The notes beneath the pieces were generated by a model that was not told the origin of the DNA, did no database searches, and was given only the letters and a program-made list of their open reading frames with translations. A stretch of DNA of 64,000 bases from Bythopirellula goksoeyrii (GTDB lineage Bacteria > Planctomycetota > Planctomycetia > Pirellulales > Lacipirellulaceae), in NCBI RefSeq assembly GCF_008065115.1, contig NZ_CP042913.1, positions 1,834,338-1,898,337 of the forward strand, given 5' to 3'. The position numbers and the translations under genes are program-made. The first letter of the stretch is position 1, and each line of letters begins with the position of its first letter. Below, in pieces: positions 1 through 64,000 of the stretch.

Positions 1-104
1 TTGAAAATGGCGTCCGTCCGCCAGTCCACGCTCGAAAGACTGCCGCAGCACCTCAGGCGGCATCGTAGCCAGGGTCGTTGCTCCCTAGTCAGAACAGTGG
101 AATA

Positions 105-3100
105 ATGGATCTCGCTATGGCTGTCTTGAAACGATCTCTGGTTCTGTTCGCCTTCTTGTTTGCGTTGCACTCGACCGGAAATGCAGCTGTCGCGAAGGAA
201 TCGCCATCATTTAAGCGACTCCAACTGACGGATCAGTTTTTCTCAGAAGGGGCAACTGCTGCCGATATCAATCGCGATGGAATCGCAGATATCATTTCCG
301 GCCCGTACTGGTATGCTGGGCCAGAATTCACTGAGCGATTCGAATACTATCCACCCAAAGCGTTTGATATAGCCAACTATTCCGACAATTTCTTTGCCTT
401 TTCCTACGACTTTAACGGCGATAGCTGGAACGACATCCTGATCATTGGTTTCCCCGGTGCGGAAACTTTTTGGTATGAAAACCCGCAAGGCAAGTCAGGA
501 CACTGGAAGCGTTATCTAGTGTGGGCAGCCACAGATAACGAATCACCTACTTTTGGGGACGTCAATGGCGATGGTATTCCAGAACTTGTGTGCATGACTG
601 GTGGCCAGTTCGGTTTCGCTGAGATCCCGACCGACGATCCGACCCAACTTTGGCAGTTTCGTGCGGTCTCACCGAAACGCGAATACGAAAGGTTTTCCCA
701 CGGTCTGGGTGTTGGAGACATCAACGGAGATGGCCGGATGGACCTCTTGGAAAAGCAAGGTTGGTGGGAGCAACCGTCGCAGTCTGACGCCGAAGAATGG
801 GACTTCCACGAAGTCCATTTCTCTGGACCCGGTGGTTCGCAAATGTTCGCCTATGACGTCGACGACGATGGTGACAACGACATTGTGACAGCCAAAGCGG
901 CCCATGCCTATGGTCTCGCTTGGTTCGAAAATCTTGGCAACGGAAATTCGGATGAAATCAAGTTCCAAGAGCATTTGATTATGGGTGAACGACCGGCTGA
1001 GAGCGACCATGGGGTCACATTCTCACAGCTTCATGCGATTGCTCTGGCCGACATGGATCGCGACGGCGACTTGGACATAGTCACAGGCAAACGATTCTGG
1101 GCTCATGGCGGTCACGACCCTGGTGGACATGACCCTGCTGTACTGTACTGGTTTGAAACAGTACGCGGCGAGGATGGCGTGAACTTCGTTCCTCATCGAA
1201 TCGACAACAACTCTGGTGTTGGTACCCAAGTAGTAGTCACGGACATCAACGAGGATGAGCTTCCAGATATCGTAGTTGGCAATAAGAAGGGAACGTTTGT
1301 TTCGGTCCAAACATCCTCTGAAAATGAGAAGGATTCCGACGGCGGCCTGGTAAGCAATGAAAGCGAAGAGGTTGATTCTCCAAGTGAAGCGCAGGCTGGT
1401 GAATCTGAGAACGTATTTCTCGCTACCGCAGACGATGGTCGCGTGCTAAATCTTGACTTTGAGACAGGCGATCTGTCGGATTGGACCGCCGAGGGCAATG
1501 CGTTTCATGATCAGCCTGTCGAGGGAGATACGGTTCATATGCGACGGCCAGAGATGGTCAGCGGACATGATGGCGATTATTGGTTGGGCACCTACGAAAC
1601 TGGCCAAGATCGCACGCAGGGTTCCCTGACCTCAGTGCCCTTCAAAGTGACTCACCCCTACGCGAGCTTTTTAGTTGGCGGAGGTGGCGGGAAGGCGCTG
1701 GGTGTTCAAGTCGTGCGAGCTTCTGACAATGAAGTGCTCCACCATGTAAGTGGTCGCAACGCCGAGGAAATGCGACCCGTGGTCGTGGACCTGAGCAAGA
1801 ACCTAGGAGAGAAGGTTTTCTTGCGGGTAATAGATCGAGCCGTTGTGGGATGGGGGCACGTCAATTTCGATCACTTCCGACTCCATGATCAGGAGCCAGA
1901 ATTCCCCGAATCAACGAATACCGAGCGATTGCCCGACGCGTACCCCTATGCTGGACTCCCCGGCGAAAAGGCCGTCGAGGTCATGGAGCTACCCGAAGGG
2001 TTTAAGGCAAAACTTTTTGCAGCCGAGCCCGACGTTAAGCAGCCCATTGCCATGGCTATCGATGATCGTGGTAGGCTTTGGGTCGCCGAAGCGTACGAAT
2101 ACCCGGTGCGGGCTCCCGAAGGCGAGGGAACCGATCGAATTCTCATCTTCGAAGACATAGACGGCGATGGGAAGTTTGACAATCGGACCGTGTTCGCCGA
2201 AGGGCTGAATCTCGTCAGCGGGATTGAAGTGGGATTTGGAGGTGTGTGGGTAGGTGCTTCCCCGTATCTAATGTTCATCCCCGATCGCGATGGCGACGAT
2301 GTGCCCGATGCGGATCCTGAGATTCTGCTGGATGGCTGGGCTCGGCAAGATACTCACGAAACTCTCAACACATTCATCTGGGGACCCGATGGATGGCTCT
2401 ATGGATGCCACGGTGTGTTTACCCATTCGCGCGTTGGGAAACCTGGTACTCCCGATGACCAACGCGTGCCGCTTAATGCTGCCATCTGGCGATACCACCC
2501 CACTCGGTATGAATTCGAGATCTTTTCCGAAGGGACGAGCAACCCTTGGGGCGTGGACTTCGATGACCACGGTCAGGCCTTTTGCACAGCGTGCGTCATC
2601 CCCCATCTCTACTACATGATTCAAGGTGGCCGGTACCAACGACAGGCTGGACAGCATTTCAATCCTTACACCTACGTCGACATAAAAACCATCGCCGACC
2701 ACCGGCACTTCTTGGGCGACAATCCTCACGGTGGCAATGGAAACTCCGGCGATGCCGGCGGTGGCCACGCCCATGCTGGCGCGATGATCTATTTGGGTGG
2801 AGCTTGGCCCGAGAAGTACCGCGGTCGCATTTTCATGAACAACATTCACGGTCAGCGGATCAATACCGACATCCTCAAGCCTGCTGGCTCCGGATTTGTT
2901 GGCTCCCATGGTCCCGACTTTCTGCTCACGGGCGACATCGCCTCACAGATTCTCAACTTGCGCTACGGACCAGACGGCCAGGCATTTGCTATAGACTGGT
3001 ATGACACGAACGCTTGTCATCACAATACTGTTGAGGGGCATGATCGAAGTAACGGACGCATCTACAAGATCGTCTATGGCGAAAGCAAGTACGAGCCGGT

Positions 3101-5387
3101 AAATCTAGCCGAACAAACCGACTTGGAATTGGCGGAGTTGGTGCTCAGCAAGAACGATTGGTATGTGCGACACGGACGTCGATTGTTGCAAGAGCGACAA
3201 GCTTCAGGAGGAATATCTGAGGCAGCACGCGATCGACTTGCTGAAATAGCCGCATCGCACCCTGAAGCGACGCGTAGGCTACGAGCCTTGTGGGCAATGC
3301 ATGTCACCGGAGGACTCTCTAGTGAAGTACTCTCGAGCTCGATAACCGACAAGGATGAGCATGTCCGGGCGTGGACGATCCAGCTGGCACTTGAGGAGAA
3401 ATCTCCGGGATTGGCAGCAGAACTACTCCCAGATTTAGCTCGGATGGCCAAAGACGATCCATCGCCTGTCGTGCGACTCTACATTGCCTCGGCTTTACAA
3501 GACCGTGTGCCCCTTGATGATCGCTGGTCGATTCTTGAATCCTTACTCTCACACGCTGAGGACGCAAGCGATCACAATTTACCGCTCATGTACTGGTACG
3601 CCGCTGAGCCTCTGGCTGAAGTCGATCCTGCACGGGCTTTGGCTCTAGGACTTTCCTGCGGCAAAACAATCCCGCTGGTGCGGAAATTTATGATCCAGCG
3701 TATTGCAACTGGTGGCTCCAAAGCAGCCTTAGTATTATTGCTTGATCGGATTATTGAATCGAACGACACCGAAGAGCACGCGGAAATCATTCGCGGGATT
3801 CGGAAGGCTCTCCAGGGTCAGCGGCAGGTGGCACCTCCACAGAACTGGCCCGCAGCATTCGCGAAATTGCTAAAAAACGGGAATGAGGACTTACGGGCCC
3901 AATCGAATGCTCTCGGAGTGACATTCGGTGACCAAGAGGCAATGACCGCATTTCGTGAAACCGTGGGTGATACCGAGGCGAGTCAAGCTTCTCGGCGTCA
4001 GGCGCTCGATGCCTTGCTGCGAGCTAAAGACGCGAAGCTTCTGCCAGTGCTTGTCGGCAGCCTCCGCGAGCCAACCCTCCGCGAGCCGGCACTTTTAGGT
4101 CTCGCTTTGTACGATGACCCGTCCATACCAGGGTCGGTACTGGATGTCTACGATGAACTCAGTCCGGCGGAAAAGCGCGCAGCACTTGCCACTCTCTGTT
4201 CTCGTGCTTCCTACGGAATTGAGCTTCTCAAAGCAGTCCAAGCTAAGCAAGTCCCGGCTGCGGATCTTCCGGCTGACTTGATCCGTCAACTTCAAAATCT
4301 CAAAAACGCTGAGCTTGATTCCTTGCTCGCCGATACATGGGGGCAGGTTCGCAGCACCCCCGAGGACAAGGCTAAGCTCATTGAAGAATTGCGTACCCTC
4401 GTTGCCAATCCTCCCTCGGCGGCCGATCCCGAGATGGGTCGAGCCGTATTCGCCAAAACTTGCCAGCAGTGCCACACGCTCTACGGCATCGGAGCAAAGA
4501 TTGGACCCGACCTTACGGGGTCGAATCGTTCGGACTTAACCTATTTGCTGACGAATGTCGTCGACCCTAGTTCTGTAATCACAAAGGACTACCAACAGAC
4601 AATCGTACTCACAATTGATGGACTGGTCGTTTCCGGTCTAGTGAAGGCCGAGGACGACAACTCGCTGACGGTCCAAACCACAACGGATGTCATCGTGATC
4701 CCCAAAGACGAGATCGAGGATCGGTATCTGAGCGAGCAGTCGATGATGCCAGATGATCAGTTGAAGCAGTTCACGCCTACTCAGATCGTTTCGCTGCTCA
4801 CCTATCTGGCAGGTCGCGAGCAAGTCGCGACACTTGCTACAAAGGAAAATCAAGAAACGTTCTTTAATGGCCAAGATTTGACTGGTTGGAATGGTGATGA
4901 ACAACTTTGGTCGGTTGAGAATGGGGAGATTGTCGGTCGCAGTCCTGGACTCGAAAAGAATTCATTTCTGTTTAGCGATATGGCTGCCGACGATTTTGAG
5001 CTAACACTCGAAGTGAAATTGATCGGCAACGAAGGTAATAGTGGCGTGCAATTTCGCAGTCAGCCTTTTGGCGAGAGAGAAGCCAAGGGATATCAGGCGG
5101 ATATTGGCCCCGACTGGTGGGGCAAACTTTATGAAGAGAGTGGCCGTGCCCTTCTATGGGACAAGTCAGGCGAGCAGTTCGTCAAGAAAGGCCAATGGAA
5201 CCAGTATAAGATTGTCGCCAATGGCAATCATATTCAAACCTGGTTGAATGGAAATCTTTGTGTGGATCTGGAAGATCCTGACGGCGCGCATAGAGGGGTT
5301 TTCGCATTGCAGATCCACTCCGGTGGCCCGATGGAAGTACGTTTCCGAAATCTAAAACTGAAAGTACTCGAAGGCCAATCCCTCTAG
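105..5387 (+). CDS. Giant secreted fusion: VCBS repeats, PVC-type propeller, cytochrome c, DUF1080
   Basis: Multi-domain secreted protein of about 1760 residues, probably for oxidation or hydrolysis of sugars outside the inner membrane. The frame opens at a TTG at 78; I prefer ATG 105 (or 117) because a signal peptide (FAFLFALHSTGNAA) follows. In order (numbered from 78): seven Ca-binding FG-GAP/VCBS motifs of the DxNxDGxxD type (about 45-425), an acidic Ser/Glu linker, a jelly-roll-like segment (about 455-610), a PVC-type membrane-bound dehydrogenase propeller (about 625-1010), a HEAT-like alpha region, a cytochrome c haem site CQQCH at 1462-1466, and a C-terminal DUF1080/3-keto-disaccharide hydrolase-like domain (about 1590-1769). 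The families are clear; the substrate is not. It stands alone, with about 480 bases of non-coding DNA after it. Confidence 0.88.
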   Translation: MDLAMAVLKRSLVLFAFLFALHSTGNAAVAKESPSFKRLQLTDQFFSEGATAADINRDGIADIISGPYWYAGPEFTERFEYYPPKAFDIANYSDNFFAFSYDFNGDSWNDILIIGFPGAETFWYENPQGKSGHWKRYLVWAATDNESPTFGDVNGDGIPELVCMTGGQFGFAEIPTDDPTQLWQFRAVSPKREYERFSHGLGVGDINGDGRMDLLEKQGWWEQPSQSDAEEWDFHEVHFSGPGGSQMFAYDVDDDGDNDIVTAKAAHAYGLAWFENLGNGNSDEIKFQEHLIMGERPAESDHGVTFSQLHAIALADMDRDGDLDIVTGKRFWAHGGHDPGGHDPAVLYWFETVRGEDGVNFVPHRIDNNSGVGTQVVVTDINEDELPDIVVGNKKGTFVSVQTSSENEKDSDGGLVSNESEEVDSPSEAQAGESENVFLATADDGRVLNLDFETGDLSDWTAEGNAFHDQPVEGDTVHMRRPEMVSGHDGDYWLGTYETGQDRTQGSLTSVPFKVTHPYASFLVGGGGGKALGVQVVRASDNEVLHHVSGRNAEEMRPVVVDLSKNLGEKVFLRVIDRAVVGWGHVNFDHFRLHDQEPEFPESTNTERLPDAYPYAGLPGEKAVEVMELPEGFKAKLFAAEPDVKQPIAMAIDDRGRLWVAEAYEYPVRAPEGEGTDRILIFEDIDGDGKFDNRTVFAEGLNLVSGIEVGFGGVWVGASPYLMFIPDRDGDDVPDADPEILLDGWARQDTHETLNTFIWGPDGWLYGCHGVFTHSRVGKPGTPDDQRVPLNAAIWRYHPTRYEFEIFSEGTSNPWGVDFDDHGQAFCTACVIPHLYYMIQGGRYQRQAGQHFNPYTYVDIKTIADHRHFLGDNPHGGNGNSGDAGGGHAHAGAMIYLGGAWPEKYRGRIFMNNIHGQRINTDILKPAGSGFVGSHGPDFLLTGDIASQILNLRYGPDGQAFAIDWYDTNACHHNTVEGHDRSNGRIYKIVYGESKYEPVNLAEQTDLELAELVLSKNDWYVRHGRRLLQERQASGGISEAARDRLAEIAASHPEATRRLRALWAMHVTGGLSSEVLSSSITDKDEHVRAWTIQLALEEKSPGLAAELLPDLARMAKDDPSPVVRLYIASALQDRVPLDDRWSILESLLSHAEDASDHNLPLMYWYAAEPLAEVDPARALALGLSCGKTIPLVRKFMIQRIATGGSKAALVLLLDRIIESNDTEEHAEIIRGIRKALQGQRQVAPPQNWPAAFAKLLKNGNEDLRAQSNALGVTFGDQEAMTAFRETVGDTEASQASRRQALDALLRAKDAKLLPVLVGSLREPTLREPALLGLALYDDPSIPGSVLDVYDELSPAEKRAALATLCSRASYGIELLKAVQAKQVPAADLPADLIRQLQNLKNAELDSLLADTWGQVRSTPEDKAKLIEELRTLVANPPSAADPEMGRAVFAKTCQQCHTLYGIGAKIGPDLTGSNRSDLTYLLTNVVDPSSVITKDYQQTIVLTIDGLVVSGLVKAEDDNSLTVQTTTDVIVIPKDEIEDRYLSEQSMMPDDQLKQFTPTQIVSLLTYLAGREQVATLATKENQETFFNGQDLTGWNGDEQLWSVENGEIVGRSPGLEKNSFLFSDMAADDFELTLEVKLIGNEGNSGVQFRSQPFGEREAKGYQADIGPDWWGKLYEESGRALLWDKSGEQFVKKGQWNQYKIVANGNHIQTWLNGNLCVDLEDPDGAHRGVFALQIHSGGPMEVRFRNLKLKVLEGQSL

Positions 5388-5868
5388 GCTCGAAGGGCGA
5401 CTATTTCATCCTCGGCGTTGATGCTGCGGTGAGTGTTCCTCAGCAAGTTCCGATGTCGCCAATCTGGCTGATTGTGCTGGGTTTTTCCAAATAATCCCTT
5501 CTCAAGTGGGGGGCAATTCCCCCGTGAACTCTCTAAAAATTGACAATCACGTGGTCAATCATTAGAGTGAAGTGAAATGGCCCAGATACCTTGAAACTGC
5601 ATATGATTTGCGTTTCCCTCTTGAAAGACTCAGCTACCCAAAGCTTCAGCCTAGCTCGCAAAACTTGATAAAAAGCGAGTTTTGCTTTAGCAAACTCCCT
5701 TTCCTAGCAGGTTCCTCCAGAGATTTAGCAGGATTTGCTTGTATTCTATCTCTCGATTGCGGTACGATTTCAAATGCCCGGCGATGAGAGAGCTATTGCA
5801 CTTGCCTGAGTAAGCACCGATTTGCCTCACTTGAGTTTTCGACCGGCACCCTAGATGAGAAATCAGCA
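5388..5868. other. Intergenic gap before peroxidase gene
   Basis: No gene or RNA gene seen in 480 bases. It contains a small hairpin GGGGG-CAATT-CCCCC (5509-5523), a dyad ATTGAC-N9-GTCAAT (5539-5559) that could be an operator, and an 8-bp inverted repeat GCAAAACT/AGTTTTGC (5658-5685) without a good T-run. The promoter of the peroxidase gene presumably lies here. Confidence 0.4.
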
Positions 5869-7563
5869 ATGTTCGCGCCTGATAGCCAGCCAGTAAGATT
5901 TGCATCGAATGCGAGTCTATTCGTCGTACTCCTGCTCAGTGTGAGTACTGCCTTCGGCGAGAATCGCTCGATCGATGGCACGGGCAACAATGTATTGAAT
6001 CCTTCTTGGGGTGCTGCTGGAACGAACCTCTCTCGCATGGCTGCTCCTATGTATGACGATGGGGTCTCTGCGCCGCGGGGAAGCTCAAGTACGCTGCCCA
6101 ACCCCCGCGATGTGAGCAACATCGTTGTCGCCCAAGCCACTTCTCTTCCCAACACCCATTCGATGACAAGTTGGGTTTTCCAATGGGGGCAGTTCATAGA
6201 TCACGACCTCGACCTGACAGGATCTGCCTCTCCGGCTGAGCCCTACAACATCCCGATTCCTGCTGGAGATCCGATATTTGATCCTGGCAACACGGGCACA
6301 CAATTCATGGCTTTCAAGCGGTCGCTCTATGATGCGACGACAGGCACCTCCGTGGCCAATCCTCGAGAACAGATAAATCAGATTACTTCTTATCTTGACG
6401 GGTCGAATGTGTACGGCTCAGACGCAACCAGGGCAACGGCTTTGCGTACATTGAGTGGAGGTCGATTGAAGACCAGTGCAGGAGACCTACTCCCATTGAA
6501 TACAATGGGGCTGGTTAACGATACAGGTGGTCCCGCCGATCCTTCTCAGTTCTATGTGGCAGGCGATGTCCGAGCCAATGAACAAGTGGGACTCACGGCC
6601 ATCCACACGCTCTTCATGCGCGAGCACAATCGGCTTGCCGATGATCTTGCCGCTGCGAACCCGCTCTGGAACGATGAGCAGATTTATCAGCGTGCTCGCA
6701 AACTGGTAGGTGCCGAGATTCAAGCGATTACCTACCAGGAATTTCTGCCGGCCCTATTGGGATCGGTGGCGCCCAGTACGAATAGTGTCTATAATCCGGG
6801 GCTAGATGCTTCGATTATCAACGAATTCTCGACAGCCCTCTATCGGGTTGGCCATACGATGTTGCCAAAAGAACTGATGAGGATGCAGAATGATGGCAGC
6901 GAAGCCCCTGGCGGATCTATGTCTCTACGGGATGCCTTTTTCCTACCCCAGAATCTCTCTGCTAGCAACGAATTGGAATACCATCTCAAGGGTCTTGCGT
7001 CGGCAGTCCAGCAAGATGTGGACATGCACATGGTGGATGATGTGCGTAATTTCCTTTTTGGAATCCCCATTCCGGGAGGGTTTGATCTGGCGAGCCTGAA
7101 CATTCAGCGCGGACGTGATCACGGATTGCCCGACTACAATTCAATGCGAGTTGCGTTTGGGCTGACTCCCAATCTGACATTCGCCGACATAAGCTCTGAT
7201 CCAACTGTCCAGGCAGGCTTACAGTCTCTCTACGGCACGGTCGACAGTATCGACGCCTGGGTGGGAGCTCTGTCAGAAGATCATGTCGTGGGCTGCGAAG
7301 TAGGGGAACTAATAGCTGCCGGTCTCGTTGAGCAATTCACCCGCACGCGCGATGGAGATCGATTCTGGTACACTCGTGATGAAGACTTGGCCGGTGATCT
7401 CGCTTGGCTCTCTACTTTGAAGCTCTCAGACATAATTCGCCTCAACTCAGGTATTACGAACTTGCAGGATCATGTATTCTTCATGGCCGTTCCTGAGCCG
7501 AACAGTATGGCGTTGATCCTACTGGCTGCAGTAATTGCCCCTATCTCGGTACGGCGGCGTTAG
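5869..7563 (+). CDS. Animal-type haem peroxidase with PEP-CTERM tail
   Basis: Secreted haem peroxidase of the peroxidase-cyclooxygenase (animal, XPO) superfamily, 564 residues. It has an N-terminal signal segment (FVVLLLSVSTAFGE). The distal pair is Asp111-His112 in GQFIDHDLDLT, the Arg-x-x-Glu pair is R235/E238 (VRANEQ), the helix motif is MREHNRLA, and the proximal His is H329 in YRVGHTML. NIQRGRDHGLPDYN is the usual family block. The Met that follows the Glu in myeloperoxidase, and forms the sulfonium haem link there, is Gln239 here. The C-terminus is a PEP-CTERM signal: VPEP, a hydrophobic helix, then RRR, so the protein is probably sorted by an exosortase. Family assignment is secure; the substrate is unknown. 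Confidence 0.9.
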   Translation: MFAPDSQPVRFASNASLFVVLLLSVSTAFGENRSIDGTGNNVLNPSWGAAGTNLSRMAAPMYDDGVSAPRGSSSTLPNPRDVSNIVVAQATSLPNTHSMTSWVFQWGQFIDHDLDLTGSASPAEPYNIPIPAGDPIFDPGNTGTQFMAFKRSLYDATTGTSVANPREQINQITSYLDGSNVYGSDATRATALRTLSGGRLKTSAGDLLPLNTMGLVNDTGGPADPSQFYVAGDVRANEQVGLTAIHTLFMREHNRLADDLAAANPLWNDEQIYQRARKLVGAEIQAITYQEFLPALLGSVAPSTNSVYNPGLDASIINEFSTALYRVGHTMLPKELMRMQNDGSEAPGGSMSLRDAFFLPQNLSASNELEYHLKGLASAVQQDVDMHMVDDVRNFLFGIPIPGGFDLASLNIQRGRDHGLPDYNSMRVAFGLTPNLTFADISSDPTVQAGLQSLYGTVDSIDAWVGALSEDHVVGCEVGELIAAGLVEQFTRTRDGDRFWYTRDEDLAGDLAWLSTLKLSDIIRLNSGITNLQDHVFFMAVPEPNSMALILLAAVIAPISVRRR

Positions 7564-7603
7564 AGATTCTTTTCTCTAGTGTCACTAGTTGGACCGATGG
7601 CAC

Positions 7604-7636
7604 AAAAAAGTGCAGCAACCCTGAAGGCTGCTGCAC
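7604..7636 (-). terminator. Intrinsic terminator of the Ala-rich lipoprotein gene
   Basis: Read on the minus strand, GTGCAGCA (7636-7629) pairs with TGCTGCAC (7617-7610) across an 11-nt loop and is followed by TTTTTT (7609-7604). It begins about 30 bases after the stop codon of the lipoprotein gene: a textbook rho-independent terminator. Confidence 0.85.
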
Positions 7637-7665
7637 TCATTTCGTTTGGAGCTATTCTTAGCTTT

Positions 7666-8028
7666 TTACTTGATAGCGTCAGCAGCTTCTCGCGCCTTGT
7701 CGGCAGCAGCATCAGCGGCGTCGGCGGCACCTTCAGCAGCATCTACGGTCGCATCTTTCACTGCATTACCAGCCGACTCGGCAGCATCCTTTACTTCGGC
7801 AGCAGCTTCGCCAGCCTTGTCAGCAGCCTTCTCGGTTGCGTCCTTGGCGGCATCCATGGCATCCTTTGCGGCTGCTTCTGTTTTCTCGGCAGCGTCCTTC
7901 GTGGCATCTATGGCGCTATTAGTAGCATCTTTTGCTTCGTCCGCCGCTTTCTGACGATCGGCTTTTTCGCATCCGACAACTGCTGAAAGACAAATCATCA
8001 AAGTTGCAACTAGAAATGAAAATCGCAT
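7666..8028 (-). CDS. Small Ala/Lys/Asp-rich lipoprotein, LEA/YtxH-like repeats
   Basis: A 120-residue predicted lipoprotein. The start at 8028 is chosen because it gives a clean signal peptide, MRFSFLVATLMICLSAVVGC, ending in a lipobox Cys; a longer reading frame upstream has no signal. The mature part is almost only Ala, Asp, Lys and Glu with repeated AxDAxKDAxE-type 11-mer or heptad units (DATKDAAEKTEAAAKDAMDA), which predicts a long amphipathic helix or coiled coil, as in LEA-like and YtxH-type envelope proteins. It ends in a good terminator and appears monocistronic. An envelope stress or spacer role is a guess. Confidence 0.75.
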   Translation of the reverse strand: MRFSFLVATLMICLSAVVGCEKADRQKAADEAKDATNSAIDATKDAAEKTEAAAKDAMDAAKDATEKAADKAGEAAAEVKDAAESAGNAVKDATVDAAEGAADAADAAADKAREAADAIK

Positions 8029-8456
8029 GGCAAAACCCTTTTCTGAAAATGTTGAATCGACTCGCGTTGGTGCTTTCTGAGAAATCTTACTCGTTTGGCG
8101 ATGTGACGCGAAAGAATTGCACACCTAGTATCTATCATAGCACCCTCAGAAATCTCGATACTAGGATTCCCCTCGAATTGGGGGTATTTCTTGCAAATCT
8201 AAGGCATCGGAGACGCAAAAAACCGGCAATTGTTGCATTCCCGATCTTTTCACTATTCCTAGCACCTTATTGAGCCTGCGTATCCGGATCTCTTGCTTCG
8301 GTGCTTGATCTAGCCCTTCTTGAGGGTGTTCCTGCCTATGATTTGCGTCCAAGACGAATCACGTTAGACGAGTACCATGCGATTGCGCGCTTGGGCAATC
8401 ACTGTGGGGGGCAATCGCTCTTTGGCGAGGAAAGATCGCAAGCGACTAGACGATTC
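8029..8456. other. Intergenic gap with inverted repeat and mini-hairpin
   Basis: No gene is supported in 428 bases. A perfect 9-bp inverted repeat CCTAGTATC (8124-8132) / GATACTAGG (8157-8165) lies about 100 bases upstream of the lipoprotein start and could be an operator. Next to it is a CCCC-N7-GGGGG hairpin (8169-8184). Confidence 0.4.
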
Positions 8457-8930
8457 TCAATAGTGGCTCCCGCTCTTGCGGATATGGACAGTGGGCATTG
8501 CATCTTCTTGTAGTGCACCTCGAACAACTTTAGCCAGAAAGATGCAATGGTCACCCGAATTCAAATGCGAAACGGGCTCACACTCAAGATACCCCAGGCA
8601 ATCCGCCAAGATAGGTACCGCCCGTGGGCAATGCTTCACATTGAGCCCTTCGAAGGCAGGTTCATCGGGCTCAAATCCTTTGCCGAAGTGCTTTAGCAAT
8701 TCAAGGTTATTGTCGCCAACCATATTAAGTACAAACGGTTCGCCACGGCCCAACCATTCTTCCACATAGCGACCTAATTTTACGGCAACCGTGACCATAG
8801 GTGGTTCGAAGCCCGCTTGCATGACCCAACTGGTGAGCATTCCAGTGGCTCGCTCGCCACTGCCGGCGGTAAGAATGAAAAGACCACTGGGGACACGACC
8901 CAATACGGAGTCAAATTCAGGTTTATTCAT
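8457..8930 (-). CDS. Flavin reductase-like (FMN-binding split barrel) protein
   Basis: A 157-residue protein of the flavin reductase-like/DIM6-NTAB family, single-domain FMN-binding split barrels that reduce flavin or carry FMN for a partner oxygenase. Matching features are the N-terminal LGRVPSGLFILTAG, TGMLTSWVMQAGFEPPMVTVAV (flavin phosphate and isoalloxazine region) and the C-terminal GDHCIFLAKV strand. The length fits the family. It is followed on the same strand by no close gene; the MTH1187-type gene lies 38 bases upstream, so the two may be co-transcribed. The physiological partner is not visible here. Confidence 0.85.
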   Translation of the reverse strand: MNKPEFDSVLGRVPSGLFILTAGSGERATGMLTSWVMQAGFEPPMVTVAVKLGRYVEEWLGRGEPFVLNMVGDNNLELLKHFGKGFEPDEPAFEGLNVKHCPRAVPILADCLGYLECEPVSHLNSGDHCIFLAKVVRGALQEDAMPTVHIRKSGSHY

Positions 8931-8968
8931 TAAAGTTTCTTTATCGAATTCTTATTCAGGAGGGTAAT

Positions 8969-9277
8969 TTAGCGGCGAACCGCACGACCTAATTGCTGTT
9001 CAACACGATCAACTTTGGAAGAGATTCTCCCGCTCTGTCCGCGTCGAAAATCGAATTTGGCAGAGCAAGTAACACGATTAGAGCTTTCAGCTACTTTTTC
9101 GATGCACTGCTTGAGCAAATCCAATACTTGGGGGAGTTCACCTTCGACAATGGTTCCCATCGAGTGGACTTCATAGGCAAGTCCACATTGATCGACCAGA
9201 TCGACGCATTGGGCGACATACTGGCTGACACTCTCCCCAGAGCCCATCGGGACAATGCTCATTTCTAATAGGACCAT
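8969..9277 (-). CDS. MTH1187 family thiamine-binding protein
   Basis: A 102-residue protein of the MTH1187/YkoF-like (DUF77) family, small ferredoxin-fold proteins that bind thiamine or its pyrimidine moiety. Recognisable are the start MVLLEMSIVPMGSGESVSQYV, the central HSMGTIVEG, where Met-Gly-Thr is the family hallmark, and the VLDLLKQCIEKV helix. Usually a homotetrameric cytosolic protein. It lies just upstream of the flavin reductase-like gene, and its divergent partner is the DUF1207 gene. Confidence 0.85.
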   Translation of the reverse strand: MVLLEMSIVPMGSGESVSQYVAQCVDLVDQCGLAYEVHSMGTIVEGELPQVLDLLKQCIEKVAESSNRVTCSAKFDFRRGQSGRISSKVDRVEQQLGRAVRR

Positions 9278-9512
9278 ACCGTGAAGCCTCCCCTCAACAA
9301 CGAATTGCTAGCATATCAAGCATTGTACGACGAGAAATACTGATGTCGATTCCAACTTGCTAGCAGACCGGTACTGATTTGGTGATTTCGACGGCAATAA
9401 TAGCGAAATCAGTCTTCGCGGCATTCACCTCATCGCATATTCTCCGCATCTCCTGTGAGAAGCTATTTTGCTGATTGCGCCAACCGAGATCACACGGCAG
9501 ACTTTGATTCCA

Positions 9513-10685
9513 ATGCTTTCGTTTCGACTCCTGACCGTGTTGATCATTATGTCGGAATCTTTCACGGCATATCATGCTGCGGCCCAGTCTGTTGGCAAGG
9601 GCAATCCTAGTTGGTCGCCGAATCGCCCGATCAAGATTGACAACTCCTATCGAGTCGCTGAATCCCCTTCCAAGGCTCGCAGAAATGAATTGGCTTCTGG
9701 CATCACTCCATCGCAATACGTCCTCTGCGAGCCATGCGATCCAGTCTACAGCGAAGTGATCTCGGACATAGACATGGCCCCTATGCAGACTTGCCAGCCT
9801 GGATATGTTTGTCCGCAGCCGATGTGCGTCAATCCAGGAGTCGGTGTCCCCATGGCGATGCCAATGCAAGGAATGCCTTGCCAAGTGGCCAATCCCAATG
9901 GATCTGGGGCATGGCATTGGGAACTCCTCCCAGGGGACGTAATCTGGCATTCCTATTGGGCCGGTGTGAAGGAATCCCGTATGTCGGGCTTCATCTTTGA
10001 AGAACTCCAAGACAATACGACGTACCTCGATCCTACCCTGGGAGGGCGGGCATCAATTGTGCGCTATGGTACGCGCTATCAAGGCCGACCTATTGGTTGG
10101 GAATTGCAGATTGAAGGTGCCGGCATGCCACGTATCAATCTCGATGTAGATTGGGATCTAGAATCTTCCGATTTTCGCTTTGGCGTTCCCCTCATTTACG
10201 GTGAAGAACGTGTGCAATGGAAGCTGAGTTATTATCACCTAAGTTCCCATTTGGGAGATGAGTATATCAAACGGACCGGTATCCCCGCCTCGGATCGGGT
10301 CAACTATGCACGCGACGAAATAGTGATAGGATTCTCCTTCTTCCCTCGTCCGGCGTGGCGGTGGTATGCGGAAGCGGGCTGGGCTTTTTATGCCGACGAA
10401 GGGGCTGATCCCTGGGAGTTCCAATTCGGCGTCGATTATGCTCAAGCCGGTCCGACCGGCGCAAGAGGCACCCCTTTCTTTGCCGTGAATGGGCACCTAC
10501 GTCAGGAACTCGACTTCGGCGGCAGCGTAACCGGCCAGGCAGGCTGGCTCTGGCGCGGCTACTCCGGCCGGGTGCTCCGCACAGGCGTGCAGTACTTCAA
10601 CGGCAAGAGCAGCCAATTCGCGTTCAATGGATCGCTGGAAATGTTTGAACAACAAATTGGCATGGGGCTTTGGTATGACTTCTAG
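9513..10685 (+). CDS. DUF1207 domain secreted protein
   Basis: A 390-residue exported protein. The start at 9513 is preferred over the frame's first start at 9468 because it opens a signal peptide (LSFRLLTVLIIMSESFTAYHAAA). After a Pro/Met/Cys-rich region (CEPCDPVYSE, QTCQPGYVCPQPMC) comes a DUF1207 domain from about residue 135: LLPGDVIWHSYWAG, then alternating beta-strands ending in an aromatic residue (GMGLWYDF), consistent with a beta-barrel-like outer-membrane protein. DUF1207 is common in planctomycetes and has no assigned function. The Cys pairs in the N-terminal third may form disulfides. Confidence 0.8.
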   Translation: MLSFRLLTVLIIMSESFTAYHAAAQSVGKGNPSWSPNRPIKIDNSYRVAESPSKARRNELASGITPSQYVLCEPCDPVYSEVISDIDMAPMQTCQPGYVCPQPMCVNPGVGVPMAMPMQGMPCQVANPNGSGAWHWELLPGDVIWHSYWAGVKESRMSGFIFEELQDNTTYLDPTLGGRASIVRYGTRYQGRPIGWELQIEGAGMPRINLDVDWDLESSDFRFGVPLIYGEERVQWKLSYYHLSSHLGDEYIKRTGIPASDRVNYARDEIVIGFSFFPRPAWRWYAEAGWAFYADEGADPWEFQFGVDYAQAGPTGARGTPFFAVNGHLRQELDFGGSVTGQAGWLWRGYSGRVLRTGVQYFNGKSSQFAFNGSLEMFEQQIGMGLWYDF

Positions 10686-10751
10686 TGGGGCTGGAAGCCT
10701 GCCTCACGTGATTGCCTAGGAACCGAGTGGTGAATCTCCTAGAATGGTACC

Positions 10752-11444
10752 ATGCCGGGAAAACTATCTGAATATAAAACCTTCTGGAACGAATTTCGTC
10801 AGACGTTTCACACGACCGGTGCAGTGCTGCCCAGTGGTCGGCGTTTGAGCCGGGCGTTGGCCAGCCAGGTAGGTCGTGATGAGCGACCCCGACGGATACT
10901 CGAAGTTGGACCCGGCACGGGTGCAGTCACCTCGGAGATCGTTCGGCGCCTTGGGGCCGATGACCGGCTTGATTTGGTGGAACTCAATGAACGGTTTGTC
11001 GAAATCCTGCGAAGGCGATTGGCAGAAGAATCTGCGTGGCAAAGCGTAGCCACTCGAGTTCGCGTCTTGCAGCTTCCCGTCGAAGAATTGCCGCTCGATG
11101 AAAAGTACGAGTGCATTGTCTCGGGGTTGCCGTTGAATAATTTTGATTGCGACTTTGTGCGAAAGGTGCTCGAGCATTTCCATTGTCTGGCTGCAGAAGG
11201 TTGTACTCTGAGTTTCTTCGAGTATGTGGCTATTCGTAATTTGAAATCGTTGGTCAGTTCTCGGGACGAACGAAAGAGATTACACGGTATCGGGCAAATC
11301 CTGAAAGAAGAACTAACCGACTGGGAGTTTCAACGGCAAATGGTTGTGGCCAATGTGCCGCCGGCATGGGTTCATCATTTGCGATACGCCGCCCCCCTGC
11401 CTTGCTCTGATGAATACCCCATTGTTCAAACTGCCGTGTGTTAA
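10752..11444 (+). CDS. Class I SAM methyltransferase, PmtA-like
   Basis: A 230-residue Rossmann methyltransferase. The SAM motif is ILEVGPGTGAVTSEIVRRL at about residue 52, followed by the acidic loop LDLVELNERF. The segments VSGLPLNNF and NVPPAWVHHLR match the rhizobial-type phospholipid N-methyltransferase (PmtA) pattern, so phosphatidylethanolamine methylation towards phosphatidylcholine is possible. Its KsgA-like fold means an rRNA or other substrate cannot be excluded. It ends 3 bases before tsaD and is probably co-transcribed with it. Confidence 0.65.
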   Translation: MPGKLSEYKTFWNEFRQTFHTTGAVLPSGRRLSRALASQVGRDERPRRILEVGPGTGAVTSEIVRRLGADDRLDLVELNERFVEILRRRLAEESAWQSVATRVRVLQLPVEELPLDEKYECIVSGLPLNNFDCDFVRKVLEHFHCLAAEGCTLSFFEYVAIRNLKSLVSSRDERKRLHGIGQILKEELTDWEFQRQMVVANVPPAWVHHLRYAAPLPCSDEYPIVQTAVC

Positions 11445-11447
11445 GCC

Positions 11448-12503
11448 ATGATTCGTCTGCTTACTATTGAATCCACATGTGATGAGACTGCAGCTGCCGT
11501 CGTCGACGACGAGCTCAACGTGCTTTCTTCAGTTGTCGCTTCACAGAGCCATTTGCACGATCGATATGGCGGAGTCGTTCCCGAGATCGCCTCGCGGGCA
11601 CATGTCGAACGCATCATGCCAGTCATTGAGCAAGCAATGACCCAGGCGGGGATATCACTTGCTGATCTGGATGCCATTGCAGTTGCCAATCACCCAGGGC
11701 TTGCCGGCTCGCTCTTGGTGGGCCTGATCGCGGCGAAGACGCTCAGCTTTGCCCACAATATCCCTTTGATCGCTATCGACCATCTGCAGGCCCATATTTA
11801 CGCGTGCCAAATCGACAGTGGTCGCAACGTGTTTCCTTGTGTGGGATTGATCGTCAGCGGCGGTCATTCGAACCTCTATCGCTGCGAAACCGCTCTCGAT
11901 TTCACTCCGCTGGGGAGCACCATCGACGACGCCGCCGGAGAAGCCTTCGACAAAGTTGCCAGCATGTTGGGCCTTGGCTATCCAGGTGGTCCGGCAATCC
12001 AGAAGGCTGCCGAGCAAGGCGATCCACAGAAGTTTAAGCTCCCCCGACCATTGGTCGACAATCCTGAGCGGCTCGATTTCAGTTTCAGTGGCCTAAAGAC
12101 AGCGGTCCGTTATGAGCTCTACGGTCCTGGTAAGATCAATCCGGGAGCCCGCGTAGACTTAAATCCGCAGCGCGTCGCCGACATGGCCGCTAGTTTTCAG
12201 GAAGCCGTGGTTGATTGCCTCATCGCCAAAGCGGATTTGGCCCTTGAGAAAACCCGTTACAATCGTCTGTGCGTCGGTGGTGGCGTGGCGGCCAATTCTC
12301 ATTTCCGCAAACGGTTGGAAGCTGACGCAGCTCGTGTGGGCTATGAATTGTTCATCCCGCCGCTTAAGCTCTGCACTGACAACGCTGTGATGGGGGCGAT
12401 TGCGATCGAGCGTTATCAGACTGGTTTGTTCGAAGACTTGTCACTTGATATATCTCCCGGGTTGGTGCGACACACAGTTGCCCGACTCTCTGAGTCGGGA
12501 TGA
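11448..12503 (+). CDS. tsaD: tRNA N6-adenosine threonylcarbamoyltransferase TsaD
   Basis: TsaD (Kae1/YgjD), 351 residues, transfers threonylcarbamoyl from the AMP adduct to A37 of ANN-decoding tRNAs together with TsaB and TsaE. It has the ASKHA signature from the start (LTIESTCDETAAAVV), the metal-binding His pair in DHLQAHIYAC, the loop VSGGHSNLY, and CTDNAVMGA near the C-terminus. Length and start are canonical. The last codons form a hairpin (12481-12499). Confidence 0.97.
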   Translation: MIRLLTIESTCDETAAAVVDDELNVLSSVVASQSHLHDRYGGVVPEIASRAHVERIMPVIEQAMTQAGISLADLDAIAVANHPGLAGSLLVGLIAAKTLSFAHNIPLIAIDHLQAHIYACQIDSGRNVFPCVGLIVSGGHSNLYRCETALDFTPLGSTIDDAAGEAFDKVASMLGLGYPGGPAIQKAAEQGDPQKFKLPRPLVDNPERLDFSFSGLKTAVRYELYGPGKINPGARVDLNPQRVADMAASFQEAVVDCLIAKADLALEKTRYNRLCVGGGVAANSHFRKRLEADAARVGYELFIPPLKLCTDNAVMGAIAIERYQTGLFEDLSLDISPGLVRHTVARLSESG

Positions 12504-12574
12504 TTGAACATATACCCGACTCGGGCAGTCGGGCAACAAAAAAAGGTGCGACCTGCCTTGGCAAGCCGCACCTT
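12481..12574. terminator. Three stacked hairpins between convergent tsaD and thioredoxin-like gene
   Basis: Hairpin 1: CCCGACTC-TCT-GAGTCGGG (12481-12499) overlaps the 3' end of tsaD. Hairpin 2: CCCGACT-N5-AGTCGGG (12515-12533) uses the same arm sequence. Hairpin 3: AAGGTGCG (12543-12550) with CGCACCTT (12567-12574); on the minus strand it runs straight into TTTTTTTGTT and is a good intrinsic terminator for the thioredoxin-like gene. Hairpins 1 and 2 have no T-run on the plus strand, so tsaD termination there is uncertain. Confidence 0.7.
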
Positions 12575-12601
12575 CTGGGTCAATTCATTTGCGTAAAGAA
12601 T

Positions 12602-13123
12602 TCAATAACCCTGTTGGGCTTTCTTCTGACACGACGGGCAGTAGGAAGGACTTACCACCGAAGTGTTGATCCCTTCACTACCCCGGAAGAACGAGGTCTG
12701 TTCAACACGCAGAGGCTTCACACCGCTCTGGTAAGTGGTCAGAGTTTTCTGCCATTCTTCGTCGGAGACTTTGCCGGTCTTTTTGCAGAGGACAACCGAA
12801 CCCGTCTTGTCGATGATCGCGGCGAAAGGAAATTCCTTTGCCTTGAATGCATCGGCAACTTTCTTGCCATATTCCGTGGATACATCTACATGGCAGCGCT
12901 CGTAGGCATTGAGCAATTCTTCCTGCTCGCCTTCGGCTACCAATTGATCTTCGGAGGCTGCAGTGGCAGGATCGCTAGGATTGTCCAACACAATCAACAA
13001 GGGACGTGAATCCGCTTGAGATGCGGCCAAGGCCTTACCATAGTCAGACTGCCATTGGGCAGAATCACCGGAAACTCCAAATGACATCAGCGCGATCGCG
13101 GTCATTGCCAAAACTTCAACCAT
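12602..13123 (-). CDS. Secreted thioredoxin-like protein
   Basis: A 173-residue exported protein with a thioredoxin-like fold. There is a signal peptide (LAMTAIALMSFGVSGDS), then W-x-x-DYGKALAASQADSRPLLIVLDNP where a thioredoxin would carry CxxC; that motif is absent, so this is not a classical reductase. The strand PFAAIIDKTGSVV follows. The only CxxC is at the very C-terminus (SYCPSCQKK). The function is unknown; such proteins are common in planctomycetes. It ends in an intrinsic terminator shared with the convergent tsaD. Confidence 0.7.
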   Translation of the reverse strand: MVEVLAMTAIALMSFGVSGDSAQWQSDYGKALAASQADSRPLLIVLDNPSDPATAASEDQLVAEGEQEELLNAYERCHVDVSTEYGKKVADAFKAKEFPFAAIIDKTGSVVLCKKTGKVSDEEWQKTLTTYQSGVKPLRVEQTSFFRGSEGINTSVVSPSYCPSCQKKAQQGY

Positions 13124-13530
13124 TTCAACTCCTTTCGAGGCGAATGCTAGTGTGTAGCTTCGCCACTAGAAAACAATCCGACCGGCTACGCACCGGGCGT
13201 GAATTTAATGGATATGCATGGATACTCAGAAACGACCAATTCCGTTTAGTGTGGCCTGTTACAAAGACCTAAGACGAATGTCATCCTGACAGGATGGTGA
13301 GTGAGATTACTCGTAGGTGGGGATTAATAAACACGCTCGTTGGCCAGCGGACAGACTAGCGTGTTTTTAACGTTCGCAGAATCTTAACCTTTAAGTGGCC
13401 AAATTCAACCACCAAAAAGCGACTACTTCAGAAAAGAAAGCTGCAATACCCCCTGGAATGGGGGAAATGTTTCCCGTAAACCCTTTACCAGCAAGTACTT
13501 GCGAGATCAGAGGTTCTCAAAAGGAATGTA
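13124..13530. other. Intergenic gap between thioredoxin-like and htrA genes
   Basis: No gene supported. Contents: a 7-bp palindrome CATCCTG-A-CAGGATG (13282-13296), a 9-bp inverted repeat AAACACGCT/AGCGTGTTT (13329-13366) flanked by T/A-rich DNA on both sides, which could terminate htrA transcription on the minus strand, and a CCCCC-N6-GGGGG hairpin (13449-13464). Confidence 0.45.
13329..13368. terminator. Candidate bidirectional terminator
   Basis: AAACACGCT (13329-13337) pairs with AGCGTGTTT (13358-13366) over a 20-nt loop. The plus strand continues TT, and the minus strand continues ATTAAT after TTT. It lies about 160 bases past the htrA stop, which is far for a terminator. Confidence 0.4.
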
Positions 13531-14700
13531 CTACTCAGCCACTAAAGTTACAGGGATATCCAGCTGCTGGCCGTCTCTGAGAATTGTTAGCTGGACCACA
13601 TCGCCAGGCTTGTATTCAAAAATCTTGTCCAAAAAGCGCGCCGCAGTACGGATGGATTCTCCATCGACGGCCAGTATTCGGTCAGCATGGCTACGATCGA
13701 TCGTTTCCGTCTCGTACACAATCGGACCCTGCTGACGTCTCCGGACCACTCTGCGAAATCCTTGAATCCCAGCCCGATCTGCAGGACCATTTGGTGCTAG
13801 TCTGGCAACGACTAGACTCGACCCGGTTTCCATGACGTGTGTAATACCAATGCTCGCACGGATGACTTGCCCATGCTCAATTAACTCAGGAACGATCATC
13901 TGGATCCGGTCGATGGGGATAGCAAAACCTACGCCTGCGTTTTGCCCTGTCCTGGTGGCAATTGCGACACACATGCCGATCATCTCACCGTTGGTATTCA
14001 ATAGCGGACCACCCGAGTTGCCGGGGTTCATTGCCGCGTCAGTTTGAATCAAAGCATGCATGATTCGACCCGGCACGCGACTGGGCAAATCGCGATTGAG
14101 ACTGGAAATGATCCCCGTCGTGAGAGTGCTTTCCCAACCGAAAGGATTGCCGAGGACATATACACGCTGACCCACTCGCAACTTATCCGACGTGCCCATC
14201 ACGAGTGGAGTCAGTTCGGCCTGAGGCGCCTCAAGTTTAAGCACGGCAATGTCGTGCTCTTTATCTTCTCCGATTAATATCGCAGGATAGGTCTTGTTCG
14301 AAGCCAGGGTCACTTCGATCTGGTTGGCCCCATCGACCACATGATAATTGGTGAGGATGTGCCCTTGTCGATCGATGATGGCACCCGAACCTGAGCCCTC
14401 TGATTCGCGCTGCATCAGGAAATGATCTATTTGGACACTGCGCGTGTCAATATTTACGACGCTCGGGTTGGCGTGCTCGTACACATAGATATTGGTCTGC
14501 TCCTCCGGAGTCATAGAGTTTTTAACACCTGGGCGAACAGCCCAATTCGCTTCGGGTGCCACCTCGGCCGCTACATTTGGTTGCACAGCGTACACTGTTC
14601 CAGCAGGATGCGTGAGTTTGGCCAGCCATTCCGAAGAGGTCGAACCCGCAGCTAACCCCAGTAGTCCCATCAAGCATCCAAAGGCTAAATATCGTTTCAT
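13531..14700 (-). CDS. HtrA/Deg-type serine protease with PDZ domain
   Basis: Periplasmic trypsin-like protease/chaperone of the HtrA (DegP/DegQ/DegS) family, 389 residues. It has a signal peptide or anchor (YLAFGCLMGLLGLAAGS), and the catalytic triad is His120 (TNYHVV), Asp150 (EHDIAVLKL) and Ser229 (NPGNSGGPL). One C-terminal PDZ domain carries LAPNGPADRAGI and DRILAVDGESI. With a single PDZ it is closer to DegS or short planctomycete HtrA forms than to two-PDZ DegP. It probably handles misfolded envelope proteins. It is separated from its neighbours by long gaps, so it is probably transcribed alone. Confidence 0.92.
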   Translation of the reverse strand: MKRYLAFGCLMGLLGLAAGSTSSEWLAKLTHPAGTVYAVQPNVAAEVAPEANWAVRPGVKNSMTPEEQTNIYVYEHANPSVVNIDTRSVQIDHFLMQRESEGSGSGAIIDRQGHILTNYHVVDGANQIEVTLASNKTYPAILIGEDKEHDIAVLKLEAPQAELTPLVMGTSDKLRVGQRVYVLGNPFGWESTLTTGIISSLNRDLPSRVPGRIMHALIQTDAAMNPGNSGGPLLNTNGEMIGMCVAIATRTGQNAGVGFAIPIDRIQMIVPELIEHGQVIRASIGITHVMETGSSLVVARLAPNGPADRAGIQGFRRVVRRRQQGPIVYETETIDRSHADRILAVDGESIRTAARFLDKIFEYKPGDVVQLTILRDGQQLDIPVTLVAE

Positions 14701-15209
14701 GGTTCAAGACTCCGCATGTCCTACGAGCAATAGACTATCATGGGCGCCACAGATGGTGACCCAATTGAGGTTGCTACCTGGCGCACCATATCTCTCTACG
14801 ATCCTGGCGAATCAGAGGTTCAATTGCAAGGTTGTTTGGCAAGGCAATAACCGTGGCTACTTTGACAGGATTCTAGCCAAGGAGAATGCACGGGCAAGAG
14901 GAGAGAGAACTCTCTTCACCAGTATCCGGCACGATGATACGCTGTGTTGGACTCGCGATCAAAGTAATAGTCCGCCCCGGCCAGGAGAACTGCAAAGTCC
15001 ATTTCCTCGGTGTTTGGCATAGCTGGCATCGCATTCAGCAGATGATGCGATCTCGGATATTGTCGAGAAATTGAGACACAAGAATCGCTGTCACTTCACA
15101 GGCAGCAATAGAAAAAAATGACTTTGCAGTCGTCCTGTCCGCCCCGGCCCAATTACTTTTCACGGGACTATGCAGTTCGATAGCATTCTCAAGAACTGGC
15201 CATCCCGAT
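14701..15209. other. Intergenic gap with degenerate inverted-repeat element
   Basis: No gene supported in 509 bases. GTCCGCCCCGGCC occurs twice in direct orientation (14970-14982 and 15137-15149). Just inside these lies a perfect inverted pair CTGCAAAGTC (14990-14999) / GACTTTGCAG (15120-15129). The arrangement suggests the remains of a short mobile repeat; the internal 120 bases show no coding potential. Confidence 0.45.
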
Positions 15210-17126
15210 TCATCGCACGAACGGAAACACCCTAGGGATCAGTGTTAGCGCCGTCACGGTCAGCAATAACGCCAGCGGCCAGCCGGCACGCCAATAATCC
15301 CGCGGATGATATCCACCGGGACCCATGACCATCAGGTTGGTCTGGTAGCCGATGGGGGTGACGAAACTCAAACTCGCCGCCAATGTGACCGCCACGATAA
15401 ACGGCCTGGGGTCGTAGCCGCCAACGATGGCTAGATTCACGGCGACGGGGATCATCGTGGTGGCGACCGCTACGTTGGTGATCGACTCGGTGAATAATTG
15501 CGACAGAATGTAGATGAGGGCCAGCAGGAAATACGGTTCCCAGGTGGCACTGATCCCTAACGATGAAGTCCCCTCCACCAGCGTATGCGCTAACCAACGG
15601 GCAGCTCCGCTTTGGTCCAAGGCCTCTCCTAAAGCTAGGGCGGCTCCGATAGTTAGCAATACTTGCAGATCTATTGCTGAGCGGGCCTCGGAGGTGGTCA
15701 TACACCGAGTGACGATCATCATCAGCACAACCGTGATCGCCGCGATAGCTTTGATGTCTTTGTTCGTAAAATTCCCCCACGGCACCAGGTCGGGCAGAAG
15801 GCTGCTTAGGGTGAACCATGCGATGAGGCCAACAAACAAGAGTGTCGCCAGCAAGGCGCGATCATGCCGCCGAGCGGTGGTCGCCCCCACACTACTTACC
15901 AGATAGAAATCGCGGCTATGCCGATGGGCACCGACAAATTCGTTCCGAGTCTGTAGGAGCAGCGTGTCCCCCGGTTCCAAACGAATATTCCCCACCTTGT
16001 TCGTAAGTCGCTCACCATTTCGGTGTACGGCCACTACCGCTGCGTTATAGAGCTTGCGGAAATCCGCATCGCGGATCGTCAGGCCGATCAATGGTGAAGT
16101 GGATGAAAGCACGGCCTCGCTCAGTTGCCGATGGGTTCGATCGGCAGGTCTCGCCTCAAACGAAGTATCGGCCGCTGGCACCAGTCCCGGTATACGCTCA
16201 AGATCGGCAATCGTTGTGACTACCCCCGTAAAAACCAAATGATCTTCGGAATTTATTTTGTCATGGGGACTCACAGGGGTGATTGTCTCTCCACCTCGAT
16301 CAATCTCGATGAGGAACAACCCAGGGAGGTTTCGCAGACCAGCATCCTGGACGCTCTTGCCGATGAGGGGACACTTTGCCTCAACGACCATTTCAACAAG
16401 GTATTCCCGATGCTTTTCGCCAAATTGTTCTAGCAATTCGGAACGGTTTGGTAATCGTCGTGGAATCACCAGCAGCATATAAGCCACGGCCATCAATGCC
16501 AGGGGAACGCCAACCGCGGTGATCTCAAAAAAAGTAAGCTCACCGATTCGCTCGGTGATTTGATCGGGATAGCCTCCTTTTCTCATCATGGCAGCCAGCG
16601 TGCCGTTGATGACCAAAGTCGTGCTCGTGCCGATGAGCGTGCAAACTCCACCTGCTATGGTTAAGTAACTCAAGGGTATGAGCAGTCGAGATGGGGAGAT
16701 ATTGCGACTGCGGCACCAATCGACGACCACCGGAGCCAGCATTGCCACTAGTGGCGTGTTGAGTATGAATGCCGAAGAAGGAACGACAGCTGCCGCCAAG
16801 CGGAACAAGGCACTCCGCTCCGTCGTAGCACTGCCCAACAAGCGATTGCCGATCCAGTCCAACGCTCCCGTTGATCGCAGTCCTGCCGAGGCAGCAAACA
16901 AAGCGGCGATCATGACAACAGCTTTGTTGGAAAATCCGGCAAGCGCTCGATCTGGAGTAAGAACCCCCGTCATTGTCAGGACGACCAAACCTGCCAGGAA
17001 TAGCAAGTCGATAGGGACGACCCGTTTGCGCTGCATAGCGAGAAAAATCGCCACGGTTGTGAAGATGGCGATCTTTCCATCCAAAGAAAGGCTGGGAGCC
17101 TGAGCTACGATTATCGGCCACTGCAT
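15210..17126 (-). CDS. SLC13-family permease with RCK-C (TrkA-C) domains
   Basis: Inner-membrane divalent anion/Na+ symporter-like protein (ArsB/NhaD, CitT superfamily) of 638 residues. ATG 17126 is preferred over the upstream TTG 17141 because GGAA sits nearby. Hydrophobic helices occupy about 1-195 (KIAIFTTVAIFLAM, IDLLFLAGLVVLT), then two cytosolic RCK-C regulatory domains (about 215-400, with LIGLTIRDADFRKLYNAAVVAV), then a second helix bundle (from about 420) with AALALGEALDQSGAA and SFVTPIGYQTNLMVMGPGGY, the signature loop. The likely substrate is sulfate or another small anion, but the family does not settle this. Confidence 0.88.
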   Translation of the reverse strand: MQWPIIVAQAPSLSLDGKIAIFTTVAIFLAMQRKRVVPIDLLFLAGLVVLTMTGVLTPDRALAGFSNKAVVMIAALFAASAGLRSTGALDWIGNRLLGSATTERSALFRLAAAVVPSSAFILNTPLVAMLAPVVVDWCRSRNISPSRLLIPLSYLTIAGGVCTLIGTSTTLVINGTLAAMMRKGGYPDQITERIGELTFFEITAVGVPLALMAVAYMLLVIPRRLPNRSELLEQFGEKHREYLVEMVVEAKCPLIGKSVQDAGLRNLPGLFLIEIDRGGETITPVSPHDKINSEDHLVFTGVVTTIADLERIPGLVPAADTSFEARPADRTHRQLSEAVLSSTSPLIGLTIRDADFRKLYNAAVVAVHRNGERLTNKVGNIRLEPGDTLLLQTRNEFVGAHRHSRDFYLVSSVGATTARRHDRALLATLLFVGLIAWFTLSSLLPDLVPWGNFTNKDIKAIAAITVVLMMIVTRCMTTSEARSAIDLQVLLTIGAALALGEALDQSGAARWLAHTLVEGTSSLGISATWEPYFLLALIYILSQLFTESITNVAVATTMIPVAVNLAIVGGYDPRPFIVAVTLAASLSFVTPIGYQTNLMVMGPGGYHPRDYWRAGWPLALLLTVTALTLIPRVFPFVR

Positions 17127-17698
17127 TATGCGAGATTCCAATTCCTGCTACTCAAGTGATCGTGTCCGGTCTTGAATCGAAGTAGGTAGGGACCGTTGAC
17201 AGACGGTGGTTGCAAAGTCGAACCACACGTTCTGGCGAGCGAAGCTAAGTTGTTCTCTTGGCATAAAAGTGTCCAGCATGTTCTCTGTCTTGAGCAGACT
17301 TCACCGATCTAAGATCCCAGTCATTAGCCATAGTTCACCAGAAACCGAAAATTTCCCCTCCTGAAGCAGGGGGTTGTCTACCGCTCGGCCAGCCAAACGC
17401 CGCAATTATGGGGGCTCTCCGCCCCGAGCTACATCCCAAATTTGCCGATTGTAGCGATTCTTCGCTGGAAAACTCGCCTTCTTCTTCAATTCGAGCTGGT
17501 CACAGGGGCAAATATCTCCGCCTATTCTCCCCAGTTTCTTGTGGCAGATTGAATTCAGTCAGCTTAAACTAATAGTAGCTGGAGATTTAAGGCAGGTCTG
17601 CGCAACTTGGTCGGGAGGAGTTTCCCTACTTGGCGTGGAATGCTCTTTCGGAACAGATCCAGGCACATTCGCCGAAGTTACAGAACGGGAGCGCTTCA
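17127..17698. other. Divergent intergenic region
   Basis: About 570 bases between the divergent permease and VWA-protein genes, with no gene supported. It contains TTGCAAAGTCGAA (17210-17222), shared with 40461-40473, and a hairpin CCCCTCCTG-AAG-CAGGGGG (17355-17373). Promoters for both genes must lie here. The second gene's ribosome-binding site GGGAG precedes ATG 17699. Confidence 0.4.
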
Positions 17699-20600
17699 AT
17701 GCGTAAGTATCCATTTATTGCAACTTGTTTGTCGATTCTGACGTCCTCCGTGATTGGTTCGACATGTCTCACGGCCACCGCTGCCGATTCGTCAAGAATG
17801 ATCACCTACGAGCATGAGGGCCAAACGGCTTATGCCGTGAGCCTCATGGCTGACATGCCCGAGAAGGAAGTTTCTCAATCGGCAGTCGTGATCCTGTTTG
17901 ATACGTCCGCCAGCCAACAAGGAGAGTATCGAGAAGCAGCGCTCGCGGCGCTGGATACACTGCTCTCAGGATTGCGGTCTACCGATCAAGTCGAACTCAT
18001 GGGAGTTGATCTGGAAGTCAATCAGCTGACAAAAAACTTTGTTGCTCCCAAGAGCGCGGAAATGCAAGCTGCTGTCGATCTGCTTCGCAAGCAAGTCCCA
18101 CTAGGTTCGACCGATATGGCAACGGCGCTCAGCAGCGCAGTTGAGCAACTAAAAACGACAGACGGCGTCCAACGCTCGATCGTTTATATTGGCGATGGTA
18201 TCAGCACCGCCAATCTGCTCGACACGCCGACGCTGACAAAAACGGTTGACCAGTTGCGTTCTGCCCAAGCGAGTGTTTCTAGCTTTGCTGTTGGTCCTCG
18301 CTTTGATACTCAACTCTTGGCAGTCCTTGCCAACCAAAGTGGCGGCAACATCACGATTCAACAAAGCGAAGGGGACAATTTGCGGAACGCGCAATTGGCA
18401 GGCAAAGACCTGGTTGCAGCAGTTAATGGCAAGGTGATGTGGCCGACTGCTGCTCAGCTACCCCCGACAATGGGACAAAGCTATCCGTCCGCCATGCCTC
18501 CTCTAAGATCAGATCGCGACACGATCTTGGTGGGTACCACATCAGACAAGCTGCCGGCTTCGCTCGATTTCCAAGTTTCTACTGACAAGGAATCATTTTC
18601 TTGGAAGGCGACTCCTGAAGCGTCTTCCGAAGACAATGCGTTCTTGGTCGAAGTTGTCGAGATTGCCAAGCCTGATCAAGGCTTGTCTCTGCCTACGGTC
18701 GGTTCGGCAGGGCTTCGCGAAGTTGCCCGCTTGATTGGTGCTAGGCTCGACAGTTTTTCAAAAATTGCTGAGCGGGCGGCTGCTACGGGAGACCGTAAGT
18801 CGGCCAGCCGAATTGCCGAAGCAGTCCTACGGAGCGACCCGGGGAACGTGAAAGCTCGAACCGTGCAAAACTTTGTCGAGAGCGATGAGTTCGGCGAGTT
18901 TCCAGTCGAGGGTGAAGTTGTCTTCCCCGCGGAGGGAGAAGTCATCGTTTCCGAAGATAGCGGACTTCCTGTTGAAGGTGAAATTGTCACCTATCCAGGA
19001 GAATATGTCGACGAATCGGGCGTGCCTGTTTCGGGAGACATCAGTCTTGTGCAGCCATCTGAAGATCTTCTCGGTCCCATGTCCCGCGATGGCGAGTTTC
19101 TCGACCAAGTGGAACAAGAACGTCGCGTTTATGCCGAGATGCTCAGCAAGGAAATTCAGAACACCATCATCAACGCAAGAAGTCGCATGTCCTCAGATCC
19201 CCAGCGGACCATCCAAGACCTGAAATTGGCCTTGGAAAGCGTGCAGCGGGCTGTCGATCTGTCGCCTGAGAAACGGGCTGAACTGGTGGGCAAGTTGCAG
19301 TCGGCACTCAAAGAAGCGCGCCACCAAGCCTTCTTAAAAGATGAAATCGATCGAGAACGCGAAGAATCGCTTGCCGCAGCTCGTGAAAGCAGACTACTCC
19401 TTGATCGGCTAGAGCAACGCATCGAACGTCAAAAGCAGCTTATGGAACGTTTCAATGCACTCATTGACGAACATCGCTACCTGGAAGCCAAAGAAGTGGC
19501 ACAGGTCGTCGAGGAGATTGATCCCAACGGCGTTACGCCGAGGGTTGCAAGTCTCTATGCAAGTTTCAAACGTCACCACTATTTGCAAAGTGTCGCCAGA
19601 GCCGCACGTTGGCAGGGATTCTTTGACACCATGTATCAGAATGAGCTTTCCGACATTCCCTTCCCAGACGATCCTCCAATCGTCTATCCGGATGCTGAAG
19701 AGTGGGAGGCCCTTACGGCACGTCGCAAGAAATGGGCAACTGCGGATCTGAGCGCGCGGAGCAAAGCTGAAGAAAAGATCGAGGCAGCATTGCGAGACAC
19801 GCTCAAGGCTCCCTTGCAGTATGAAGATCAGCCACTCAATGAAGTGATCAACACCTTGCAGGAAGAGTACGACATTCCCATTATCTTCGACAATTCGGCA
19901 TTGGATGAAGTTGCCATTAGCCCTGATACGGAAATCACGATCAACTTACGCAATATCTCGCTGCGGTCTGCTTTGAATCTGATCTTGCGTCAACCTGGAC
20001 TCGAGGACCTCACCTATACGATCGACGAAGAAGTTCTGCTGATTACGACTGAAGAAAAGGCCAATGCGGCCCTCAAAGTGAAGGTCTATCCCGTGGCCGA
20101 CTTGGTTCTCCCGATCCAGAACTTGGGGCTCACTGGCGGCATGGGAGGTGCAAGCGGCGGCGGCATGATGGGTGGCGGCATGGGTGGCGGCATGGGTGGC
20201 GGCATGGGTGGCGGCATGGGTGGCGGCATGGGCGGCGGCATGGGCGGCGGCGGCATGGGTGGCGGCGGTGGCGGCATGTTCAACGTCGGAGATGATCTGG
20301 CTACCGCAACTGAACAGGAAGCACCAACTACCGAAGTTCCTACTTCCCCTCAAAGCGATGCTAGTTCCAGCACGCTAGAAAAGGACTCTCCAACAAATTG
20401 GAAGCAACGTTTTGCAGACGAGCAGATCGATGCAGCCGAAGTCCGCCAAATAGCGCGTGACTTGATGAAGCAGGGGCAGGCTGCCCAGGCGATCGACATG
20501 ATCCAGGCTGCAATACAGAATGGCCAATCTCAGCCGTGGATGTATGAAACGCTTGGAATCGCCATGGAGTTGGAAGGTCGACCCAAGAGCGATATCGAAC

Positions 20601-21730
20601 GGGCCGTGATGTCGGCCTGTGATTTCAGTACCTCCCCAGAGCAACTATTGTTGATCGCTCAGTATCTGTCACATATCAACTTAGACTCGCGGGCGCTGGA
20701 GGTCTATCGACAGGTCGCAAAGTTGCCAGGGCTTCATCCCGAAGCGTTTGCCCTTGGCTTGCGCACCGCACAACGTCTGGAAGACCAATCTGGCATCCGC
20801 TGGGCAACGGTGGGAATCTTGGAGAATTCTTGGCCCAGCGATCAGCAAGTTGTCTACGACACGGCCCACCGAGTAGCTAAAGCAACTCTCGAAGCGATGG
20901 AGAAAAATGAAGACCCTCTTGCTGCCGAGTATCGCAGTCAGCTTGAGAGGGCGTTGTCACGTGATGTTGTTATTCATGTTACGTGGTCGGGAGATGCAGA
21001 CGTCGATTTGATTGTCGAAGAACCGGGGGGTACCGTGTGCTCCCTGCAGCAACCCCGCACTCCTGGAGGAGGCGTATGCAGCGGCGATCTAGCTGCCGAG
21101 GGTGAAACCCCTGAAAAGGCCACCTCCTTTACAGAGACCTACACCTGTGCCCAGGCATTCCCAGGCACCTATCGCGCTCGTTTGCGAAAAATCTATGGCG
21201 ATGTAGTTGCCGACAAAGTGATTGTGGATATCTACAAACACTACGGCACGGATCGTCAGGTCCATGAACGGCAACATATTGAGGTTCAAGATGGCAGCGA
21301 TTCGATGGCAGTGTTCGAACTCGAAGATGGTCGTCGTCTTGAATCACTCGAGGATCAACAATTGGAACTGGCCGTAGGTCGACAGCAGGCGTTAAGCCAA
21401 CAAGTATTGGCTCAGCAATTGGGTGGTTTTTCAGACCCTCGGCTTGCTCCCATCCGAGGTGGAGGTCGTGATAACAATTTGGCGCGGCGACTTGCCTTGG
21501 CTGGCCAGATCGGTGCTGTCGGTTTCCAGCCGATTATCCAAACGTTGCCTGATGGTGTGCAGATGACTGCGACGGCAGTGATTTCTGCCGACCGACGCTA
21601 TGTGCGCGTTTCTGCTGCTCCTTCGTTTACGGGTATCGGCAACGTCCAGACTTTTAGCTTTGCATCTCAAGTGCAAGGTGGCGGCGGTGGTGGCGGCGGC
21701 ATCGGCGGTGGTGGCGGCGGCGGGATTTAG
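17699..21730 (+). CDS. Large secreted VWA / secretin-N-like / TPR / DUF2135-like protein
   Basis: A 1343-residue exported protein of no assigned function. ATG 17699 is chosen over an upstream in-frame start (17630) because GGGAG precedes it and a signal peptide follows (IATCLSILTSSVIGSTCLTA). In order: VWA domain with MIDAS DTSAS, GSTDMA and GDG (about 35-195); an acidic linker with repeated VEGE units (about 400-450); a long coiled coil rich in Glu/Arg (about 465-620); an STN/secretin-N-like fold (LQYEDQPLNEVINTLQEEY, about 715-800); a Gly-Met tract from about 820; helical TPR-like repeats (about 905-1070); a DUF2135/YfaP-like beta domain (VIHVTWSGDADVDLIVEEPG); and a poly-Gly tail. Probably an envelope or secretion-related scaffold. 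Confidence 0.75.
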   Translation: MRKYPFIATCLSILTSSVIGSTCLTATAADSSRMITYEHEGQTAYAVSLMADMPEKEVSQSAVVILFDTSASQQGEYREAALAALDTLLSGLRSTDQVELMGVDLEVNQLTKNFVAPKSAEMQAAVDLLRKQVPLGSTDMATALSSAVEQLKTTDGVQRSIVYIGDGISTANLLDTPTLTKTVDQLRSAQASVSSFAVGPRFDTQLLAVLANQSGGNITIQQSEGDNLRNAQLAGKDLVAAVNGKVMWPTAAQLPPTMGQSYPSAMPPLRSDRDTILVGTTSDKLPASLDFQVSTDKESFSWKATPEASSEDNAFLVEVVEIAKPDQGLSLPTVGSAGLREVARLIGARLDSFSKIAERAAATGDRKSASRIAEAVLRSDPGNVKARTVQNFVESDEFGEFPVEGEVVFPAEGEVIVSEDSGLPVEGEIVTYPGEYVDESGVPVSGDISLVQPSEDLLGPMSRDGEFLDQVEQERRVYAEMLSKEIQNTIINARSRMSSDPQRTIQDLKLALESVQRAVDLSPEKRAELVGKLQSALKEARHQAFLKDEIDREREESLAAARESRLLLDRLEQRIERQKQLMERFNALIDEHRYLEAKEVAQVVEEIDPNGVTPRVASLYASFKRHHYLQSVARAARWQGFFDTMYQNELSDIPFPDDPPIVYPDAEEWEALTARRKKWATADLSARSKAEEKIEAALRDTLKAPLQYEDQPLNEVINTLQEEYDIPIIFDNSALDEVAISPDTEITINLRNISLRSALNLILRQPGLEDLTYTIDEEVLLITTEEKANAALKVKVYPVADLVLPIQNLGLTGGMGGASGGGMMGGGMGGGMGGGMGGGMGGGMGGGMGGGGMGGGGGGMFNVGDDLATATEQEAPTTEVPTSPQSDASSSTLEKDSPTNWKQRFADEQIDAAEVRQIARDLMKQGQAAQAIDMIQAAIQNGQSQPWMYETLGIAMELEGRPKSDIERAVMSACDFSTSPEQLLLIAQYLSHINLDSRALEVYRQVAKLPGLHPEAFALGLRTAQRLEDQSGIRWATVGILENSWPSDQQVVYDTAHRVAKATLEAMEKNEDPLAAEYRSQLERALSRDVVIHVTWSGDADVDLIVEEPGGTVCSLQQPRTPGGGVCSGDLAAEGETPEKATSFTETYTCAQAFPGTYRARLRKIYGDVVADKVIVDIYKHYGTDRQVHERQHIEVQDGSDSMAVFELEDGRRLESLEDQQLELAVGRQQALSQQVLAQQLGGFSDPRLAPIRGGGRDNNLARRLALAGQIGAVGFQPIIQTLPDGVQMTATAVISADRRYVRVSAAPSFTGIGNVQTFSFASQVQGGGGGGGGIGGGGGGGI
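20156..20279 (+). repeat. Tandem GGTGGCGGCATG microsatellite within CDS
   Basis: An in-frame array of a 12-base unit (GGTGGCGGCATG and GGCGGCGGCATG variants), about ten units, encoding (GGGM)n. The reverse strand is also open across it. Being in multiples of 3, unit gain or loss would change tract length without a frameshift. Confidence 0.9.
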
Positions 21731-21743
21731 TTTCCCTCCTCCA

Positions 21744-22460
21744 CTACTCACTTAGGTGGGACGCTTGCTGTTGGCTAAGCTGGGCGATACCTCGCTCTGC
21801 TAGGTCAATCATCGCATAGAGTTGAACCTTGTCGAAGGTCGCTTCTTCGCCCGATCCTTGGACTTCGACAAATCGGCCACTTCCAGTCATCACGACGTTC
21901 ATATCCACATCGGCCCGAACGTCTTCGCTGTAGTCGAGGTCCAGCAAGGGTTCGCCGTCGACGATGCCAACACTTACCGCAGCAATGCTATCTGTAAACG
22001 GCAAGTCACCTGAATGGAACTCTGGGAGCGAGGCGATTGCTTCTGCCAGCGCAACGTAGCCTCCCGTGATGCTGGCAGTGCGAGTTCCTCCATCGGCCTC
22101 TAGCACATCGCAATCCACGGTGATAGTGCGTTCACCCAATGCCTTTAAATTGACTACTCCGCGCAAACTCCGGCCAATCAATCGCTGAATCTCGGAAGAA
22201 CGACCATCGACTTTCCCGCCCCGATCTCGCTGTTTGCGGGGAGATGTGCTGCCAGGCAACATGTTGTACTCGGCAGTCACCCATCCTTTACCACGTCCTG
22301 CAAGCCACGGAGGCACTGCATCCTCGATGCTTGCCGTGCAGAGTATTGTGGTGCGTCCTGCGCTCACTAACACCTTGCCGGCAGCTGCACCCGGTACATT
22401 GCTGTCGAGTCGAAATGGCCGCAGGCTGTCAACGGAACGATTTTCGGAGCGATCTGGCAT
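21744..22460 (-). CDS. rph: Ribonuclease PH
   Basis: RNase PH, about 238 residues from ATG 22460, the phosphate-dependent 3'-5' exoribonuclease that trims tRNA 3' ends. Start ATG 22460 gives the family-standard N-terminus ([10 protein letters not shown]); the frame also opens at a TTG overlapping the argF stop. Motifs: [32 protein letters not shown], the RNA-binding [15 protein letters not shown], and [19 protein letters not shown]. It is the last gene of the argB-argD-argF-rph run and lies 62 bases after argF. Confidence 0.96.
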
Positions 22461-22522
22461 TGAGTTTTCTTTCTTTGGTTCTGTGTTTTCGGAAATCGTG
22501 GCGGGCAATTTCCAGCCACTAC

Positions 22523-23440
22523 TCAATGCTGCGCGGCAAGCAGCCAGGCCAAGATTCCCTTTTGCACATGCATGCGATTGCCTGCCTGTTCGACGATAAC
22601 GCTGTTGGGGCTGTCCATCACTTCATCGGTAACTTCTTCTCCACGCCGAGCAGGCAAACAGTGCATGAAAAGGGCCTCGTTGGGAGCAGCAGACATCAGC
22701 TTGCCATTCACCTGGTAGGGGCCGAAATCTTTGCGTCGTTGTTGTTGCTCTTTCTCCTGGCCCATGCTCGCCCAGACGTCGGTGTAGACAGCCGAAGCAC
22801 CGCGTACTGCTTCCGTGGGATCATTAGTAAGGGTGAGGTTCATGCCGGGACATTCCTTGTTCAGATCGGCGAGAAAGTCCTCTTTAAATTCATAGCCAGG
22901 TGGTGTCGCTACAGCAAAGTGGACTCCCAGTTTTCCACAGGCGAGTGCCAAGCTGCGAGCCACATTGTTGGCATCACCAACCCAAGCAAGCTTCGCCTGC
23001 TCAAGCGATTTCACATGGCAATCAATCGTGTACAAATCCGCCAAGGCCTGGCAAGGATGGGAAGAATCGGTAAGTCCATTGATGACGCTGCACGAAGCGT
23101 ATTTGGCCACTTCCACGACACTGCTGTGCTGTTTGCATCGCATCACCAACACATCGATATACTCGCTCAGTACCCGACTGAAGTCGTCAACGCGCTCCCG
23201 CTTGCCGAAACCAACGTCGTCCCCGAGCATCATCGAAGAGCCACCCATATGGGCCATGCCAGCTTCGAAGCTTACCCGAGTGCGCAATGAAGGTTTCTCA
23301 AACATAAGGGCCATCACACGACCCGGCAGGATGGGTTCGCGAATGCCTTTTTGAAGTTTGGCTTTGAGATCTGCCGTCAGGGCGAAAATCCGTTGGATTT
23401 CTTCGGTGGTCACATCACGAAGGGTTACCAGGTGTCGCAT
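22523..23440 (-). CDS. argF: Ornithine carbamoyltransferase
   Basis: Anabolic OTCase, 305 residues, makes citrulline from ornithine and carbamoyl phosphate in arginine synthesis. The carbamoyl-phosphate loop is [12 protein letters not shown], the HPCQALADL block is present, and the ornithine-binding C-terminal motif is [18 protein letters not shown] 23440 gives the normal N-terminus. It follows argD by about 55 bases on the same strand. Confidence 0.97.
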
Positions 23441-23494
23441 GGAGAGTGTTCATTTCTATTTCGAAGTAGTAAAAATTCGTGGAAGCGTCGCAAA

Positions 23495-24700
23495 CTAAGG
23501 AGTATGCTCACGCAGTACATTGGCAAGAATCTCGCAGCCGCTTTCCATTAGTTCATCGCTGAGTGTCATTGCTGGCAGCAAGCGGATGACGTTGCCTTGA
23601 GTGCAATTGATGAGTAATCCTCGGTCCAGGCATTGTTGCACGATGGGTGCTCCAGGTGCGCTGAGTTCCAGCCCGATCATCAGGCCGCAGATTCGCAGTT
23701 CGTTGACATAGGGAAGTTCGTCCACCAACGGAGCGAGTTGAGTGCGAAAGCCCTCACCCAGTTCATTCGCCCGCGCGAGGAGTCCTTGTTCTTCGATCAT
23801 CTCAATCGTGGCAATGCCGGCCCGTGCCGCGATGGGGTTGCCCCCGAACGTCGCGGCATGCATTCCTGGACGCAGGCTTTCGGCGATCTCTTTCTTGGCC
23901 AGCATCGCCCCCCCCGCGATTCCACCGCAGAGACTCTTGGCTAGGGTCATGATGTCGGGCTCCACGCCAAAATGCTGGTAGGCAAACCACTCACCCGTCC
24001 GACCGCAACCGGCTTGAACCTCGTCGAAGATCAGCAGCAAGCCACGCGCATCGGCCAACTTTCGAAGTCCCGACAAGAATCCTTCGGGTGGGATACGAAT
24101 TCCCCCTTCGCCTTGGATCGGCTCGACCAGAATCGCCGCCGTCTCGTCATCGATCTTGGCGGCTACGGCATCGAGATCGCCGAACGGTGCATAGACAAAT
24201 CCCGGCAGCAGCGGGCCGATCCCTTCGTGATACTTGGGTTGGGCGGTGGCGGTCACGGAAGCATAAGTGCGGCCGTGAAAGCTCCCCTCGAAGGAGATGA
24301 TCTTGTACTTAGATGGAGCGCTATGGAGCCGGGCCAATTTGATTGCCGCTTCGTTGGCCTCGGTTCCTGAATTGCAGAAGAATGCCTGTCCGCCAAAGCT
24401 GCGATCGCTAAGCAGCTTGGCCCACTGGCCTTGGGCTTCCATGTACCAGGAATTCGGCACATGGATTAGTCGGGCTGCTTGCTCTTGAACTGCTTTCACA
24501 ACCGGTGCAGGACAATGCCCCAATAAGTTGCATCCCCACCCGGGGAAAAAATCAAGATAGCGAGTACCCTGGTCATCCCACACATGCGAGCCTTCGCCAC
24601 GAACGAGCGATAGCGGGTATCGCCCGTAGTTCGGGATCACGTACTCATCAAATAGCTGTAACGTTTCAGGCGAAATGTGGGTTTGCTCGGCAGTGGACAC
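23495..24700 (-). CDS. argD: Acetylornithine aminotransferase
   Basis: PLP-dependent class III aminotransferase, about 401 residues from GTG 24700, converting N-acetylglutamate semialdehyde to N-acetylornithine. The PLP lysine lies in [10 protein letters not shown], preceded by [15 protein letters not shown]; the phosphate-binding [17 protein letters not shown] and [14 protein letters not shown] are also typical. The frame extends to a TTG at 24757 whose TTGA overlaps the argB stop; GTG 24700, with AAGGA seven bases upstream, is the better start. The same Shine-Dalgarno context (CCAAGGAAAA) precedes argB. Confidence 0.95.
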
Positions 24701-24753
24701 GATTTTTCCTTGGGCTCGGTTGTCAGGCTTGTGCCCTATAGAGGAAGCTGGGG

Positions 24754-25644
24754 TCAAACAGGTTCGGCAATGATTTCTGTGCCGACGCCTCGATTCGTAT
24801 AGATTTCTAAGAGCAACGAGTGGCGGAGTCGACCATCAATGATGTGAATCTTGCCTACCCCTTTACTGAGGGTTTCGAGGCATGCTTGCACTTTGGGGAT
24901 CATCCCCGACTCAATCCGTCCCTCGGCAATCAGTTCTTGTGCCTCAGCTGCTGAGAGTGAGTGAATCAGAGAATCGGGATCTTCTTTGTCCCTGCGAACT
25001 CCGTTCACATCGCTCAAGAATACTAATTTCTCTGCGCCGACGGCCTGAGCCACGGCGGTGGCAGCGGTGTCGGCATTCACGTTGAGTCGATCCCCAGTGG
25101 AGGTTTCACACATCGACGGAATCACCGGCACCTGCCCGGCATAGGTGAGGTTGTCGAGTGTTTCGCGGTCAACCTGAGTCACATGGCCGACGAAGCCTAA
25201 GTCGATAGGTTTTCCATCCGGGTCCTCAAGTTCAAGTTTTTCTCCAAAGAGCACGTTGTTGTTCTGACCGGAAAAGTTTAGTGGCATCGCACGGCCACCG
25301 AACTCCTCGATACTCTCCGCGAGCGATTCGTTGATTTCACCTGCCAGCACACGTTCCACAATCGCCAAGGTCGCCTCGTCCGTATAGCGTCGGCCGTGAA
25401 TGAAACGCGGCTCGATCTTGGCTTCGGCCATCGCCCGGCTAATGGCGGCCCCGCCGCCGTGTACCACGATCGGCTTCATCCCCACAGTTTCCATGAACAC
25501 GATATCGACCAACAAGTGACGCAGCGCATCGGGATCTTCCATCACACTTCCGCCGAGTTTGATGACAGTGATCTTGTCACGAAACTGACGGATCCATCCC
25601 ATCGCTTCGATCAGGACGTCGGCTTTTTGGATCGCATCTTGCAA
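24754..25644 (-). CDS. argB: Acetylglutamate kinase
   Basis: N-acetylglutamate kinase, second step of arginine synthesis, often the arginine-inhibited enzyme. About 296 residues from TTG 25644, which carries AAGGA at good spacing and gives the family start [21 protein letters not shown]; the frame also reaches a GTG at 25701. Motifs: [49 protein letters not shown]. It is the first gene of the minus-strand arg run and diverges from the glmU-like gene. Confidence 0.95.
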
Positions 25645-25973
25645 GACTATTTTCCTTGGGTGAATTCGTTTCGAAGGGGGGGCAGTGGCAACTGGTTTCA
25701 CGGGACTCTCTATTGGCAGTCAAATGGCGATGCAACTTCATTGGGGCGGAATCTTGCATTTTAGCGCGGGAAATCGAGGGACGAAAGACCCGATGGCCCG
25801 TCCGCCCGGCAGATTTAGTCCGACCCTGGCAACTGGGACACTTTCATGGCAAGATAGCGACGGGGCAGGCTTACAAGCGGTTAGGGCCACCAGAGCGGTC
25901 CTAGGTTCTGTCTTTTTCGCACTCTAAAAACAGAAGATATCCCAGGTCTCAACTCCATTTCTCCAGCCTTGCT
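25645..25973. other. Divergent promoter region argB / glmU-like
   Basis: About 330 bases between divergent operons. No gene, strong hairpin or obvious ArgR-type operator was recognised. Two promoters, one for the arginine run and one for the long plus-strand informational cluster, should lie here. Confidence 0.35.
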
Positions 25974-26741
25974 ATGCAAAATAATCCCTCCGAATCTACT
26001 TCTTTAGCAATCGTTCTAGCAGCGGGTAAAGGGACCCGGATGAAATCTGAACTCCCCAAGGTGCTGGTCCCCGTGGCAGGTCGGCCAATGATTCGCTACG
26101 TGATCGATGCCCTCAACGGGGCCGGGATTGACCGGATTCTCGTCGTTGTCGGATATCGGTCTGATTTGGTGCGAGCCGAACTGGCTTCAGAGCCGAACGT
26201 CGAGTTTGTCGAGCAAAAAGAGCAGCTGGGCACCGGCCACGCCGTGATGATGTGTCGCGACCAGCTTGCCCAGCACCGGGGGCCCGTCCTGATTGTGGCG
26301 GGGGATTCTCCGCTCTTGCAGGTCGATTCTGTGCGAAAGCTTCTGGAGAACTTTTCAGCCTCAGAGTGTGACTGTGTGATAGGAACTGTGGATAAAGAGG
26401 ATCCCCACGGTTACGGCAGAATCGTCCGTGATGATTCAGGTAGGTTTATGGGAATCGTCGAGGAAAAGGACGCCACCTCTGACCAACAAGGAATTCGAGA
26501 GGTGAATGTCAGCACTTACGTATTCGATTCGCACCAACTAGTTGCAGCGCTGGAACAACTGACCGACAAGAATGCTCAAGGGGAATACTATATCACCGAT
26601 TGCCCGGCAGCCATGCTGGCTGTCGGCAAGAATGTCGCTGCAGAGAAAGTACTACAACCCTGTGAGTCGATGAGCATTAACAACACGGATGAGTTGGCGC
26701 TAGTCGAGGCAGAACTTCAACGCATGGCCCCTGTAAAATAG
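25974..26741 (+). CDS. GlmU N-terminal-type uridylyltransferase, no acetyltransferase domain
   Basis: A 255-residue nucleotidyltransferase matching the pyrophosphorylase half of GlmU, which makes UDP-GlcNAc from GlcNAc-1-P and UTP. The signature is LAAGKGTRMKSELPKVLVPVAG; also present are EQLGTGHAVMM, VAGDSPLL, DPHGYGRIVRDD, VEEKDA, EVNVSTYVF and QGEYYITD. The left-handed beta-helix acetyltransferase half of bifunctional GlmU (about 200 further residues) is absent; the protein ends soon after INNTDELALVEAELQRM. Its position just before prs matches the glmU-prs order of many bacteria. A separate acetyltransferase must act if it serves cell-wall synthesis. Confidence 0.85.
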   Translation: MQNNPSESTSLAIVLAAGKGTRMKSELPKVLVPVAGRPMIRYVIDALNGAGIDRILVVVGYRSDLVRAELASEPNVEFVEQKEQLGTGHAVMMCRDQLAQHRGPVLIVAGDSPLLQVDSVRKLLENFSASECDCVIGTVDKEDPHGYGRIVRDDSGRFMGIVEEKDATSDQQGIREVNVSTYVFDSHQLVAALEQLTDKNAQGEYYITDCPAAMLAVGKNVAAEKVLQPCESMSINNTDELALVEAELQRMAPVK

Positions 26742-26751
26742 GCATACTACG

Positions 26752-27696
26752 ATGACTGATCTCAAGATTTTCAGCGGCAATGCCAACCTTAAGCTTAGTA
26801 AGGCCATCGCCGACTATTTGGGAGTCGGGCTCGGGAAAATCGCCTTGGGAGCGTTCCCAGACGGGGAAACTTCATGCAAGATCGAAGAAGATATTCGCGG
26901 TCGCGATGTCTACCTCATCCAGCCGACTTGCCCTCCTGCTAATGAAACACTCATGCAACTTTTGGTAATGATCGACAGTTGCAAACGTGCCAGTGCTGAA
27001 CGTGTGACCACCGTAATTCCCTACTTTGGATACGCCCGACAGGATCGCAAAGACGAAGGTCGGGTACCAATTACGGCCAAACTGGTGGCAAATATCATCA
27101 CTCGTGCAGGCGCGGATCGGGTACTCGCGATGGATTTGCATGCGGCTCAAATCCAAGGTTTCTTTGATGTTCCTGTCGATCACCTATACGCTGCCCCAGT
27201 GCTAAATGAGCATTTCTTGAAAATGAACATCCCCAGCGAGGACTTGGTAATCGCCAGCCCTGACGAGGGGAGCATCAAACGGGCACTCGGCCATGCCAAG
27301 CGGCTCGGCGGGGCAGTGGCCATTGTCGACAAGCGTCGCACCAGTGCCGAGAATACGACCCAGGAAAACGTGATCGGCGGTCCTGTCGACGGCAAGATTG
27401 TGCTGATGTTCGATGACATGATCAGCACCGCAGGTTCCATCTGCGGTGCAGCCAAGGTTCTACGGCAGCGTGGGGCACGTGAAATTCACGTTGCTTGCAC
27501 CCACGCCGTGCTTTGCGGGCCAGCCGTAGAGCGACTGACTGCCGCAAATCTGAATAGCATCGTGTGCACGGATTCGATCCCATTAACCCCTGACCAATTG
27601 CTGCCCCAAACCAAAGTGCTCAGCATTGCCCCCCTGCTAGGTGAGGCCATCAAGCGAATCCACCGCAACGAGTCGATTAGCCGGTTGTTTCACTAG
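26752..27696 (+). CDS. prs: Ribose-phosphate pyrophosphokinase
   Basis: PRPP synthetase, 314 residues, makes phosphoribosyl pyrophosphate for nucleotide, His and Trp synthesis. Diagnostic blocks: DGETSCKIEEDIRGRDVYLIQ, YFGYARQDRKDEGR, the metal loop DLHAAQIQGFFDVPVDHLYA, DKRR, and the PRPP-binding FDDMISTAGSI. Length and start are canonical. It starts 10 bases after the glmU-like gene. Confidence 0.97.
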   Translation: MTDLKIFSGNANLKLSKAIADYLGVGLGKIALGAFPDGETSCKIEEDIRGRDVYLIQPTCPPANETLMQLLVMIDSCKRASAERVTTVIPYFGYARQDRKDEGRVPITAKLVANIITRAGADRVLAMDLHAAQIQGFFDVPVDHLYAAPVLNEHFLKMNIPSEDLVIASPDEGSIKRALGHAKRLGGAVAIVDKRRTSAENTTQENVIGGPVDGKIVLMFDDMISTAGSICGAAKVLRQRGAREIHVACTHAVLCGPAVERLTAANLNSIVCTDSIPLTPDQLLPQTKVLSIAPLLGEAIKRIHRNESISRLFH

Positions 27697-27721
27697 GAAT
27701 ACAGCAGACTACTTTTCATAG

Positions 27722-27741
27722 CCGTGGCCGGGAGGCCATGG
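27722..27741. repeat. Short GC hairpin of the AGCC family
   Basis: CCGTGGCC-GGGA-GGCCATGG, an 8-bp stem with one G.T pair, preceded by ATAG. No T-run follows, so it is not an obvious terminator for prs, although it lies 26 bases after its stop. Confidence 0.55.
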
Positions 27742-27906
27742 TCCCACCTCCGCCAATCTCGTGCCTTCCTCCTCCAGTCATCGAAGAGTCAAAAATAGCC
27801 CAAACTCCGGCATTTCATGGGGTTGAAATTCTCCCCAAATAGCGGACAATCGAAGGTTTGCATTAGCTCGGTGGCTTGTGCCTAGGTGGATACCTAAGAG
27901 GTCGAG

Positions 27907-28545
27907 ATGTCGGAAGTCTTAGAAGTAAAGAAGCGTGATTTGGTTGGGAAGCTCAACAACGGCCGATTGCGCCGGTCGGGGAAACTCCCTTCGGTGTTGT
28001 ACGGCCATGGCAAAGAATGTTTGAGTTTAGAAATCTCAGCCGATGCTTTGAACGCCTCACTCCGTCATGGCGCCAAATTGGTTGAACTCAAAGGGGCTGC
28101 CAAGGGCCAGGCACTCTTGCAAGATATTCAGTGGGACACTTTTCAGCAGCACGTGTTGCATGTCGACTTGTTGCGAGTTGAAGCCCAAGATCGAGTTACG
28201 ATCGACGTTGAGTTGCTGCTCCGAGGCGAAGCGCCAGGTGAGCATGAGGGGGGTATCGTCGACCAGTTGATTCACTCGGTGGAACTTGAGACAGATCCGG
28301 GTCATATTCCCGAAAACTTGCATTTGAACATCAATCACCTCCATCTTGGTGAAGAACTCAAAGTATCTGACATTGAAGACTTGCCCGCTGGAGCCGTCGT
28401 CCTGGGTGAACCAGACATGATCCTTGTGCAATGTGTTGAACCCACAATCCAGCCTGAAGAAGAGGAAATGGGTGCAGCAGGTACCGAACCTGAGGTCATC
28501 GGTGAGCGGAAGGACGAAGAGGAGGAAGACAAGTCAGAGGAATAG
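27907..28545 (+). CDS. rplY: Ribosomal protein bL25, CTC form
   Basis: 5S rRNA-binding ribosomal protein bL25 of the long CTC/TL5 type, 212 residues. It has the N-terminal RNA-binding domain (RDLVGKLNNGRLRRSGKLPSVLYG) and the C-terminal beta domain (HVDLLRVEAQDRVTIDVEL to LPAGAVVLGEPDMILVQCV), ending in a very acidic tail. AAGAGG precedes ATG 27907. Its place between prs and pth is the standard bacterial order. Confidence 0.95.
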   Translation: MSEVLEVKKRDLVGKLNNGRLRRSGKLPSVLYGHGKECLSLEISADALNASLRHGAKLVELKGAAKGQALLQDIQWDTFQQHVLHVDLLRVEAQDRVTIDVELLLRGEAPGEHEGGIVDQLIHSVELETDPGHIPENLHLNINHLHLGEELKVSDIEDLPAGAVVLGEPDMILVQCVEPTIQPEEEEMGAAGTEPEVIGERKDEEEEDKSEE

Positions 28546-28626
28546 AATATCATTTTGCCTCGGGATTGATTTGCGGGATCACAGCGAATCAACAGGCAAG
28601 TGCTATTCAGGAGGCGACTGGGAACG

Positions 28627-29205
28627 ATGAAACTAGTCGCAGGCCTGGGAAATCCAGGTAAGAAATACGAAGCAACAAGACACAACATAGGTTTTGAAGT
28701 TGTCCAGTCGCTTGCTCGCGAATTTGCTAGTTCGACAGGACGCTTGAAGTTTGAAGGGCATCTCCAAGAATGCCTTGTAGGTACTGAGAAATTACTGCTG
28801 CTGATGCCGCAAACATTCATGAATTTGAGTGGGCGGAGTATTCAGCAAACCATGGATTTCTACAAAATCAGCACGGATGACCTGCTAGTCGTTTGTGACG
28901 ATTTTCACCTTCCTTTAGGGACTCTGCGGCTTCGGCCTGCAGGCTCTGATGGAGGGCAAAAGGGATTGGCTGATACGATTCGACAATTGAAGACCGATCA
29001 AATTGCTCGGTTGAGATTAGGAATCGGGCCGGTTCCTGAGGAGTGGAATCCAGCCGATTTTGTGCTTGGGAAGTTTACTTCCCAAGAATGCAAGGAAGTG
29101 CGAAATCAAGTCACTCGAGCCCATCAGGCCGTGCAGACTTGGGCAGAGCAGGGAATAACTCTGGCAATGAGCCAGTTTAACGGTGGTCCGCCTGAAGCAG
29201 GCTGA
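28627..29205 (+). CDS. pth: Peptidyl-tRNA hydrolase
   Basis: Pth, 192 residues, recycles tRNA from prematurely released peptidyl-tRNA. ATG 28627 follows AGGAGG (spacing about 12) and gives the standard start KLVAGLGNPGKKYEATRHNIGF, with the catalytic His in RHN. FMNLSGRSI supplies the conserved Asn, and CDDFHLPLG the Asp. The usual GGHNGL loop is replaced by GGQKGL (DGGQKGLADTI). 82 bases separate it from the rplY stop. Confidence 0.94.
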   Translation: MKLVAGLGNPGKKYEATRHNIGFEVVQSLAREFASSTGRLKFEGHLQECLVGTEKLLLLMPQTFMNLSGRSIQQTMDFYKISTDDLLVVCDDFHLPLGTLRLRPAGSDGGQKGLADTIRQLKTDQIARLRLGIGPVPEEWNPADFVLGKFTSQECKEVRNQVTRAHQAVQTWAEQGITLAMSQFNGGPPEAG

Positions 29206-29268
29206 CATCAAAAATTAGAATATCCTCACGGGTGCCAAACGAGTCACATCAATTAGCGGAGTCGAGTT

Positions 29269-29703
29269 TTGGAAGAGAATACTGGCGTTTACGAAGGTTT
29301 GTTTATCCTGGATGCGAATGCATTCGCGAAAGACCATGATGGTTTGGAACGCGAAGTGAATGGGCTGATCGAATCGGCCGGAGGCCAAATCGAGGTGAGC
29401 CGACTGTGGGAGGAGCGACGCTTGGCATATCCCGTGAAAGGTCATCGTAAAGGTGCCTACTGGATCACCTACTTTCGTCTGCCAACTTCAAAGCTTACGG
29501 GTCTGACACACGACTGCGAAATTCAGGATAATATCCTGCGACAACTGTTTATCCGCTTGCCGGGAGCACTCGTTGAGCCAATTCTAGAGCATGCTCGAAG
29601 TGGCGGAGTCGTCCGAGCGGTACCAGTAAGCGAGAGTTCGGATGACTCAAGAGATGAAGATACTGAGGATTCTGAAGAAGTTGTCGAAGAAGTAGGCGTA
29701 TAG
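29269..29703 (+). CDS. rpsF: Ribosomal protein bS6
   Basis: bS6, 144 residues, a small-subunit protein that normally pairs with bS18. TTG 29269 is the likely start, with GGAG seven bases upstream. Core blocks YEGLFILDANAF and RRLAYPVKGHRKGAYWITYFRL are clear; the acidic C-terminal extension (SDDSRDEDTEDSEE) is longer than in E. coli without modification. It leads the rpsF-ssb-rplI segment. Confidence 0.93.
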   Translation: MEENTGVYEGLFILDANAFAKDHDGLEREVNGLIESAGGQIEVSRLWEERRLAYPVKGHRKGAYWITYFRLPTSKLTGLTHDCEIQDNILRQLFIRLPGALVEPILEHARSGGVVRAVPVSESSDDSRDEDTEDSEEVVEEVGV

Positions 29704-29772
29704 CATCTTTCGTAGTTGGCTCCCACATCGCCTGCATCCATCGAATTTGTATCTGACGGAAGGAAAGTTGCC

Positions 29773-30216
29773 ATGGCCAGTTTCAATCGAGTGGTTCTGC
29801 TCGGCAATTTAACACGTGATATCGAATTGCGTTACGTTGGCAGCGGCATGGCTGTGACGGACATCGGTTTGGCTGTCAATGATCGGGTGAAGCGCAACGA
29901 TCAATGGACCGAAGAAGTGACCTTTGTCGACATCACCCTCTGGGGACGCACGGCAGAAGTTGCCAACGAGTATCTCAGCAAGGGTTCCAGCGTTCTGATA
30001 GAAGGTCGCTTGAAGATGGACTCTTGGGAGAAAGATGGCCAAAAGCGCACGAAATTAAAAGTCATAGGCGAGCGGATGCAAATGGTTGGAGGCCGTGGCG
30101 GTGGAGGGGGTGGCGGCGGAAGCCGTTCTTCGGGAGAAGACAATTCTCAAGATTACTCCTCCGGAGATTCTTATGAGTCCGCTTCATCACCACCTCAAGA
30201 TGAAATTCCATTCTAG
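29773..30216 (+). CDS. ssb: Single-stranded DNA-binding protein
   Basis: SSB, 147 residues, with an OB-fold. ATG 29773 is chosen because AAGGA precedes it and it gives the standard N-terminus [38 protein letters not shown] and the strand [14 protein letters not shown] are typical. A short Gly-rich linker leads to the conserved acidic tip DEIPF that binds partner proteins. It sits between rpsF and rplI where many bacteria also have rpsR. Confidence 0.96.
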
Positions 30217-30287
30217 CTTCGCGCCGTAGCCCAGAATCATACTTTGAAAACTTACAAACTCAGCAAACTATCCAGCAACAGATAAAC

Positions 30288-30824
30288 ATGAAAACTCAGC
30301 TCAAAAAAATCAAAAGACGCGCCCACGCCAGTCGCCGACTCCCCAAGGGAGATCACGGTGGAATTGAATTGTTGCTGATCCACAGCGTGGAGGACCTCGG
30401 GCATCAAGGTGATGTCGTCGAAGTACGCCCTGGTTTTGCATACAACTACTTGATTCCTCAAGGAATGGCCACGCTTGCCACCGACCACCACAAACGAATG
30501 GTCGAAAAACATCGCGTCAAGCTGCAAGCCCTGGAGAAAGTTCATCAATCAAATCTCCGCAAGAAGGCTGCCGAGATCTCTAAACAGAGCATCACGATCG
30601 AAGCCAATGCCACCGAGGACGGCCACTTGTATGGCAGTGTGGGTGCTGCCGATATCGCCGCGGCCCTCAAAAAGGTGGATATTCAACTCAAAATTGATCA
30701 GATTCGCATGGAAGGGGTACTCAAGGAATTGGGGCTTTACACGGTCAAGTTCCGCCTCTCCAATGAAGTGGAGGGTGAGTTGAAGGTTTGGGTCGTCCCC
30801 ACCGTTGGTGCCGACGACCAATAG
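30288..30824 (+). CDS. rplI: Ribosomal protein bL9
   Basis: bL9, 178 residues, two globular domains joined by a long helix. The core SVEDLGHQGDVVEVRPGFAYNYLIPQG is unmistakable and the C-terminal domain begins near SITIEANATEDGHLYGSVG. The protein carries a basic N-terminal extension of about 25 residues (KTQLKKIKRRAHASRR) before the point where most bL9 proteins start; an internal TTG near 30372 is an alternative start but ATG 30288 is kept. Confidence 0.93.
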   Translation: MKTQLKKIKRRAHASRRLPKGDHGGIELLLIHSVEDLGHQGDVVEVRPGFAYNYLIPQGMATLATDHHKRMVEKHRVKLQALEKVHQSNLRKKAAEISKQSITIEANATEDGHLYGSVGAADIAAALKKVDIQLKIDQIRMEGVLKELGLYTVKFRLSNEVEGELKVWVVPTVGADDQ

Positions 30825-30933
30825 CCTGATTTGCCATGCCGACGCGCTGCTGCGTGTCATGCGTCCTGCTAGTCTTTCTATTACGTGGGTCCCCTGCGGG
30901 TCCACTGCCTCGTAGAGATGGAGCGAACTCACC

Positions 30934-32337
30934 GTGGCAACAGTTGAACGGAGTCCTTCTGCAGTCGTACGCAATCAGTCAAACTCTCCTTTAGGTCGGC
31001 AAATGCCGCAGAATCTCGAAGCCGAGAAATCGGTTTTGGGAAGTATCTTGCTGCTTCCGGCCGTGTTCGACGAAGTTGCCTTGCTCCTCAGGCCAAGCGA
31101 CTTCTACGATGATGCCAACCGGTGTCTCTACGAGCACTTGCTGCAGATGCACGATTCCGGCCAGAGTATCGATCCGATGCTGCTGGTGGAGAGATTACGC
31201 TCTGCCGATCAGTATGAGTCGATTGGAGGGGCAGCCTATTTAGCAGAAATTGGGCAGATTGTCCCCACGGCTGCACACGCTGAGTACTATGCGAGGATCG
31301 TGGCTGACAAGGCAGTGTTGCGATCGCTGGTACATGCTGGGACGGATATCGTACACGATGCCTTCGATCCTACTCTAGAGACTCGTGTGGCGCTCAGCCG
31401 TGCTGAGGAAAAAGTCTTTGGCATACTCGAATCTCGTGGATCAAATGATCTGAGTAGCATCAATGAAGTATTGCACGAATCACTTGAGCGAATTGACGCG
31501 AGACTGGACCAGCAACATGCTTTTGGTGGCTTAGAAACCGGATTCGACGACTACGACCAACTCACCGGTGGACTACAGAACTCCGAGCTTATCATATTAG
31601 CCGCCCGACCTAGTATGGGAAAAACGGCTCTGGCGATGAACATCACCGAGCATGTTGCTTTCCAGCTTCGCTCACCGGTGCTCTTTGTGAGCCTGGAAAT
31701 GTCCGCCCTGGAACTTGGTGATCGGCTGCTATGCTCGGTTGCTGAGGTGAACGGCCACCGCCTTCGCAACGGAACGATCACTTCCGAAGAACGCCGCAAG
31801 CTTGTTCGCAGTGCGAGCGAACTAAGCGAAGCACCTCTCTATATTGACGATTCTCCTAGCCGAACCATGACAGAAATAGCTGCGAATGCCCGACGTTTGA
31901 AAAGGCGCGAGAATCTCTCAATGATTGTGATCGACTACCTGCAGTTGATCGAACCTGATAATTCTCGCGACCCTCGTCAGGAACAGGTAGCAAAGATAGC
32001 ACGACGCCTCAAGGGATTGGCCCGTGAATTGAGCGTACCCGTGCTTTGCCTAGCGCAACTTAATCGACAAGTAGAAGCTTCTCGCGATAACAAGCCACAG
32101 CTAAGCCACTTACGCGAGTCAGGTGCTATCGAGCAGGATGCTGACCTCGTCATGTTCATTCATCGTGAGGAGTATTATCAAACCAATCCTGAGGATCGTG
32201 AGCGGGTTCGTGGCGAAGCGGACCTCCTGATTCGCAAGCAGCGAAACGGCCCTACGGGAGACATTAAGCTTGCCTGGCTTCACGATTTTACCCGTTTTCG
32301 CAACTTCTCCCAGAAAGCTTACGAAGAATTCGACTGA
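30934..32337 (+). CDS. dnaB: Replicative DNA helicase DnaB
   Basis: Hexameric replication-fork helicase, 467 residues from GTG 30934. N-terminal domain: PQNLEAEKSVLGSILL. RecA-like domain: LIILAARPSMGKTALAMNI (Walker A), VLFVSLEMSALELGDRLL, MIVIDYLQLIEPD (Walker B), LSHLRESGAIEQDADLVMFIHR, and the C-terminal NGPTGDIKLAWLHDFTRFRN. The order rplI-dnaB is common in bacteria. No intein is present. Confidence 0.97.
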   Translation: MATVERSPSAVVRNQSNSPLGRQMPQNLEAEKSVLGSILLLPAVFDEVALLLRPSDFYDDANRCLYEHLLQMHDSGQSIDPMLLVERLRSADQYESIGGAAYLAEIGQIVPTAAHAEYYARIVADKAVLRSLVHAGTDIVHDAFDPTLETRVALSRAEEKVFGILESRGSNDLSSINEVLHESLERIDARLDQQHAFGGLETGFDDYDQLTGGLQNSELIILAARPSMGKTALAMNITEHVAFQLRSPVLFVSLEMSALELGDRLLCSVAEVNGHRLRNGTITSEERRKLVRSASELSEAPLYIDDSPSRTMTEIAANARRLKRRENLSMIVIDYLQLIEPDNSRDPRQEQVAKIARRLKGLARELSVPVLCLAQLNRQVEASRDNKPQLSHLRESGAIEQDADLVMFIHREEYYQTNPEDRERVRGEADLLIRKQRNGPTGDIKLAWLHDFTRFRNFSQKAYEEFD

Positions 32338-32508
32338 GCAATTCTCGGAGAAACATGCGTTTCTAAGAGTTCTTGGTGAGAACTCGGCTTGCCGGTATTT
32401 CAGGCATCCGCTATTTCTTTGCGGCCCGAACGGTGGTCCAACTGCGCACTTTGCGTGTGACCGGCCTCATCACTACGATTTTCTCCGCAAGCCCATCTCG
32501 AATTGCCC

Positions 32509-35500
32509 ATGCATCTCAACATGCAATACCTTCGAAAACCAAGGCAATTTGCGAAGTGTTTCTTGCTATTCGCAATCAGTTTTTGGTGGGCGAGCAATGG
32601 TGCTTTGACCCAAGAAATGAATCCCTCCGCTACGGCAGTTGCAGTAAATCCTGCTGAACAGGTCAAAGAAATCCGCGTCGTAGGCAATACAACAATCACT
32701 TCGGAGCAGGTAGCCAGCCACCTCACCACACGTGTTGGCAGGCCGTTTGACCGGTCTGTAGTGCAACGCGACGTCCGCCGACTAGCGAATCTCGGTTGGT
32801 TCATCGATGTCAAGCCACTCTACGAAACGACGCCTCAAGGCCGCATCGTGATTTTCCAAGTCGTTGAGCGACCCACAATTCGGTACATCACCTATCTTGG
32901 TAATGAAGAAGTTCCCGATAAGAAGCTCGCCAAGGAAACGGGTCTCCAATCGGGCGGAGCAATTGATCCCTATGCCGTGGAAGAGGCCCGGCGCAAACTC
33001 GAAGAATATTACCAGGGAAGAGGTTTCAACAACGCGCAAGTCACAATCCTGGAAGGGACTAAACCAACCGACAAGGGAATTTCTTTTCTCATCAACGAAG
33101 GCACCACAAAAAAAGTATGGAATGTGGAATTCGTAGGGAATGAATTCGTCTCCTCTGGGCGTCTCAAGTCCATCGTAAAAACAAAGCCGCCAACTTTGAT
33201 GGTTCTGAAAGGCTATGTTAACCGCGAACAGATAGATTCTGACGTGGACCTGCTGACTTCGTACTATCGCTCCTTCGGATTCTTTCAAGCGAAAATAAGC
33301 CGCAAGGTAGACTACTACGAGAGTAAGAAATGGGCACAAGTGACGTTTGTCATTTCCGAAGGTCCGCGCTACCAGGTCCGTAGCGTGAAGTTCCTGGGGA
33401 ACACTAAATTCGAGCCGGTCGCACTCTCCGAAGCGGCTAAGCTTCAGGGCGGGGAACCCTTCGAGCAGGCTAAGATGGGAACAGATGCTCAATGGATCAA
33501 AGAACTTTATGGTAGTCACGGCTATGTTTTCGCTGATGTACGGCCAGAACCAGTGTTCCTGGAAGAACCAGGTGAAGTGGATTTGCTCTATCACATCGAA
33601 GAAGGCGAACAATTTCATGTAGGCCGAATTATCGTGAACATCGAGGGAGACAATCCTCACACACGCATCCAGACGGCAATGAATCGGATGTCGGTGCGAC
33701 CAGGTGACGTTGTCGATATTCGAGAGATCAATGCCAGCGAACGGCGTCTGGTAGCTAGCGGTCTCTTTCACTCCGATCCTGCTACAGGTGTTCGTCCCAA
33801 AATCACCTATAGAATATCCGAAGAAACTGGGATGGGACTTGCCGAAAGCTACCCTGGCGACGGTCCTAGCGCCCGTGTGAGCAGTAATTCAAGAGGAGCG
33901 GGCTTGCGAGGGCAAAGTCCCGACATGCTTGGACCAGGCGTGTTACCACCACCTAGTTCTCAGATTCGAATGTTACCTTCGGCAAGTTCAGCCGACTCGA
34001 AGCCGTTGGATATCCACGTCGAATGTCACGATTGGGAGCACTACCAACTTTGGCTCGAAGCAGAAGGGTTGGTCCCTTCCCATACGGATGACGGTGACCG
34101 TGAGAACAACGCCAATGATCAGCCTATCATTCGTGGCCAAAGTCCTGAATCCTCTAGTTCACAATCAGCTTGGTGGGTGCGACCAACCATCGCTCAGCAA
34201 ACCGCTGTCCAAGCTGGCAATCCCTATCAGTCCGTGCGAGGTCAAAGTCCAACAAACCAGCCACAAAGTGCCTATGCTACCCTCCCCAACTCGGCCAACT
34301 CGCCGTATGGTGGCCAGATTCCCGGTGCGACGGGACCTGCTTCCAAGACTTCACCAAATAGCGGCAACGTCTATCCCGCCCAATATTCAGAAGCGATTGC
34401 ACCTCCTTCGCAGTCCGCTGGTGTGATTCCGGGTTTCCAAGGAAATCCTGTGCCGGGGTATCAAGTTTTTCCAAATGGCGATCTAGGTTTTCCGGGACAA
34501 CCCTATCCAGCACCCAAGACGGTTGATGTCATCTTCAATGGCATGGAGACTCAAACAGGTCGACTTCAAGTCGGTGCCGGTATCAACTCCAATGCAGGCA
34601 TCGTGGGAAATATCGTCATCGACGAACGAAATTTCGACTGGAAACGCTTACCGCGGAGTTGGGAAGACTTTCGCAATGGGACTGCTTTCCGGGGTGCCGG
34701 CCAGAGATTCCGCATCGATGCCTCTCCGGGTAGCAGTGTGAATCGCTATTTGATGAGTTTCCAGGAGCCCTATTTGTTCGACTCACCTATAAGCCTAGGC
34801 TTGAGCGGATCCTACTTCGACCGTCGCTATGATGATTGGGATGAAGGGCGCTTGGGAGGCAGAATATCATTGGGATACCAGTGGTTGGAACGCGACCTCT
34901 CGACTCTGGTCACCTATCGAGGCGAAAACGTCAACATCAGCAATATTGCGACTGCACCTGGCGCGTTCCCAGATCTCGATGAAGTTGTAGGAAACAACAA
35001 TCTACAAGGATTCAAACTGGGGGTGATCAACGACACGCGAGACAGCAGTTTCTTGCCTACCCAAGGACATTATCTCGAACTCGGTGCGGAACAAGTTCTG
35101 GGTTCATTCGTCTATCCTCGGATCGAAGCTGACTTTCGGACTTATTGGCTCATGAGAGAACGGCCTGATCATTCTGGCCGACACGTGGTCAGTTACTCGA
35201 CGGCCGTTGGTTGGATGGGCGAAGACGCACCTATTTACGATCGTTTCTACGCTGGTGGCTACGCAACCCTTCGTGGATATCGATTCCGGGGTGCTTCCCC
35301 CGTGACCAACGTAGGTGGCGACAACATCGAGTCTGGTGGTGATTTCCAGTGGCTCAATTCGCTGCAATACCTCTTTCCCATCACCGCCGATGACATGCTC
35401 CATGGAGTCGTCTTCTGCGATTTTGGTACGGTCGAACAAGACGTCAGTCTCGATAACTTCCGAGTCGCCCCTGGTCTCGGCTTGCGAGTGACCGTTCCTG

Positions 35501-35604
35501 CGATGGGGCCAGCACCGATCGCACTCGACTTCGCATTCCCCGTCAGCAGTGCTCCCTTCGATCGCGAACAGGTGTTCAGCTTTAGCCTAGGATTCGGTCG
35601 CTAA
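32509..35604 (+). CDS. bamA: BamA/Omp85 outer-membrane assembly factor with large linker insert
   Basis: Omp85-type protein of about 1031 residues that inserts beta-barrel proteins into the outer membrane. ATG 32509 is a likely start (frame opens at TTG 32503), followed by a signal peptide (FLLFAISFWWASNGALTQ). Five POTRA-like units run to about residue 445 (KEIRVVGNTTITSEQVASHL, VWNVEFVGNEF, RSVKFLGNTKFEPVALSEAA and others). An unusual Ser/Pro/Gln-rich region with three RGQSP copies (about 445-670) separates them from the beta-barrel (about 675-1033), which has the GGYATLRGYRFRG signature and ends in Phe-Gly-Arg. Length exceeds typical BamA (about 800). Confidence 0.88.
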   Translation: MHLNMQYLRKPRQFAKCFLLFAISFWWASNGALTQEMNPSATAVAVNPAEQVKEIRVVGNTTITSEQVASHLTTRVGRPFDRSVVQRDVRRLANLGWFIDVKPLYETTPQGRIVIFQVVERPTIRYITYLGNEEVPDKKLAKETGLQSGGAIDPYAVEEARRKLEEYYQGRGFNNAQVTILEGTKPTDKGISFLINEGTTKKVWNVEFVGNEFVSSGRLKSIVKTKPPTLMVLKGYVNREQIDSDVDLLTSYYRSFGFFQAKISRKVDYYESKKWAQVTFVISEGPRYQVRSVKFLGNTKFEPVALSEAAKLQGGEPFEQAKMGTDAQWIKELYGSHGYVFADVRPEPVFLEEPGEVDLLYHIEEGEQFHVGRIIVNIEGDNPHTRIQTAMNRMSVRPGDVVDIREINASERRLVASGLFHSDPATGVRPKITYRISEETGMGLAESYPGDGPSARVSSNSRGAGLRGQSPDMLGPGVLPPPSSQIRMLPSASSADSKPLDIHVECHDWEHYQLWLEAEGLVPSHTDDGDRENNANDQPIIRGQSPESSSSQSAWWVRPTIAQQTAVQAGNPYQSVRGQSPTNQPQSAYATLPNSANSPYGGQIPGATGPASKTSPNSGNVYPAQYSEAIAPPSQSAGVIPGFQGNPVPGYQVFPNGDLGFPGQPYPAPKTVDVIFNGMETQTGRLQVGAGINSNAGIVGNIVIDERNFDWKRLPRSWEDFRNGTAFRGAGQRFRIDASPGSSVNRYLMSFQEPYLFDSPISLGLSGSYFDRRYDDWDEGRLGGRISLGYQWLERDLSTLVTYRGENVNISNIATAPGAFPDLDEVVGNNNLQGFKLGVINDTRDSSFLPTQGHYLELGAEQVLGSFVYPRIEADFRTYWLMRERPDHSGRHVVSYSTAVGWMGEDAPIYDRFYAGGYATLRGYRFRGASPVTNVGGDNIESGGDFQWLNSLQYLFPITADDMLHGVVFCDFGTVEQDVSLDNFRVAPGLGLRVTVPAMGPAPIALDFAFPVSSAPFDREQVFSFSLGFGR

Positions 35605-35637
35605 ACACTGGTTTTTTGCTCTCGCATGATGTCTCAG

Positions 35638-35658
35638 CCGGACCGCCACGCGGTCCGG
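35638..35658. repeat. Short GC hairpin of the AGCC family
   Basis: CCGGACCGC-CAC-GCGGTCCGG, a perfect 9-bp stem with a 3-nt loop, preceded by CAG. It lies 34 bases past the bamA stop between convergent genes; no T-run follows on the plus strand, though TTTTTT lies upstream (35612-35617). Confidence 0.6.
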
Positions 35659-35718
35659 GATGCTGAGAACTCCCGGTGGCAGGTGTGCCTCCGGCTATGA
35701 ATGCAACCCCAATTCCTA

Positions 35719-36030
35719 TCAGGGAACTTCATCCTCGACGCACGGTGCCGAGTTGACTTCCACAGGCGGCGTACTGTATCGCCAGCGAAAGTAATCAAGA
35801 TGATAGGGGTAAGGTCGCTGATACCAACTCCCACCGTAGACTTGCGGCGGAAATCCAAAGCCATACCCGATCCCAAATGGATATCCACCAGGAAATCCCC
35901 AATTGCTACCTGCTTGGGGAAAGCCACGGTCACGCTGATAAACTGGTGCAACTTCTTCGCCGACGGCCATGGGTACTAATTGCAAAGTGAGCAGCGCGCT
36001 CAGAAACACATTTCGAAGTAGATGAATCAC
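35719..36030 (-). CDS. Small secreted Gly/Tyr/Pro-rich protein
   Basis: A 103-residue exported protein of unknown function. It has a signal peptide (LLRNVFLSALLTLQLVPMAVGE), then a mature part rich in Gly, Phe, Tyr and Pro (FPGGYPFGIGYGFGFPP, YQRPYPYHLDYFRWRY), with one Cys and an acidic end. The composition recalls small structural or low-complexity envelope proteins. There is no recognisable domain. It reads towards bamA on the opposite strand. Confidence 0.55.
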   Translation of the reverse strand: MIHLLRNVFLSALLTLQLVPMAVGEEVAPVYQRDRGFPQAGSNWGFPGGYPFGIGYGFGFPPQVYGGSWYQRPYPYHLDYFRWRYSTPPVEVNSAPCVEDEVP

Positions 36031-36123
36031 AACTAACGCCTCTGTGATACCAAAAGAGAGTCTCCAGTCTCCATACTAGGCAGAAGCATTTTTGGTCGTC
36101 AAGTATTCTGGCCAACTTCCTTT

Positions 36124-36151
36124 CAAGCCACCGGCGGAAGCCGGTGGTTTG
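36124..36151. repeat. AGCC-family hairpin with GGAA tetraloop
   Basis: CAAGCCACCGGC-GGAA-GCCGGTGGTTTG: a 12-bp stem with one G.T pair and a GNRA-type GGAA loop. A diverged copy is at 62186-62209 (20 of 25 positions identical over the core). It lies between two minus-strand small genes. Confidence 0.65.
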
Positions 36152-36241
36152 AATAGGCAGATCGCGAAAGTCCCTATATCTGTTGCAACCCTAACGACTT
36201 TGTATTGACAAGAGCCATTCGCATAAGGCAAATAGCTCAAA

Positions 36242-36589
36242 CTAATGCTCAAGAAAAGTGCCGCACTTAGGGCACTTGGCATACCACATCGGCACCCTTT
36301 CGCCACACTTGCATTTAATGTTGTGACGAATCACCGATGAGCCAAGCAAGCTAACGCTACTGTCGTTGGAATGAGGATCGTGGTCATCGAGAACGGACGA
36401 ATCTCCGCCAGGGTTGTGCTCCTGACGCACCGCGCGGAAAGCCGCCGACGACAATACATCTGAAGAAGTAGCATCGGGAACAAGCACCTTGACCTGGCCA
36501 GGGCAAAAAGGACACAGTCCCTTCTTGCCGGCATACTTGTCTTTAACCTTAAATTCATGTCCGTTGGGACATGTCACTGAGATTCCCAT
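36242..36589 (-). CDS. Small double zinc-ribbon protein
   Basis: A 115-residue protein with two probable zinc-binding modules. The N-terminal one is CPNGHEFKVKDKYAGKKGLC-PFC (C-x3-H plus C-x2-C), of the type found at the front of planctomycete regulatory or FHA-like proteins. The C-terminal one is CKCGERVPMWYAKCPKCG (CxC/CxxC). Between them is a Ser/Asp-rich, probably unstructured stretch. Start ATG 36589 is preferred over 36604 because it begins just before the first ribbon. No catalytic domain is seen; a regulatory or adaptor role is a guess. Confidence 0.65.
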   Translation of the reverse strand: MGISVTCPNGHEFKVKDKYAGKKGLCPFCPGQVKVLVPDATSSDVLSSAAFRAVRQEHNPGGDSSVLDDHDPHSNDSSVSLLGSSVIRHNIKCKCGERVPMWYAKCPKCGTFLEH

Positions 36590-36779
36590 GAGTAGGTCTC
36601 CCATTTCGCCGCTTGCGGCTTAGCGGCATTGCCGTGCATTGACCACTATTCAAACTATGATCAAGCGTGAATACGCTAACGAGTCATTCGAATTCGAACC
36701 AGAAAAGCTAGTCTGTCTACTTCTATTCTCACTTGCCACCCCCCCCAATGTCAATTACTTCGTCTCTCAAGTCAGCAAA

Positions 36780-37838
36780 TCAAGCACTTTCTGCCTGTGA
36801 TTTCGCTGTGGACAGGGCTTCGTGCGGTGCAAAATGCAGGTGGTGTTCCTCATGCAGGTCGGTAATTTCGATTGCCTTGCGACCCTTATATTGGCCGGGT
36901 TTAGCATGAAACTTCGACTTTCCCTCGACTGAAACGACCAACGGTTTGGAAACGTCCTGCTCGGTAGCAATAACATCCCCAACCTTGAGGTTGATCAGAT
37001 CGGCAGTGGAGATGTTCGTCTCAGCCAAGTTGACAACCACTTCGACAGCAGCATCTGACAATCGGTCGCTGAGCATCTGAATTGATTCCGCCGTCGGTGG
37101 TTTCTTGCGATAGCTGACCCAATTGTTCGACGAAAGTTTGTGGCTCACACGTTCAATTGAGTTATAGGGAATGCAAAGATTGATCATTCCCCGAGTTTCA
37201 CCAACCGTTAACTCAAAGCTGATCAGCACGACGACTTCATTGGCGGGAATGATCTGAACCAACTGAGGGTTACTTTCCACACGGTCGACCTCAAGATCAA
37301 ACTTAAGGACATTCTCCCAAGTCTGCTGCATCTCACGCAAGAAAAGACCCGTGATGCGTGAAACGAGCCTTAATTCGATTTCTGTCAAAGGCCGCCGCAC
37401 TGGTGCGGTCGACATCGTATTCCCACCCAGCAGTCGATCGATAATCGGAAACAAAATCGAGGGATTCAAGTCGAGAATCAATTGCCCTTCCAGTGGAGGG
37501 GCATTGATGATGTTGAAGCAAGTTGGGTTTTCTAGACTAAAAACGAACTCGCTGTAGGTCAACTGATCGACACTTGTCAGTTTAACTTCAACGATATTGC
37601 GCAGCATTGCCGAAAGAGCGGCACCGAAGTTCCTGCCGAAGCCTTCGTGCATTGTCTGCAAGGCGCGCATTTGCTCCTTGCCGACTCGCTCGGGCCGCTT
37701 GAAGTCGTAGACAGTGACCTTCTCACGAGGCCGAGAAGCCATCGAACCGCCAGCCTGCGGGTCTTGGAGATCCGGTTCGCTCTCCAGAGAAGTGAGCAAG
37801 TTCTCCACTTCTGCCTGGCTCAGTACATCGCCTGCCAT
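36780..37838 (-). CDS. fliM: Flagellar motor switch protein FliM
   Basis: C-ring switch protein, 352 residues. AGGAG precedes ATG 37838. The N-terminal CheY-P-binding peptide is DVLSQAEVENLLTSLE; the middle CheC-like domain runs VYDFKRPERVGKEQMRALQTMHEGFGRNF through SIERVSHKL; a C-terminal SpoA domain follows (TADLINLKVGDVIATEQ). It has about 20 more C-terminal residues than E. coli FliM (EEHHLHFAPHEA). None of its direct neighbours are flagellar, which is usual for the dispersed planctomycete flagellar genes; a probable flgI end lies at the right edge. Confidence 0.95.
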   Translation of the reverse strand: MAGDVLSQAEVENLLTSLESEPDLQDPQAGGSMASRPREKVTVYDFKRPERVGKEQMRALQTMHEGFGRNFGAALSAMLRNIVEVKLTSVDQLTYSEFVFSLENPTCFNIINAPPLEGQLILDLNPSILFPIIDRLLGGNTMSTAPVRRPLTEIELRLVSRITGLFLREMQQTWENVLKFDLEVDRVESNPQLVQIIPANEVVVLISFELTVGETRGMINLCIPYNSIERVSHKLSSNNWVSYRKKPPTAESIQMLSDRLSDAAVEVVVNLAETNISTADLINLKVGDVIATEQDVSKPLVVSVEGKSKFHAKPGQYKGRKAIEITDLHEEHHLHFAPHEALSTAKSQAESA

Positions 37839-37921
37839 TTCGCACTCCTTTGCATTATCATAAAGTGAGTAAGTGTAGCATTTCTTACCTACTCACCTAC
37901 TCCACCTACTCACTCCCCAAC

Positions 37922-39208
37922 CTACTTCCTCGTCTGCCCACTCCCGTGAACCACATACTTGTAACTGGTCAATTCCTCGATACCGCACGGGCCACGGGCA
38001 TGGAATTTATCGGTACTAATACCGATTTCCGCTCCAAGGCCAAACTCGCCACCATCGTTGAATCGGGTACTGGCATTAACCACCACGGCCGAGCTATCGA
38101 CTTGGGCCGTAAACGTTTGGGCGGAGGTCAGATTGTCGGTAACGATCGCATCAGTGTGTCCCGATCCATAGCGATTGATGTGTTCAATCGCTTCAGCCAA
38201 CGATCCGACGACGCATGCGGAGATCGTTGGACCTAGGAATTCCGTGGCATAGTCCTCTTCGGTCGCAGTTATGGCGGCGGGAACAAGCTCGCAAGTCCGT
38301 TCGTCCCCGCGAATTTCCACGCCTTTTTCTTCCAGTGCTTTTGCCGCTCGAGGTAGAAATTCACTGGCAATATCTGCATGCACTAGCAACGATTCGGCTG
38401 CGTTGCAAACTCCCATTCGCTGGCATTTGGAGTTCACCAAAATGTCGGTCGCCATATTCATATCGGCTGCGGTGTCCACGTAGACATGGCAATTGCCCGT
38501 GAAATGCTTGATTACAGGCATTTGTGCCTCAGCTGCCACGCGTCGAATGAGCCCTTCCCCGCCACGGGGAATTGCCACGTCTATAGACTCCGGCAGGCGC
38601 AAGAAATGCCCAACCGCCTCTCGATCCGTAGTATCGACCAACTGTACTGCGTCGGCAGGGACACCTGTCTCGGTCGCTGCAGAGCGGATGATCTCGACAA
38701 TCGCCTGGCTCGAATGCATTGCTTCCTTGCCCCCTCGGAGAATGACAGCATTGCCAGCTTTAACGCAAATCGCCGCAGCATCCGCCGTCACATTGGGACG
38801 TGATTCATACACAAAAAACACGACTCCCAACGGAACGCAAATCTTGTTGATCACCAACCCGTTGGGCCTCACCGTCGAGTCGATTACCTCGCCAATTGGG
38901 TCACCCAACTGGGCAACCTGCTCCAGAGCCACGGCAATGGCATCAACCCGCTCGGTTGTGAGCCGCAGGCGATCGATCGCAGCATCGGTCAAGCCGTATC
39001 CAGGGGCTGCCTCCAGATCCTGCTCATTGGCCTGGAGTATCGTATCGCATTGCGCCCGTAGAGATTCAGCCGCTTGCCGCAACCAGGCGATCTTGGTTTC
39101 TCCTCGAAGCTGCGCGAGTTCAACCGATGCCGCCTTGGCCTGTTGGGCTACACGCCGGCAGTATTCGCTCAATTGAGTCGCTTCGGAAGATTTATCAAGA
39201 GTTTTCAT
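37922..39208 (-). CDS. proA: Gamma-glutamyl phosphate reductase
   Basis: ProA, about 428 residues from ATG 39208, reduces gamma-glutamyl phosphate to glutamate semialdehyde in proline synthesis. The aldehyde-dehydrogenase-like catalytic Cys is in [15 protein letters not shown]. Other blocks: [33 protein letters not shown], and the end [21 protein letters not shown]. The frame extends to 39274 with two further ATGs (39235 and 39274), so the exact start is uncertain. No proB is adjacent. Confidence 0.95.
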
Positions 39209-39302
39209 TGGGGTGAAAAAGGCGTCTGACACCATTTTGTTAGAGAATACGTCAATTACTTCAGTATCCTCCAAGCCCCCGGAAGGGTCAACGCCGAAGA
39301 TA

Positions 39303-39351
39303 GTCGTCTTTCGCTTCGCGAAAGTAGCGATTTGGCGGAGCGAAAGGCGAC
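39303..39351. repeat. 17-bp inverted repeat between proA and folP
   Basis: GTCGTCTTTCGCTTCGC (39303-39319) pairs with GCGGAGCGAAAGGCGAC (39335-39351); both departures from perfect pairing are G.T pairs. It starts 3 bases beyond the folP stop on the minus strand and has no T-run, so it may be a repeat, processing site or attenuator. Confidence 0.55.
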
Positions 39352-39353
39352 GA

Positions 39354-40259
39354 TCACGTTAGCTGGAGCCACGAGCCGTCGATGCCCCCCGTCGCCTCGA
39401 ATGCTAGCAATGCCTCGCGGACAGGCCGCACGTCATGTACTCGCAGCACTTGGACTCCCTGCCGGGCCAGGGCCAAGGAAGCACCGACGGTAGCCGCCGT
39501 GCGATCCAGAGATTTGTCCCCCAACACCTTGGCTAGAAATCCCTTGCGAGAATGCCCCACCAAGATCGGACAGCCAAGGTCATGGAATCGCCAGCAGTTG
39601 GCCATCAGAGTCAAGTTATGTTGATGCGATTTTCCGAAACCGATTCCTGGATCCAGGCAGACACGTTCTAGAGCAATTCCACACGCGGTCAAAGCATCAC
39701 GCCGCATCGCCAGGTAATCGTGAATCTCTGAGACGACATCACCATACTGCGGATCATCCTGCATAGTCTGCGGTGTCCCCTGCATATGCATGGCACACAC
39801 CCCAGCGTTTGCTTCCGCAGCGAGAAGTAACATGCGCGGATCACCTTCGAGCCCGGTCACATCGTTGATGATCTCCGCGCCGGCCGCCAGGGCAGCGCTT
39901 GCCACGGAAGATTTGCTCGTGTCAATCGAAATCGGTACATCGACAGCTGTGGCCAACCTTTCGATGACGGGCAATACGCGTCGAAGTTCTTCCTGCTCAT
40001 CGACAGCTTCCGAGTAAGGCCGCGTACTCTCGCCACCAATGTCTAAAATGTCAGCGCCGTCTGACACGAGTTGCAAGCCATGTTCGATGGCCTTCTCGTG
40101 GGCAAGAAACTCCCCACCGTCAGAAAAGCTATCAGGCGTCACATTCACAATTCCCATCAAAAGGGGGCGCTGCCGGAATGACAAGGTTCGCCTGCGCAGC
40201 ACCCATCGCTCGGTACGGCAAGGGTAGATGTCAGAAAGTCGTTGGTCGGGACGGCTCAT
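39354..40259 (-). CDS. folP: Dihydropteroate synthase
   Basis: DHPS, about 301 residues from ATG 40259 (the frame opens at 40283), condenses pABA with hydroxymethyl-dihydropterin diphosphate in folate synthesis. TIM-barrel signatures: [54 protein letters not shown], and [12 protein letters not shown] at the end. Its N-terminal 30 residues before RPLLMG are longer than in E. coli. It points into proA, with a hairpin between. Confidence 0.95.
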
Positions 40260-40387
40260 GATAAGAGAAAGCATACACCGCAAATGCCCGGGCTCAAACC
40301 GATGGCCTGCACTTAGCGCCTATCCCAGAACCTCGCCGAAGAAACGGACACTCCTGTCCGTCGAGAGGTTCTGCAATAGGCTCTTAG

Positions 40388-40409
40388 CCGGAGGGCCACG
40401 GCCCTCCGG
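40388..40409. repeat. Short GC hairpin of the AGCC family
   Basis: CCGGAGGGCC-AC-GGCCCTCCGG, a perfect 10-bp palindrome preceded by TTAG. Same style as 35638-35658. Confidence 0.65.
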
Positions 40410-40489
40410 GTTCCCTCGGCCCTTACCCCTCACCTCCTCCATCTCACCATACCAGGAGAATTGCAAAGTCGAAAACTGCAAAAGGCTAT

Positions 40490-40557
40490 ATAGCCACAGA
40501 GCACACCAAGAACACAGAGAATAACTCAATTCTCATTTCTCCGAGCTCTGTGGCTAT
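40490..40557. repeat. MITE-like element with 13-bp terminal inverted repeats
   Basis: ATAGCCACAGAGC (40490-40502) and GCTCTGTGGCTAT (40545-40557) are perfect inverted repeats around 42 bases containing further CACAGAG-like units (AACACAGAGAATA). It contains no coding sequence. CCACAGAG/CTCTGTGG-ended intergenic repeats of this look are familiar from several bacterial genomes. Confidence 0.6.
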
Positions 40558-40716
40558 TGGATCGTTGGCCAACTGTGCGAGGTTGCACCGCTCGCGGCGG
40601 CGAAGAGTTCCGGCTAGCTGCGAGAGGTGTCCTCGCCGGAGCTAGACCGCTGCGTATTAGCCGACTGGCCAATCTGCTGGTGTTGGTCCAACTTCAGCTA
40701 GTTAGCGCGGAGGCCA

Positions 40717-40781
40717 ATTGCGGTCGGTTTGTCGACCTCGGCGCGTAACGACGCGCGAGTCTGCGACCGAGAAACCGCAAT
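40717..40781. repeat. Imperfect 65-nt hairpin
   Basis: ATTGCGGT (40717-40724) pairs with ACCGCAAT (40774-40781); further in, GTCGACCTCGGCGCGT pairs loosely with ACGCGCGAGTCTGCGAC, and the tip is a perfect GCGCGT-AACG-ACGCGC (40741-40756). Confidence 0.5.
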
Positions 40782-41034
40782 CGTGAGTGAACAGTCTGAG
40801 TACGCCAATGGGATTCAACAGTTCGATCTCGCTGTTTGTAGAATGCGCAGGGCGATTCTATCTGTCGCGGTTAGCGGCAATTTGGAAAATTCACAGGTCG
40901 CTTAAATCGATGCGGATTCCGACCGCGATGGAGGGAACACTTCTGCCTCGCAAGAACCTCTCCTTCATGATCCTCGCGGACGCCTTTTACAAACGCATCC
41001 CAACCACCAAAACGGCGAGAAGCCCAAGTCAAGA

Positions 41035-42504
41035 TTACTTCACCAACTCCACGTCTGCCAACTTGAAGGTCTTGTTGTAAAAAGCCTCTTCGGGTCCGTA
41101 GAAACGGAACATCGCATAGGGTGCCTTGCCGGATGTCGGAATCCAGTTCGTCTCGAGTCCCTCGGGGCCGAAGTAGAGCGTCACGCTGCCGTCGGCGTTT
41201 TTTGTCATCTTGTCGGTGTCGCGCGAAGAAAGGCCCGGCAGCATCTGCGGCGAATAGATGAATGCCCAGGTGTCGCGGTCATAGATGGTCAGTGACCAGA
41301 ATTGTTTGACCGGCACATCCTTGGGCACCGTGAGCGAATATGTCTTACCGGCCTCGAACAGGTTTCCGTCCGCGTCACGCATCGTGGCGATGTACATTGT
41401 CGCCGGTTTCTCCGCGACTTTTGCCGGGAAATAGATGGCCGAGAACCAGGGACGGACCGCGCGCATGTCGTAGTCGACCAAATCTGCGGTCTCCCATTTG
41501 AAACTCTTGTTCGCGTCGCAGAAAAAGATATCTCGCCACTTGCGGTCCGCCCACCACGCTTCTCCTGGCAGTTCCTCTGCAAAGGTTTCCTGCATGTAAT
41601 GATAAGCGTCTACAACCGCCTTTCGATAAATCGCCTTGGTTTTTTCATCGGGGGCGTAGGGCTTGTCCTTCTCGATGCCGATGGTCTTGAGCATCCCCAT
41701 CATGACCATGTCGCGCCGTGTCGATGGCTCGACGCTGATCACATTATGAATATCCTCGAACCAGCGTTCGTCATACCGTGCCAGCGTCGGCCACTGCATG
41801 TTCAGTGGATCGATGAACTTTGTCGGCGCCGGGTTCGGAAGCTCGGACAGGTAGTACATTTTCATTTGTTTGCCCAACGCCTCAGCGTCCACCGGGCTCC
41901 CGGCGGGCGTTGGAATCGACCGGATGGCCATATCAGGGCGGAAACTGACGCTCTTCACTTCGATGTAACCCGCTGGCACCTTGTCCGTGTAGCCCGGAGG
42001 CGTGAGCAAGAGCTTGGCGCCCTTGCCTTTGTCGACGCCAATCGGCCCGATATCGACGAAGGTTTGGTACCAGTGATCGGCGATCTGCCCGAACATAATC
42101 GCCTTGTCATTGGCCGCGGGTATCTCAAGCACGACCGGCCCTTTCCGCAGGTCAGTCATCGCAAGCACATAGGGCGAAACATTGTTCGGGGTGAGGGCCT
42201 CGAACTTCGGCGTCGCCCCGGCGGACCACGCCAGGACGACGTTGTCGCCGCCACCGATTGCCAGTGTTCCGCGGCGCAGGCCCAGCTTGTTCACCATGGG
42301 CACGGACCACAGAACCGCCTCAAAGGCCCGCTGGTACAGCACCTGATCCTGGAAGGTTGCGAAGTTGGTGAATGAAGGCTTGGCACCCACCGGCGGTTTG
42401 CCTCCAATCGGATCGGTGGGCCGCTCTTGCGCACAACATGTCGTTGCGACAACAATCGCCATCATGAGTGTCAATGCGTCTATGCAGGCGTGTCTTGATT
42501 TCAT
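41035..42504 (-). CDS. Secreted DUF1254/DUF1214 protein (copy A)
   Basis: A 489-residue exported protein of the DUF1254-DUF1214 family (COG5361 type), function unknown. Signal peptide ends TTCCAQ. Family landmarks: VGAKPSFTNF and the N-terminal beta-sandwich, VDKGKGAKLLLTPPGY, and the DUF1214 motif FWSLTIYDRDTWAFI followed by NADGSVTLYFGPEGLETNWIPT. AAGAG precedes ATG 42504. It is the last gene of the TetR-led cluster, with a 218-base gap before it that could hold its own promoter. It is more diverged from copies B and C than those are from each other. Confidence 0.85.
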   Translation of the reverse strand: MKSRHACIDALTLMMAIVVATTCCAQERPTDPIGGKPPVGAKPSFTNFATFQDQVLYQRAFEAVLWSVPMVNKLGLRRGTLAIGGGDNVVLAWSAGATPKFEALTPNNVSPYVLAMTDLRKGPVVLEIPAANDKAIMFGQIADHWYQTFVDIGPIGVDKGKGAKLLLTPPGYTDKVPAGYIEVKSVSFRPDMAIRSIPTPAGSPVDAEALGKQMKMYYLSELPNPAPTKFIDPLNMQWPTLARYDERWFEDIHNVISVEPSTRRDMVMMGMLKTIGIEKDKPYAPDEKTKAIYRKAVVDAYHYMQETFAEELPGEAWWADRKWRDIFFCDANKSFKWETADLVDYDMRAVRPWFSAIYFPAKVAEKPATMYIATMRDADGNLFEAGKTYSLTVPKDVPVKQFWSLTIYDRDTWAFIYSPQMLPGLSSRDTDKMTKNADGSVTLYFGPEGLETNWIPTSGKAPYAMFRFYGPEEAFYNKTFKLADVELVK

Positions 42505-42722
42505 GTTGTCTACTCTTGCTAATTGCAGAATCTTTGTCTGCTGGTTGTGAAACTTGAATACTTGGTTAGATGCGGATTGAGGAAGCCAGTAATCTTCTTT
42601 AGTGACACTTCAGTTTTGCGCGAGAGTAGACCTGAAGTCAGCGCCGTTCCAGTCGCCGACCGAAATCGCAATATACGGGGCTGAGCTGCAGAGGAATTTT
42701 GTCTCATGGTGACTTAGGGTCG

Positions 42723-45191
42723 TCAAAACAGGAAGGAAGATACCAGCACGATCACCAACAGAATTGGATAGACAATCCGCGACCACCAGTCGATCTTTTC
42801 AGCTCGTTGCCCATTTTCGCGTCGAATCAAGACCGTATTGAAGACGGTTTGGATCAAGCCTGCAAATACCGTCAGCGTCGAGAGCAAAATGAACCGGTCT
42901 ATGCGTGTGACGTAAGAGACTCGCGGCAAGAGAACCGTGATTGCAAACAAGTAGGCGACAAGGGTCAGAAACGCTGAAGTTGAAATGCCGATATTCGTTC
43001 CGATTTGTTCGGGGTCAATCCACCGAGGCAACCAAGACATCATGACAATCAGGCACAAGGGAATGATAACCTTGAGGATGTAGTAGGTCGCCTGACGATG
43101 GACGCGGATGTTCATTTGATACCCTGCCACTCCGACCTGGCCTTCGGTAGGGTAATAGGGAGTCGGTAGGGCTTCCCAAGACTCGACATCAAAGTCCGGT
43201 AATGAGAACTTTTTCGCTATGCTGGATGATCTACCAATCTCATTGACAAGCGGAACTATTTTGACGTGTTCTTCCGAAAGGCCTGCCGCGACAAGCTGGA
43301 TCGACAACGTCTGTTGATCGAACGGAAAATCGCGAAGCATCAGCGGTTGTGAAAACCGTCCCCAAACCTTTTGTCGAGAAATCACGGTGCCGTCCGGTCG
43401 AATTTCAACGGAATCAGGGAATGATCGCCATTGCATTTGCTGCCCAATGATCGTTAGTCGCGGAGACCAGACCTCGGCGATGTTACGGTTCATTGGGCCC
43501 GGTCCTTTGTGACGCAACAAGGGGTTCTTCCATCGCGCTTCGTAATACACGCTGGCGGCAAAACTTTGATCTGCCGAATTAACTTCGTCGACATCGATGA
43601 CATAGATCGCCACCTGAACCTCTGTTGGTTCGCCCCACACTGTCGGGCGTTCCATCTCGGGTTTTAGCTCATCGATCAGCACCGACGGCTTGACTTCTTC
43701 GGCCGCCTCGGCGCCGGCAGGCTTTTGAACAGTCGCCGTCGGCGCCGAATCTGCTTCCCACACCAAGGGTGGCGTCCACGTGCCGTCGTAGGCTTCCGGT
43801 TTCGGCCAATACAAACGCATGACCATGTAAAATGGCCCGTTCGGCGCCGGCAGCCAGTTGGCCGCCTGTTCTTCTTCCGGCGACTGACATTGAATGGGAA
43901 TTGTCAGACCGCCGTTCACATCGCGGTCAAGTGAATCAAGCATTGATGAACTGATTCGATATCGGCTGATCGGATTAAGGACGAGTGTGTTGTTCTGGCT
44001 GTCGTAGACCGTGATGGACCAGAACGCGTTGACCGGCGGCAGTTCTTCTGGCCCGATTTTCAATACATAGTTTGCAGAGCTTCCGTCGAGCGGTTTTCCC
44101 CCGGCATCCGAGAGATACAAAGGATAGAGTGCTTCCTCTTTGGAATTGGTGTAACGCCCGAGCTTCGCAGCCACTGCGCGCTTAATGAGATATTCGCTGC
44201 CAAGATATTCGCGTGTGCCGATCACCTCGGCGACCTTTAACTTGGAAGCCGCGGCCGTGATTGCAGCCTCGCCTTCGGCCATGCCCTTGGTGAGCGATTC
44301 CCGCATATCGGGGCTGATCGCGTCAACATCGTACGGCTCACCCGCAGCCACACCAATGCGTGCCAATCGCGCGATGAGTTTCTGTTCCGATTTAGAAGGC
44401 GGACAGAATTGCAAAATGAAATTGAGTGCTGAAAAGAATGCGAGATCCGGGCCAGCATCAGGCGACGGGAGTGGAAATTCGGTTTCGGTCGCGGGAGCCG
44501 GCATTGGCTCACCGGCAAATTCACTCAGAGTCTTTGCAGTGTACTGCTTCTGAATGTCCTTGACGTTCTGAAGATCATCGGGCCCGAGCAACTGCGTGCG
44601 ATAGACGGCTAACGCAAATCCGGTCTCGCATCGGATCACTTTGCTAATGCCCGTTGGAGTCTCGCCTGTCCAGTTTGGCCCGGCGATCAGGTATTGTCCT
44701 GCGCCGTTGCCGGTCACCCTGGAACCGATGTAATCAAAATTGAACTTGAACAGATCCGTCAACTGGATCGAATAGTAGCGAGCCTTCTCATTGGCCGGGA
44801 CACCCAGCACGACAGGCTCACTTCTCAAGTCCATCCACAAGAACGAATAGGGCGTGTCGGCGTTGGGGGTGACGACCTCTTTGTCAGCCGGAGTGAAAAC
44901 GTTGGCCTCGTGTTTGAAGGCATTAAGTGGTGCCTTGAATTCATCGCTATCTCCGTCGATCGCAAAGGCATACATCGTCCGGTAGCTTTCGACGATTGGG
45001 TAACCATAGATGTATGCTTCACGAGCGATCGTTTGGGCTTCGACGGCAGTCAAATCCTGAGCCGAGCATTTGTTTACCCAACACGCGAGGACGACGATGG
45101 CCAAACAAGATAATTGAGCAACTCTCAAACGCCTCGCTTTACGTCGCCATCGATGAACACTACCAGTGCTAGTTCGAGAACAGGCGTTCAT
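42723..45191 (-). CDS. DUF1254/DUF1214 - pentameric ligand-gated ion channel fusion
   Basis: An 822-residue membrane protein joining two families in one unbroken frame. ATG 45191 is chosen for GGTGGAG five bases upstream; the frame itself extends to 45302 and would overlap the preceding gene. Parts: signal peptide ([13 protein letters not shown], cleavage near CSAQ); DUF1254 ([12 protein letters not shown] near 59, [12 protein letters not shown]); DUF1214 ([12 protein letters not shown] near 389); an Ala/Glu/Pro linker (about 490-510); then a Cys-loop-like receptor: extracellular domain from about 515, Pro-loop [14 protein letters not shown] near 620 lacking the Cys pair as in GLIC and ELIC, M1 ([18 protein letters not shown], about 699-718), M2 ([21 protein letters not shown]), the loop [11 protein letters not shown]3, and M4 ending at the C-terminus. 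DUF1254 and the receptor domain would both be periplasmic. Ligand and ion selectivity are unknown. Confidence 0.9.
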
Positions 45192-45268
45192 GAATACTCC
45201 ACCTTTAGTACCTGTGACTTCCACCCAAAGCGTTCTTTCTGAACCAGCGATGGAAGCCCCAGTCGCCA

Positions 45269-46807
45269 TTACTCCACCAACTCGATCTCGCCCGGTCGCC
45301 AAGTCTTATCGATCCAGGGTTGCAGAGGGCCGTACATCCGCAAGCCAATCCACCAACTCTTGCCGGGAATCGTCTGCAGCCAGTTGCCTTCCTGTCCCTT
45401 GGGCGGTTTCGGCGCAAAGTAAATATCCCACGACCCGTCGGCGTTTTGCTTCATGCCTTCGGTCTGGCTGCCGAGCGTGGGGAACTGCTGGTTGGTTTGC
45501 AGTTGCGAACGGGTTTGAGTGTCGTACATCGTTACCGCCCAGAAGTCTCTGACCGGAACATTTGGCGGTAGATGCAGCTTGTAGATCTTCGCGCCATCAA
45601 GCACCTTGCCTTCTGAATCGAGCATCGCGAGTCCATAGTCCGAGCCTTTTCCAGCGACTGTCACGGCCATCGCCGGGGAAACGCAGATGTAGCCGAAGTG
45701 AAACAAGGCGCGAGCATCGAGATTGTACGCACCGTTTTTTTCGAACCCTGTATCCTTGTTGGCGTAAGCCATCACCCACGCGCTTTCCTTACCGTAGATA
45801 AAGTTGCCCGGCTCTCGCGGGAAGTAGCTGATCGCACGCGCTGCGGCGTTGCCGATGGCGGCGGCATCGGTCAGGATCGCCTTCATGCGGGTGTCTGGAT
45901 CGAAGGGTTTGCCCTTCTCGATGCCGATAGCGGCCATCATCCCCTTGGCTTCCGCGCCGAGGTAATCATCCGGCTCATCCTGGATCAAGTCGTGCAGCTT
46001 CTCGAAAAAGGTGTAATCATTGGGCAGAATTGTGTTCATCGACTTGCCTGACACTTTGATGAATTCCATCTTCGGAGGTGCATCTTTGCTGCCGAGCGGA
46101 TAGACCTTCAGATTGTCACGAATGTTGGCTGAGGCGGCCGGGATTGCTTTCTCCAGTGGCAGGCTCTTGTCCAGATAGCCGCGCATGAATACCCACACAC
46201 CGTTGGTTTTCGAGGGCACAACGAAATATCCGTCAGGCACATCGCCCTTGTGACCCGGAGGCAGAACCAGAAACTTGCCGCCCTTGCCCTTGTCTGGTCC
46301 GGCCACACCGAGATCGGTCATGTACCGGAAGGCCATGTCGTCCAAGATGCCCAGCATGCCTAGGGGCAAATCGATGACCGTCGGTCCATCCTTCGCCAGG
46401 TCAAGAAAACCGACGGCATACATGGTCGAGGTATTGCCTGTCAGCAGTAGGGACTTCGAATCCATCAGATTGTCCCAGATACAGATCTTGTTGCAGGTGT
46501 CGGCGGCAACCGATGCCTGACCTTCGCGGAGAGTGTGGATCGACAGCATCGGAATCGAGTTGATGAAGACGTTCACAGCCCGCGAGCGGTCGAGATAGTC
46601 ATAGACCTTCACGACCGTTTTCGGCTGCGGCACACCGTCGAAGTATTCGAGCGTGCCGATCGACGTTTCGACCTTGTCCTGAGCCGTGATGGAATGCGGA
46701 ATGTCTGTGGTCATTTTTAATTGTGGCGACTGAGCAAAGCCCGATGTTCCTACCAGCGCTACAGACATCGCGATAACAGCTCGCACGGCGATTAGCCTTT
46801 TTGTCAT
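45269..46807 (-). CDS. Secreted DUF1254/DUF1214 protein (copy B)
   Basis: A 512-residue exported DUF1254-DUF1214 family protein. Signal peptide [20 protein letters not shown] sits eight bases before ATG 46807. Landmarks: [66 protein letters not shown] and the end [10 protein letters not shown]. It resembles copy C along its whole length (same block order, QTRSxLQTxQQFP motif), so the two are probably tandem duplicates. Starts 87 bases after copy C and ends 77 bases before the channel fusion. Confidence 0.87.
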
Positions 46808-46894
46808 TACCGATGCTCCTACGTAAGTGGTTGTGCGTTTTCGTTACAGTTTCATACCTTTTGTAAGTAGCCGGGGCGGAAACGCCCGGCAACG

Positions 46895-48415
46895 TTAATC
46901 GAGCGACTCCGGATCACCAATTCTCCAGGTTTTGTCATACCATGGTTTGGTCGGGCCGTAGATACGCCACAGCATGTTCCAACCTTTGCCGGGAACAGTC
47001 TGGAGCCAGTTAGATTCCTTGCCGGACGGCGCGTTGGGGCCGAAGTAGATGTCGTAGGAACCATCCGCGTTCTTCACGAGCCCCTTCTTGTTGCTGTCGA
47101 GACCTGGGAACTGCTGATCGGTCTGCAGTTCGGAACGGGTCTGGTTGTCATAGAGCGTAAAAGACCAGAAGGATTCCATCGGCACATTGGGCGCCACGTG
47201 CACCTTGTAGGTTTTGTCACCAAGGAGCGCGTCACCCTTGGAATCCATATAGGCCACCGCGTAGACTGAGCCTTTACCATAAGGTGCCTGGGTCATCGCC
47301 GGGGTGATGCCGGTCGCGTAGAAGTGGAAGTAGGCGCGAGCGTCGAGATAGCGGGCATTGTTCTTGTCGAGAAACAGGTAACTGCCACCCGGAAACGGCG
47401 TCGTCCACACTCCTTCACCGGGATAGTAAAAGAAATCTTTGCCACGTGGGCGTGACGCGAGTGCACGCACCGTGACCGCAGCCACATCGGCAGCCTCGGC
47501 GAGGATCTTCTTCATCCGAGCATCAGGCGTGAAGGGCTGACCCTTTCGGATGCCGATGGCTGCTAGTTGACCGAGAATTTCCGGATCCTGCCCATCGCCC
47601 GGTTCGCGCTGGACGACGCTGTTGACCTCATCGAAAAACTTGGCGTCCATCGCATGAATGGTGTTGAACGGCTTGCCCGACACGTCGATGAACGTCATCT
47701 TCGGCGGATTGTCCTTCTGCGCCAGTGGGTAGACACGCAGCTTTCCCTTCGTCGCGTTGATGGCAGGAGCCGTGCTTCCATCGACTTGCGAACCGCGCCA
47801 GATCACCCAGTTGCCATAGGTCTGCGGTTTCTGTACGAAATAACCGTCGGGAACATCACCTTCGTAGCCGGGAGGGAGGAAGAGGAACTTTCCGCCCTGG
47901 TTTTTGTCCGGTCCGACTTGGCCGAAATCACAGACGTAGTGGAACCAGGCGTCATCGACGAGTCCGATCACATTGGGAGGTGTCTCGACGACCATCGGCC
48001 CTTCGGTTAGGTCGAGCCATAGCAGTTGGTAGATCGAGGTTGTGTTCGGCGTCAGGAACAGTGTCTTCGAGTCCATGAGCTCTTCGAACAACAGCGCCGT
48101 GTAATTGGCCGGTCCCCATTTGAGTATGGCTTCACGCATGCCGTTCATCGAGGCGATCTGAATGGTGTTCAGGTAGGCCTGTGTGGCTCGCTGGAAGTCA
48201 AGATTGTCATAGACCTTCTGGGCCGTGGCCGCATCAGGAACTCCATCGACCGAGGTGAGTGTGCCAAGGCGGGTTTCCAGCTTGTCCGGCGTTGCGATCC
48301 CAGGGGGAATCGGTGTTGTCATTTTCATTTTGGGTGCCTGTGCAATTCCGGTCGAAGTGATGGTTAACCCGATGAATAGTCCCAGTGCTGAGGCAATTGC
48401 CGATTGTCGTTTCAT
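46895..48415 (-). CDS. Secreted DUF1254/DUF1214 protein (copy C)
   Basis: A 506-residue exported DUF1254-DUF1214 family protein, signal peptide LFIGLTITSTGIAQ. Landmarks: [76 protein letters not shown] precedes ATG 48415. The gene starts 20 bases after the TetR-family stop and so is almost certainly in one transcript with it. The biochemical function of the family is not established; related genes often sit near transport or regulatory genes. Confidence 0.87.
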   Translation of the reverse strand: MKRQSAIASALGLFIGLTITSTGIAQAPKMKMTTPIPPGIATPDKLETRLGTLTSVDGVPDAATAQKVYDNLDFQRATQAYLNTIQIASMNGMREAILKWGPANYTALLFEELMDSKTLFLTPNTTSIYQLLWLDLTEGPMVVETPPNVIGLVDDAWFHYVCDFGQVGPDKNQGGKFLFLPPGYEGDVPDGYFVQKPQTYGNWVIWRGSQVDGSTAPAINATKGKLRVYPLAQKDNPPKMTFIDVSGKPFNTIHAMDAKFFDEVNSVVQREPGDGQDPEILGQLAAIGIRKGQPFTPDARMKKILAEAADVAAVTVRALASRPRGKDFFYYPGEGVWTTPFPGGSYLFLDKNNARYLDARAYFHFYATGITPAMTQAPYGKGSVYAVAYMDSKGDALLGDKTYKVHVAPNVPMESFWSFTLYDNQTRSELQTDQQFPGLDSNKKGLVKNADGSYDIYFGPNAPSGKESNWLQTVPGKGWNMLWRIYGPTKPWYDKTWRIGDPESLD

Positions 48416-48435
48416 GTTCGCGCCTTTCGATGTGC

Positions 48436-49143
48436 TTAGGAGGTTTTTGATCGTGATGTCTTCGCGCGTTTAGCTCGACGTTCTGAAACATCGCCACTCA
48501 CCGCCTGACCGCTGTAGAGCGTGGAGACCCAAACTTGCAGGATCGCTTTCCGAACTGAATCCCGGTTTCCTCGCGGGCGTCGTCCAAAGTGATGGATCAG
48601 CAAATAGGCATCCATGCGGTTGAGGGCAATGGCCACCGAGCGTGCGTCAAATGGTAGGATCAGCCCCGTTTTCTGATGTTGTTCGATTCGCTGCGTGACC
48701 GCGTCGTCGAAGTCTTTTAAGAAATTAGTCCACGCCTTTTCCAACCGCTCGTCCATGGGGGCAGCGTCAGAAACAGCCCTCAAGATCGGGCCCTGTTGAT
48801 AGCAGACACGCACTAGGCCTTCCATCGATTCTTCGAGAAGCGGGAGCGGATCACCCTCGCCCTGCAACCAAGGTGTGGCGACACCAAAAATGTCCTTTTC
48901 TATGGCGTGGAGAAGCGTTTCCATCAATCCGTGCAAGTCCTCGAAGTACTGATAGAACGCCGGGCGGCTGGTGCCGGCAAGCGACATCAACTCGCCGACG
49001 GTCAAATCGCGGAAGGGATGCGTCCAAAGAAATTTCAACGCAGCATCGAGGATCGCCTGCCGAGTTCGTTCGGACTTCCGCAGCGTACGACGATTCCTGG
49101 GATCGTTGCGACGACGAATCTGAGACTGTTTGGTATCTGACAT
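48436..49143 (-). CDS. TetR/AcrR-family transcriptional regulator
   Basis: A 235-residue one-component regulator. The N-terminal helix-turn-helix is TRQAILDAALKFLWTHPFRDLTVGELMSLAGTSRPAFYQYFEDLHGLMETLL, ending in the YxYFxxxxxL motif typical of the family; the C-terminal ligand domain is helical and diverged, and the tail is basic (RRAKRAKTSRS). ATG 49143 is preferred; ATG 49167 in the same frame is possible. It heads the minus-strand DUF1254/channel cluster, 20 bases from copy C, and probably controls it. A palindrome overlaps its start. Confidence 0.9.
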   Translation of the reverse strand: MSDTKQSQIRRRNDPRNRRTLRKSERTRQAILDAALKFLWTHPFRDLTVGELMSLAGTSRPAFYQYFEDLHGLMETLLHAIEKDIFGVATPWLQGEGDPLPLLEESMEGLVRVCYQQGPILRAVSDAAPMDERLEKAWTNFLKDFDDAVTQRIEQHQKTGLILPFDARSVAIALNRMDAYLLIHHFGRRPRGNRDSVRKAILQVWVSTLYSGQAVSGDVSERRAKRAKTSRSKTS

Positions 49144-49171
49144 AATGTCATATGTTAATGCCCTCATGTCA
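49138..49171. promoter_or_regulatory. Candidate TetR-type operator
   Basis: TGACAT-A-ATGTCA (49138-49150) is a perfect 13-bp dyad across the presumed start codon of the TetR-family gene, and another ATGTCA half-site lies at 49166-49171. TetR-family proteins typically bind such dyads near their own promoter. No copy was found ahead of the other genes of the cluster. Confidence 0.45.
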
Positions 49172-49592
49172 GCAATGCAACCTGCGCTCGAATCGTTCGT
49201 GCGGCCGGGATTCAGCGGCAAGTCGCTGAAGGAGAGGCCACCGCATAGCGTTGGATCAAGAAAACTCTACGCTTGGCATTTCTTGATTGCGTAAAACCGC
49301 GCGGAGGTGGCACACCGCCTGCAATTCGCTACTTATTAAACGCCCCGCGGTTGCATCATCCGAGGCGACTAGGCAATACTTCTAGCGCGCGGCGGTGCTC
49401 ACGACCTCTGGAGTTAAATGCATCGAGCTGAATTGCAAGGCTTTTTCGACCGCAACCAGAAAAGGTTGTTCGGCCAACGAGTGTCGACTTATACCCACTC
49501 CCCGCACTGGGAGGGTTGGAAAAGGTGGTAGCCGGGAAAAGTTAGGAGACGTACCGATATAGGGAAAGGTCCTTGGCATGATTGCCGCCGCC
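49172..49592. other. Intergenic gap at the upstream edge of the island
   Basis: About 420 bases with no supported gene. There is a 7-bp inverted repeat AACCGCG/CGCGGTT around a small GGTG-GCA-CACC hairpin (near 49294-49350) and otherwise nothing recognisable. The promoter of the TetR-led cluster should lie at its lower-coordinate end. Confidence 0.35.
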
Positions 49593-50117
49593 TCACCAAC
49601 CTTCTTCCATCGTCGAAACGATTTGCTGAGCCAAACGTTCGATCGCGAGCTGTTGCGTCGTTACGGTAGATTGGCCTGCTGCGGTGATTTGCGTGGCCGT
49701 TTGATTGATCGGCAGCAACTCGGGAGGCAAAGGGATCGTGTTGGGCAGGCAAAGTGGCTCCCGGCGGCGGTTGATCCAGGTGATTTCGGCAAGCATACCC
49801 ATTTCTAGCGCCCGGGGATCGTCATTGCGGTTTTCCACGATCACGCGTTTGGTGTCGCTGAGCAGGCGGGCAGAAAGAATACTGTCGGCATCAGGAGATC
49901 CTACAACTTTAAAGGGTGTTTTCAACTCGATCTCTTTTACAACTGCTTCGGTAAGCCGCTCGCCCAGATCACGGCGAAAACTGTCGGACTCGATCATGGG
50001 GACATACACCGTTTGAACGTCCGGTGCGTAAAGCGACTCAGCCCCCATGCGATAGGAGGCGCAGCCGCCAGCCGTTATAATTCCGATCGTGAACAGTAAG
50101 TAGCATCTGAGCTTCAT
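49593..50117 (-). CDS. LptE-like LPS-assembly lipoprotein
   Basis: A 174-residue lipoprotein. ATG 50117 gives a lipoprotein signal (LLFTIGIITAGGC) with Cys at position 17; the frame also opens at 50171, inside the preceding gene. The body follows the LptE pattern: SLYAPDVQTVYVPMIESDSFRRDLGERLTEAVVKEIE, then beta-strands with residues from an ADSILSARL segment, and a terminal helix (LAIERLAQQIVSTMEE). LptE plugs the LptD barrel in LPS export; planctomycetes encode such proteins. It is directly downstream of the BamD-like gene. Confidence 0.72.
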   Translation of the reverse strand: MKLRCYLLFTIGIITAGGCASYRMGAESLYAPDVQTVYVPMIESDSFRRDLGERLTEAVVKEIELKTPFKVVGSPDADSILSARLLSDTKRVIVENRNDDPRALEMGMLAEITWINRRREPLCLPNTIPLPPELLPINQTATQITAAGQSTVTTQQLAIERLAQQIVSTMEEGW

Positions 50118-50142
50118 ATAAGATGGATGTCGAGTTCGTCCT

Positions 50143-51528
50143 CTATTCCTGAGCGGAGGCCTGAGTGACATTGCCCGTGCCAGGTGGCGATTGTGTTGCG
50201 ATGTTGATCTCGCTCTCCGGAGCGAGCAGCGGCACCCGTTGCAAGGTTTTTCGCTCGCGGTTTTCGGGGAACATGTTCAGAAACCAAGCGACCTTGGTTT
50301 CAGGATGGTCAGGTTCACCTGCGATTTCTTGGTAGCGTTCTCGCGCTTTCATGCCGAGGGCTGATTCCGGGTAGTCCTTGGCAACTTTGGCATAATAGAA
50401 CTTGGCACTGCCGTAGTGCTCTGTTTCGTCGTAATACTTGGCAACTGCGTAATCCCGTTCTGCCAGGGCTTCATTCAACTGGGCCTGGATGGTCGCCAGT
50501 CGCTCTCTCTCTTCACGAGAAAGTTCTCCACCAAATTGTTGTTTGAGTTGTTTTGCCAGTTTCTTGGCATCCTCCAAAGGGCCTCCGTCATAATTGGGGC
50601 CCTGATAGATCCGCAATTTGCATTGCAGACCGAGAATATGTGCCTCGAATTGGTGTTCGCTCTGGGGATATTCCTCGCGCAAGAGTTTGTATTGATAGTC
50701 TGCGTCGTTGTAGCGGCCGCGTAGGAAATACGAGTTGGCAGTTGTCATAACGGCCGAGTCGGCCAATGGGCCCGTTGGATCTTTCAGGCGAATGTTTTCA
50801 TACGTTTTCATCGCATGGCCCAAGGTATCGAAGAGGGGCCTCGTGTCGTCGATCAGGTTAGGAGTGGTGACCCAGTTAGGATCGTAGTTGTGATATTGCT
50901 CCCAGTAACGTGCGATTTCGAACTGTCGGCGGACCACCTTGTCCAGATGGAGCGAGTTGGGGTACTTATCGAGTAATTCTTCGTATAAACCAATCGCACT
51001 TGAGTACTTCTCGTCGAAGAAGTAGCTCTCTGCTTGATAGAAGAGAGCATCCTGTTCGATCTGTGTATCTGTGCCACGGGAGATGGCTTCCTTGAATGCC
51101 TTGGCCGCCTTGGCGTATTCCTGACGGCGGAAGAAATCTTCCCCGATGGCATAGGATTGCTGGGCCAATGTTTCATCGGTCCCCATCCCAAATTGGCTCT
51201 TTAGCTCGTCGACTTGTTCAACGACATGCATCTCGTTGAGCAAGCCAACTGCTTCTTTGCGTTTCACCACTTTGGCGACGCTCGTCTGTATCGGGCGCCC
51301 TTGATCGTCGAAATAACCATCTACTCCTTTGACCCGAAACCCTTCACCCGGCACAAACTCAGCTGTTTTCTTGTGTTTCTTCCACCATTCGGGAGTGCCT
51401 ACCTGAGCAGCATCCCCAGAAGAAGTGAACCAATCCGTAGGCCCCCAGGCGGGGCAAGTTTGTATTCCCACCAAGTGAAACAGGACCAGAAACGAGCACG
51501 TGATTAGTAGAGTAAAGTTGCGCTGCAT
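50143..51528 (-). CDS. BamD-like TPR outer-membrane assembly protein
   Basis: A 461-residue exported TPR protein. Signal sequence LLITCSFLVLFHLVG. TPR units include SYAIGEDFFRRQEYAKAAKAFKEAI, DALFYQAESYFFDEKYSSAIGLYEELL, SAVMTTANSYFLRGRYNDADYQYKLL and, near the C-terminus, YDETEHYGSAKFYYAKVAKDYPESALG, the pattern of BamD/ComL and of YfgL-associated lipoproteins. It lacks an obvious lipobox, and is longer than E. coli BamD (245). Together with the adjacent LptE-like gene and bamA elsewhere in the window this points to outer-membrane biogenesis. Confidence 0.75.
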   Translation of the reverse strand: MQRNFTLLITCSFLVLFHLVGIQTCPAWGPTDWFTSSGDAAQVGTPEWWKKHKKTAEFVPGEGFRVKGVDGYFDDQGRPIQTSVAKVVKRKEAVGLLNEMHVVEQVDELKSQFGMGTDETLAQQSYAIGEDFFRRQEYAKAAKAFKEAISRGTDTQIEQDALFYQAESYFFDEKYSSAIGLYEELLDKYPNSLHLDKVVRRQFEIARYWEQYHNYDPNWVTTPNLIDDTRPLFDTLGHAMKTYENIRLKDPTGPLADSAVMTTANSYFLRGRYNDADYQYKLLREEYPQSEHQFEAHILGLQCKLRIYQGPNYDGGPLEDAKKLAKQLKQQFGGELSREERERLATIQAQLNEALAERDYAVAKYYDETEHYGSAKFYYAKVAKDYPESALGMKARERYQEIAGEPDHPETKVAWFLNMFPENRERKTLQRVPLLAPESEINIATQSPPGTGNVTQASAQE

Positions 51529-51858
51529 GGGCTCAATCGGAATCTAAGGACAGACTGGTTGCTTCGACTGCCTACGGTGCGCGCAGCCGGGGCCAAGAAT
51601 TGCGGGGAACCGTACGAGGCGGAGGGCCAGGGCGTCAAGGGCAGATGTCTTGTGTAGTCTGCCTGCCGACTCAATTGAGTGGAATCAAGAATTACGTGCT
51701 GTGGGAACTTCTAGAAGCCGTCTTGCACTGCTAGCAATCTCCGGATGACTTGAAAGGTAGGCAGGAACGAGTATCACGAGTTCCGGCAATTCGTGATTTT
51801 GCAGATATCACGCCGGAACTGCGCACGGCTTGTTCCTGCCTACCCCATTGCTAAGTTC
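51529..51858. other. Intergenic gap containing an 89-nt nested palindrome
   Basis: About 330 bases without a gene. The only recognisable structure is the palindromic element at 51756-51844, abutting the 3' end of the CNNM/CorC-like gene. Confidence 0.45.
51756..51844. repeat. Nested palindromic element (89 nt)
   Basis: Outer arms GGTAGGCAGGAAC (51756-51768) / GTTCCTGCCTACC (51832-51844), perfect 13 bp. Middle arms AGTTCCGGC (51779-51787) / GCCGGAACT (51812-51820), perfect 9 bp. Inner arms GTGAT (51793-51797) / ATCAC (51807-51811). All three share one axis, so the whole can fold as one long hairpin with bulges. Confidence 0.75.
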
Positions 51859-53154
51859 TCACGCACTCTCGCGCTGGTCGTCTCCCAGTCGCTGCACTCG
51901 CACCCGCTCGATCCGTCGGCGGGTTGCTTCCAGTACGTGGATCTCCACCTGCTCTTGCCAGATGAGCGATTCGCCTGCCACAGGGACCCGGCCAAGTTCG
52001 CTAAATACGAGCCCACCAATAGTGTCAAAATCGGCGTCTTCGGGGAGTTGAATGTTGAGACGATCGTTGATTTCGTCGATGTGTGCCTTGCCAAGAGCTT
52101 CGCACGTGTTGTCGTCGATCTGGCGGATTTCCTCGGCAACTTCTTCGTCGTATTCGTCAATGATTTCACCGACGATTTCTTCTACCACGTCTTCGATAGT
52201 GACTAATCCAGACACGCCGCCATACTCATCCAATACCACGGCCACATGGGTCCGTAGTTGCTGCAGCATTTGCAGCAGATCGTGGACCGGTTTGGTTTCG
52301 GGGACGAACACCGGTTTACGGAGTAGTTCGCGAATTGGGGTTCGAGAGTCGATGTCGCCTGTCGCCAATTCGGGGAGCAGGTCTTTGGTGTAGAGAACGC
52401 CGATGATGTCGTCGCGGTTTTTGTCGTACACGGGGATACGCGTGTGACCTGTCTCGATTGCAGAGGCGATGAGTGCTTCCCAATCCAGATGGATCGAAAG
52501 CATGTTCATATCAGTCCGCGGGGTCATGATCTCCGCCACGTCGGCATCGCTCAGATCGATGACCCCTTCGATCATTTCGCGGGCTTCCTCTTCGAGCAAC
52601 CCCTCGCGATGCCCTTCGCTGACGATCGTGCGAATTTCTTCCTCGATCCGCTCGTCTTCTTCATCATGGAGTTCCCGCCCGGCAAGGCGGTGCAACGTGA
52701 TATCCAGCATATGGGCACCCCAGGTAAGGGGCGACACGACGACGGCCAACAGTTTCCACAATGGCCAGCTATGGTAAAGAAACTCTTCAGAAAATACACG
52801 CGCCACGGCACGCGAAACCCACACCATGGAAGTCACAAGCACAAGTGCTAAAACTGCTGCAGTTCCTAAAAGTGCCAATCCACTTGTAAGATCTGAGCCT
52901 CCCCGGGCGACTGTCCAAGCAGAGCCGGCAACTGCAGAAAACACCGCAAGCACCACCGAAAGAATCTCGATGCCCAATCCCACGCGGTCGTGTTCCTGCA
53001 GGATATTCGTAAAACGTTCTGGCTTTTCACGCCGCCGACAAATTTCTTCCAAGTCGTGTCGGGAGAATTCCCGAAGTGACCGCGCCGCCAGATTGCAGAT
53101 CGTCGCCGCCACAATTGCTGCCAGCGTAGTCCAGAATAGTTGCAACGTACTCAC
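51859..53154 (-). CDS. CNNM/CorC-like membrane protein with CBS pair
   Basis: A 431-residue protein of the CNNM/HlyC-CorC family. There are about three to four hydrophobic segments in the first 165 residues (FWTTLAAIVAATICNLAA, LALLGTAAVLALVLVTS, WKLLAVVVSPLTW), then an acidic helix (EEARE-MIEGVIDLSDADVAEIMTPRTDM, the family block), two CBS domains (GHTRIPVYDKNRDDIIGVLY, HVAVVLDEYGGVSGLVTIEDVVEEIVGEI) and the small CorC domain with DFDTIGGLVFSELGRVP. Family members bind Mg/adenine nucleotides and affect Mg/Co efflux; the true ligand is unknown. It starts at GTG 53154 with a 4-base GTGA overlap with the ybeY stop, indicating translational coupling. Confidence 0.9.
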   Translation of the reverse strand: MSTLQLFWTTLAAIVAATICNLAARSLREFSRHDLEEICRRREKPERFTNILQEHDRVGLGIEILSVVLAVFSAVAGSAWTVARGGSDLTSGLALLGTAAVLALVLVTSMVWVSRAVARVFSEEFLYHSWPLWKLLAVVVSPLTWGAHMLDITLHRLAGRELHDEEDERIEEEIRTIVSEGHREGLLEEEAREMIEGVIDLSDADVAEIMTPRTDMNMLSIHLDWEALIASAIETGHTRIPVYDKNRDDIIGVLYTKDLLPELATGDIDSRTPIRELLRKPVFVPETKPVHDLLQMLQQLRTHVAVVLDEYGGVSGLVTIEDVVEEIVGEIIDEYDEEVAEEIRQIDDNTCEALGKAHIDEINDRLNIQLPEDADFDTIGGLVFSELGRVPVAGESLIWQEQVEIHVLEATRRRIERVRVQRLGDDQRESA

Positions 53155-53726
53155 GGCAACAACTCCTCACTCTGCCCAGCAACGTCCTCTGCTGCATGCT
53201 CCCAACGAGAGGCGTCCCTCGGCAGGGCAATGCCCAAGCGTCGGAGATATTTCAACTCTGCTGAGAGCATTTCGGCCTGGGTGTTGGACTGCTTGTCGCA
53301 GTAACCAACCAGATGTAATGCGCCATGAACGGCATAGAGCAACAACTCATCCTGCGACGACCAACCAGCTTCGGCAGCTTCGCGAATAGCCGTATCGGTA
53401 CTCACGATCAGCTCGCCTTCGAGACATCCTCGTGAGTCTTCAAGCACAAAGCTCAATACGTCTGTCGAGTAATCATGATTAAGGAATTCGACGTTCAAAG
53501 CATGGATGGTCGGATCGTCGACCACAGCGATGCTTATCGAGGCCGTCGGATAAGAAGAATCAGCAAGCACCGCCTCAACTGCTGTGACAAGTCTCGCTTC
53601 GTCAATAGCCAGCGAGGACTGCTCGTTGGCAACCACTACTCGAAAGCTAGGTTCAGCAGGTTCAGACTCGCCTTCGGCAACTTCCTCAGGCTCTAAGATG
53701 TTTGCTTCTGTCCCGGTTTCGTTCAT
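53151..53726 (-). CDS. ybeY: Endoribonuclease YbeY
   Basis: YbeY, about 191 residues from ATG 53726 (GTG 53735 also in frame), a zinc-dependent RNase in 16S rRNA 3' end maturation. Motifs: LNVEFLNHDYSTDVLSFVLED and VHGALHLVGYCDKQ. The normal HGxLHLxGYDH zinc motif has its last ligand His replaced: His134, His138, then Asp144 in GYCD. The N-terminal extension (NETGTEANILEPEEVAEGESEP) is acidic and nonconserved. Lies between pgpH-like and CorC-like genes, the usual phoH-HD-ybeY-corC order. Confidence 0.93.
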   Translation of the reverse strand: MNETGTEANILEPEEVAEGESEPAEPSFRVVVANEQSSLAIDEARLVTAVEAVLADSSYPTASISIAVVDDPTIHALNVEFLNHDYSTDVLSFVLEDSRGCLEGELIVSTDTAIREAAEAGWSSQDELLLYAVHGALHLVGYCDKQSNTQAEMLSAELKYLRRLGIALPRDASRWEHAAEDVAGQSEELLP

Positions 53727-53773
53727 TCTGCTCACACAGATTCAATGTATGGTGCCATCACCAATCAGAACCT

Positions 53774-56044
53774 CTATGCCGTTTCCTGATCGGGATACTT
53801 TACTCGGCCGTGATAAACGGCCGTCAGCGATTTTACCAAACTTTCGCCAACCTTGCGCACCTCCTCCAAAGTCAGCCCACATTCGTCAAATTGCCCGTCC
53901 AACAACCGCTTCCTGGCCAATTGTTCCACGATATTCTCGATTCGCGAAGGCGTCGGCTCCTTCAAAGCCCGGCTGGCACTCTCGACGGCATCTGCCAGCA
54001 TCAGCACGCCGGCCTCTTTGGTTTGGGGTTTGGGACCTGGATAGCGGAAAGAACTCTCGTCGATCTCCGCGCTATCAGGATTCTCATTACGTTTTTCGTT
54101 TGCTTGCCTGTAGAAATATTCGACCAGTGTTGTGCCGTGGTGCTGTTGGATGAAATCGATGATCTGTTCGGGAAGCTTATTTTGGCGTGCAAGGTCGGCA
54201 CCGTCCTTAACGTGTGCAATAATAACCAGAGTGCTCATGGCGGGCACGAGGGTGTCGTGGCGATTCTGACCTTGAACTTGGTTCTCGATGAAATAACCCG
54301 GCTTGAGCATCTTGCCGATGTCGTGGAAATAAGCTCCCACACGAACCAGCAGTCCCCGCGCACCTATCGATTCTGCTGCCGCTTCGGCGAGCGAAGCCAC
54401 CGTGATGGAGTGGTTGTAGGTGCCCGGAGCGCGACGAATTAGTTCTTGCAACAACGGATGGGCCGGGTCCCCCAGTTCGATCAAGCTTAAATCGGTTTGC
54501 ACACCAAACACGCGCTCGACGACCGGCAACAACGCGGTCATCAGCGTTCCAGCAATCAAGGCCCACAATGCGAGCATCAAACCACTTGACCAGAGTTCGA
54601 CTCGAGGTTGTCCATAGAGAGTTCCCACTCCAACAGTCGTCAGCAGGGCAACAACAGCCGAAACGGTCCCAACGGTAAGTAGCTTGCCCCGCGTCCGAAC
54701 CTGACGAAGCACCAGGATGGCCCCCGTAACTGTCGCCATTAGTACCAGCGACTGCTGGAGATCGAGGCCGATAGAAACCGTGATCACTAGATTCACACTC
54801 GCCGCCAACAGGAGTGCCATTTCCTGCTGATAGGCAATCGCTACCGTCATGCCTAGAAGAAGCAGGGCGATTACCTCGGTTCCCCAAAGATATTGACTCA
54901 CCAACCAAGCCAGCATGATTGTGATCACGAATAAGGTGAGCAGACAAACGAAGTTTGACAAATCGGAAATAGCCTGCGGTTCACGGATATGAATATAGAA
55001 TCCACAGAGCGTGAAAATTGCCGTGTACATACCCAACACCGCAAAAATCCGTCTCAATCGTGCGCTCAAGCCTCGCTCGTCGATTTGCTCAGCGTATTCC
55101 AGTTTCAGTAAATCCAACTTGTCCGTTGTGATCGTTTCGCCTCCATTGACGAGGGTTGCTTCTCCTGAGTGAAACTGCTTGTTCACAATAGCCACGGCTG
55201 CCGCTGCTTCATCCTGCGCTTCATGTGTCGCATTCAGATTCAGAGTCAGCGTCGGCACCAAACGAGGCCGCAACCAGGCAAATACTTGCTGAGCTAATTC
55301 CACCGACGAAATTTTTTCGTTCAACGACTGTTGCAACTTTGAGCTAACATTTTTGATGAGAACGTCGGGGACATCACGCCCTGCTTCGGCAGAAAAGCCA
55401 TCTTTCTCTCGCGTGCGAACAAAAATCTTCTCCAGATTGGCGTCGTGCTCCTTGGGAAGTTCCTCAAGCAAACCCCACTGTTCGAGAGGTTTCATCACTT
55501 CTGCCAACTTCGTGCTGAATGCCTCCAAGGCTTCTTCCGAGGAAAACGCCTCGCGGAATCGTTGGAACTGTTCTTCTTGTTCCTGGGGAGTTGGGTCGGG
55601 CGTCCCATCGGCAAGGGGGGGTTGAAATGAATTCCAAAGCTGAAGATCGACTTGCTCGAAATTCTCCGCTGCCAATAGTTTGGCAAGTTCCAACCGCAAT
55701 TCTGCCCGCAATTGTTCGAGTGGTGCTGGATCTTGGTCGTAAACCGCCACGGTCAATCGCTTAGCCCGGGTGCGGGCTTCCTTCGTCGCCTCAAGATCGG
55801 GTTGCTCAAAATTGACGCTTGCGACGATATCCCGTTCGGGAACTTCATTGAGCCGATATCGAAACGGCGGATCCCAGCCGCGAGTAATGACTAGCAGTAA
55901 AACAGCGACCAGCGTACATAATGCAAGTCGCAATAGCACGGATCCACGCTGAAGTTGTCCGAGGAGATTCCCCCAGAAACCGGGAGGCAACTCCACCATG
56001 GCCACACGCTGTTGGCGATTGCGTTTCTTGGGCATCTGAGACAT
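53774..56044 (-). CDS. 7TM-HD phosphohydrolase (PgpH-like)
   Basis: A membrane HD-domain protein of about 756 residues (start ATG 56044 or 56035 uncertain). One helix near residue 35 (LLRLALCTLVAVLLLVI), an extracytoplasmic 7TMR-HDED region (about 60-315), seven helices (about 325-490), and the cytosolic HD domain (YNHSITVASLAEAAAESIG, VRVGAYFHDIGKMLKPGYF, HVKDGADLARQNKLPEQIIDFIQQHHGTTL). PgpH-type proteins hydrolyse cyclic di-AMP in Gram-positives; the substrate here is not proven. Sits between phoH and ybeY. Confidence 0.9.
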   Translation of the reverse strand: MSQMPKKRNRQQRVAMVELPPGFWGNLLGQLQRGSVLLRLALCTLVAVLLLVITRGWDPPFRYRLNEVPERDIVASVNFEQPDLEATKEARTRAKRLTVAVYDQDPAPLEQLRAELRLELAKLLAAENFEQVDLQLWNSFQPPLADGTPDPTPQEQEEQFQRFREAFSSEEALEAFSTKLAEVMKPLEQWGLLEELPKEHDANLEKIFVRTREKDGFSAEAGRDVPDVLIKNVSSKLQQSLNEKISSVELAQQVFAWLRPRLVPTLTLNLNATHEAQDEAAAAVAIVNKQFHSGEATLVNGGETITTDKLDLLKLEYAEQIDERGLSARLRRIFAVLGMYTAIFTLCGFYIHIREPQAISDLSNFVCLLTLFVITIMLAWLVSQYLWGTEVIALLLLGMTVAIAYQQEMALLLAASVNLVITVSIGLDLQQSLVLMATVTGAILVLRQVRTRGKLLTVGTVSAVVALLTTVGVGTLYGQPRVELWSSGLMLALWALIAGTLMTALLPVVERVFGVQTDLSLIELGDPAHPLLQELIRRAPGTYNHSITVASLAEAAAESIGARGLLVRVGAYFHDIGKMLKPGYFIENQVQGQNRHDTLVPAMSTLVIIAHVKDGADLARQNKLPEQIIDFIQQHHGTTLVEYFYRQANEKRNENPDSAEIDESSFRYPGPKPQTKEAGVLMLADAVESASRALKEPTPSRIENIVEQLARKRLLDGQFDECGLTLEEVRKVGESLVKSLTAVYHGRVKYPDQETA

Positions 56045-56110
56045 AAGCAAAATACTCGTTGCTAGGTTTGCAGGCAAAAAGCCCGGTTCACCAGCAGTTT
56101 ACGCCGAAAG

Positions 56111-57055
56111 TCAGCGTTTCTTCTTCGAGCCCTCCTCATAGGCGCGGACAATGTCCTGAACCAACCGGTGGCGGACAATATCCTCGGTCGAGAGATGCAC
56201 CTTAGCAAATCCATCAATATCACGCAGGCGCGATAAGGCGTCTATCAAGCCGCTCTTCGTATGCGGGGGTAGGTCGACCTGCGTCGTGTCACCCGAGACA
56301 ACCACTTGCGATCCCTCGCCCATGCGGGTAAGAAACATCTTCATTTGAGCAACGGTGGTATTTTGAGCTTCGTCCATGATGATAAAGGCATCATTAAGTG
56401 TCCGACCACGCATGTATGCCAACGGAACCACTTCGATCACATCATCATCCATATAACGTTGGACCTGATCGCGGTCCATCATATCACTCAAGGCATCCAA
56501 GAGCGGGCGCAAATAAGGATTGATCTTCGCCTGCAAGTCACCAGGCAAGAAACCTAGACTCTCACCAGCCTCCACTGCAGGACGTACCAATACCACTTTG
56601 CGAATTCTCTTGGCCCGCAGCGCCTCCACCGCCGTTGCCACGGCTAGATACGTCTTGCCGGTTCCTGCCGGCCCGGTGCAGAAAACGAGTGCATTGTCGC
56701 GGATCGCTTGAAGGTAGTCGGCTTGCCCTCGAGTGCGCGCGTGAATCATCCGACCACCGCGGACACCAATGGGGTCGGCCCGATAGGGCTTCTCGCCACT
56801 CATGACTCGACGCACAACCTGTTGGACTTGGTCGGCATCTAGAGGCAAGTTGCGCGCGAGCAGCGTGCGGAGTTCTTCCAATACGGCAGTTGCTTTGATT
56901 ACAGCATCTTCTTCGCCATGTACGAAAATTCTACCGTCGCGGGTGGAGATGTTCGCCGGAATCGATTCGCGGATCTGTTTGAGATGCTGATCCTTCGTCC
57001 CTAACATGAGAACGAGATTTTCTGGATCACCAACCGAGATGCTTGATTCTATCAT
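56111..57055 (-). CDS. PhoH family P-loop ATPase
   Basis: A 314-residue PhoH-like (YbeZ-type) protein, an ATPase associated with YbeY and rRNA metabolism. It has a small KH-like N-terminal part (LVLMLGTKDQHLKQIRESI), the Walker A ALVFCTGPAGTGKTYLAVA, VLVRPAVEAGESLGFLPGD, Walker B AFIIMDEAQNTT, and VVSGDTTQVDLP. A basic tail (EEGSKKKR) ends it. First gene of the minus-strand phoH-pgpH-ybeY-corC run. Confidence 0.95.
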   Translation of the reverse strand: MIESSISVGDPENLVLMLGTKDQHLKQIRESIPANISTRDGRIFVHGEEDAVIKATAVLEELRTLLARNLPLDADQVQQVVRRVMSGEKPYRADPIGVRGGRMIHARTRGQADYLQAIRDNALVFCTGPAGTGKTYLAVATAVEALRAKRIRKVVLVRPAVEAGESLGFLPGDLQAKINPYLRPLLDALSDMMDRDQVQRYMDDDVIEVVPLAYMRGRTLNDAFIIMDEAQNTTVAQMKMFLTRMGEGSQVVVSGDTTQVDLPPHTKSGLIDALSRLRDIDGFAKVHLSTEDIVRHRLVQDIVRAYEEGSKKKR

Positions 57056-57438
57056 GCACGCGCACGCTGCGTATCAGCAGCCGCTCTGAACCTTATGGAC
57101 CCGGGGGTACTTATTCTTATTTGTGCTAGTTGGTCACGCCGGATAAATGACGAAGCCCAAAATGCTAATCCCGTTAGCCGCGAAGCGGAGCGCAAACGCA
57201 GCACAGCGCGGTCTGGGTAAATCGCTCTGCTGCGTGGGCGCTCCGCATCGCGGCTAACAAGTTGGGTAGTTCGCTATTTGTCATTGTCTTCTCACACCCT
57301 CAAATATACTCAATTGCCGCCTACCAGGGCCACCCAAACTCTCCCCAATCAGTATAAACACCTCACAACGTAGGGTTTATAGGGATTCTGACATTGCCGG
57401 CCGCCGACGACAGCTCTCTTGGACTGGGCTGAGTCGAT
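57056..57438. other. Intergenic gap with long hairpin
   Basis: 383 bases between cdsA and phoH, no gene supported. The main structure is the long hairpin at 57173-57258; the rest shows nothing recognisable. The promoter of the phoH run should lie just beyond 57055. Confidence 0.4.
57173..57258. repeat. 86-nt long hairpin (36-nt arms)
   Basis: The left arm 57173-57208 (GTTAGCCGCGAAGCGGAGCG...) and right arm 57223-57258 (...GCATCGCGGCTAAC) are complementary at 32 of 36 positions around a 14-nt loop. Ends are GTTAGCCGCG/CGCGGCTAAC. No T-run follows on either strand. Confidence 0.8.
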
Positions 57439-58350
57439 CTACGGTCCTACCCAGCCACTGACCCACATCAAATAGGCCGCGGGCCCTGCGACAAGGAGTG
57501 AATCGAGTAAATCGAGTACCCCACCAAATCCTGGTAGCCAATCACTCGAATCTTTGACCCCCGCATCGCGCTTCAAAAGCGACTCGGCTAGATCGCCCAG
57601 CATACCCGCCAGGCCGACCACCACACCATAACCCACGGAACCGGCAAGCCATGTCAGCCCTTCATGGCTGCTTGCCACGCCCATCATGCGCGCCATGGGA
57701 CCCAGACAAAAGAGCGCAGTCGCCACGGCGAGCACTAACCCGCCAGCTGCCCCTTCCCACGTCTTGCCAGGGCTCAGCACAGGAGCCATTTTGTGTTTGC
57801 CCCAAGTTCGACCTGCGAAGTACGCTCCGATGTCAGTAAATTTCACCACGGCGATCATCGAGAACAGCGCAAGCATGCCACCTCGCGAGACGTCACCATC
57901 TACCGGCAGTAGGCGCAATTGCACAAGAAATCCGAGCAGCCCCCCCAGATAAAGCACGGCAAAAGAGGCCAATGCGATGTTCATGATTGTCTTGCCCGAT
58001 TGTTGATAGCGCAACATCTCCGCCACAACATTCACCACAAGACCTGCAATTAATCCCCCCGCGAGAAATCCAAGTTTGCCTACGGAGAAGTCCGTCGGCG
58101 GCATTTGCCAGGCGATCGGCACAGACGCCGCCAAGACCACGAGTAAAGTACTCGTATGCACGGCCCTCGATTGAGGCGTATGCCCAATTGCCCGGAACAG
58201 ACGAATTAGTTCACCGGTAGCCAAGACACAAAGTGCAATGGCCAGTGGAAAAAGATAGATTCCCGGCCGCGTCGCATGGGCATCAAGCCAGCAAAGCCCC
58301 AACAACAGACTGACAAGCACGGTTCCAATGATGATTCGCCAACGAAGCAA
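57439..58350 (-). CDS. cdsA: Phosphatidate cytidylyltransferase
   Basis: CDP-diacylglycerol synthase, 303 residues from TTG 58350, membrane enzyme that activates phosphatidate for phospholipid synthesis. Multiple hydrophobic helices from the start (IIIGTVLVSLLLGLCW) and the C-terminal signature LSPGKTWEGAAGG, followed by GVVVGLAGMLGDLAESLLKRDAGVKDSSDWLPGFGGVLDLLDSLL, the S-x(4)-KR-x(2)-KD pattern of the family. Third gene of the purA-uppS-cdsA run, separated from uppS by a 96-base gap holding a repeat. Confidence 0.93.
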   Translation of the reverse strand: MLRWRIIIGTVLVSLLLGLCWLDAHATRPGIYLFPLAIALCVLATGELIRLFRAIGHTPQSRAVHTSTLLVVLAASVPIAWQMPPTDFSVGKLGFLAGGLIAGLVVNVVAEMLRYQQSGKTIMNIALASFAVLYLGGLLGFLVQLRLLPVDGDVSRGGMLALFSMIAVVKFTDIGAYFAGRTWGKHKMAPVLSPGKTWEGAAGGLVLAVATALFCLGPMARMMGVASSHEGLTWLAGSVGYGVVVGLAGMLGDLAESLLKRDAGVKDSSDWLPGFGGVLDLLDSLLVAGPAAYLMWVSGWVGP

Positions 58351-58369
58351 TATGATCCACTTTCTACTT

Positions 58370-58446
58370 TGTCATTCCGAAGGAGTTTAACGACTGAGGA
58401 ATCTGGGCGGCAATACCTTATCGTAGAAACTGGATTCCTCAGCCGC
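58370..58446. repeat. Interspersed repeat with 10-bp inverted arms
   Basis: CTGAGGAATC (58394-58403) / GATTCCTCAG (58433-58442) are perfect inverted repeats; the sequence before them, GTCATTCCGAAGGAGTT (58371-58387), resembles the TCATTCCGAGGAGC...GAGGAATCT type of intergenic repeat seen in many bacterial genomes. It fills the uppS-cdsA gap. Confidence 0.6.
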
Positions 58447-59223
58447 CTAGGCTCCATCGGAAAGACCGTCCCCACACCCACTCAAACCGCCGAATTTGCG
58501 ATTTCGCCCCGCGAAATCTACGATCGCCTCATGCAACGTTGCTTCATCAAATTCCGGCCAACACTTGTCTGTCACCCAAATCTCAGCATAGCTAATTTGC
58601 CACAGCAAAAAGTTGCTCACTCGCATCTCTCCCGCCGTACGCAGCAAGAGATCCGGGTCGTCGTTCCCAGCCGTGTAGAGATGGTCTGCGATCGTCTGCT
58701 CGTCGATTTGCTCTACCGCCAGTTCCTGGTTGGCGACTTCGCGGGCGATCCCTTGCACGGCGTCGACTATTTCCGCGCGGCTGCCGTAATTGATCGCCAG
58801 ATTGAGCCACATGCCATTATTCTCACGACTCATCGACACGGTCTCATCGAGTTCCCGCAAAACTTGTTCGGGAATATTGTCTCGCCGGCCGACCATCCGC
58901 ACCCGCAGATTGTTCTCCATGATCGTGGAGCGTTCCTCGATCATGTACTGCTCAAGCAGGTGCATGAGGAAATCGATTTCCTGTGCTGGACGCTTCCAGT
59001 TTTCACTCGACAGGCAATAGAGCGTGAGCTGCTTGATGCCCAGATTGGCACACTCTTCGGTGATCTTGCGAACGGTCTCTACCCCACGTCTGTGACCATC
59101 AATGCGTGGCAAATCTTGCCGTTGTGCCCACCTCCCGTTGCCGTCCATGATGATCGCAATGTGACGCGGCCATCGCTGGCGTGGCACGTTGGCAAGATTC
59201 GCAGGCAGACATTCCGCTGACAT
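58447..59223 (-). CDS. uppS: Isoprenyl (undecaprenyl) diphosphate synthase
   Basis: cis-Prenyltransferase, about 258 residues from ATG 59223 (frame opens at 59274 inside purA). It makes the C55 carrier lipid for cell-wall glycan synthesis. Signatures: HIAIIMDGNGRWAQRQ (catalytic Asp in MDGNGR), GHRRGVETVRKI, LTLYCLSSENWKRP, and DLLLRTAGEMRVSNFLLWQISYAE. 16 bases separate it from the purA stop. Confidence 0.94.
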   Translation of the reverse strand: MSAECLPANLANVPRQRWPRHIAIIMDGNGRWAQRQDLPRIDGHRRGVETVRKITEECANLGIKQLTLYCLSSENWKRPAQEIDFLMHLLEQYMIEERSTIMENNLRVRMVGRRDNIPEQVLRELDETVSMSRENNGMWLNLAINYGSRAEIVDAVQGIAREVANQELAVEQIDEQTIADHLYTAGNDDPDLLLRTAGEMRVSNFLLWQISYAEIWVTDKCWPEFDEATLHEAIVDFAGRNRKFGGLSGCGDGLSDGA

Positions 59224-59239
59224 GACTCGGCCAAGGGTT

Positions 59240-60556
59240 TTACAACGAGGCGGCGACAGCACTTCCGTCGCCAACGGGAATCGTCTGGCAGCGATCCGGA
59301 CCCACCGAGACCGTCTCGACAGGTATGCCGATCAGCTCACTGATGCGGTCCAAATAATCACGTGCCGCCTGTGGCAAGTCCTCCAGTGTGCGCACTCCAG
59401 AAAGATCTTCCTGCCAGCCGGGCAGCGACTCATACACAGGCACCACTTTGCGAATATCATCCACATGGCTGGGGAACCGGTCCGATTGCTTGCCATCGAT
59501 CTCATAGGCTGTGCAGATCTTTAGCTCCTCTAGCCCACTCAAAACATCGAGCAACATCACGCAAATCGAGTCGACACCACTGAGTCGCGAGGTGTAGCGA
59601 ATTGCCACAGCATCCAACCACCCACATCGCCGGGGCCGTTTGGTTACCGTGCCATACTCATTTCCCTGGTCGCGAATCCGCTGGCCAATCTCATTGTCTT
59701 GCTCTGTGGGAAACGGTCCGCCACCCACGCGTGTGGTGTACGCCTTCACGATGCCGATCACTTTGTCGATATAGCGCCCCGGCACACCGGAGCCATTCGA
59801 GATACCCACGCCCGAGCTATTGCTGCTCGTGACGAAGGGATACGTGCCGTGATCTACGTCCAACAAGGCACCCTGGGCTCCTTCGAACAGAATTCGCTTT
59901 CCACTCTCCGCTGCCGATAGCAAGTATTCGGTGGTATCTGCCACATAGGGCCGCAACCGCTCAGCGTATGCCCCATACTGTTTGATGATCGCTTCGGCAT
60001 CCAAGGCCTCAAACTCGTCGGCGGGAAGCATCGCTGCGAGCAGGCGATTCTTCTCCGCGACATTGTGCCGCACTTGATTCGCAAACGTATCGCGATACAT
60101 GTCGCCCAGTCGGACGGCAAACGACCGACCGACCTTATCTCGGTAGCATGGCCCAATGCCGCGTCCTGTCGTGCCAATGTTCTCGCCGTCGGATGTGTTG
60201 CGATCCATCGAGCGATCCTCGGCAAAGTGCCAAGGGAAGATCACATGTGCCCGGTCGCTCAGCAACAGATTATCGCTATCCTTAACGTTCCGTGAGGCCA
60301 ACTCATCGAGTTCTTCGATGGCCTTTGCCGGATTGATGACCACCCCACCAGCGATTACGCAAGTCACTCCCGAGGTGAGCACGCCGCTTGGTAGCAGAGA
60401 GAGCTTATAGACTTCGTCCCCTGCGACGACCGTATGGCCGGCGTTTGCTCCGCCCTGATAGCGGACCACGATGTCGTGATCACGTGTGAGCAGGTCGACG
60501 ATTTTTCCTTTGGCTTCGTCGCCCCATTGCAGACCAATAACACAAGTTCCAGGCAC
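59240..60556 (-). CDS. purA: Adenylosuccinate synthetase
   Basis: PurA, 438 residues from GTG 60556, with GGAGG eight bases upstream, joins IMP and aspartate on the way to AMP. Motifs: [11 protein letters not shown] (P-loop; the usual second Gly of GDEGKGK is Ala), [41 protein letters not shown] and [17 protein letters not shown]. First gene of the purA-uppS-cdsA run. Confidence 0.97.
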
Positions 60557-60695
60557 CTAATTTTCCTCCGCACAGAAAGATCCCACGAAATAGCTCGTGA
60601 AATCGCATAGCAAACAGCGACTTGCGTACTCCCGCCCGTAGCTTACGATGAACCAGCGACTCATTGTAACCAAACCGCCCTCCCCTGCCACCTCC

Positions 60696-61241
60696 ATGGA
60701 TACCTTCATTCACATCCTGGCTGCAATTCTCCTGCTCTCAGCGATGGCAGTAGGCTGGGTGCTTACGCTCGTGGGAATGCCGGGAAATTGGTTCATGGTC
60801 CTAGCTGCTGCAGGGTATGCGTGGATCGGACCGCAAACGGGTCTCATCCAGCTTGAGTGGAAAACCGTAATCGCCCTAAGTGTCCTAGCTATTATTGGCG
60901 AAATCGCCGAATTTGCCGCTGGCATGGTCGGTGCACGCCGTGCGGGGGGAAGTCGACGCGCAGCCGTTTTCTCGCTCATTGGCTCGCTGATCGGTGCCAT
61001 CGGCGGTGCCACGATCGGCATTCCCATCCCCGTCCTCGGTTCTGCCGTGGCTGCCGTCGTGGGGGGAGCCTTGGGGGCCTTTGCCGGCGCAGCTTTCGCC
61101 GAACACACCCGTGGAGAACTGGCCGGCCAATCGCTTAAAGTAGGCCAGGCTGCCTTCTGGGGCCGGCTCCTCGGCACCGGTATTAAAACCGTCGTCGCCT
61201 CGATCATCGCCGCCGTAACCATCATCACCCTGGCAACTTGA
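60696..61241 (+). CDS. DUF456 membrane protein
   Basis: A 181-residue inner-membrane protein of the DUF456 family, function unknown. ATG 60696 is preferred to 60648. Helices: FIHILAAILLLSAMAVGWVLTLVGMPGNW, WKTVIALSVLAIIGEIAEFAAG, then Gly/Ala-rich repeats of helix-breaking small residues (GSLIGAIGGATIGIPIPVLG, VVGGALGAFAGAAFAE) and a terminal helix. GARRAGGSRRAA is a typical family block. Divergent from purA. Confidence 0.85.
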   Translation: MDTFIHILAAILLLSAMAVGWVLTLVGMPGNWFMVLAAAGYAWIGPQTGLIQLEWKTVIALSVLAIIGEIAEFAAGMVGARRAGGSRRAAVFSLIGSLIGAIGGATIGIPIPVLGSAVAAVVGGALGAFAGAAFAEHTRGELAGQSLKVGQAAFWGRLLGTGIKTVVASIIAAVTIITLAT

Positions 61242-61307
61242 ACCACTTCCATCCTAGCCGAGGCCGATGGCCACGGTTCTAAAACTGCTCCAAAGGAACC
61301 CACTCAA

Positions 61308-62156
61308 ATGAAATACGGTATGAACGTCCTCCTTTGGATCGACCATCTCGACGACTCCATCCTGCCAGTCCTGGAGAGCCTCAAAGCCATGGGCTACGAC
61401 GGCGTCGAAGTCCCTCTGTTTCAACTCGACGAGGCCCATTCTCAATCCTGGGGCAAGCGGCTAGACGACTTCGGCCTGGAACGGACCGCCGTCACCGTAC
61501 GAACCGCCGAGGACAACCCTATCAGCCCCAACGCAAAGATCCGTGCCGCCGGAGTCGCAGCCAATAAACGCACTATCGATTGCTGCCATGCCTTAGGAGT
61601 CCAAGTCCTCTGCGGTCCGTTTCATTCGGCAATCGGCGAGTTCAGCGGTGCCGGCCCGACTGCCGACGAGTGGAAGTGGGGTGTAGAAAGCATGCGCGAA
61701 GTCGCCGAATACGCCGAACAGGCCAACGTTGTTCTGGCCCCTGAAGCGGTCAATCGATTCGAGTGTTATCTCGCCAATTGCATGGTCGATCTCAGCCGGT
61801 TCGTAACCGAAGTGGATCACCCCAGCTGCAAACTGTTGTACGATACTTTCCACGCGAACATCGAAGAAAAAGATCCCGTTCAGGCGATCCGCACCTGCGC
61901 TCCACACGTGGGCTTGGTGCATATTTCAGAAAACGACCGCAGCACTCCCGGCCAAGGAAACGTCTGCTGGGACGAGACTTTCGATACCCTCAGAGAAATC
62001 GGCTACGATGGCTGGCTCGTCGTCGAAGCCTTCGGCCTCTGTCTGCCAAGAATCGCCGCCGCCACAAAGATCTGGCGCTCGATGTTCGAGAGCGAAGAGC
62101 AACTGGCCCGCGAGGCGCTGGATTTTATGCGTTCGAATGTCGCCCGCAGGTGGTAG
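61308..62156 (+). CDS. Sugar phosphate isomerase/epimerase-like TIM barrel
   Basis: A 282-residue protein of the AP-endonuclease 2/xylose-isomerase-like TIM-barrel superfamily, related to D-psicose/tagatose 3-epimerases. Probable metal ligands lie at strand ends: Glu in APEAVNRFE, Asp in LLYDTFHANIEE, His in HISENDR and Glu in VVEAFG. KYGMNVLLWIDHLDDSI is the start. The specific substrate is unknown. Starts 66 bases after the DUF456 gene on the same strand. Confidence 0.85.
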   Translation: MKYGMNVLLWIDHLDDSILPVLESLKAMGYDGVEVPLFQLDEAHSQSWGKRLDDFGLERTAVTVRTAEDNPISPNAKIRAAGVAANKRTIDCCHALGVQVLCGPFHSAIGEFSGAGPTADEWKWGVESMREVAEYAEQANVVLAPEAVNRFECYLANCMVDLSRFVTEVDHPSCKLLYDTFHANIEEKDPVQAIRTCAPHVGLVHISENDRSTPGQGNVCWDETFDTLREIGYDGWLVVEAFGLCLPRIAAATKIWRSMFESEEQLAREALDFMRSNVARRW

Positions 62157-62321
62157 ACACGAGAACGACTTCCTCCCTCTGTAATAGCCGTCGGCGGAAG
62201 CCGAGGGTTGCTACGTGATCGAACGCCTCGCGATAATTGAAAATGGTCGGATCTCCCTTGCACTAATCATACCTGATGATAGGTGCAATGCAGATCACTC
62301 CCTTTTCTTGTGTATGGACAT
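62157..62321. other. Short convergent intergenic region
   Basis: 165 bases between convergent genes, holding the AGCC-family hairpin at 62186-62209. No T-run terminator is apparent. Confidence 0.35.
62186..62209. repeat. AGCC-family hairpin with GGAA tetraloop
   Basis: AGCCGTCGGC-GGAA-GCCGAGGGTT: ten pairs with one internal G.G mismatch and one G.T. Matches the element at 36124-36151 in 20 of 25 positions, and one stem pair changes from C-G to T-A, conserving pairing. Confidence 0.6.
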
Positions 62322-63257
62322 CTACTCAAATTCCACCACCAACCCTCGATGGTCCGACCCCACATACGGCCCCACCGCGAACCCTGTTACTTGTATGTCA
62401 GGACCCACCAGCACATGGTCAATTGGTAGGCCAAAAATCCCGATGGGAATTGGCAGCCATGTGACATGGAACCCTTGCCCCTCCATCGCATCGCGCAGGC
62501 CGGATTCTCGAATGAGACGGCGAAACCAATACGACCAGGGTGTGCAGTTAAAATCTCCCGCCACAATCGTACGGCCGTGTTCCGGTGTTTGAACCGCCTC
62601 CGCAATCCCCTCGAAATGGAGATTTCGCGATTTCCACTTGTCGTTGTTCATCGGCGAAATGGGGTGGACTGCAATCAAGCGGAGCCGCTTCCCATCGGGC
62701 AATTCAATCAACGCATCAAGTGAAGGGGTCGAATAAAGCTTCGAGAACGGTTTCAGCTCGCAACAGGCCCAGGGAATCTTGCTGTAAATCGAAATGCCGA
62801 AGTAATCCAACCGCGCGTAGGATTTGTGGTAAGGCCAAGTTTCGCCAAGTGCTTCATCCAGCGATTCGATCCACGACGCTCTCGTTTCCTGCAAGAGAAT
62901 AAAATCAGGGTCCGTCTCCAAGATAAAGTCAATCACCTTGTCTTTCGCAGGATTGATCGCCAGCACATTCAACGAGAGTAGCCGATAGGTGCCGGTCCTC
63001 GTAGCACTACCCGATGGGAAGTAAAAAGGCCACAAAGTGGCCGTCAAACCTAGTGCCACAACGAGGCAAACAACTCCCCATCGACGGCGCTCCAACGCAA
63101 GCAGCAATACACCGCAAACTACCAGTGCGAACACCGCCTGAGAGCGAAGATGACTGCAGAGGTCCAGTAGCCAATTCCACTTGCCAAAGAAACCGGCGGT
63201 GACGACGGCTAGGGACAGCGAGGCAATGAATTGGAAAGGGATTGCCACGCGTTTCAT
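62322..63257 (-). CDS. Membrane-anchored endonuclease/exonuclease/phosphatase-family protein
   Basis: A 311-residue EEP-superfamily protein (DNase I/sphingomyelinase fold) with a membrane-anchored N-terminus. Three hydrophobic segments (about 8-24, 38-56 and 60-80; e.g. AVFALVVCGVLLLAL) precede the catalytic domain: LLSLNVLAINP, LLQETRASW (metal Glu), IAVHPISPMNN, VAGDFNCTPWS (Asp/Asn) and GSDHRGLVVEFE (Asp/His). Substrate could be nucleic acid, phosphoinositide-like or other phosphodiester; not decidable here. Confidence 0.85.
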   Translation of the reverse strand: MKRVAIPFQFIASLSLAVVTAGFFGKWNWLLDLCSHLRSQAVFALVVCGVLLLALERRRWGVVCLVVALGLTATLWPFYFPSGSATRTGTYRLLSLNVLAINPAKDKVIDFILETDPDFILLQETRASWIESLDEALGETWPYHKSYARLDYFGISIYSKIPWACCELKPFSKLYSTPSLDALIELPDGKRLRLIAVHPISPMNNDKWKSRNLHFEGIAEAVQTPEHGRTIVAGDFNCTPWSYWFRRLIRESGLRDAMEGQGFHVTWLPIPIGIFGLPIDHVLVGPDIQVTGFAVGPYVGSDHRGLVVEFE

Positions 63258-63333
63258 GGTGGGATCATTAGTGAGAGGTAGGCTCAGTAAGACTCTGGAT
63301 TACACTATACATCTCTCGAACGACGATCACCAC
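63258..63333. other. Short gap upstream of EEP-family gene
   Basis: Nothing recognisable in these 76 bases beyond the probable promoter region of the EEP-family gene. Confidence 0.3.
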
Positions 63334-63501
63334 TTAGGAGAATTCCCGTAGCAAGCGACACACCGAAAACAACGCAAGAAGAGTTATTTGGAAACCCTGC
63401 GCACGCAGTCCAGTCAAATGTAGCATTGCTACAGGAAGCAGCAAAGCAGAAAGAATGGCGTACTTCAACGTCGTAGCCTTGCCGTTGGATCTATCGGCCA
63501 T
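63334..63501 (-). CDS. Tiny hydrophobic protein (55 residues)
   Basis: Predicted 55-residue protein, too short for most gene callers. A basic start (ADRSNGKATTLKY) leads to a hydrophobic stretch (AILSALLLPVAMLHLTGL), a second one (QGFQITLLALFSVCRLL) and the end REFS. It starts 11 bases after the stop of the small membrane ORF 63513-63659, with GAAGAG just upstream, suggesting a coupled pair. No homologue recognised. Confidence 0.4.
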   Translation of the reverse strand: MADRSNGKATTLKYAILSALLLPVAMLHLTGLRAQGFQITLLALFSVCRLLREFS

Positions 63502-63512
63502 GCGGATGCTCT

Positions 63513-63659
63513 TCAGCGGAAATAGAGACCTCCGAGTACACCGAGAAATCCCATCTCATTCTCGTGCATCAAGAACCGTAGTCCAAGGATTCCGCCAATC
63601 AATGCCCCGAAGACAATCACAACGGCAGGGCCACGCTTTTGGTACCGTCTGAATGACAT
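63513..63659 (-). CDS. Tiny membrane protein (48 residues)
   Basis: Predicted 48-residue protein: basic N-terminus (SFRRYQKRGP), one hydrophobic helix (AVVIVFGALIGGILGLRFL) and a second short hydrophobic end (MGFLGVLGGLYF). The ribosome-binding site is weak and the frame continues upstream to 63848, where it overlaps the probable flgI; the internal start 63659 avoids that overlap. Function unknown. Confidence 0.35.
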   Translation of the reverse strand: MSFRRYQKRGPAVVIVFGALIGGILGLRFLMHENEMGFLGVLGGLYFR

Positions 63660-63732
63660 TTCAACGCCAAATTGATTCCAGATAGATCTCTTTTTCCTCT
63701 GGAGGAATTCTAGCCTTCTACATTTGGCGCGA

Positions 63733-64000
63733 CTACTTCCGACTAAACAACTCCGGCTCGGGCGTCTCGACGTTGAAGTTGTGGGAAGAATCTTCCTCCA
63801 CTTCAAGTTCTTCGCTTTCCGGATCATCATCATGCTTGATTCGCTCACGGCCGATTTCCGGCAGCGCGTTTATGCGGAAGCGGCTCGTTAGGGCTCCGTT
63901 TTGCTTCGCCTGTTCAAGCATCTGGACCACGTCAGGGTAATCGCCACCCAGTTCGACGATCGCGCGGATGACTTCTTCGACGTCGGTCGAGACAACCCGT
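63733..64000 (-). CDS. flgI: Probable flagellar P-ring protein FlgI, C-terminus (partial)
   Basis: Open frame running off the right edge, about 88 residues visible. RVVSTDVEEVIRAIVELG and DVVQMLEQAKQNGALTSRF resemble the C-terminal NALG-x-x-PxDLxAILQALKxAGALxAEL block of FlgI, the periplasmic P-ring protein of the flagellar basal body. It continues with a nonconserved acidic tail (DDDPESEELEVEEDS). The presence of fliM in the same window supports a flagellated cell. Identification rests on this short block only; no start is visible. Confidence 0.5.
   Translation of the reverse strand, partial: RVVSTDVEEVIRAIVELGGDYPDVVQMLEQAKQNGALTSRFRINALPEIGRERIKHDDDPESEELEVEEDSSHNFNVETPEPELFSRK

Follow-up and report, generated by a model that had tools for sequence, protein, structure and literature searches.

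A DUF1254/DUF1214 module fused to a pentameric ligand-gated channel subunit in Bythopirellula goksoeyrii and related planctomycetes

Some bacterial pentameric ligand-gated channels carry more than the canonical ligand-binding domain and four-helix core. The bacterial ART-LGICs fused to PBP-I or MCP-N/Cache domains have an extra N-terminal periplasmic domain, for which a sensing or modulatory role has been proposed in the accessible part of their description (Tasneem et al. 2004, PMC549065). Likewise, the accessible parts of the articles on DeCLIC, from Desulfofustis, describe a large periplasmic N-terminal domain that has two lobes in each subunit and affects the kinetics of gating (PMC9897478, PMC12664993); according to its authors, DeCLIC was as of 2022 the sole prokaryotic channel with both an extra N-terminal domain and a solved structure (PMC9897478). 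These examples agree with the statement, made in an earlier note on the DNA studied here, that prokaryotic channels with additional N-terminal domains are known. By its available part, a 2016 inventory discarded the terminal parts of the sequences (PMC4795631).

The window analysed here, a stretch of 64,000 nucleotides from the chromosome of Bythopirellula goksoeyrii (NZ_CP042913.1, positions 1,834,338 to 1,898,337), contains a gene, P0001, that follows the same principle as the PBP-I and MCP-N/Cache fusions, i.e. an extra domain placed before the ligand-binding domain and the four-helix core, with a module, DUF1254 followed by DUF1214, that differs from theirs by profile (Table 1). No mention of DUF1254 or DUF1214 was found in the available part of the article that describes these fusions (PMC549065). 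In the literature searched, most subscription papers lying outside the search, DUF1254 was not found together with 'ligand-gated ion channel', no two of the terms DUF1254, DUF1214, VPA0106 and planctomycet were found jointly, and the combination of 'ligand-gated ion channel' with planctomycet retrieved papers that are unrelated by title. Globally, N-terminal modules on channels are known, and DUF1254 as such a module is apparently undescribed.

Table 1. Features of the fused gene and of its neighbourhood (window coordinates; residues are those of P0001)
Feature	Position	Strand	Basis
Fused gene: N-terminal segment, DUF1254, DUF1214, linker, pentameric ligand-gated channel subunit	42723..45191	-	Frame, Pfam, PDB matches
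N-terminal hydrophobic segment, residues 1-45, ends ..CSAQ, putative signal peptide	45057..45191	-	Hydropathy peak about residues 30-33
DUF1254 (PF06863), residues 90-219	44535..44924	-	Pfam E 5.2e-43
DUF1214 (PF06742), residues 353-464	43800..44135	-	Pfam E 1.2e-31
Linker, residues 479-515, KPAGAE..EEVKPS.L.DE.KPE.ERPT	43647..43757	-	Conserved across fused proteins
Ligand-binding domain (PF02931), residues 513-671, Pro-loop FPFD at 622-625	43179..43655	-	Pfam E 1.8e-12
Four-helix membrane domain, residues 701-822 (M1 P711; M2 L742 9', P756 23')	42726..43091	-	Pfam 708-795 E 8.4e-9, hydropathy, alignment to 4x5t and GLIC
Stand-alone DUF1254/DUF1214 protein, 489 aa, downstream	41035..42504	-	Pfam
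Stand-alone DUF1254/DUF1214 protein, 512 aa, upstream	45269..46807	-	Pfam
Stand-alone DUF1254/DUF1214 protein, 506 aa	46895..48415	-	Pfam
TetR-type regulator, EthR-like C-terminal domain, head of same-strand run	48436..49221	-	Pfam

P0001 is a single open frame of 822 codons plus a stop. It starts with an ATG, 5 nt upstream of which ends a good ribosome-binding sequence recognized by eye, AGGTGGAG; the frame is still open 5' of this ATG, as far as a TTG at 45302. Four Pfam domains (DUF1254, DUF1214, Neur_chan_LBD and Neur_chan_memb) are found in this one frame, each above its curated cut-off (47.6 bits against 26 for PF02931; 36.5 against 28.1 for PF02932, whose match covers M1 to M3). The fourth helix is given by hydropathy, which peaks at about residues 30-33, 709-714, 742-753, 775-776 and 809-813, and by an alignment to GLIC that reaches the C-terminus. 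The earlier note, which had read the region as one unbroken frame joining DUF1254, DUF1214 and a channel, is thus borne out, as are its finer claims: a Pro-loop without the Cys pair (FPFD has no Cys), a conserved Pro in M1 (Pro711), a Leu at 9' if the Pro of the M2-M3 loop is counted as 23' (Leu742, with Pro756) and an M4 ending at the C-terminus. It had also announced a signal peptide; a hydrophobic segment does lie at the N-terminus by hydropathy, and we infer that it serves as the signal peptide. This segment is little conserved among relatives.

When PDB sequences were searched with P0001 and the best 60 of 286 matches inspected, residues 516-822 matched GLIC, the proton-gated channel of Gloeobacter (about 4e-24), and the best match of the channel half was the GLIC/glycine-receptor chimera 4x5t (residues 516-814, 2e-32; 4.7e-33 with the channel part alone). 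P0001 shares with GLIC the Pro-loop FPFD devoid of Cys, whereas GLIC has no N-terminal module of this kind, and with the glycine-receptor part of 4x5t (LPKVSYVKAID) it aligns without gap for both the M1-M2 spacing and the M2-M3 loop. Profiles and alignments support both the architecture described above and membership in the Pro-loop receptor family. The closest known channels are GLIC and, for the membrane domain, the glycine and GABA-A receptors. The NCBIfam subfamilies LGIC_1 and LIC give 113.5 bits against 500 and 111.4 against 280.2, both below the curated cut-off; by these profiles P0001 is a relative of these subfamilies and not a member. A second channel gene of the same genome is unfused and 26% identical.

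Some residues differ from their counterparts in GLIC and the glycine receptor. At the one position compared for proton sensing, GLIC E35, which we take to be the proton sensor, faces a Gln in P0001, and this would make a simple GLIC-like proton gating less likely. The residue that we assume to be the -2' glutamate of GLIC faces Gln729 across a two-residue gap; when counted from Pro 23', position -2' of P0001 is Gly731. The P-A-R that precedes M2 in the glycine receptor is replaced by G-T-N (Gly731-Thr732-Asn733), so that neither the cation signature E-[RK] nor the anion signature A-[RK] is present before M2 of P0001, and charge selectivity is therefore not predictable from the sequence. According to the accessible part of PMC549065, these signatures occur in only some of the bacterial members.

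The other half of the protein belongs to a family of which structures have been solved. Among the best 60 of the 286 PDB matches, VPA0106 (3u07) covers residues 54-475 (1e-44); both Pfam profiles occur in the order DUF1254 then DUF1214, and the N-terminal half of P0001 has full-length matches in VPA0106 and VPA0735 (2p3y, 3vb9), by sequence as well as by model fold. The VPA0106 and VPA0735 chains contain nothing but the DUF part (443 and 483-491 residues, respectively), whereas in P0001 this part is fused to a channel. An AlphaFold model of the module alone is of medium quality (pLDDT 71); in Foldseek this model gave E 1e-33 to 3u07, with TM-scores of 0.57-0.64 for the fold, and among the matches listed (best 50 of 415) those with E below 0.001 were VPA0106, VPA0735 and 6ans, an uncharacterised Burkholderia protein.

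This module has retained the characters of its family. The 37 unfused DUF1254 relatives compared have 25 positions with a conservation of at least 90%; of these, 24 are kept by P0001 and 22 by every fused row having a letter there, the exceptions being positions 156 and 356, each of which differs in one fused row, and position 426, which varies in three of six. Furthermore, the pair formed by P0001 and its fused ortholog in genome G718 shows purifying selection on both halves: dN/dS is 0.10 in the linker and again in the ligand-binding domain, 0.16 in the membrane domain and 0.23 in the DUF part. In the other two pairs, the synonymous sites of the DUF part are saturated, and such values as were obtained for the linker and channel parts are 0.06-0.10, near saturation, so that evidence for purifying selection on the module comes from the one pair. 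Together, dN/dS and the conserved positions indicate that the module is maintained as a DUF1254/DUF1214 domain.

No tested function of DUF1254 or DUF1214 was found in the accessible parts of the literature searched, which yielded only table rows and conflicting labels ('putative nucleases', 'phosphatidylserine decarboxylase'). The module could be an enzyme or ligand-processing domain acting in cis, which would make, free or destroy the ligand beside its binding site instead of sensing allosterically. Eight polar or aromatic residues (N110, Y115, R198, W391, Y396, N445, R459 and Y461), shared by all 37 unfused rows and by each fused row that is not gapped at the position, could mark a site, and unfused DUF1254 proteins are common, three more of them lying in tandem in the window; however, the same residues could be structural, and no test of catalysis by the family was found in the available parts of the literature searched. 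We know of no catalysis for DUF1254/DUF1214 proteins and hold this explanation to be unlikely. Bolder, and somewhat more doubtful, is the idea that the module would process a periplasmic compound right above the ligand site, local turnover then gating the ion current. If this were true, the current would report directly on DUF1254 chemistry and give a first functional handle on a large orphan family.

As a prokaryotic pentameric channel with a large N-terminal domain, DeCLIC is one of the closest described systems. At E 10 the DUF profile retrieved five PDB sequences, none of them DeCLIC, which is also missing from the matches listed for the DUF-only model (best 50 of 415), although with a model of pLDDT 71 a similarity of fold may have escaped notice. 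The full-length AlphaFold model, built with nine sequences, is too poor for domain placement (mean pLDDT 56). It matches DeCLIC at about 1e-12 to 3e-10, many rows covering 788-810 columns and others 504-520; these matches are not assignable to the module and may stem from the channel half. The DUF-only model also lists 3afg (E 0.54) and 1nqd (E 0.77), a weak lead only; in the accessible part of their article, the DeCLIC authors give both as look-alikes of the DeCLIC lobes (PMC12664993). A relationship of the module to the DeCLIC lobes, considered as a candidate, is therefore unsupported.

The fusion is not restricted to B. goksoeyrii. Related assemblies yielded five more fused genes; with P0001 this makes six genes, four of full length, one truncated and one with a frame break. 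The full-length relatives are those of G010 (L004), from another genus of the same family (802 aa in one frame, 66% identical over residues 43-821), of G718, from a different family (812 codons), and of a Blastopirellula sp. MAG (L079, intact, 806 aa). The copy of a Planctomicrobium sp. MAG (L078) runs into the contig end (a contig of G956, identical to L078 letter for letter in reverse complement, was counted as the same record), and in G489 the DUF1254 part begins in another frame, at a point only a few hundred bases away from a contig end. Pfam finds all four domains in L079 and L004 and all except the membrane domain in the truncated L078; the domain content of G718 and G489 was established by sequence comparison only. 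The modules of the fused proteins are 53-86% identical to each other and their 37-residue linkers 51-92% between pairs, and in none of the six genes does a stop or a change of frame separate the two halves at the junction.

The suspicion that the fusion is an artefact, a frameshift or an assembly join of two neighbouring genes, can be all but dismissed on these grounds. The earlier note had named a frameshift at about 43650-43720 as the event that would separate two genes; it was looked for and none was found, and the profile searches do match a channel domain in the last 310 residues. Above all, independent fused orthologs with a conserved junction occur in other genera and families, which therefore excludes an assembly error in the B. 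goksoeyrii genome as the cause.

The fused form is nevertheless patchy. It was found in at least two of 43 genomes of the family and one of 15 of the genus of G718. In overlapping samples, fusion was judged by open-frame length, then on fetched loci, then by Pfam on 20 long or medium frames, and the rates, again lower bounds, were 4/396 for the order, whose sample contributed G718 and G489, 3/397 for the class, whose sample contributed G956, and 1/392 for the phylum, this last being the own genome. A scan of named-genome contigs with two short peptide patterns gave five loci, two of them fused (L079 and L078), a scan in which silence elsewhere proves little. No relative of the channel part was found in viral contigs; among plasmids, 258 records match, none over more than 80% of the query at one place, and six Listeria phage records have partial DUF1254 matches, none of them above 80%.

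Close relatives of the channel half also exist alone. Orthologs devoid of the module, 66-72% identical to the channel half of P0001, were found in nine genomes (G392, G280, G223, G423, G738, which has two copies, G696, G954, G923 and G861). They have an N-terminal leader of their own, and most of them share the lower linker motif KPE..RP (two of the seven rows aligned have PPE for KPE): the lower part of the fused linker is thus common to the N-terminus of the module-free orthologs. The best DUF1254 match in these genomes is 49-50% identical in G954, 48% in G423 and 30% in G738; the match is partial only in G861, G280 and G923, and in G696, G392 and G223 (three of the nine) none to the P0001 module was found at E 0.001. 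As the channel half also exists without it, the module is therefore an optional accessory, and the module-free orthologs, together with the three genomes lacking a DUF1254 match, imply that it is not needed for this channel type generally.

Two arrangements that could have linked the separate genes were considered and rejected. An operon of module-free channel and DUF1254 gene is not observed, no DUF1254 gene being found in several kb on each side of the channel at ten loci (L063-L066 and L122-L127; E limits 1e-4 and 1e-3). A split pair kept elsewhere in the genome is not observed either, since in none of the nine genomes was a partner found that reaches the identity seen between fused modules.

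The persistence of channels without the module would also suit a role limited to anchoring, assembly or clustering of the channel, perhaps through attachment to an envelope polysaccharide, with no control of gating. Matches of the DUF-only model to lectin and carbohydrate-binding modules go in the same direction (E 0.08-0.82), but none of them is significant, the model behind them is of medium quality (pLDDT 71), and the linker is conserved, not a free tether. We consider such a role improbable, to the same degree as an enzyme acting in cis.

The phylogenies of the two halves do not tell quite the same history. In a DUF tree of 43 rows (from 62 matched frames, 11 being dropped by span and 8 as identical or own-locus copies), the six fused modules form one clade with full support (100/100), whose nearest rows are Cupriavidus, Rhizobium gallicum and Microvirga plasmid records (98/95), the Rhizobium phaseoli DUF1254 protein lying elsewhere in the tree. 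In the channel trees, by contrast, module-free rows are interspersed among the fused ones. A single fused group was rejected with an outgroup (AU p 0.021, 6 vs 12 rows) and without it (p 0.016, 5 vs 7 rows), in trees where most forks are weak, two module-free rows are long-branched and the outgroup is distant; a smaller channel tree (17 rows) has no resolution inside the clade. One fusion followed by losses of the module would fit both the channel trees and the single DUF clade. Furthermore, P0001 is 86% identical in both halves to the protein of G718, from another family, compared with 62% and 75% for that of G010, from its own family, and in G718 the downstream DUF1254 gene persists as a remnant interrupted by a stop, with 78% identity over 120 bases; this points to a horizontal spread of the segment, or to its loss elsewhere.

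The same data bear on the proposal that the fusion is an evolutionary by-product, two genes having run together, with a chain that would be processed after export so that the halves work apart. The patchy distribution and the channel orthologs having their own leader and, for most, the KPE..RP motif would be expected from it. Against it stand the single frame across the junction in six of six fused genes, the 51-92% identity of the linker and the monophyly of the module, and it seems to us very unlikely.

The best explanation, to which we give a probability of about 0.6, is that P0001 forms a homopentameric Pro-loop channel whose periplasmic accessory module, of the VPA0106/VPA0735 type, senses or modulates. 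The N-terminal segment would export the chain, and the topology suggests a periplasmic position for both the module and the ligand-binding domain, with the four helices placed in the inner membrane. By analogy with the family, five subunits would make the pore, with one module per subunit, hence five per channel, seated atop the ligand-binding domains. By comparison with the other bacterial channels, the module would most likely sense or modulate from a position above the canonical ligand-binding domain. A small molecule or an ion at the module, or at its interface with the ligand-binding domain, may shift the gate around Leu9'/Ala13'/Phe16'; in P0001 these would be Leu742, Ala746 and Phe749 of a hydrophobic M2, counted with Pro756 as 23', positions whose roles in the gate we presume. 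The suggestion of the earlier note that DUF1254 may bind, modify or deliver the ligand is compatible with several of the readings discussed here and stays conjectural. Close channel orthologs that do without the module, the lack of DUF1254 genes around those of them examined, the patchy occurrence of the fused form and the broken frame of the G489 copy, although this lies near a contig end, count against this explanation.

If this reading is right, P0001 would be a bacterial relative of the animal neurotransmitter receptors with a large extra outside domain on each subunit, whose trigger is testable. The natural channels that are 66-72% identical and lack the module allow a clean comparison of its effect. 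Conversely, the fused channel provides a way of assaying DUF1254/DUF1214 electrically, in a family that has many members as well as solved structures.

In the window, the fused gene is part of a same-strand run in which a TetR/EthR-like regulator is followed by two DUF1254/DUF1214 proteins, the fused gene and a third DUF1254/DUF1214 protein. No other DUF1254 gene was found in the stretches around the fused genes of G010 and of the Blastopirellula MAG; the run is therefore not conserved there. Long N-terminal stretches also precede other channel frames of the phylum: among the 20 long or medium frames, 19 have no Pfam domain at E 0.01 in this extension, and in one (L050) an NMT1_3 periplasmic-binding domain lies before the channel.

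The two halves of the fused gene (window 42723-45191) differ in their codon-position pattern when compared with the fused gene of L120, the locus of G718, a genome of another family. At third codon positions, identity mostly falls at 0.70-0.95 in the DUF1254/DUF1214 half but at 0.45-0.75 in the channel half, with similar protein identity in both halves. Because third positions diverge unequally at similar protein identity, the comparison of the sequences suggests either a mosaic history of the fused gene or uneven constraint.

Directly downstream of the L120 fused gene lies a remnant of a DUF1254 C-terminus, broken by a stop. As this remnant is 78% identical over 120 bases to the 3' end of the window's gene at 41035-42504, the fused gene and its neighbour seem, from their sequences, to be common to the two families.

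In the window, the tandem run that includes the fused gene is flanked on one side by one gene for a pterin-binding enzyme and one for a member of the aldehyde dehydrogenase family, which we take to be folP- and proA-like, and on the other by an LptE-like gene.

Channel genes and DUF1254/DUF1214 frames of the window and other loci
Feature	Location	Strand	Remark
Four DUF1254/DUF1214 reading frames in tandem, one fused	window 41035-49221	-	behind a TetR/EthR-like regulator
Second pentameric channel gene, unfused	G000:C1:760158-761129 (L072)		window's own genome
NMT1_3 periplasmic-binding domain joined to channel membrane domain	L050:1465-3564	-	same phylum
Channel frame	L108:1465-3852	-	about 490 residues ahead of channel
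Channel frame	L074:780-5798	+	about 1370 residues ahead of channel
Two DUF1254-DUF1214 units in tandem	L005:1495-4407	-	971 codons

The second channel gene, 26% identical, is also present in G011, a genome from the same genus as the window's. In the L050 frame, the same channel family carries another module. No Pfam domain matched the stretches before the channel in the L108 and L074 frames, part of which may be over-extended open frame.

A 957-codon frame with two matches, comparable to that of L005, is found in G954, a genome with a module-free channel. Two Listeria phage records, OR848136 and OR846720, also contain DUF1254-like sequence, 31% identical to the fused protein (P0001) across 51% of P0001, and four further phage records have shorter matches; the sequence in these records is possibly bacterial DNA.
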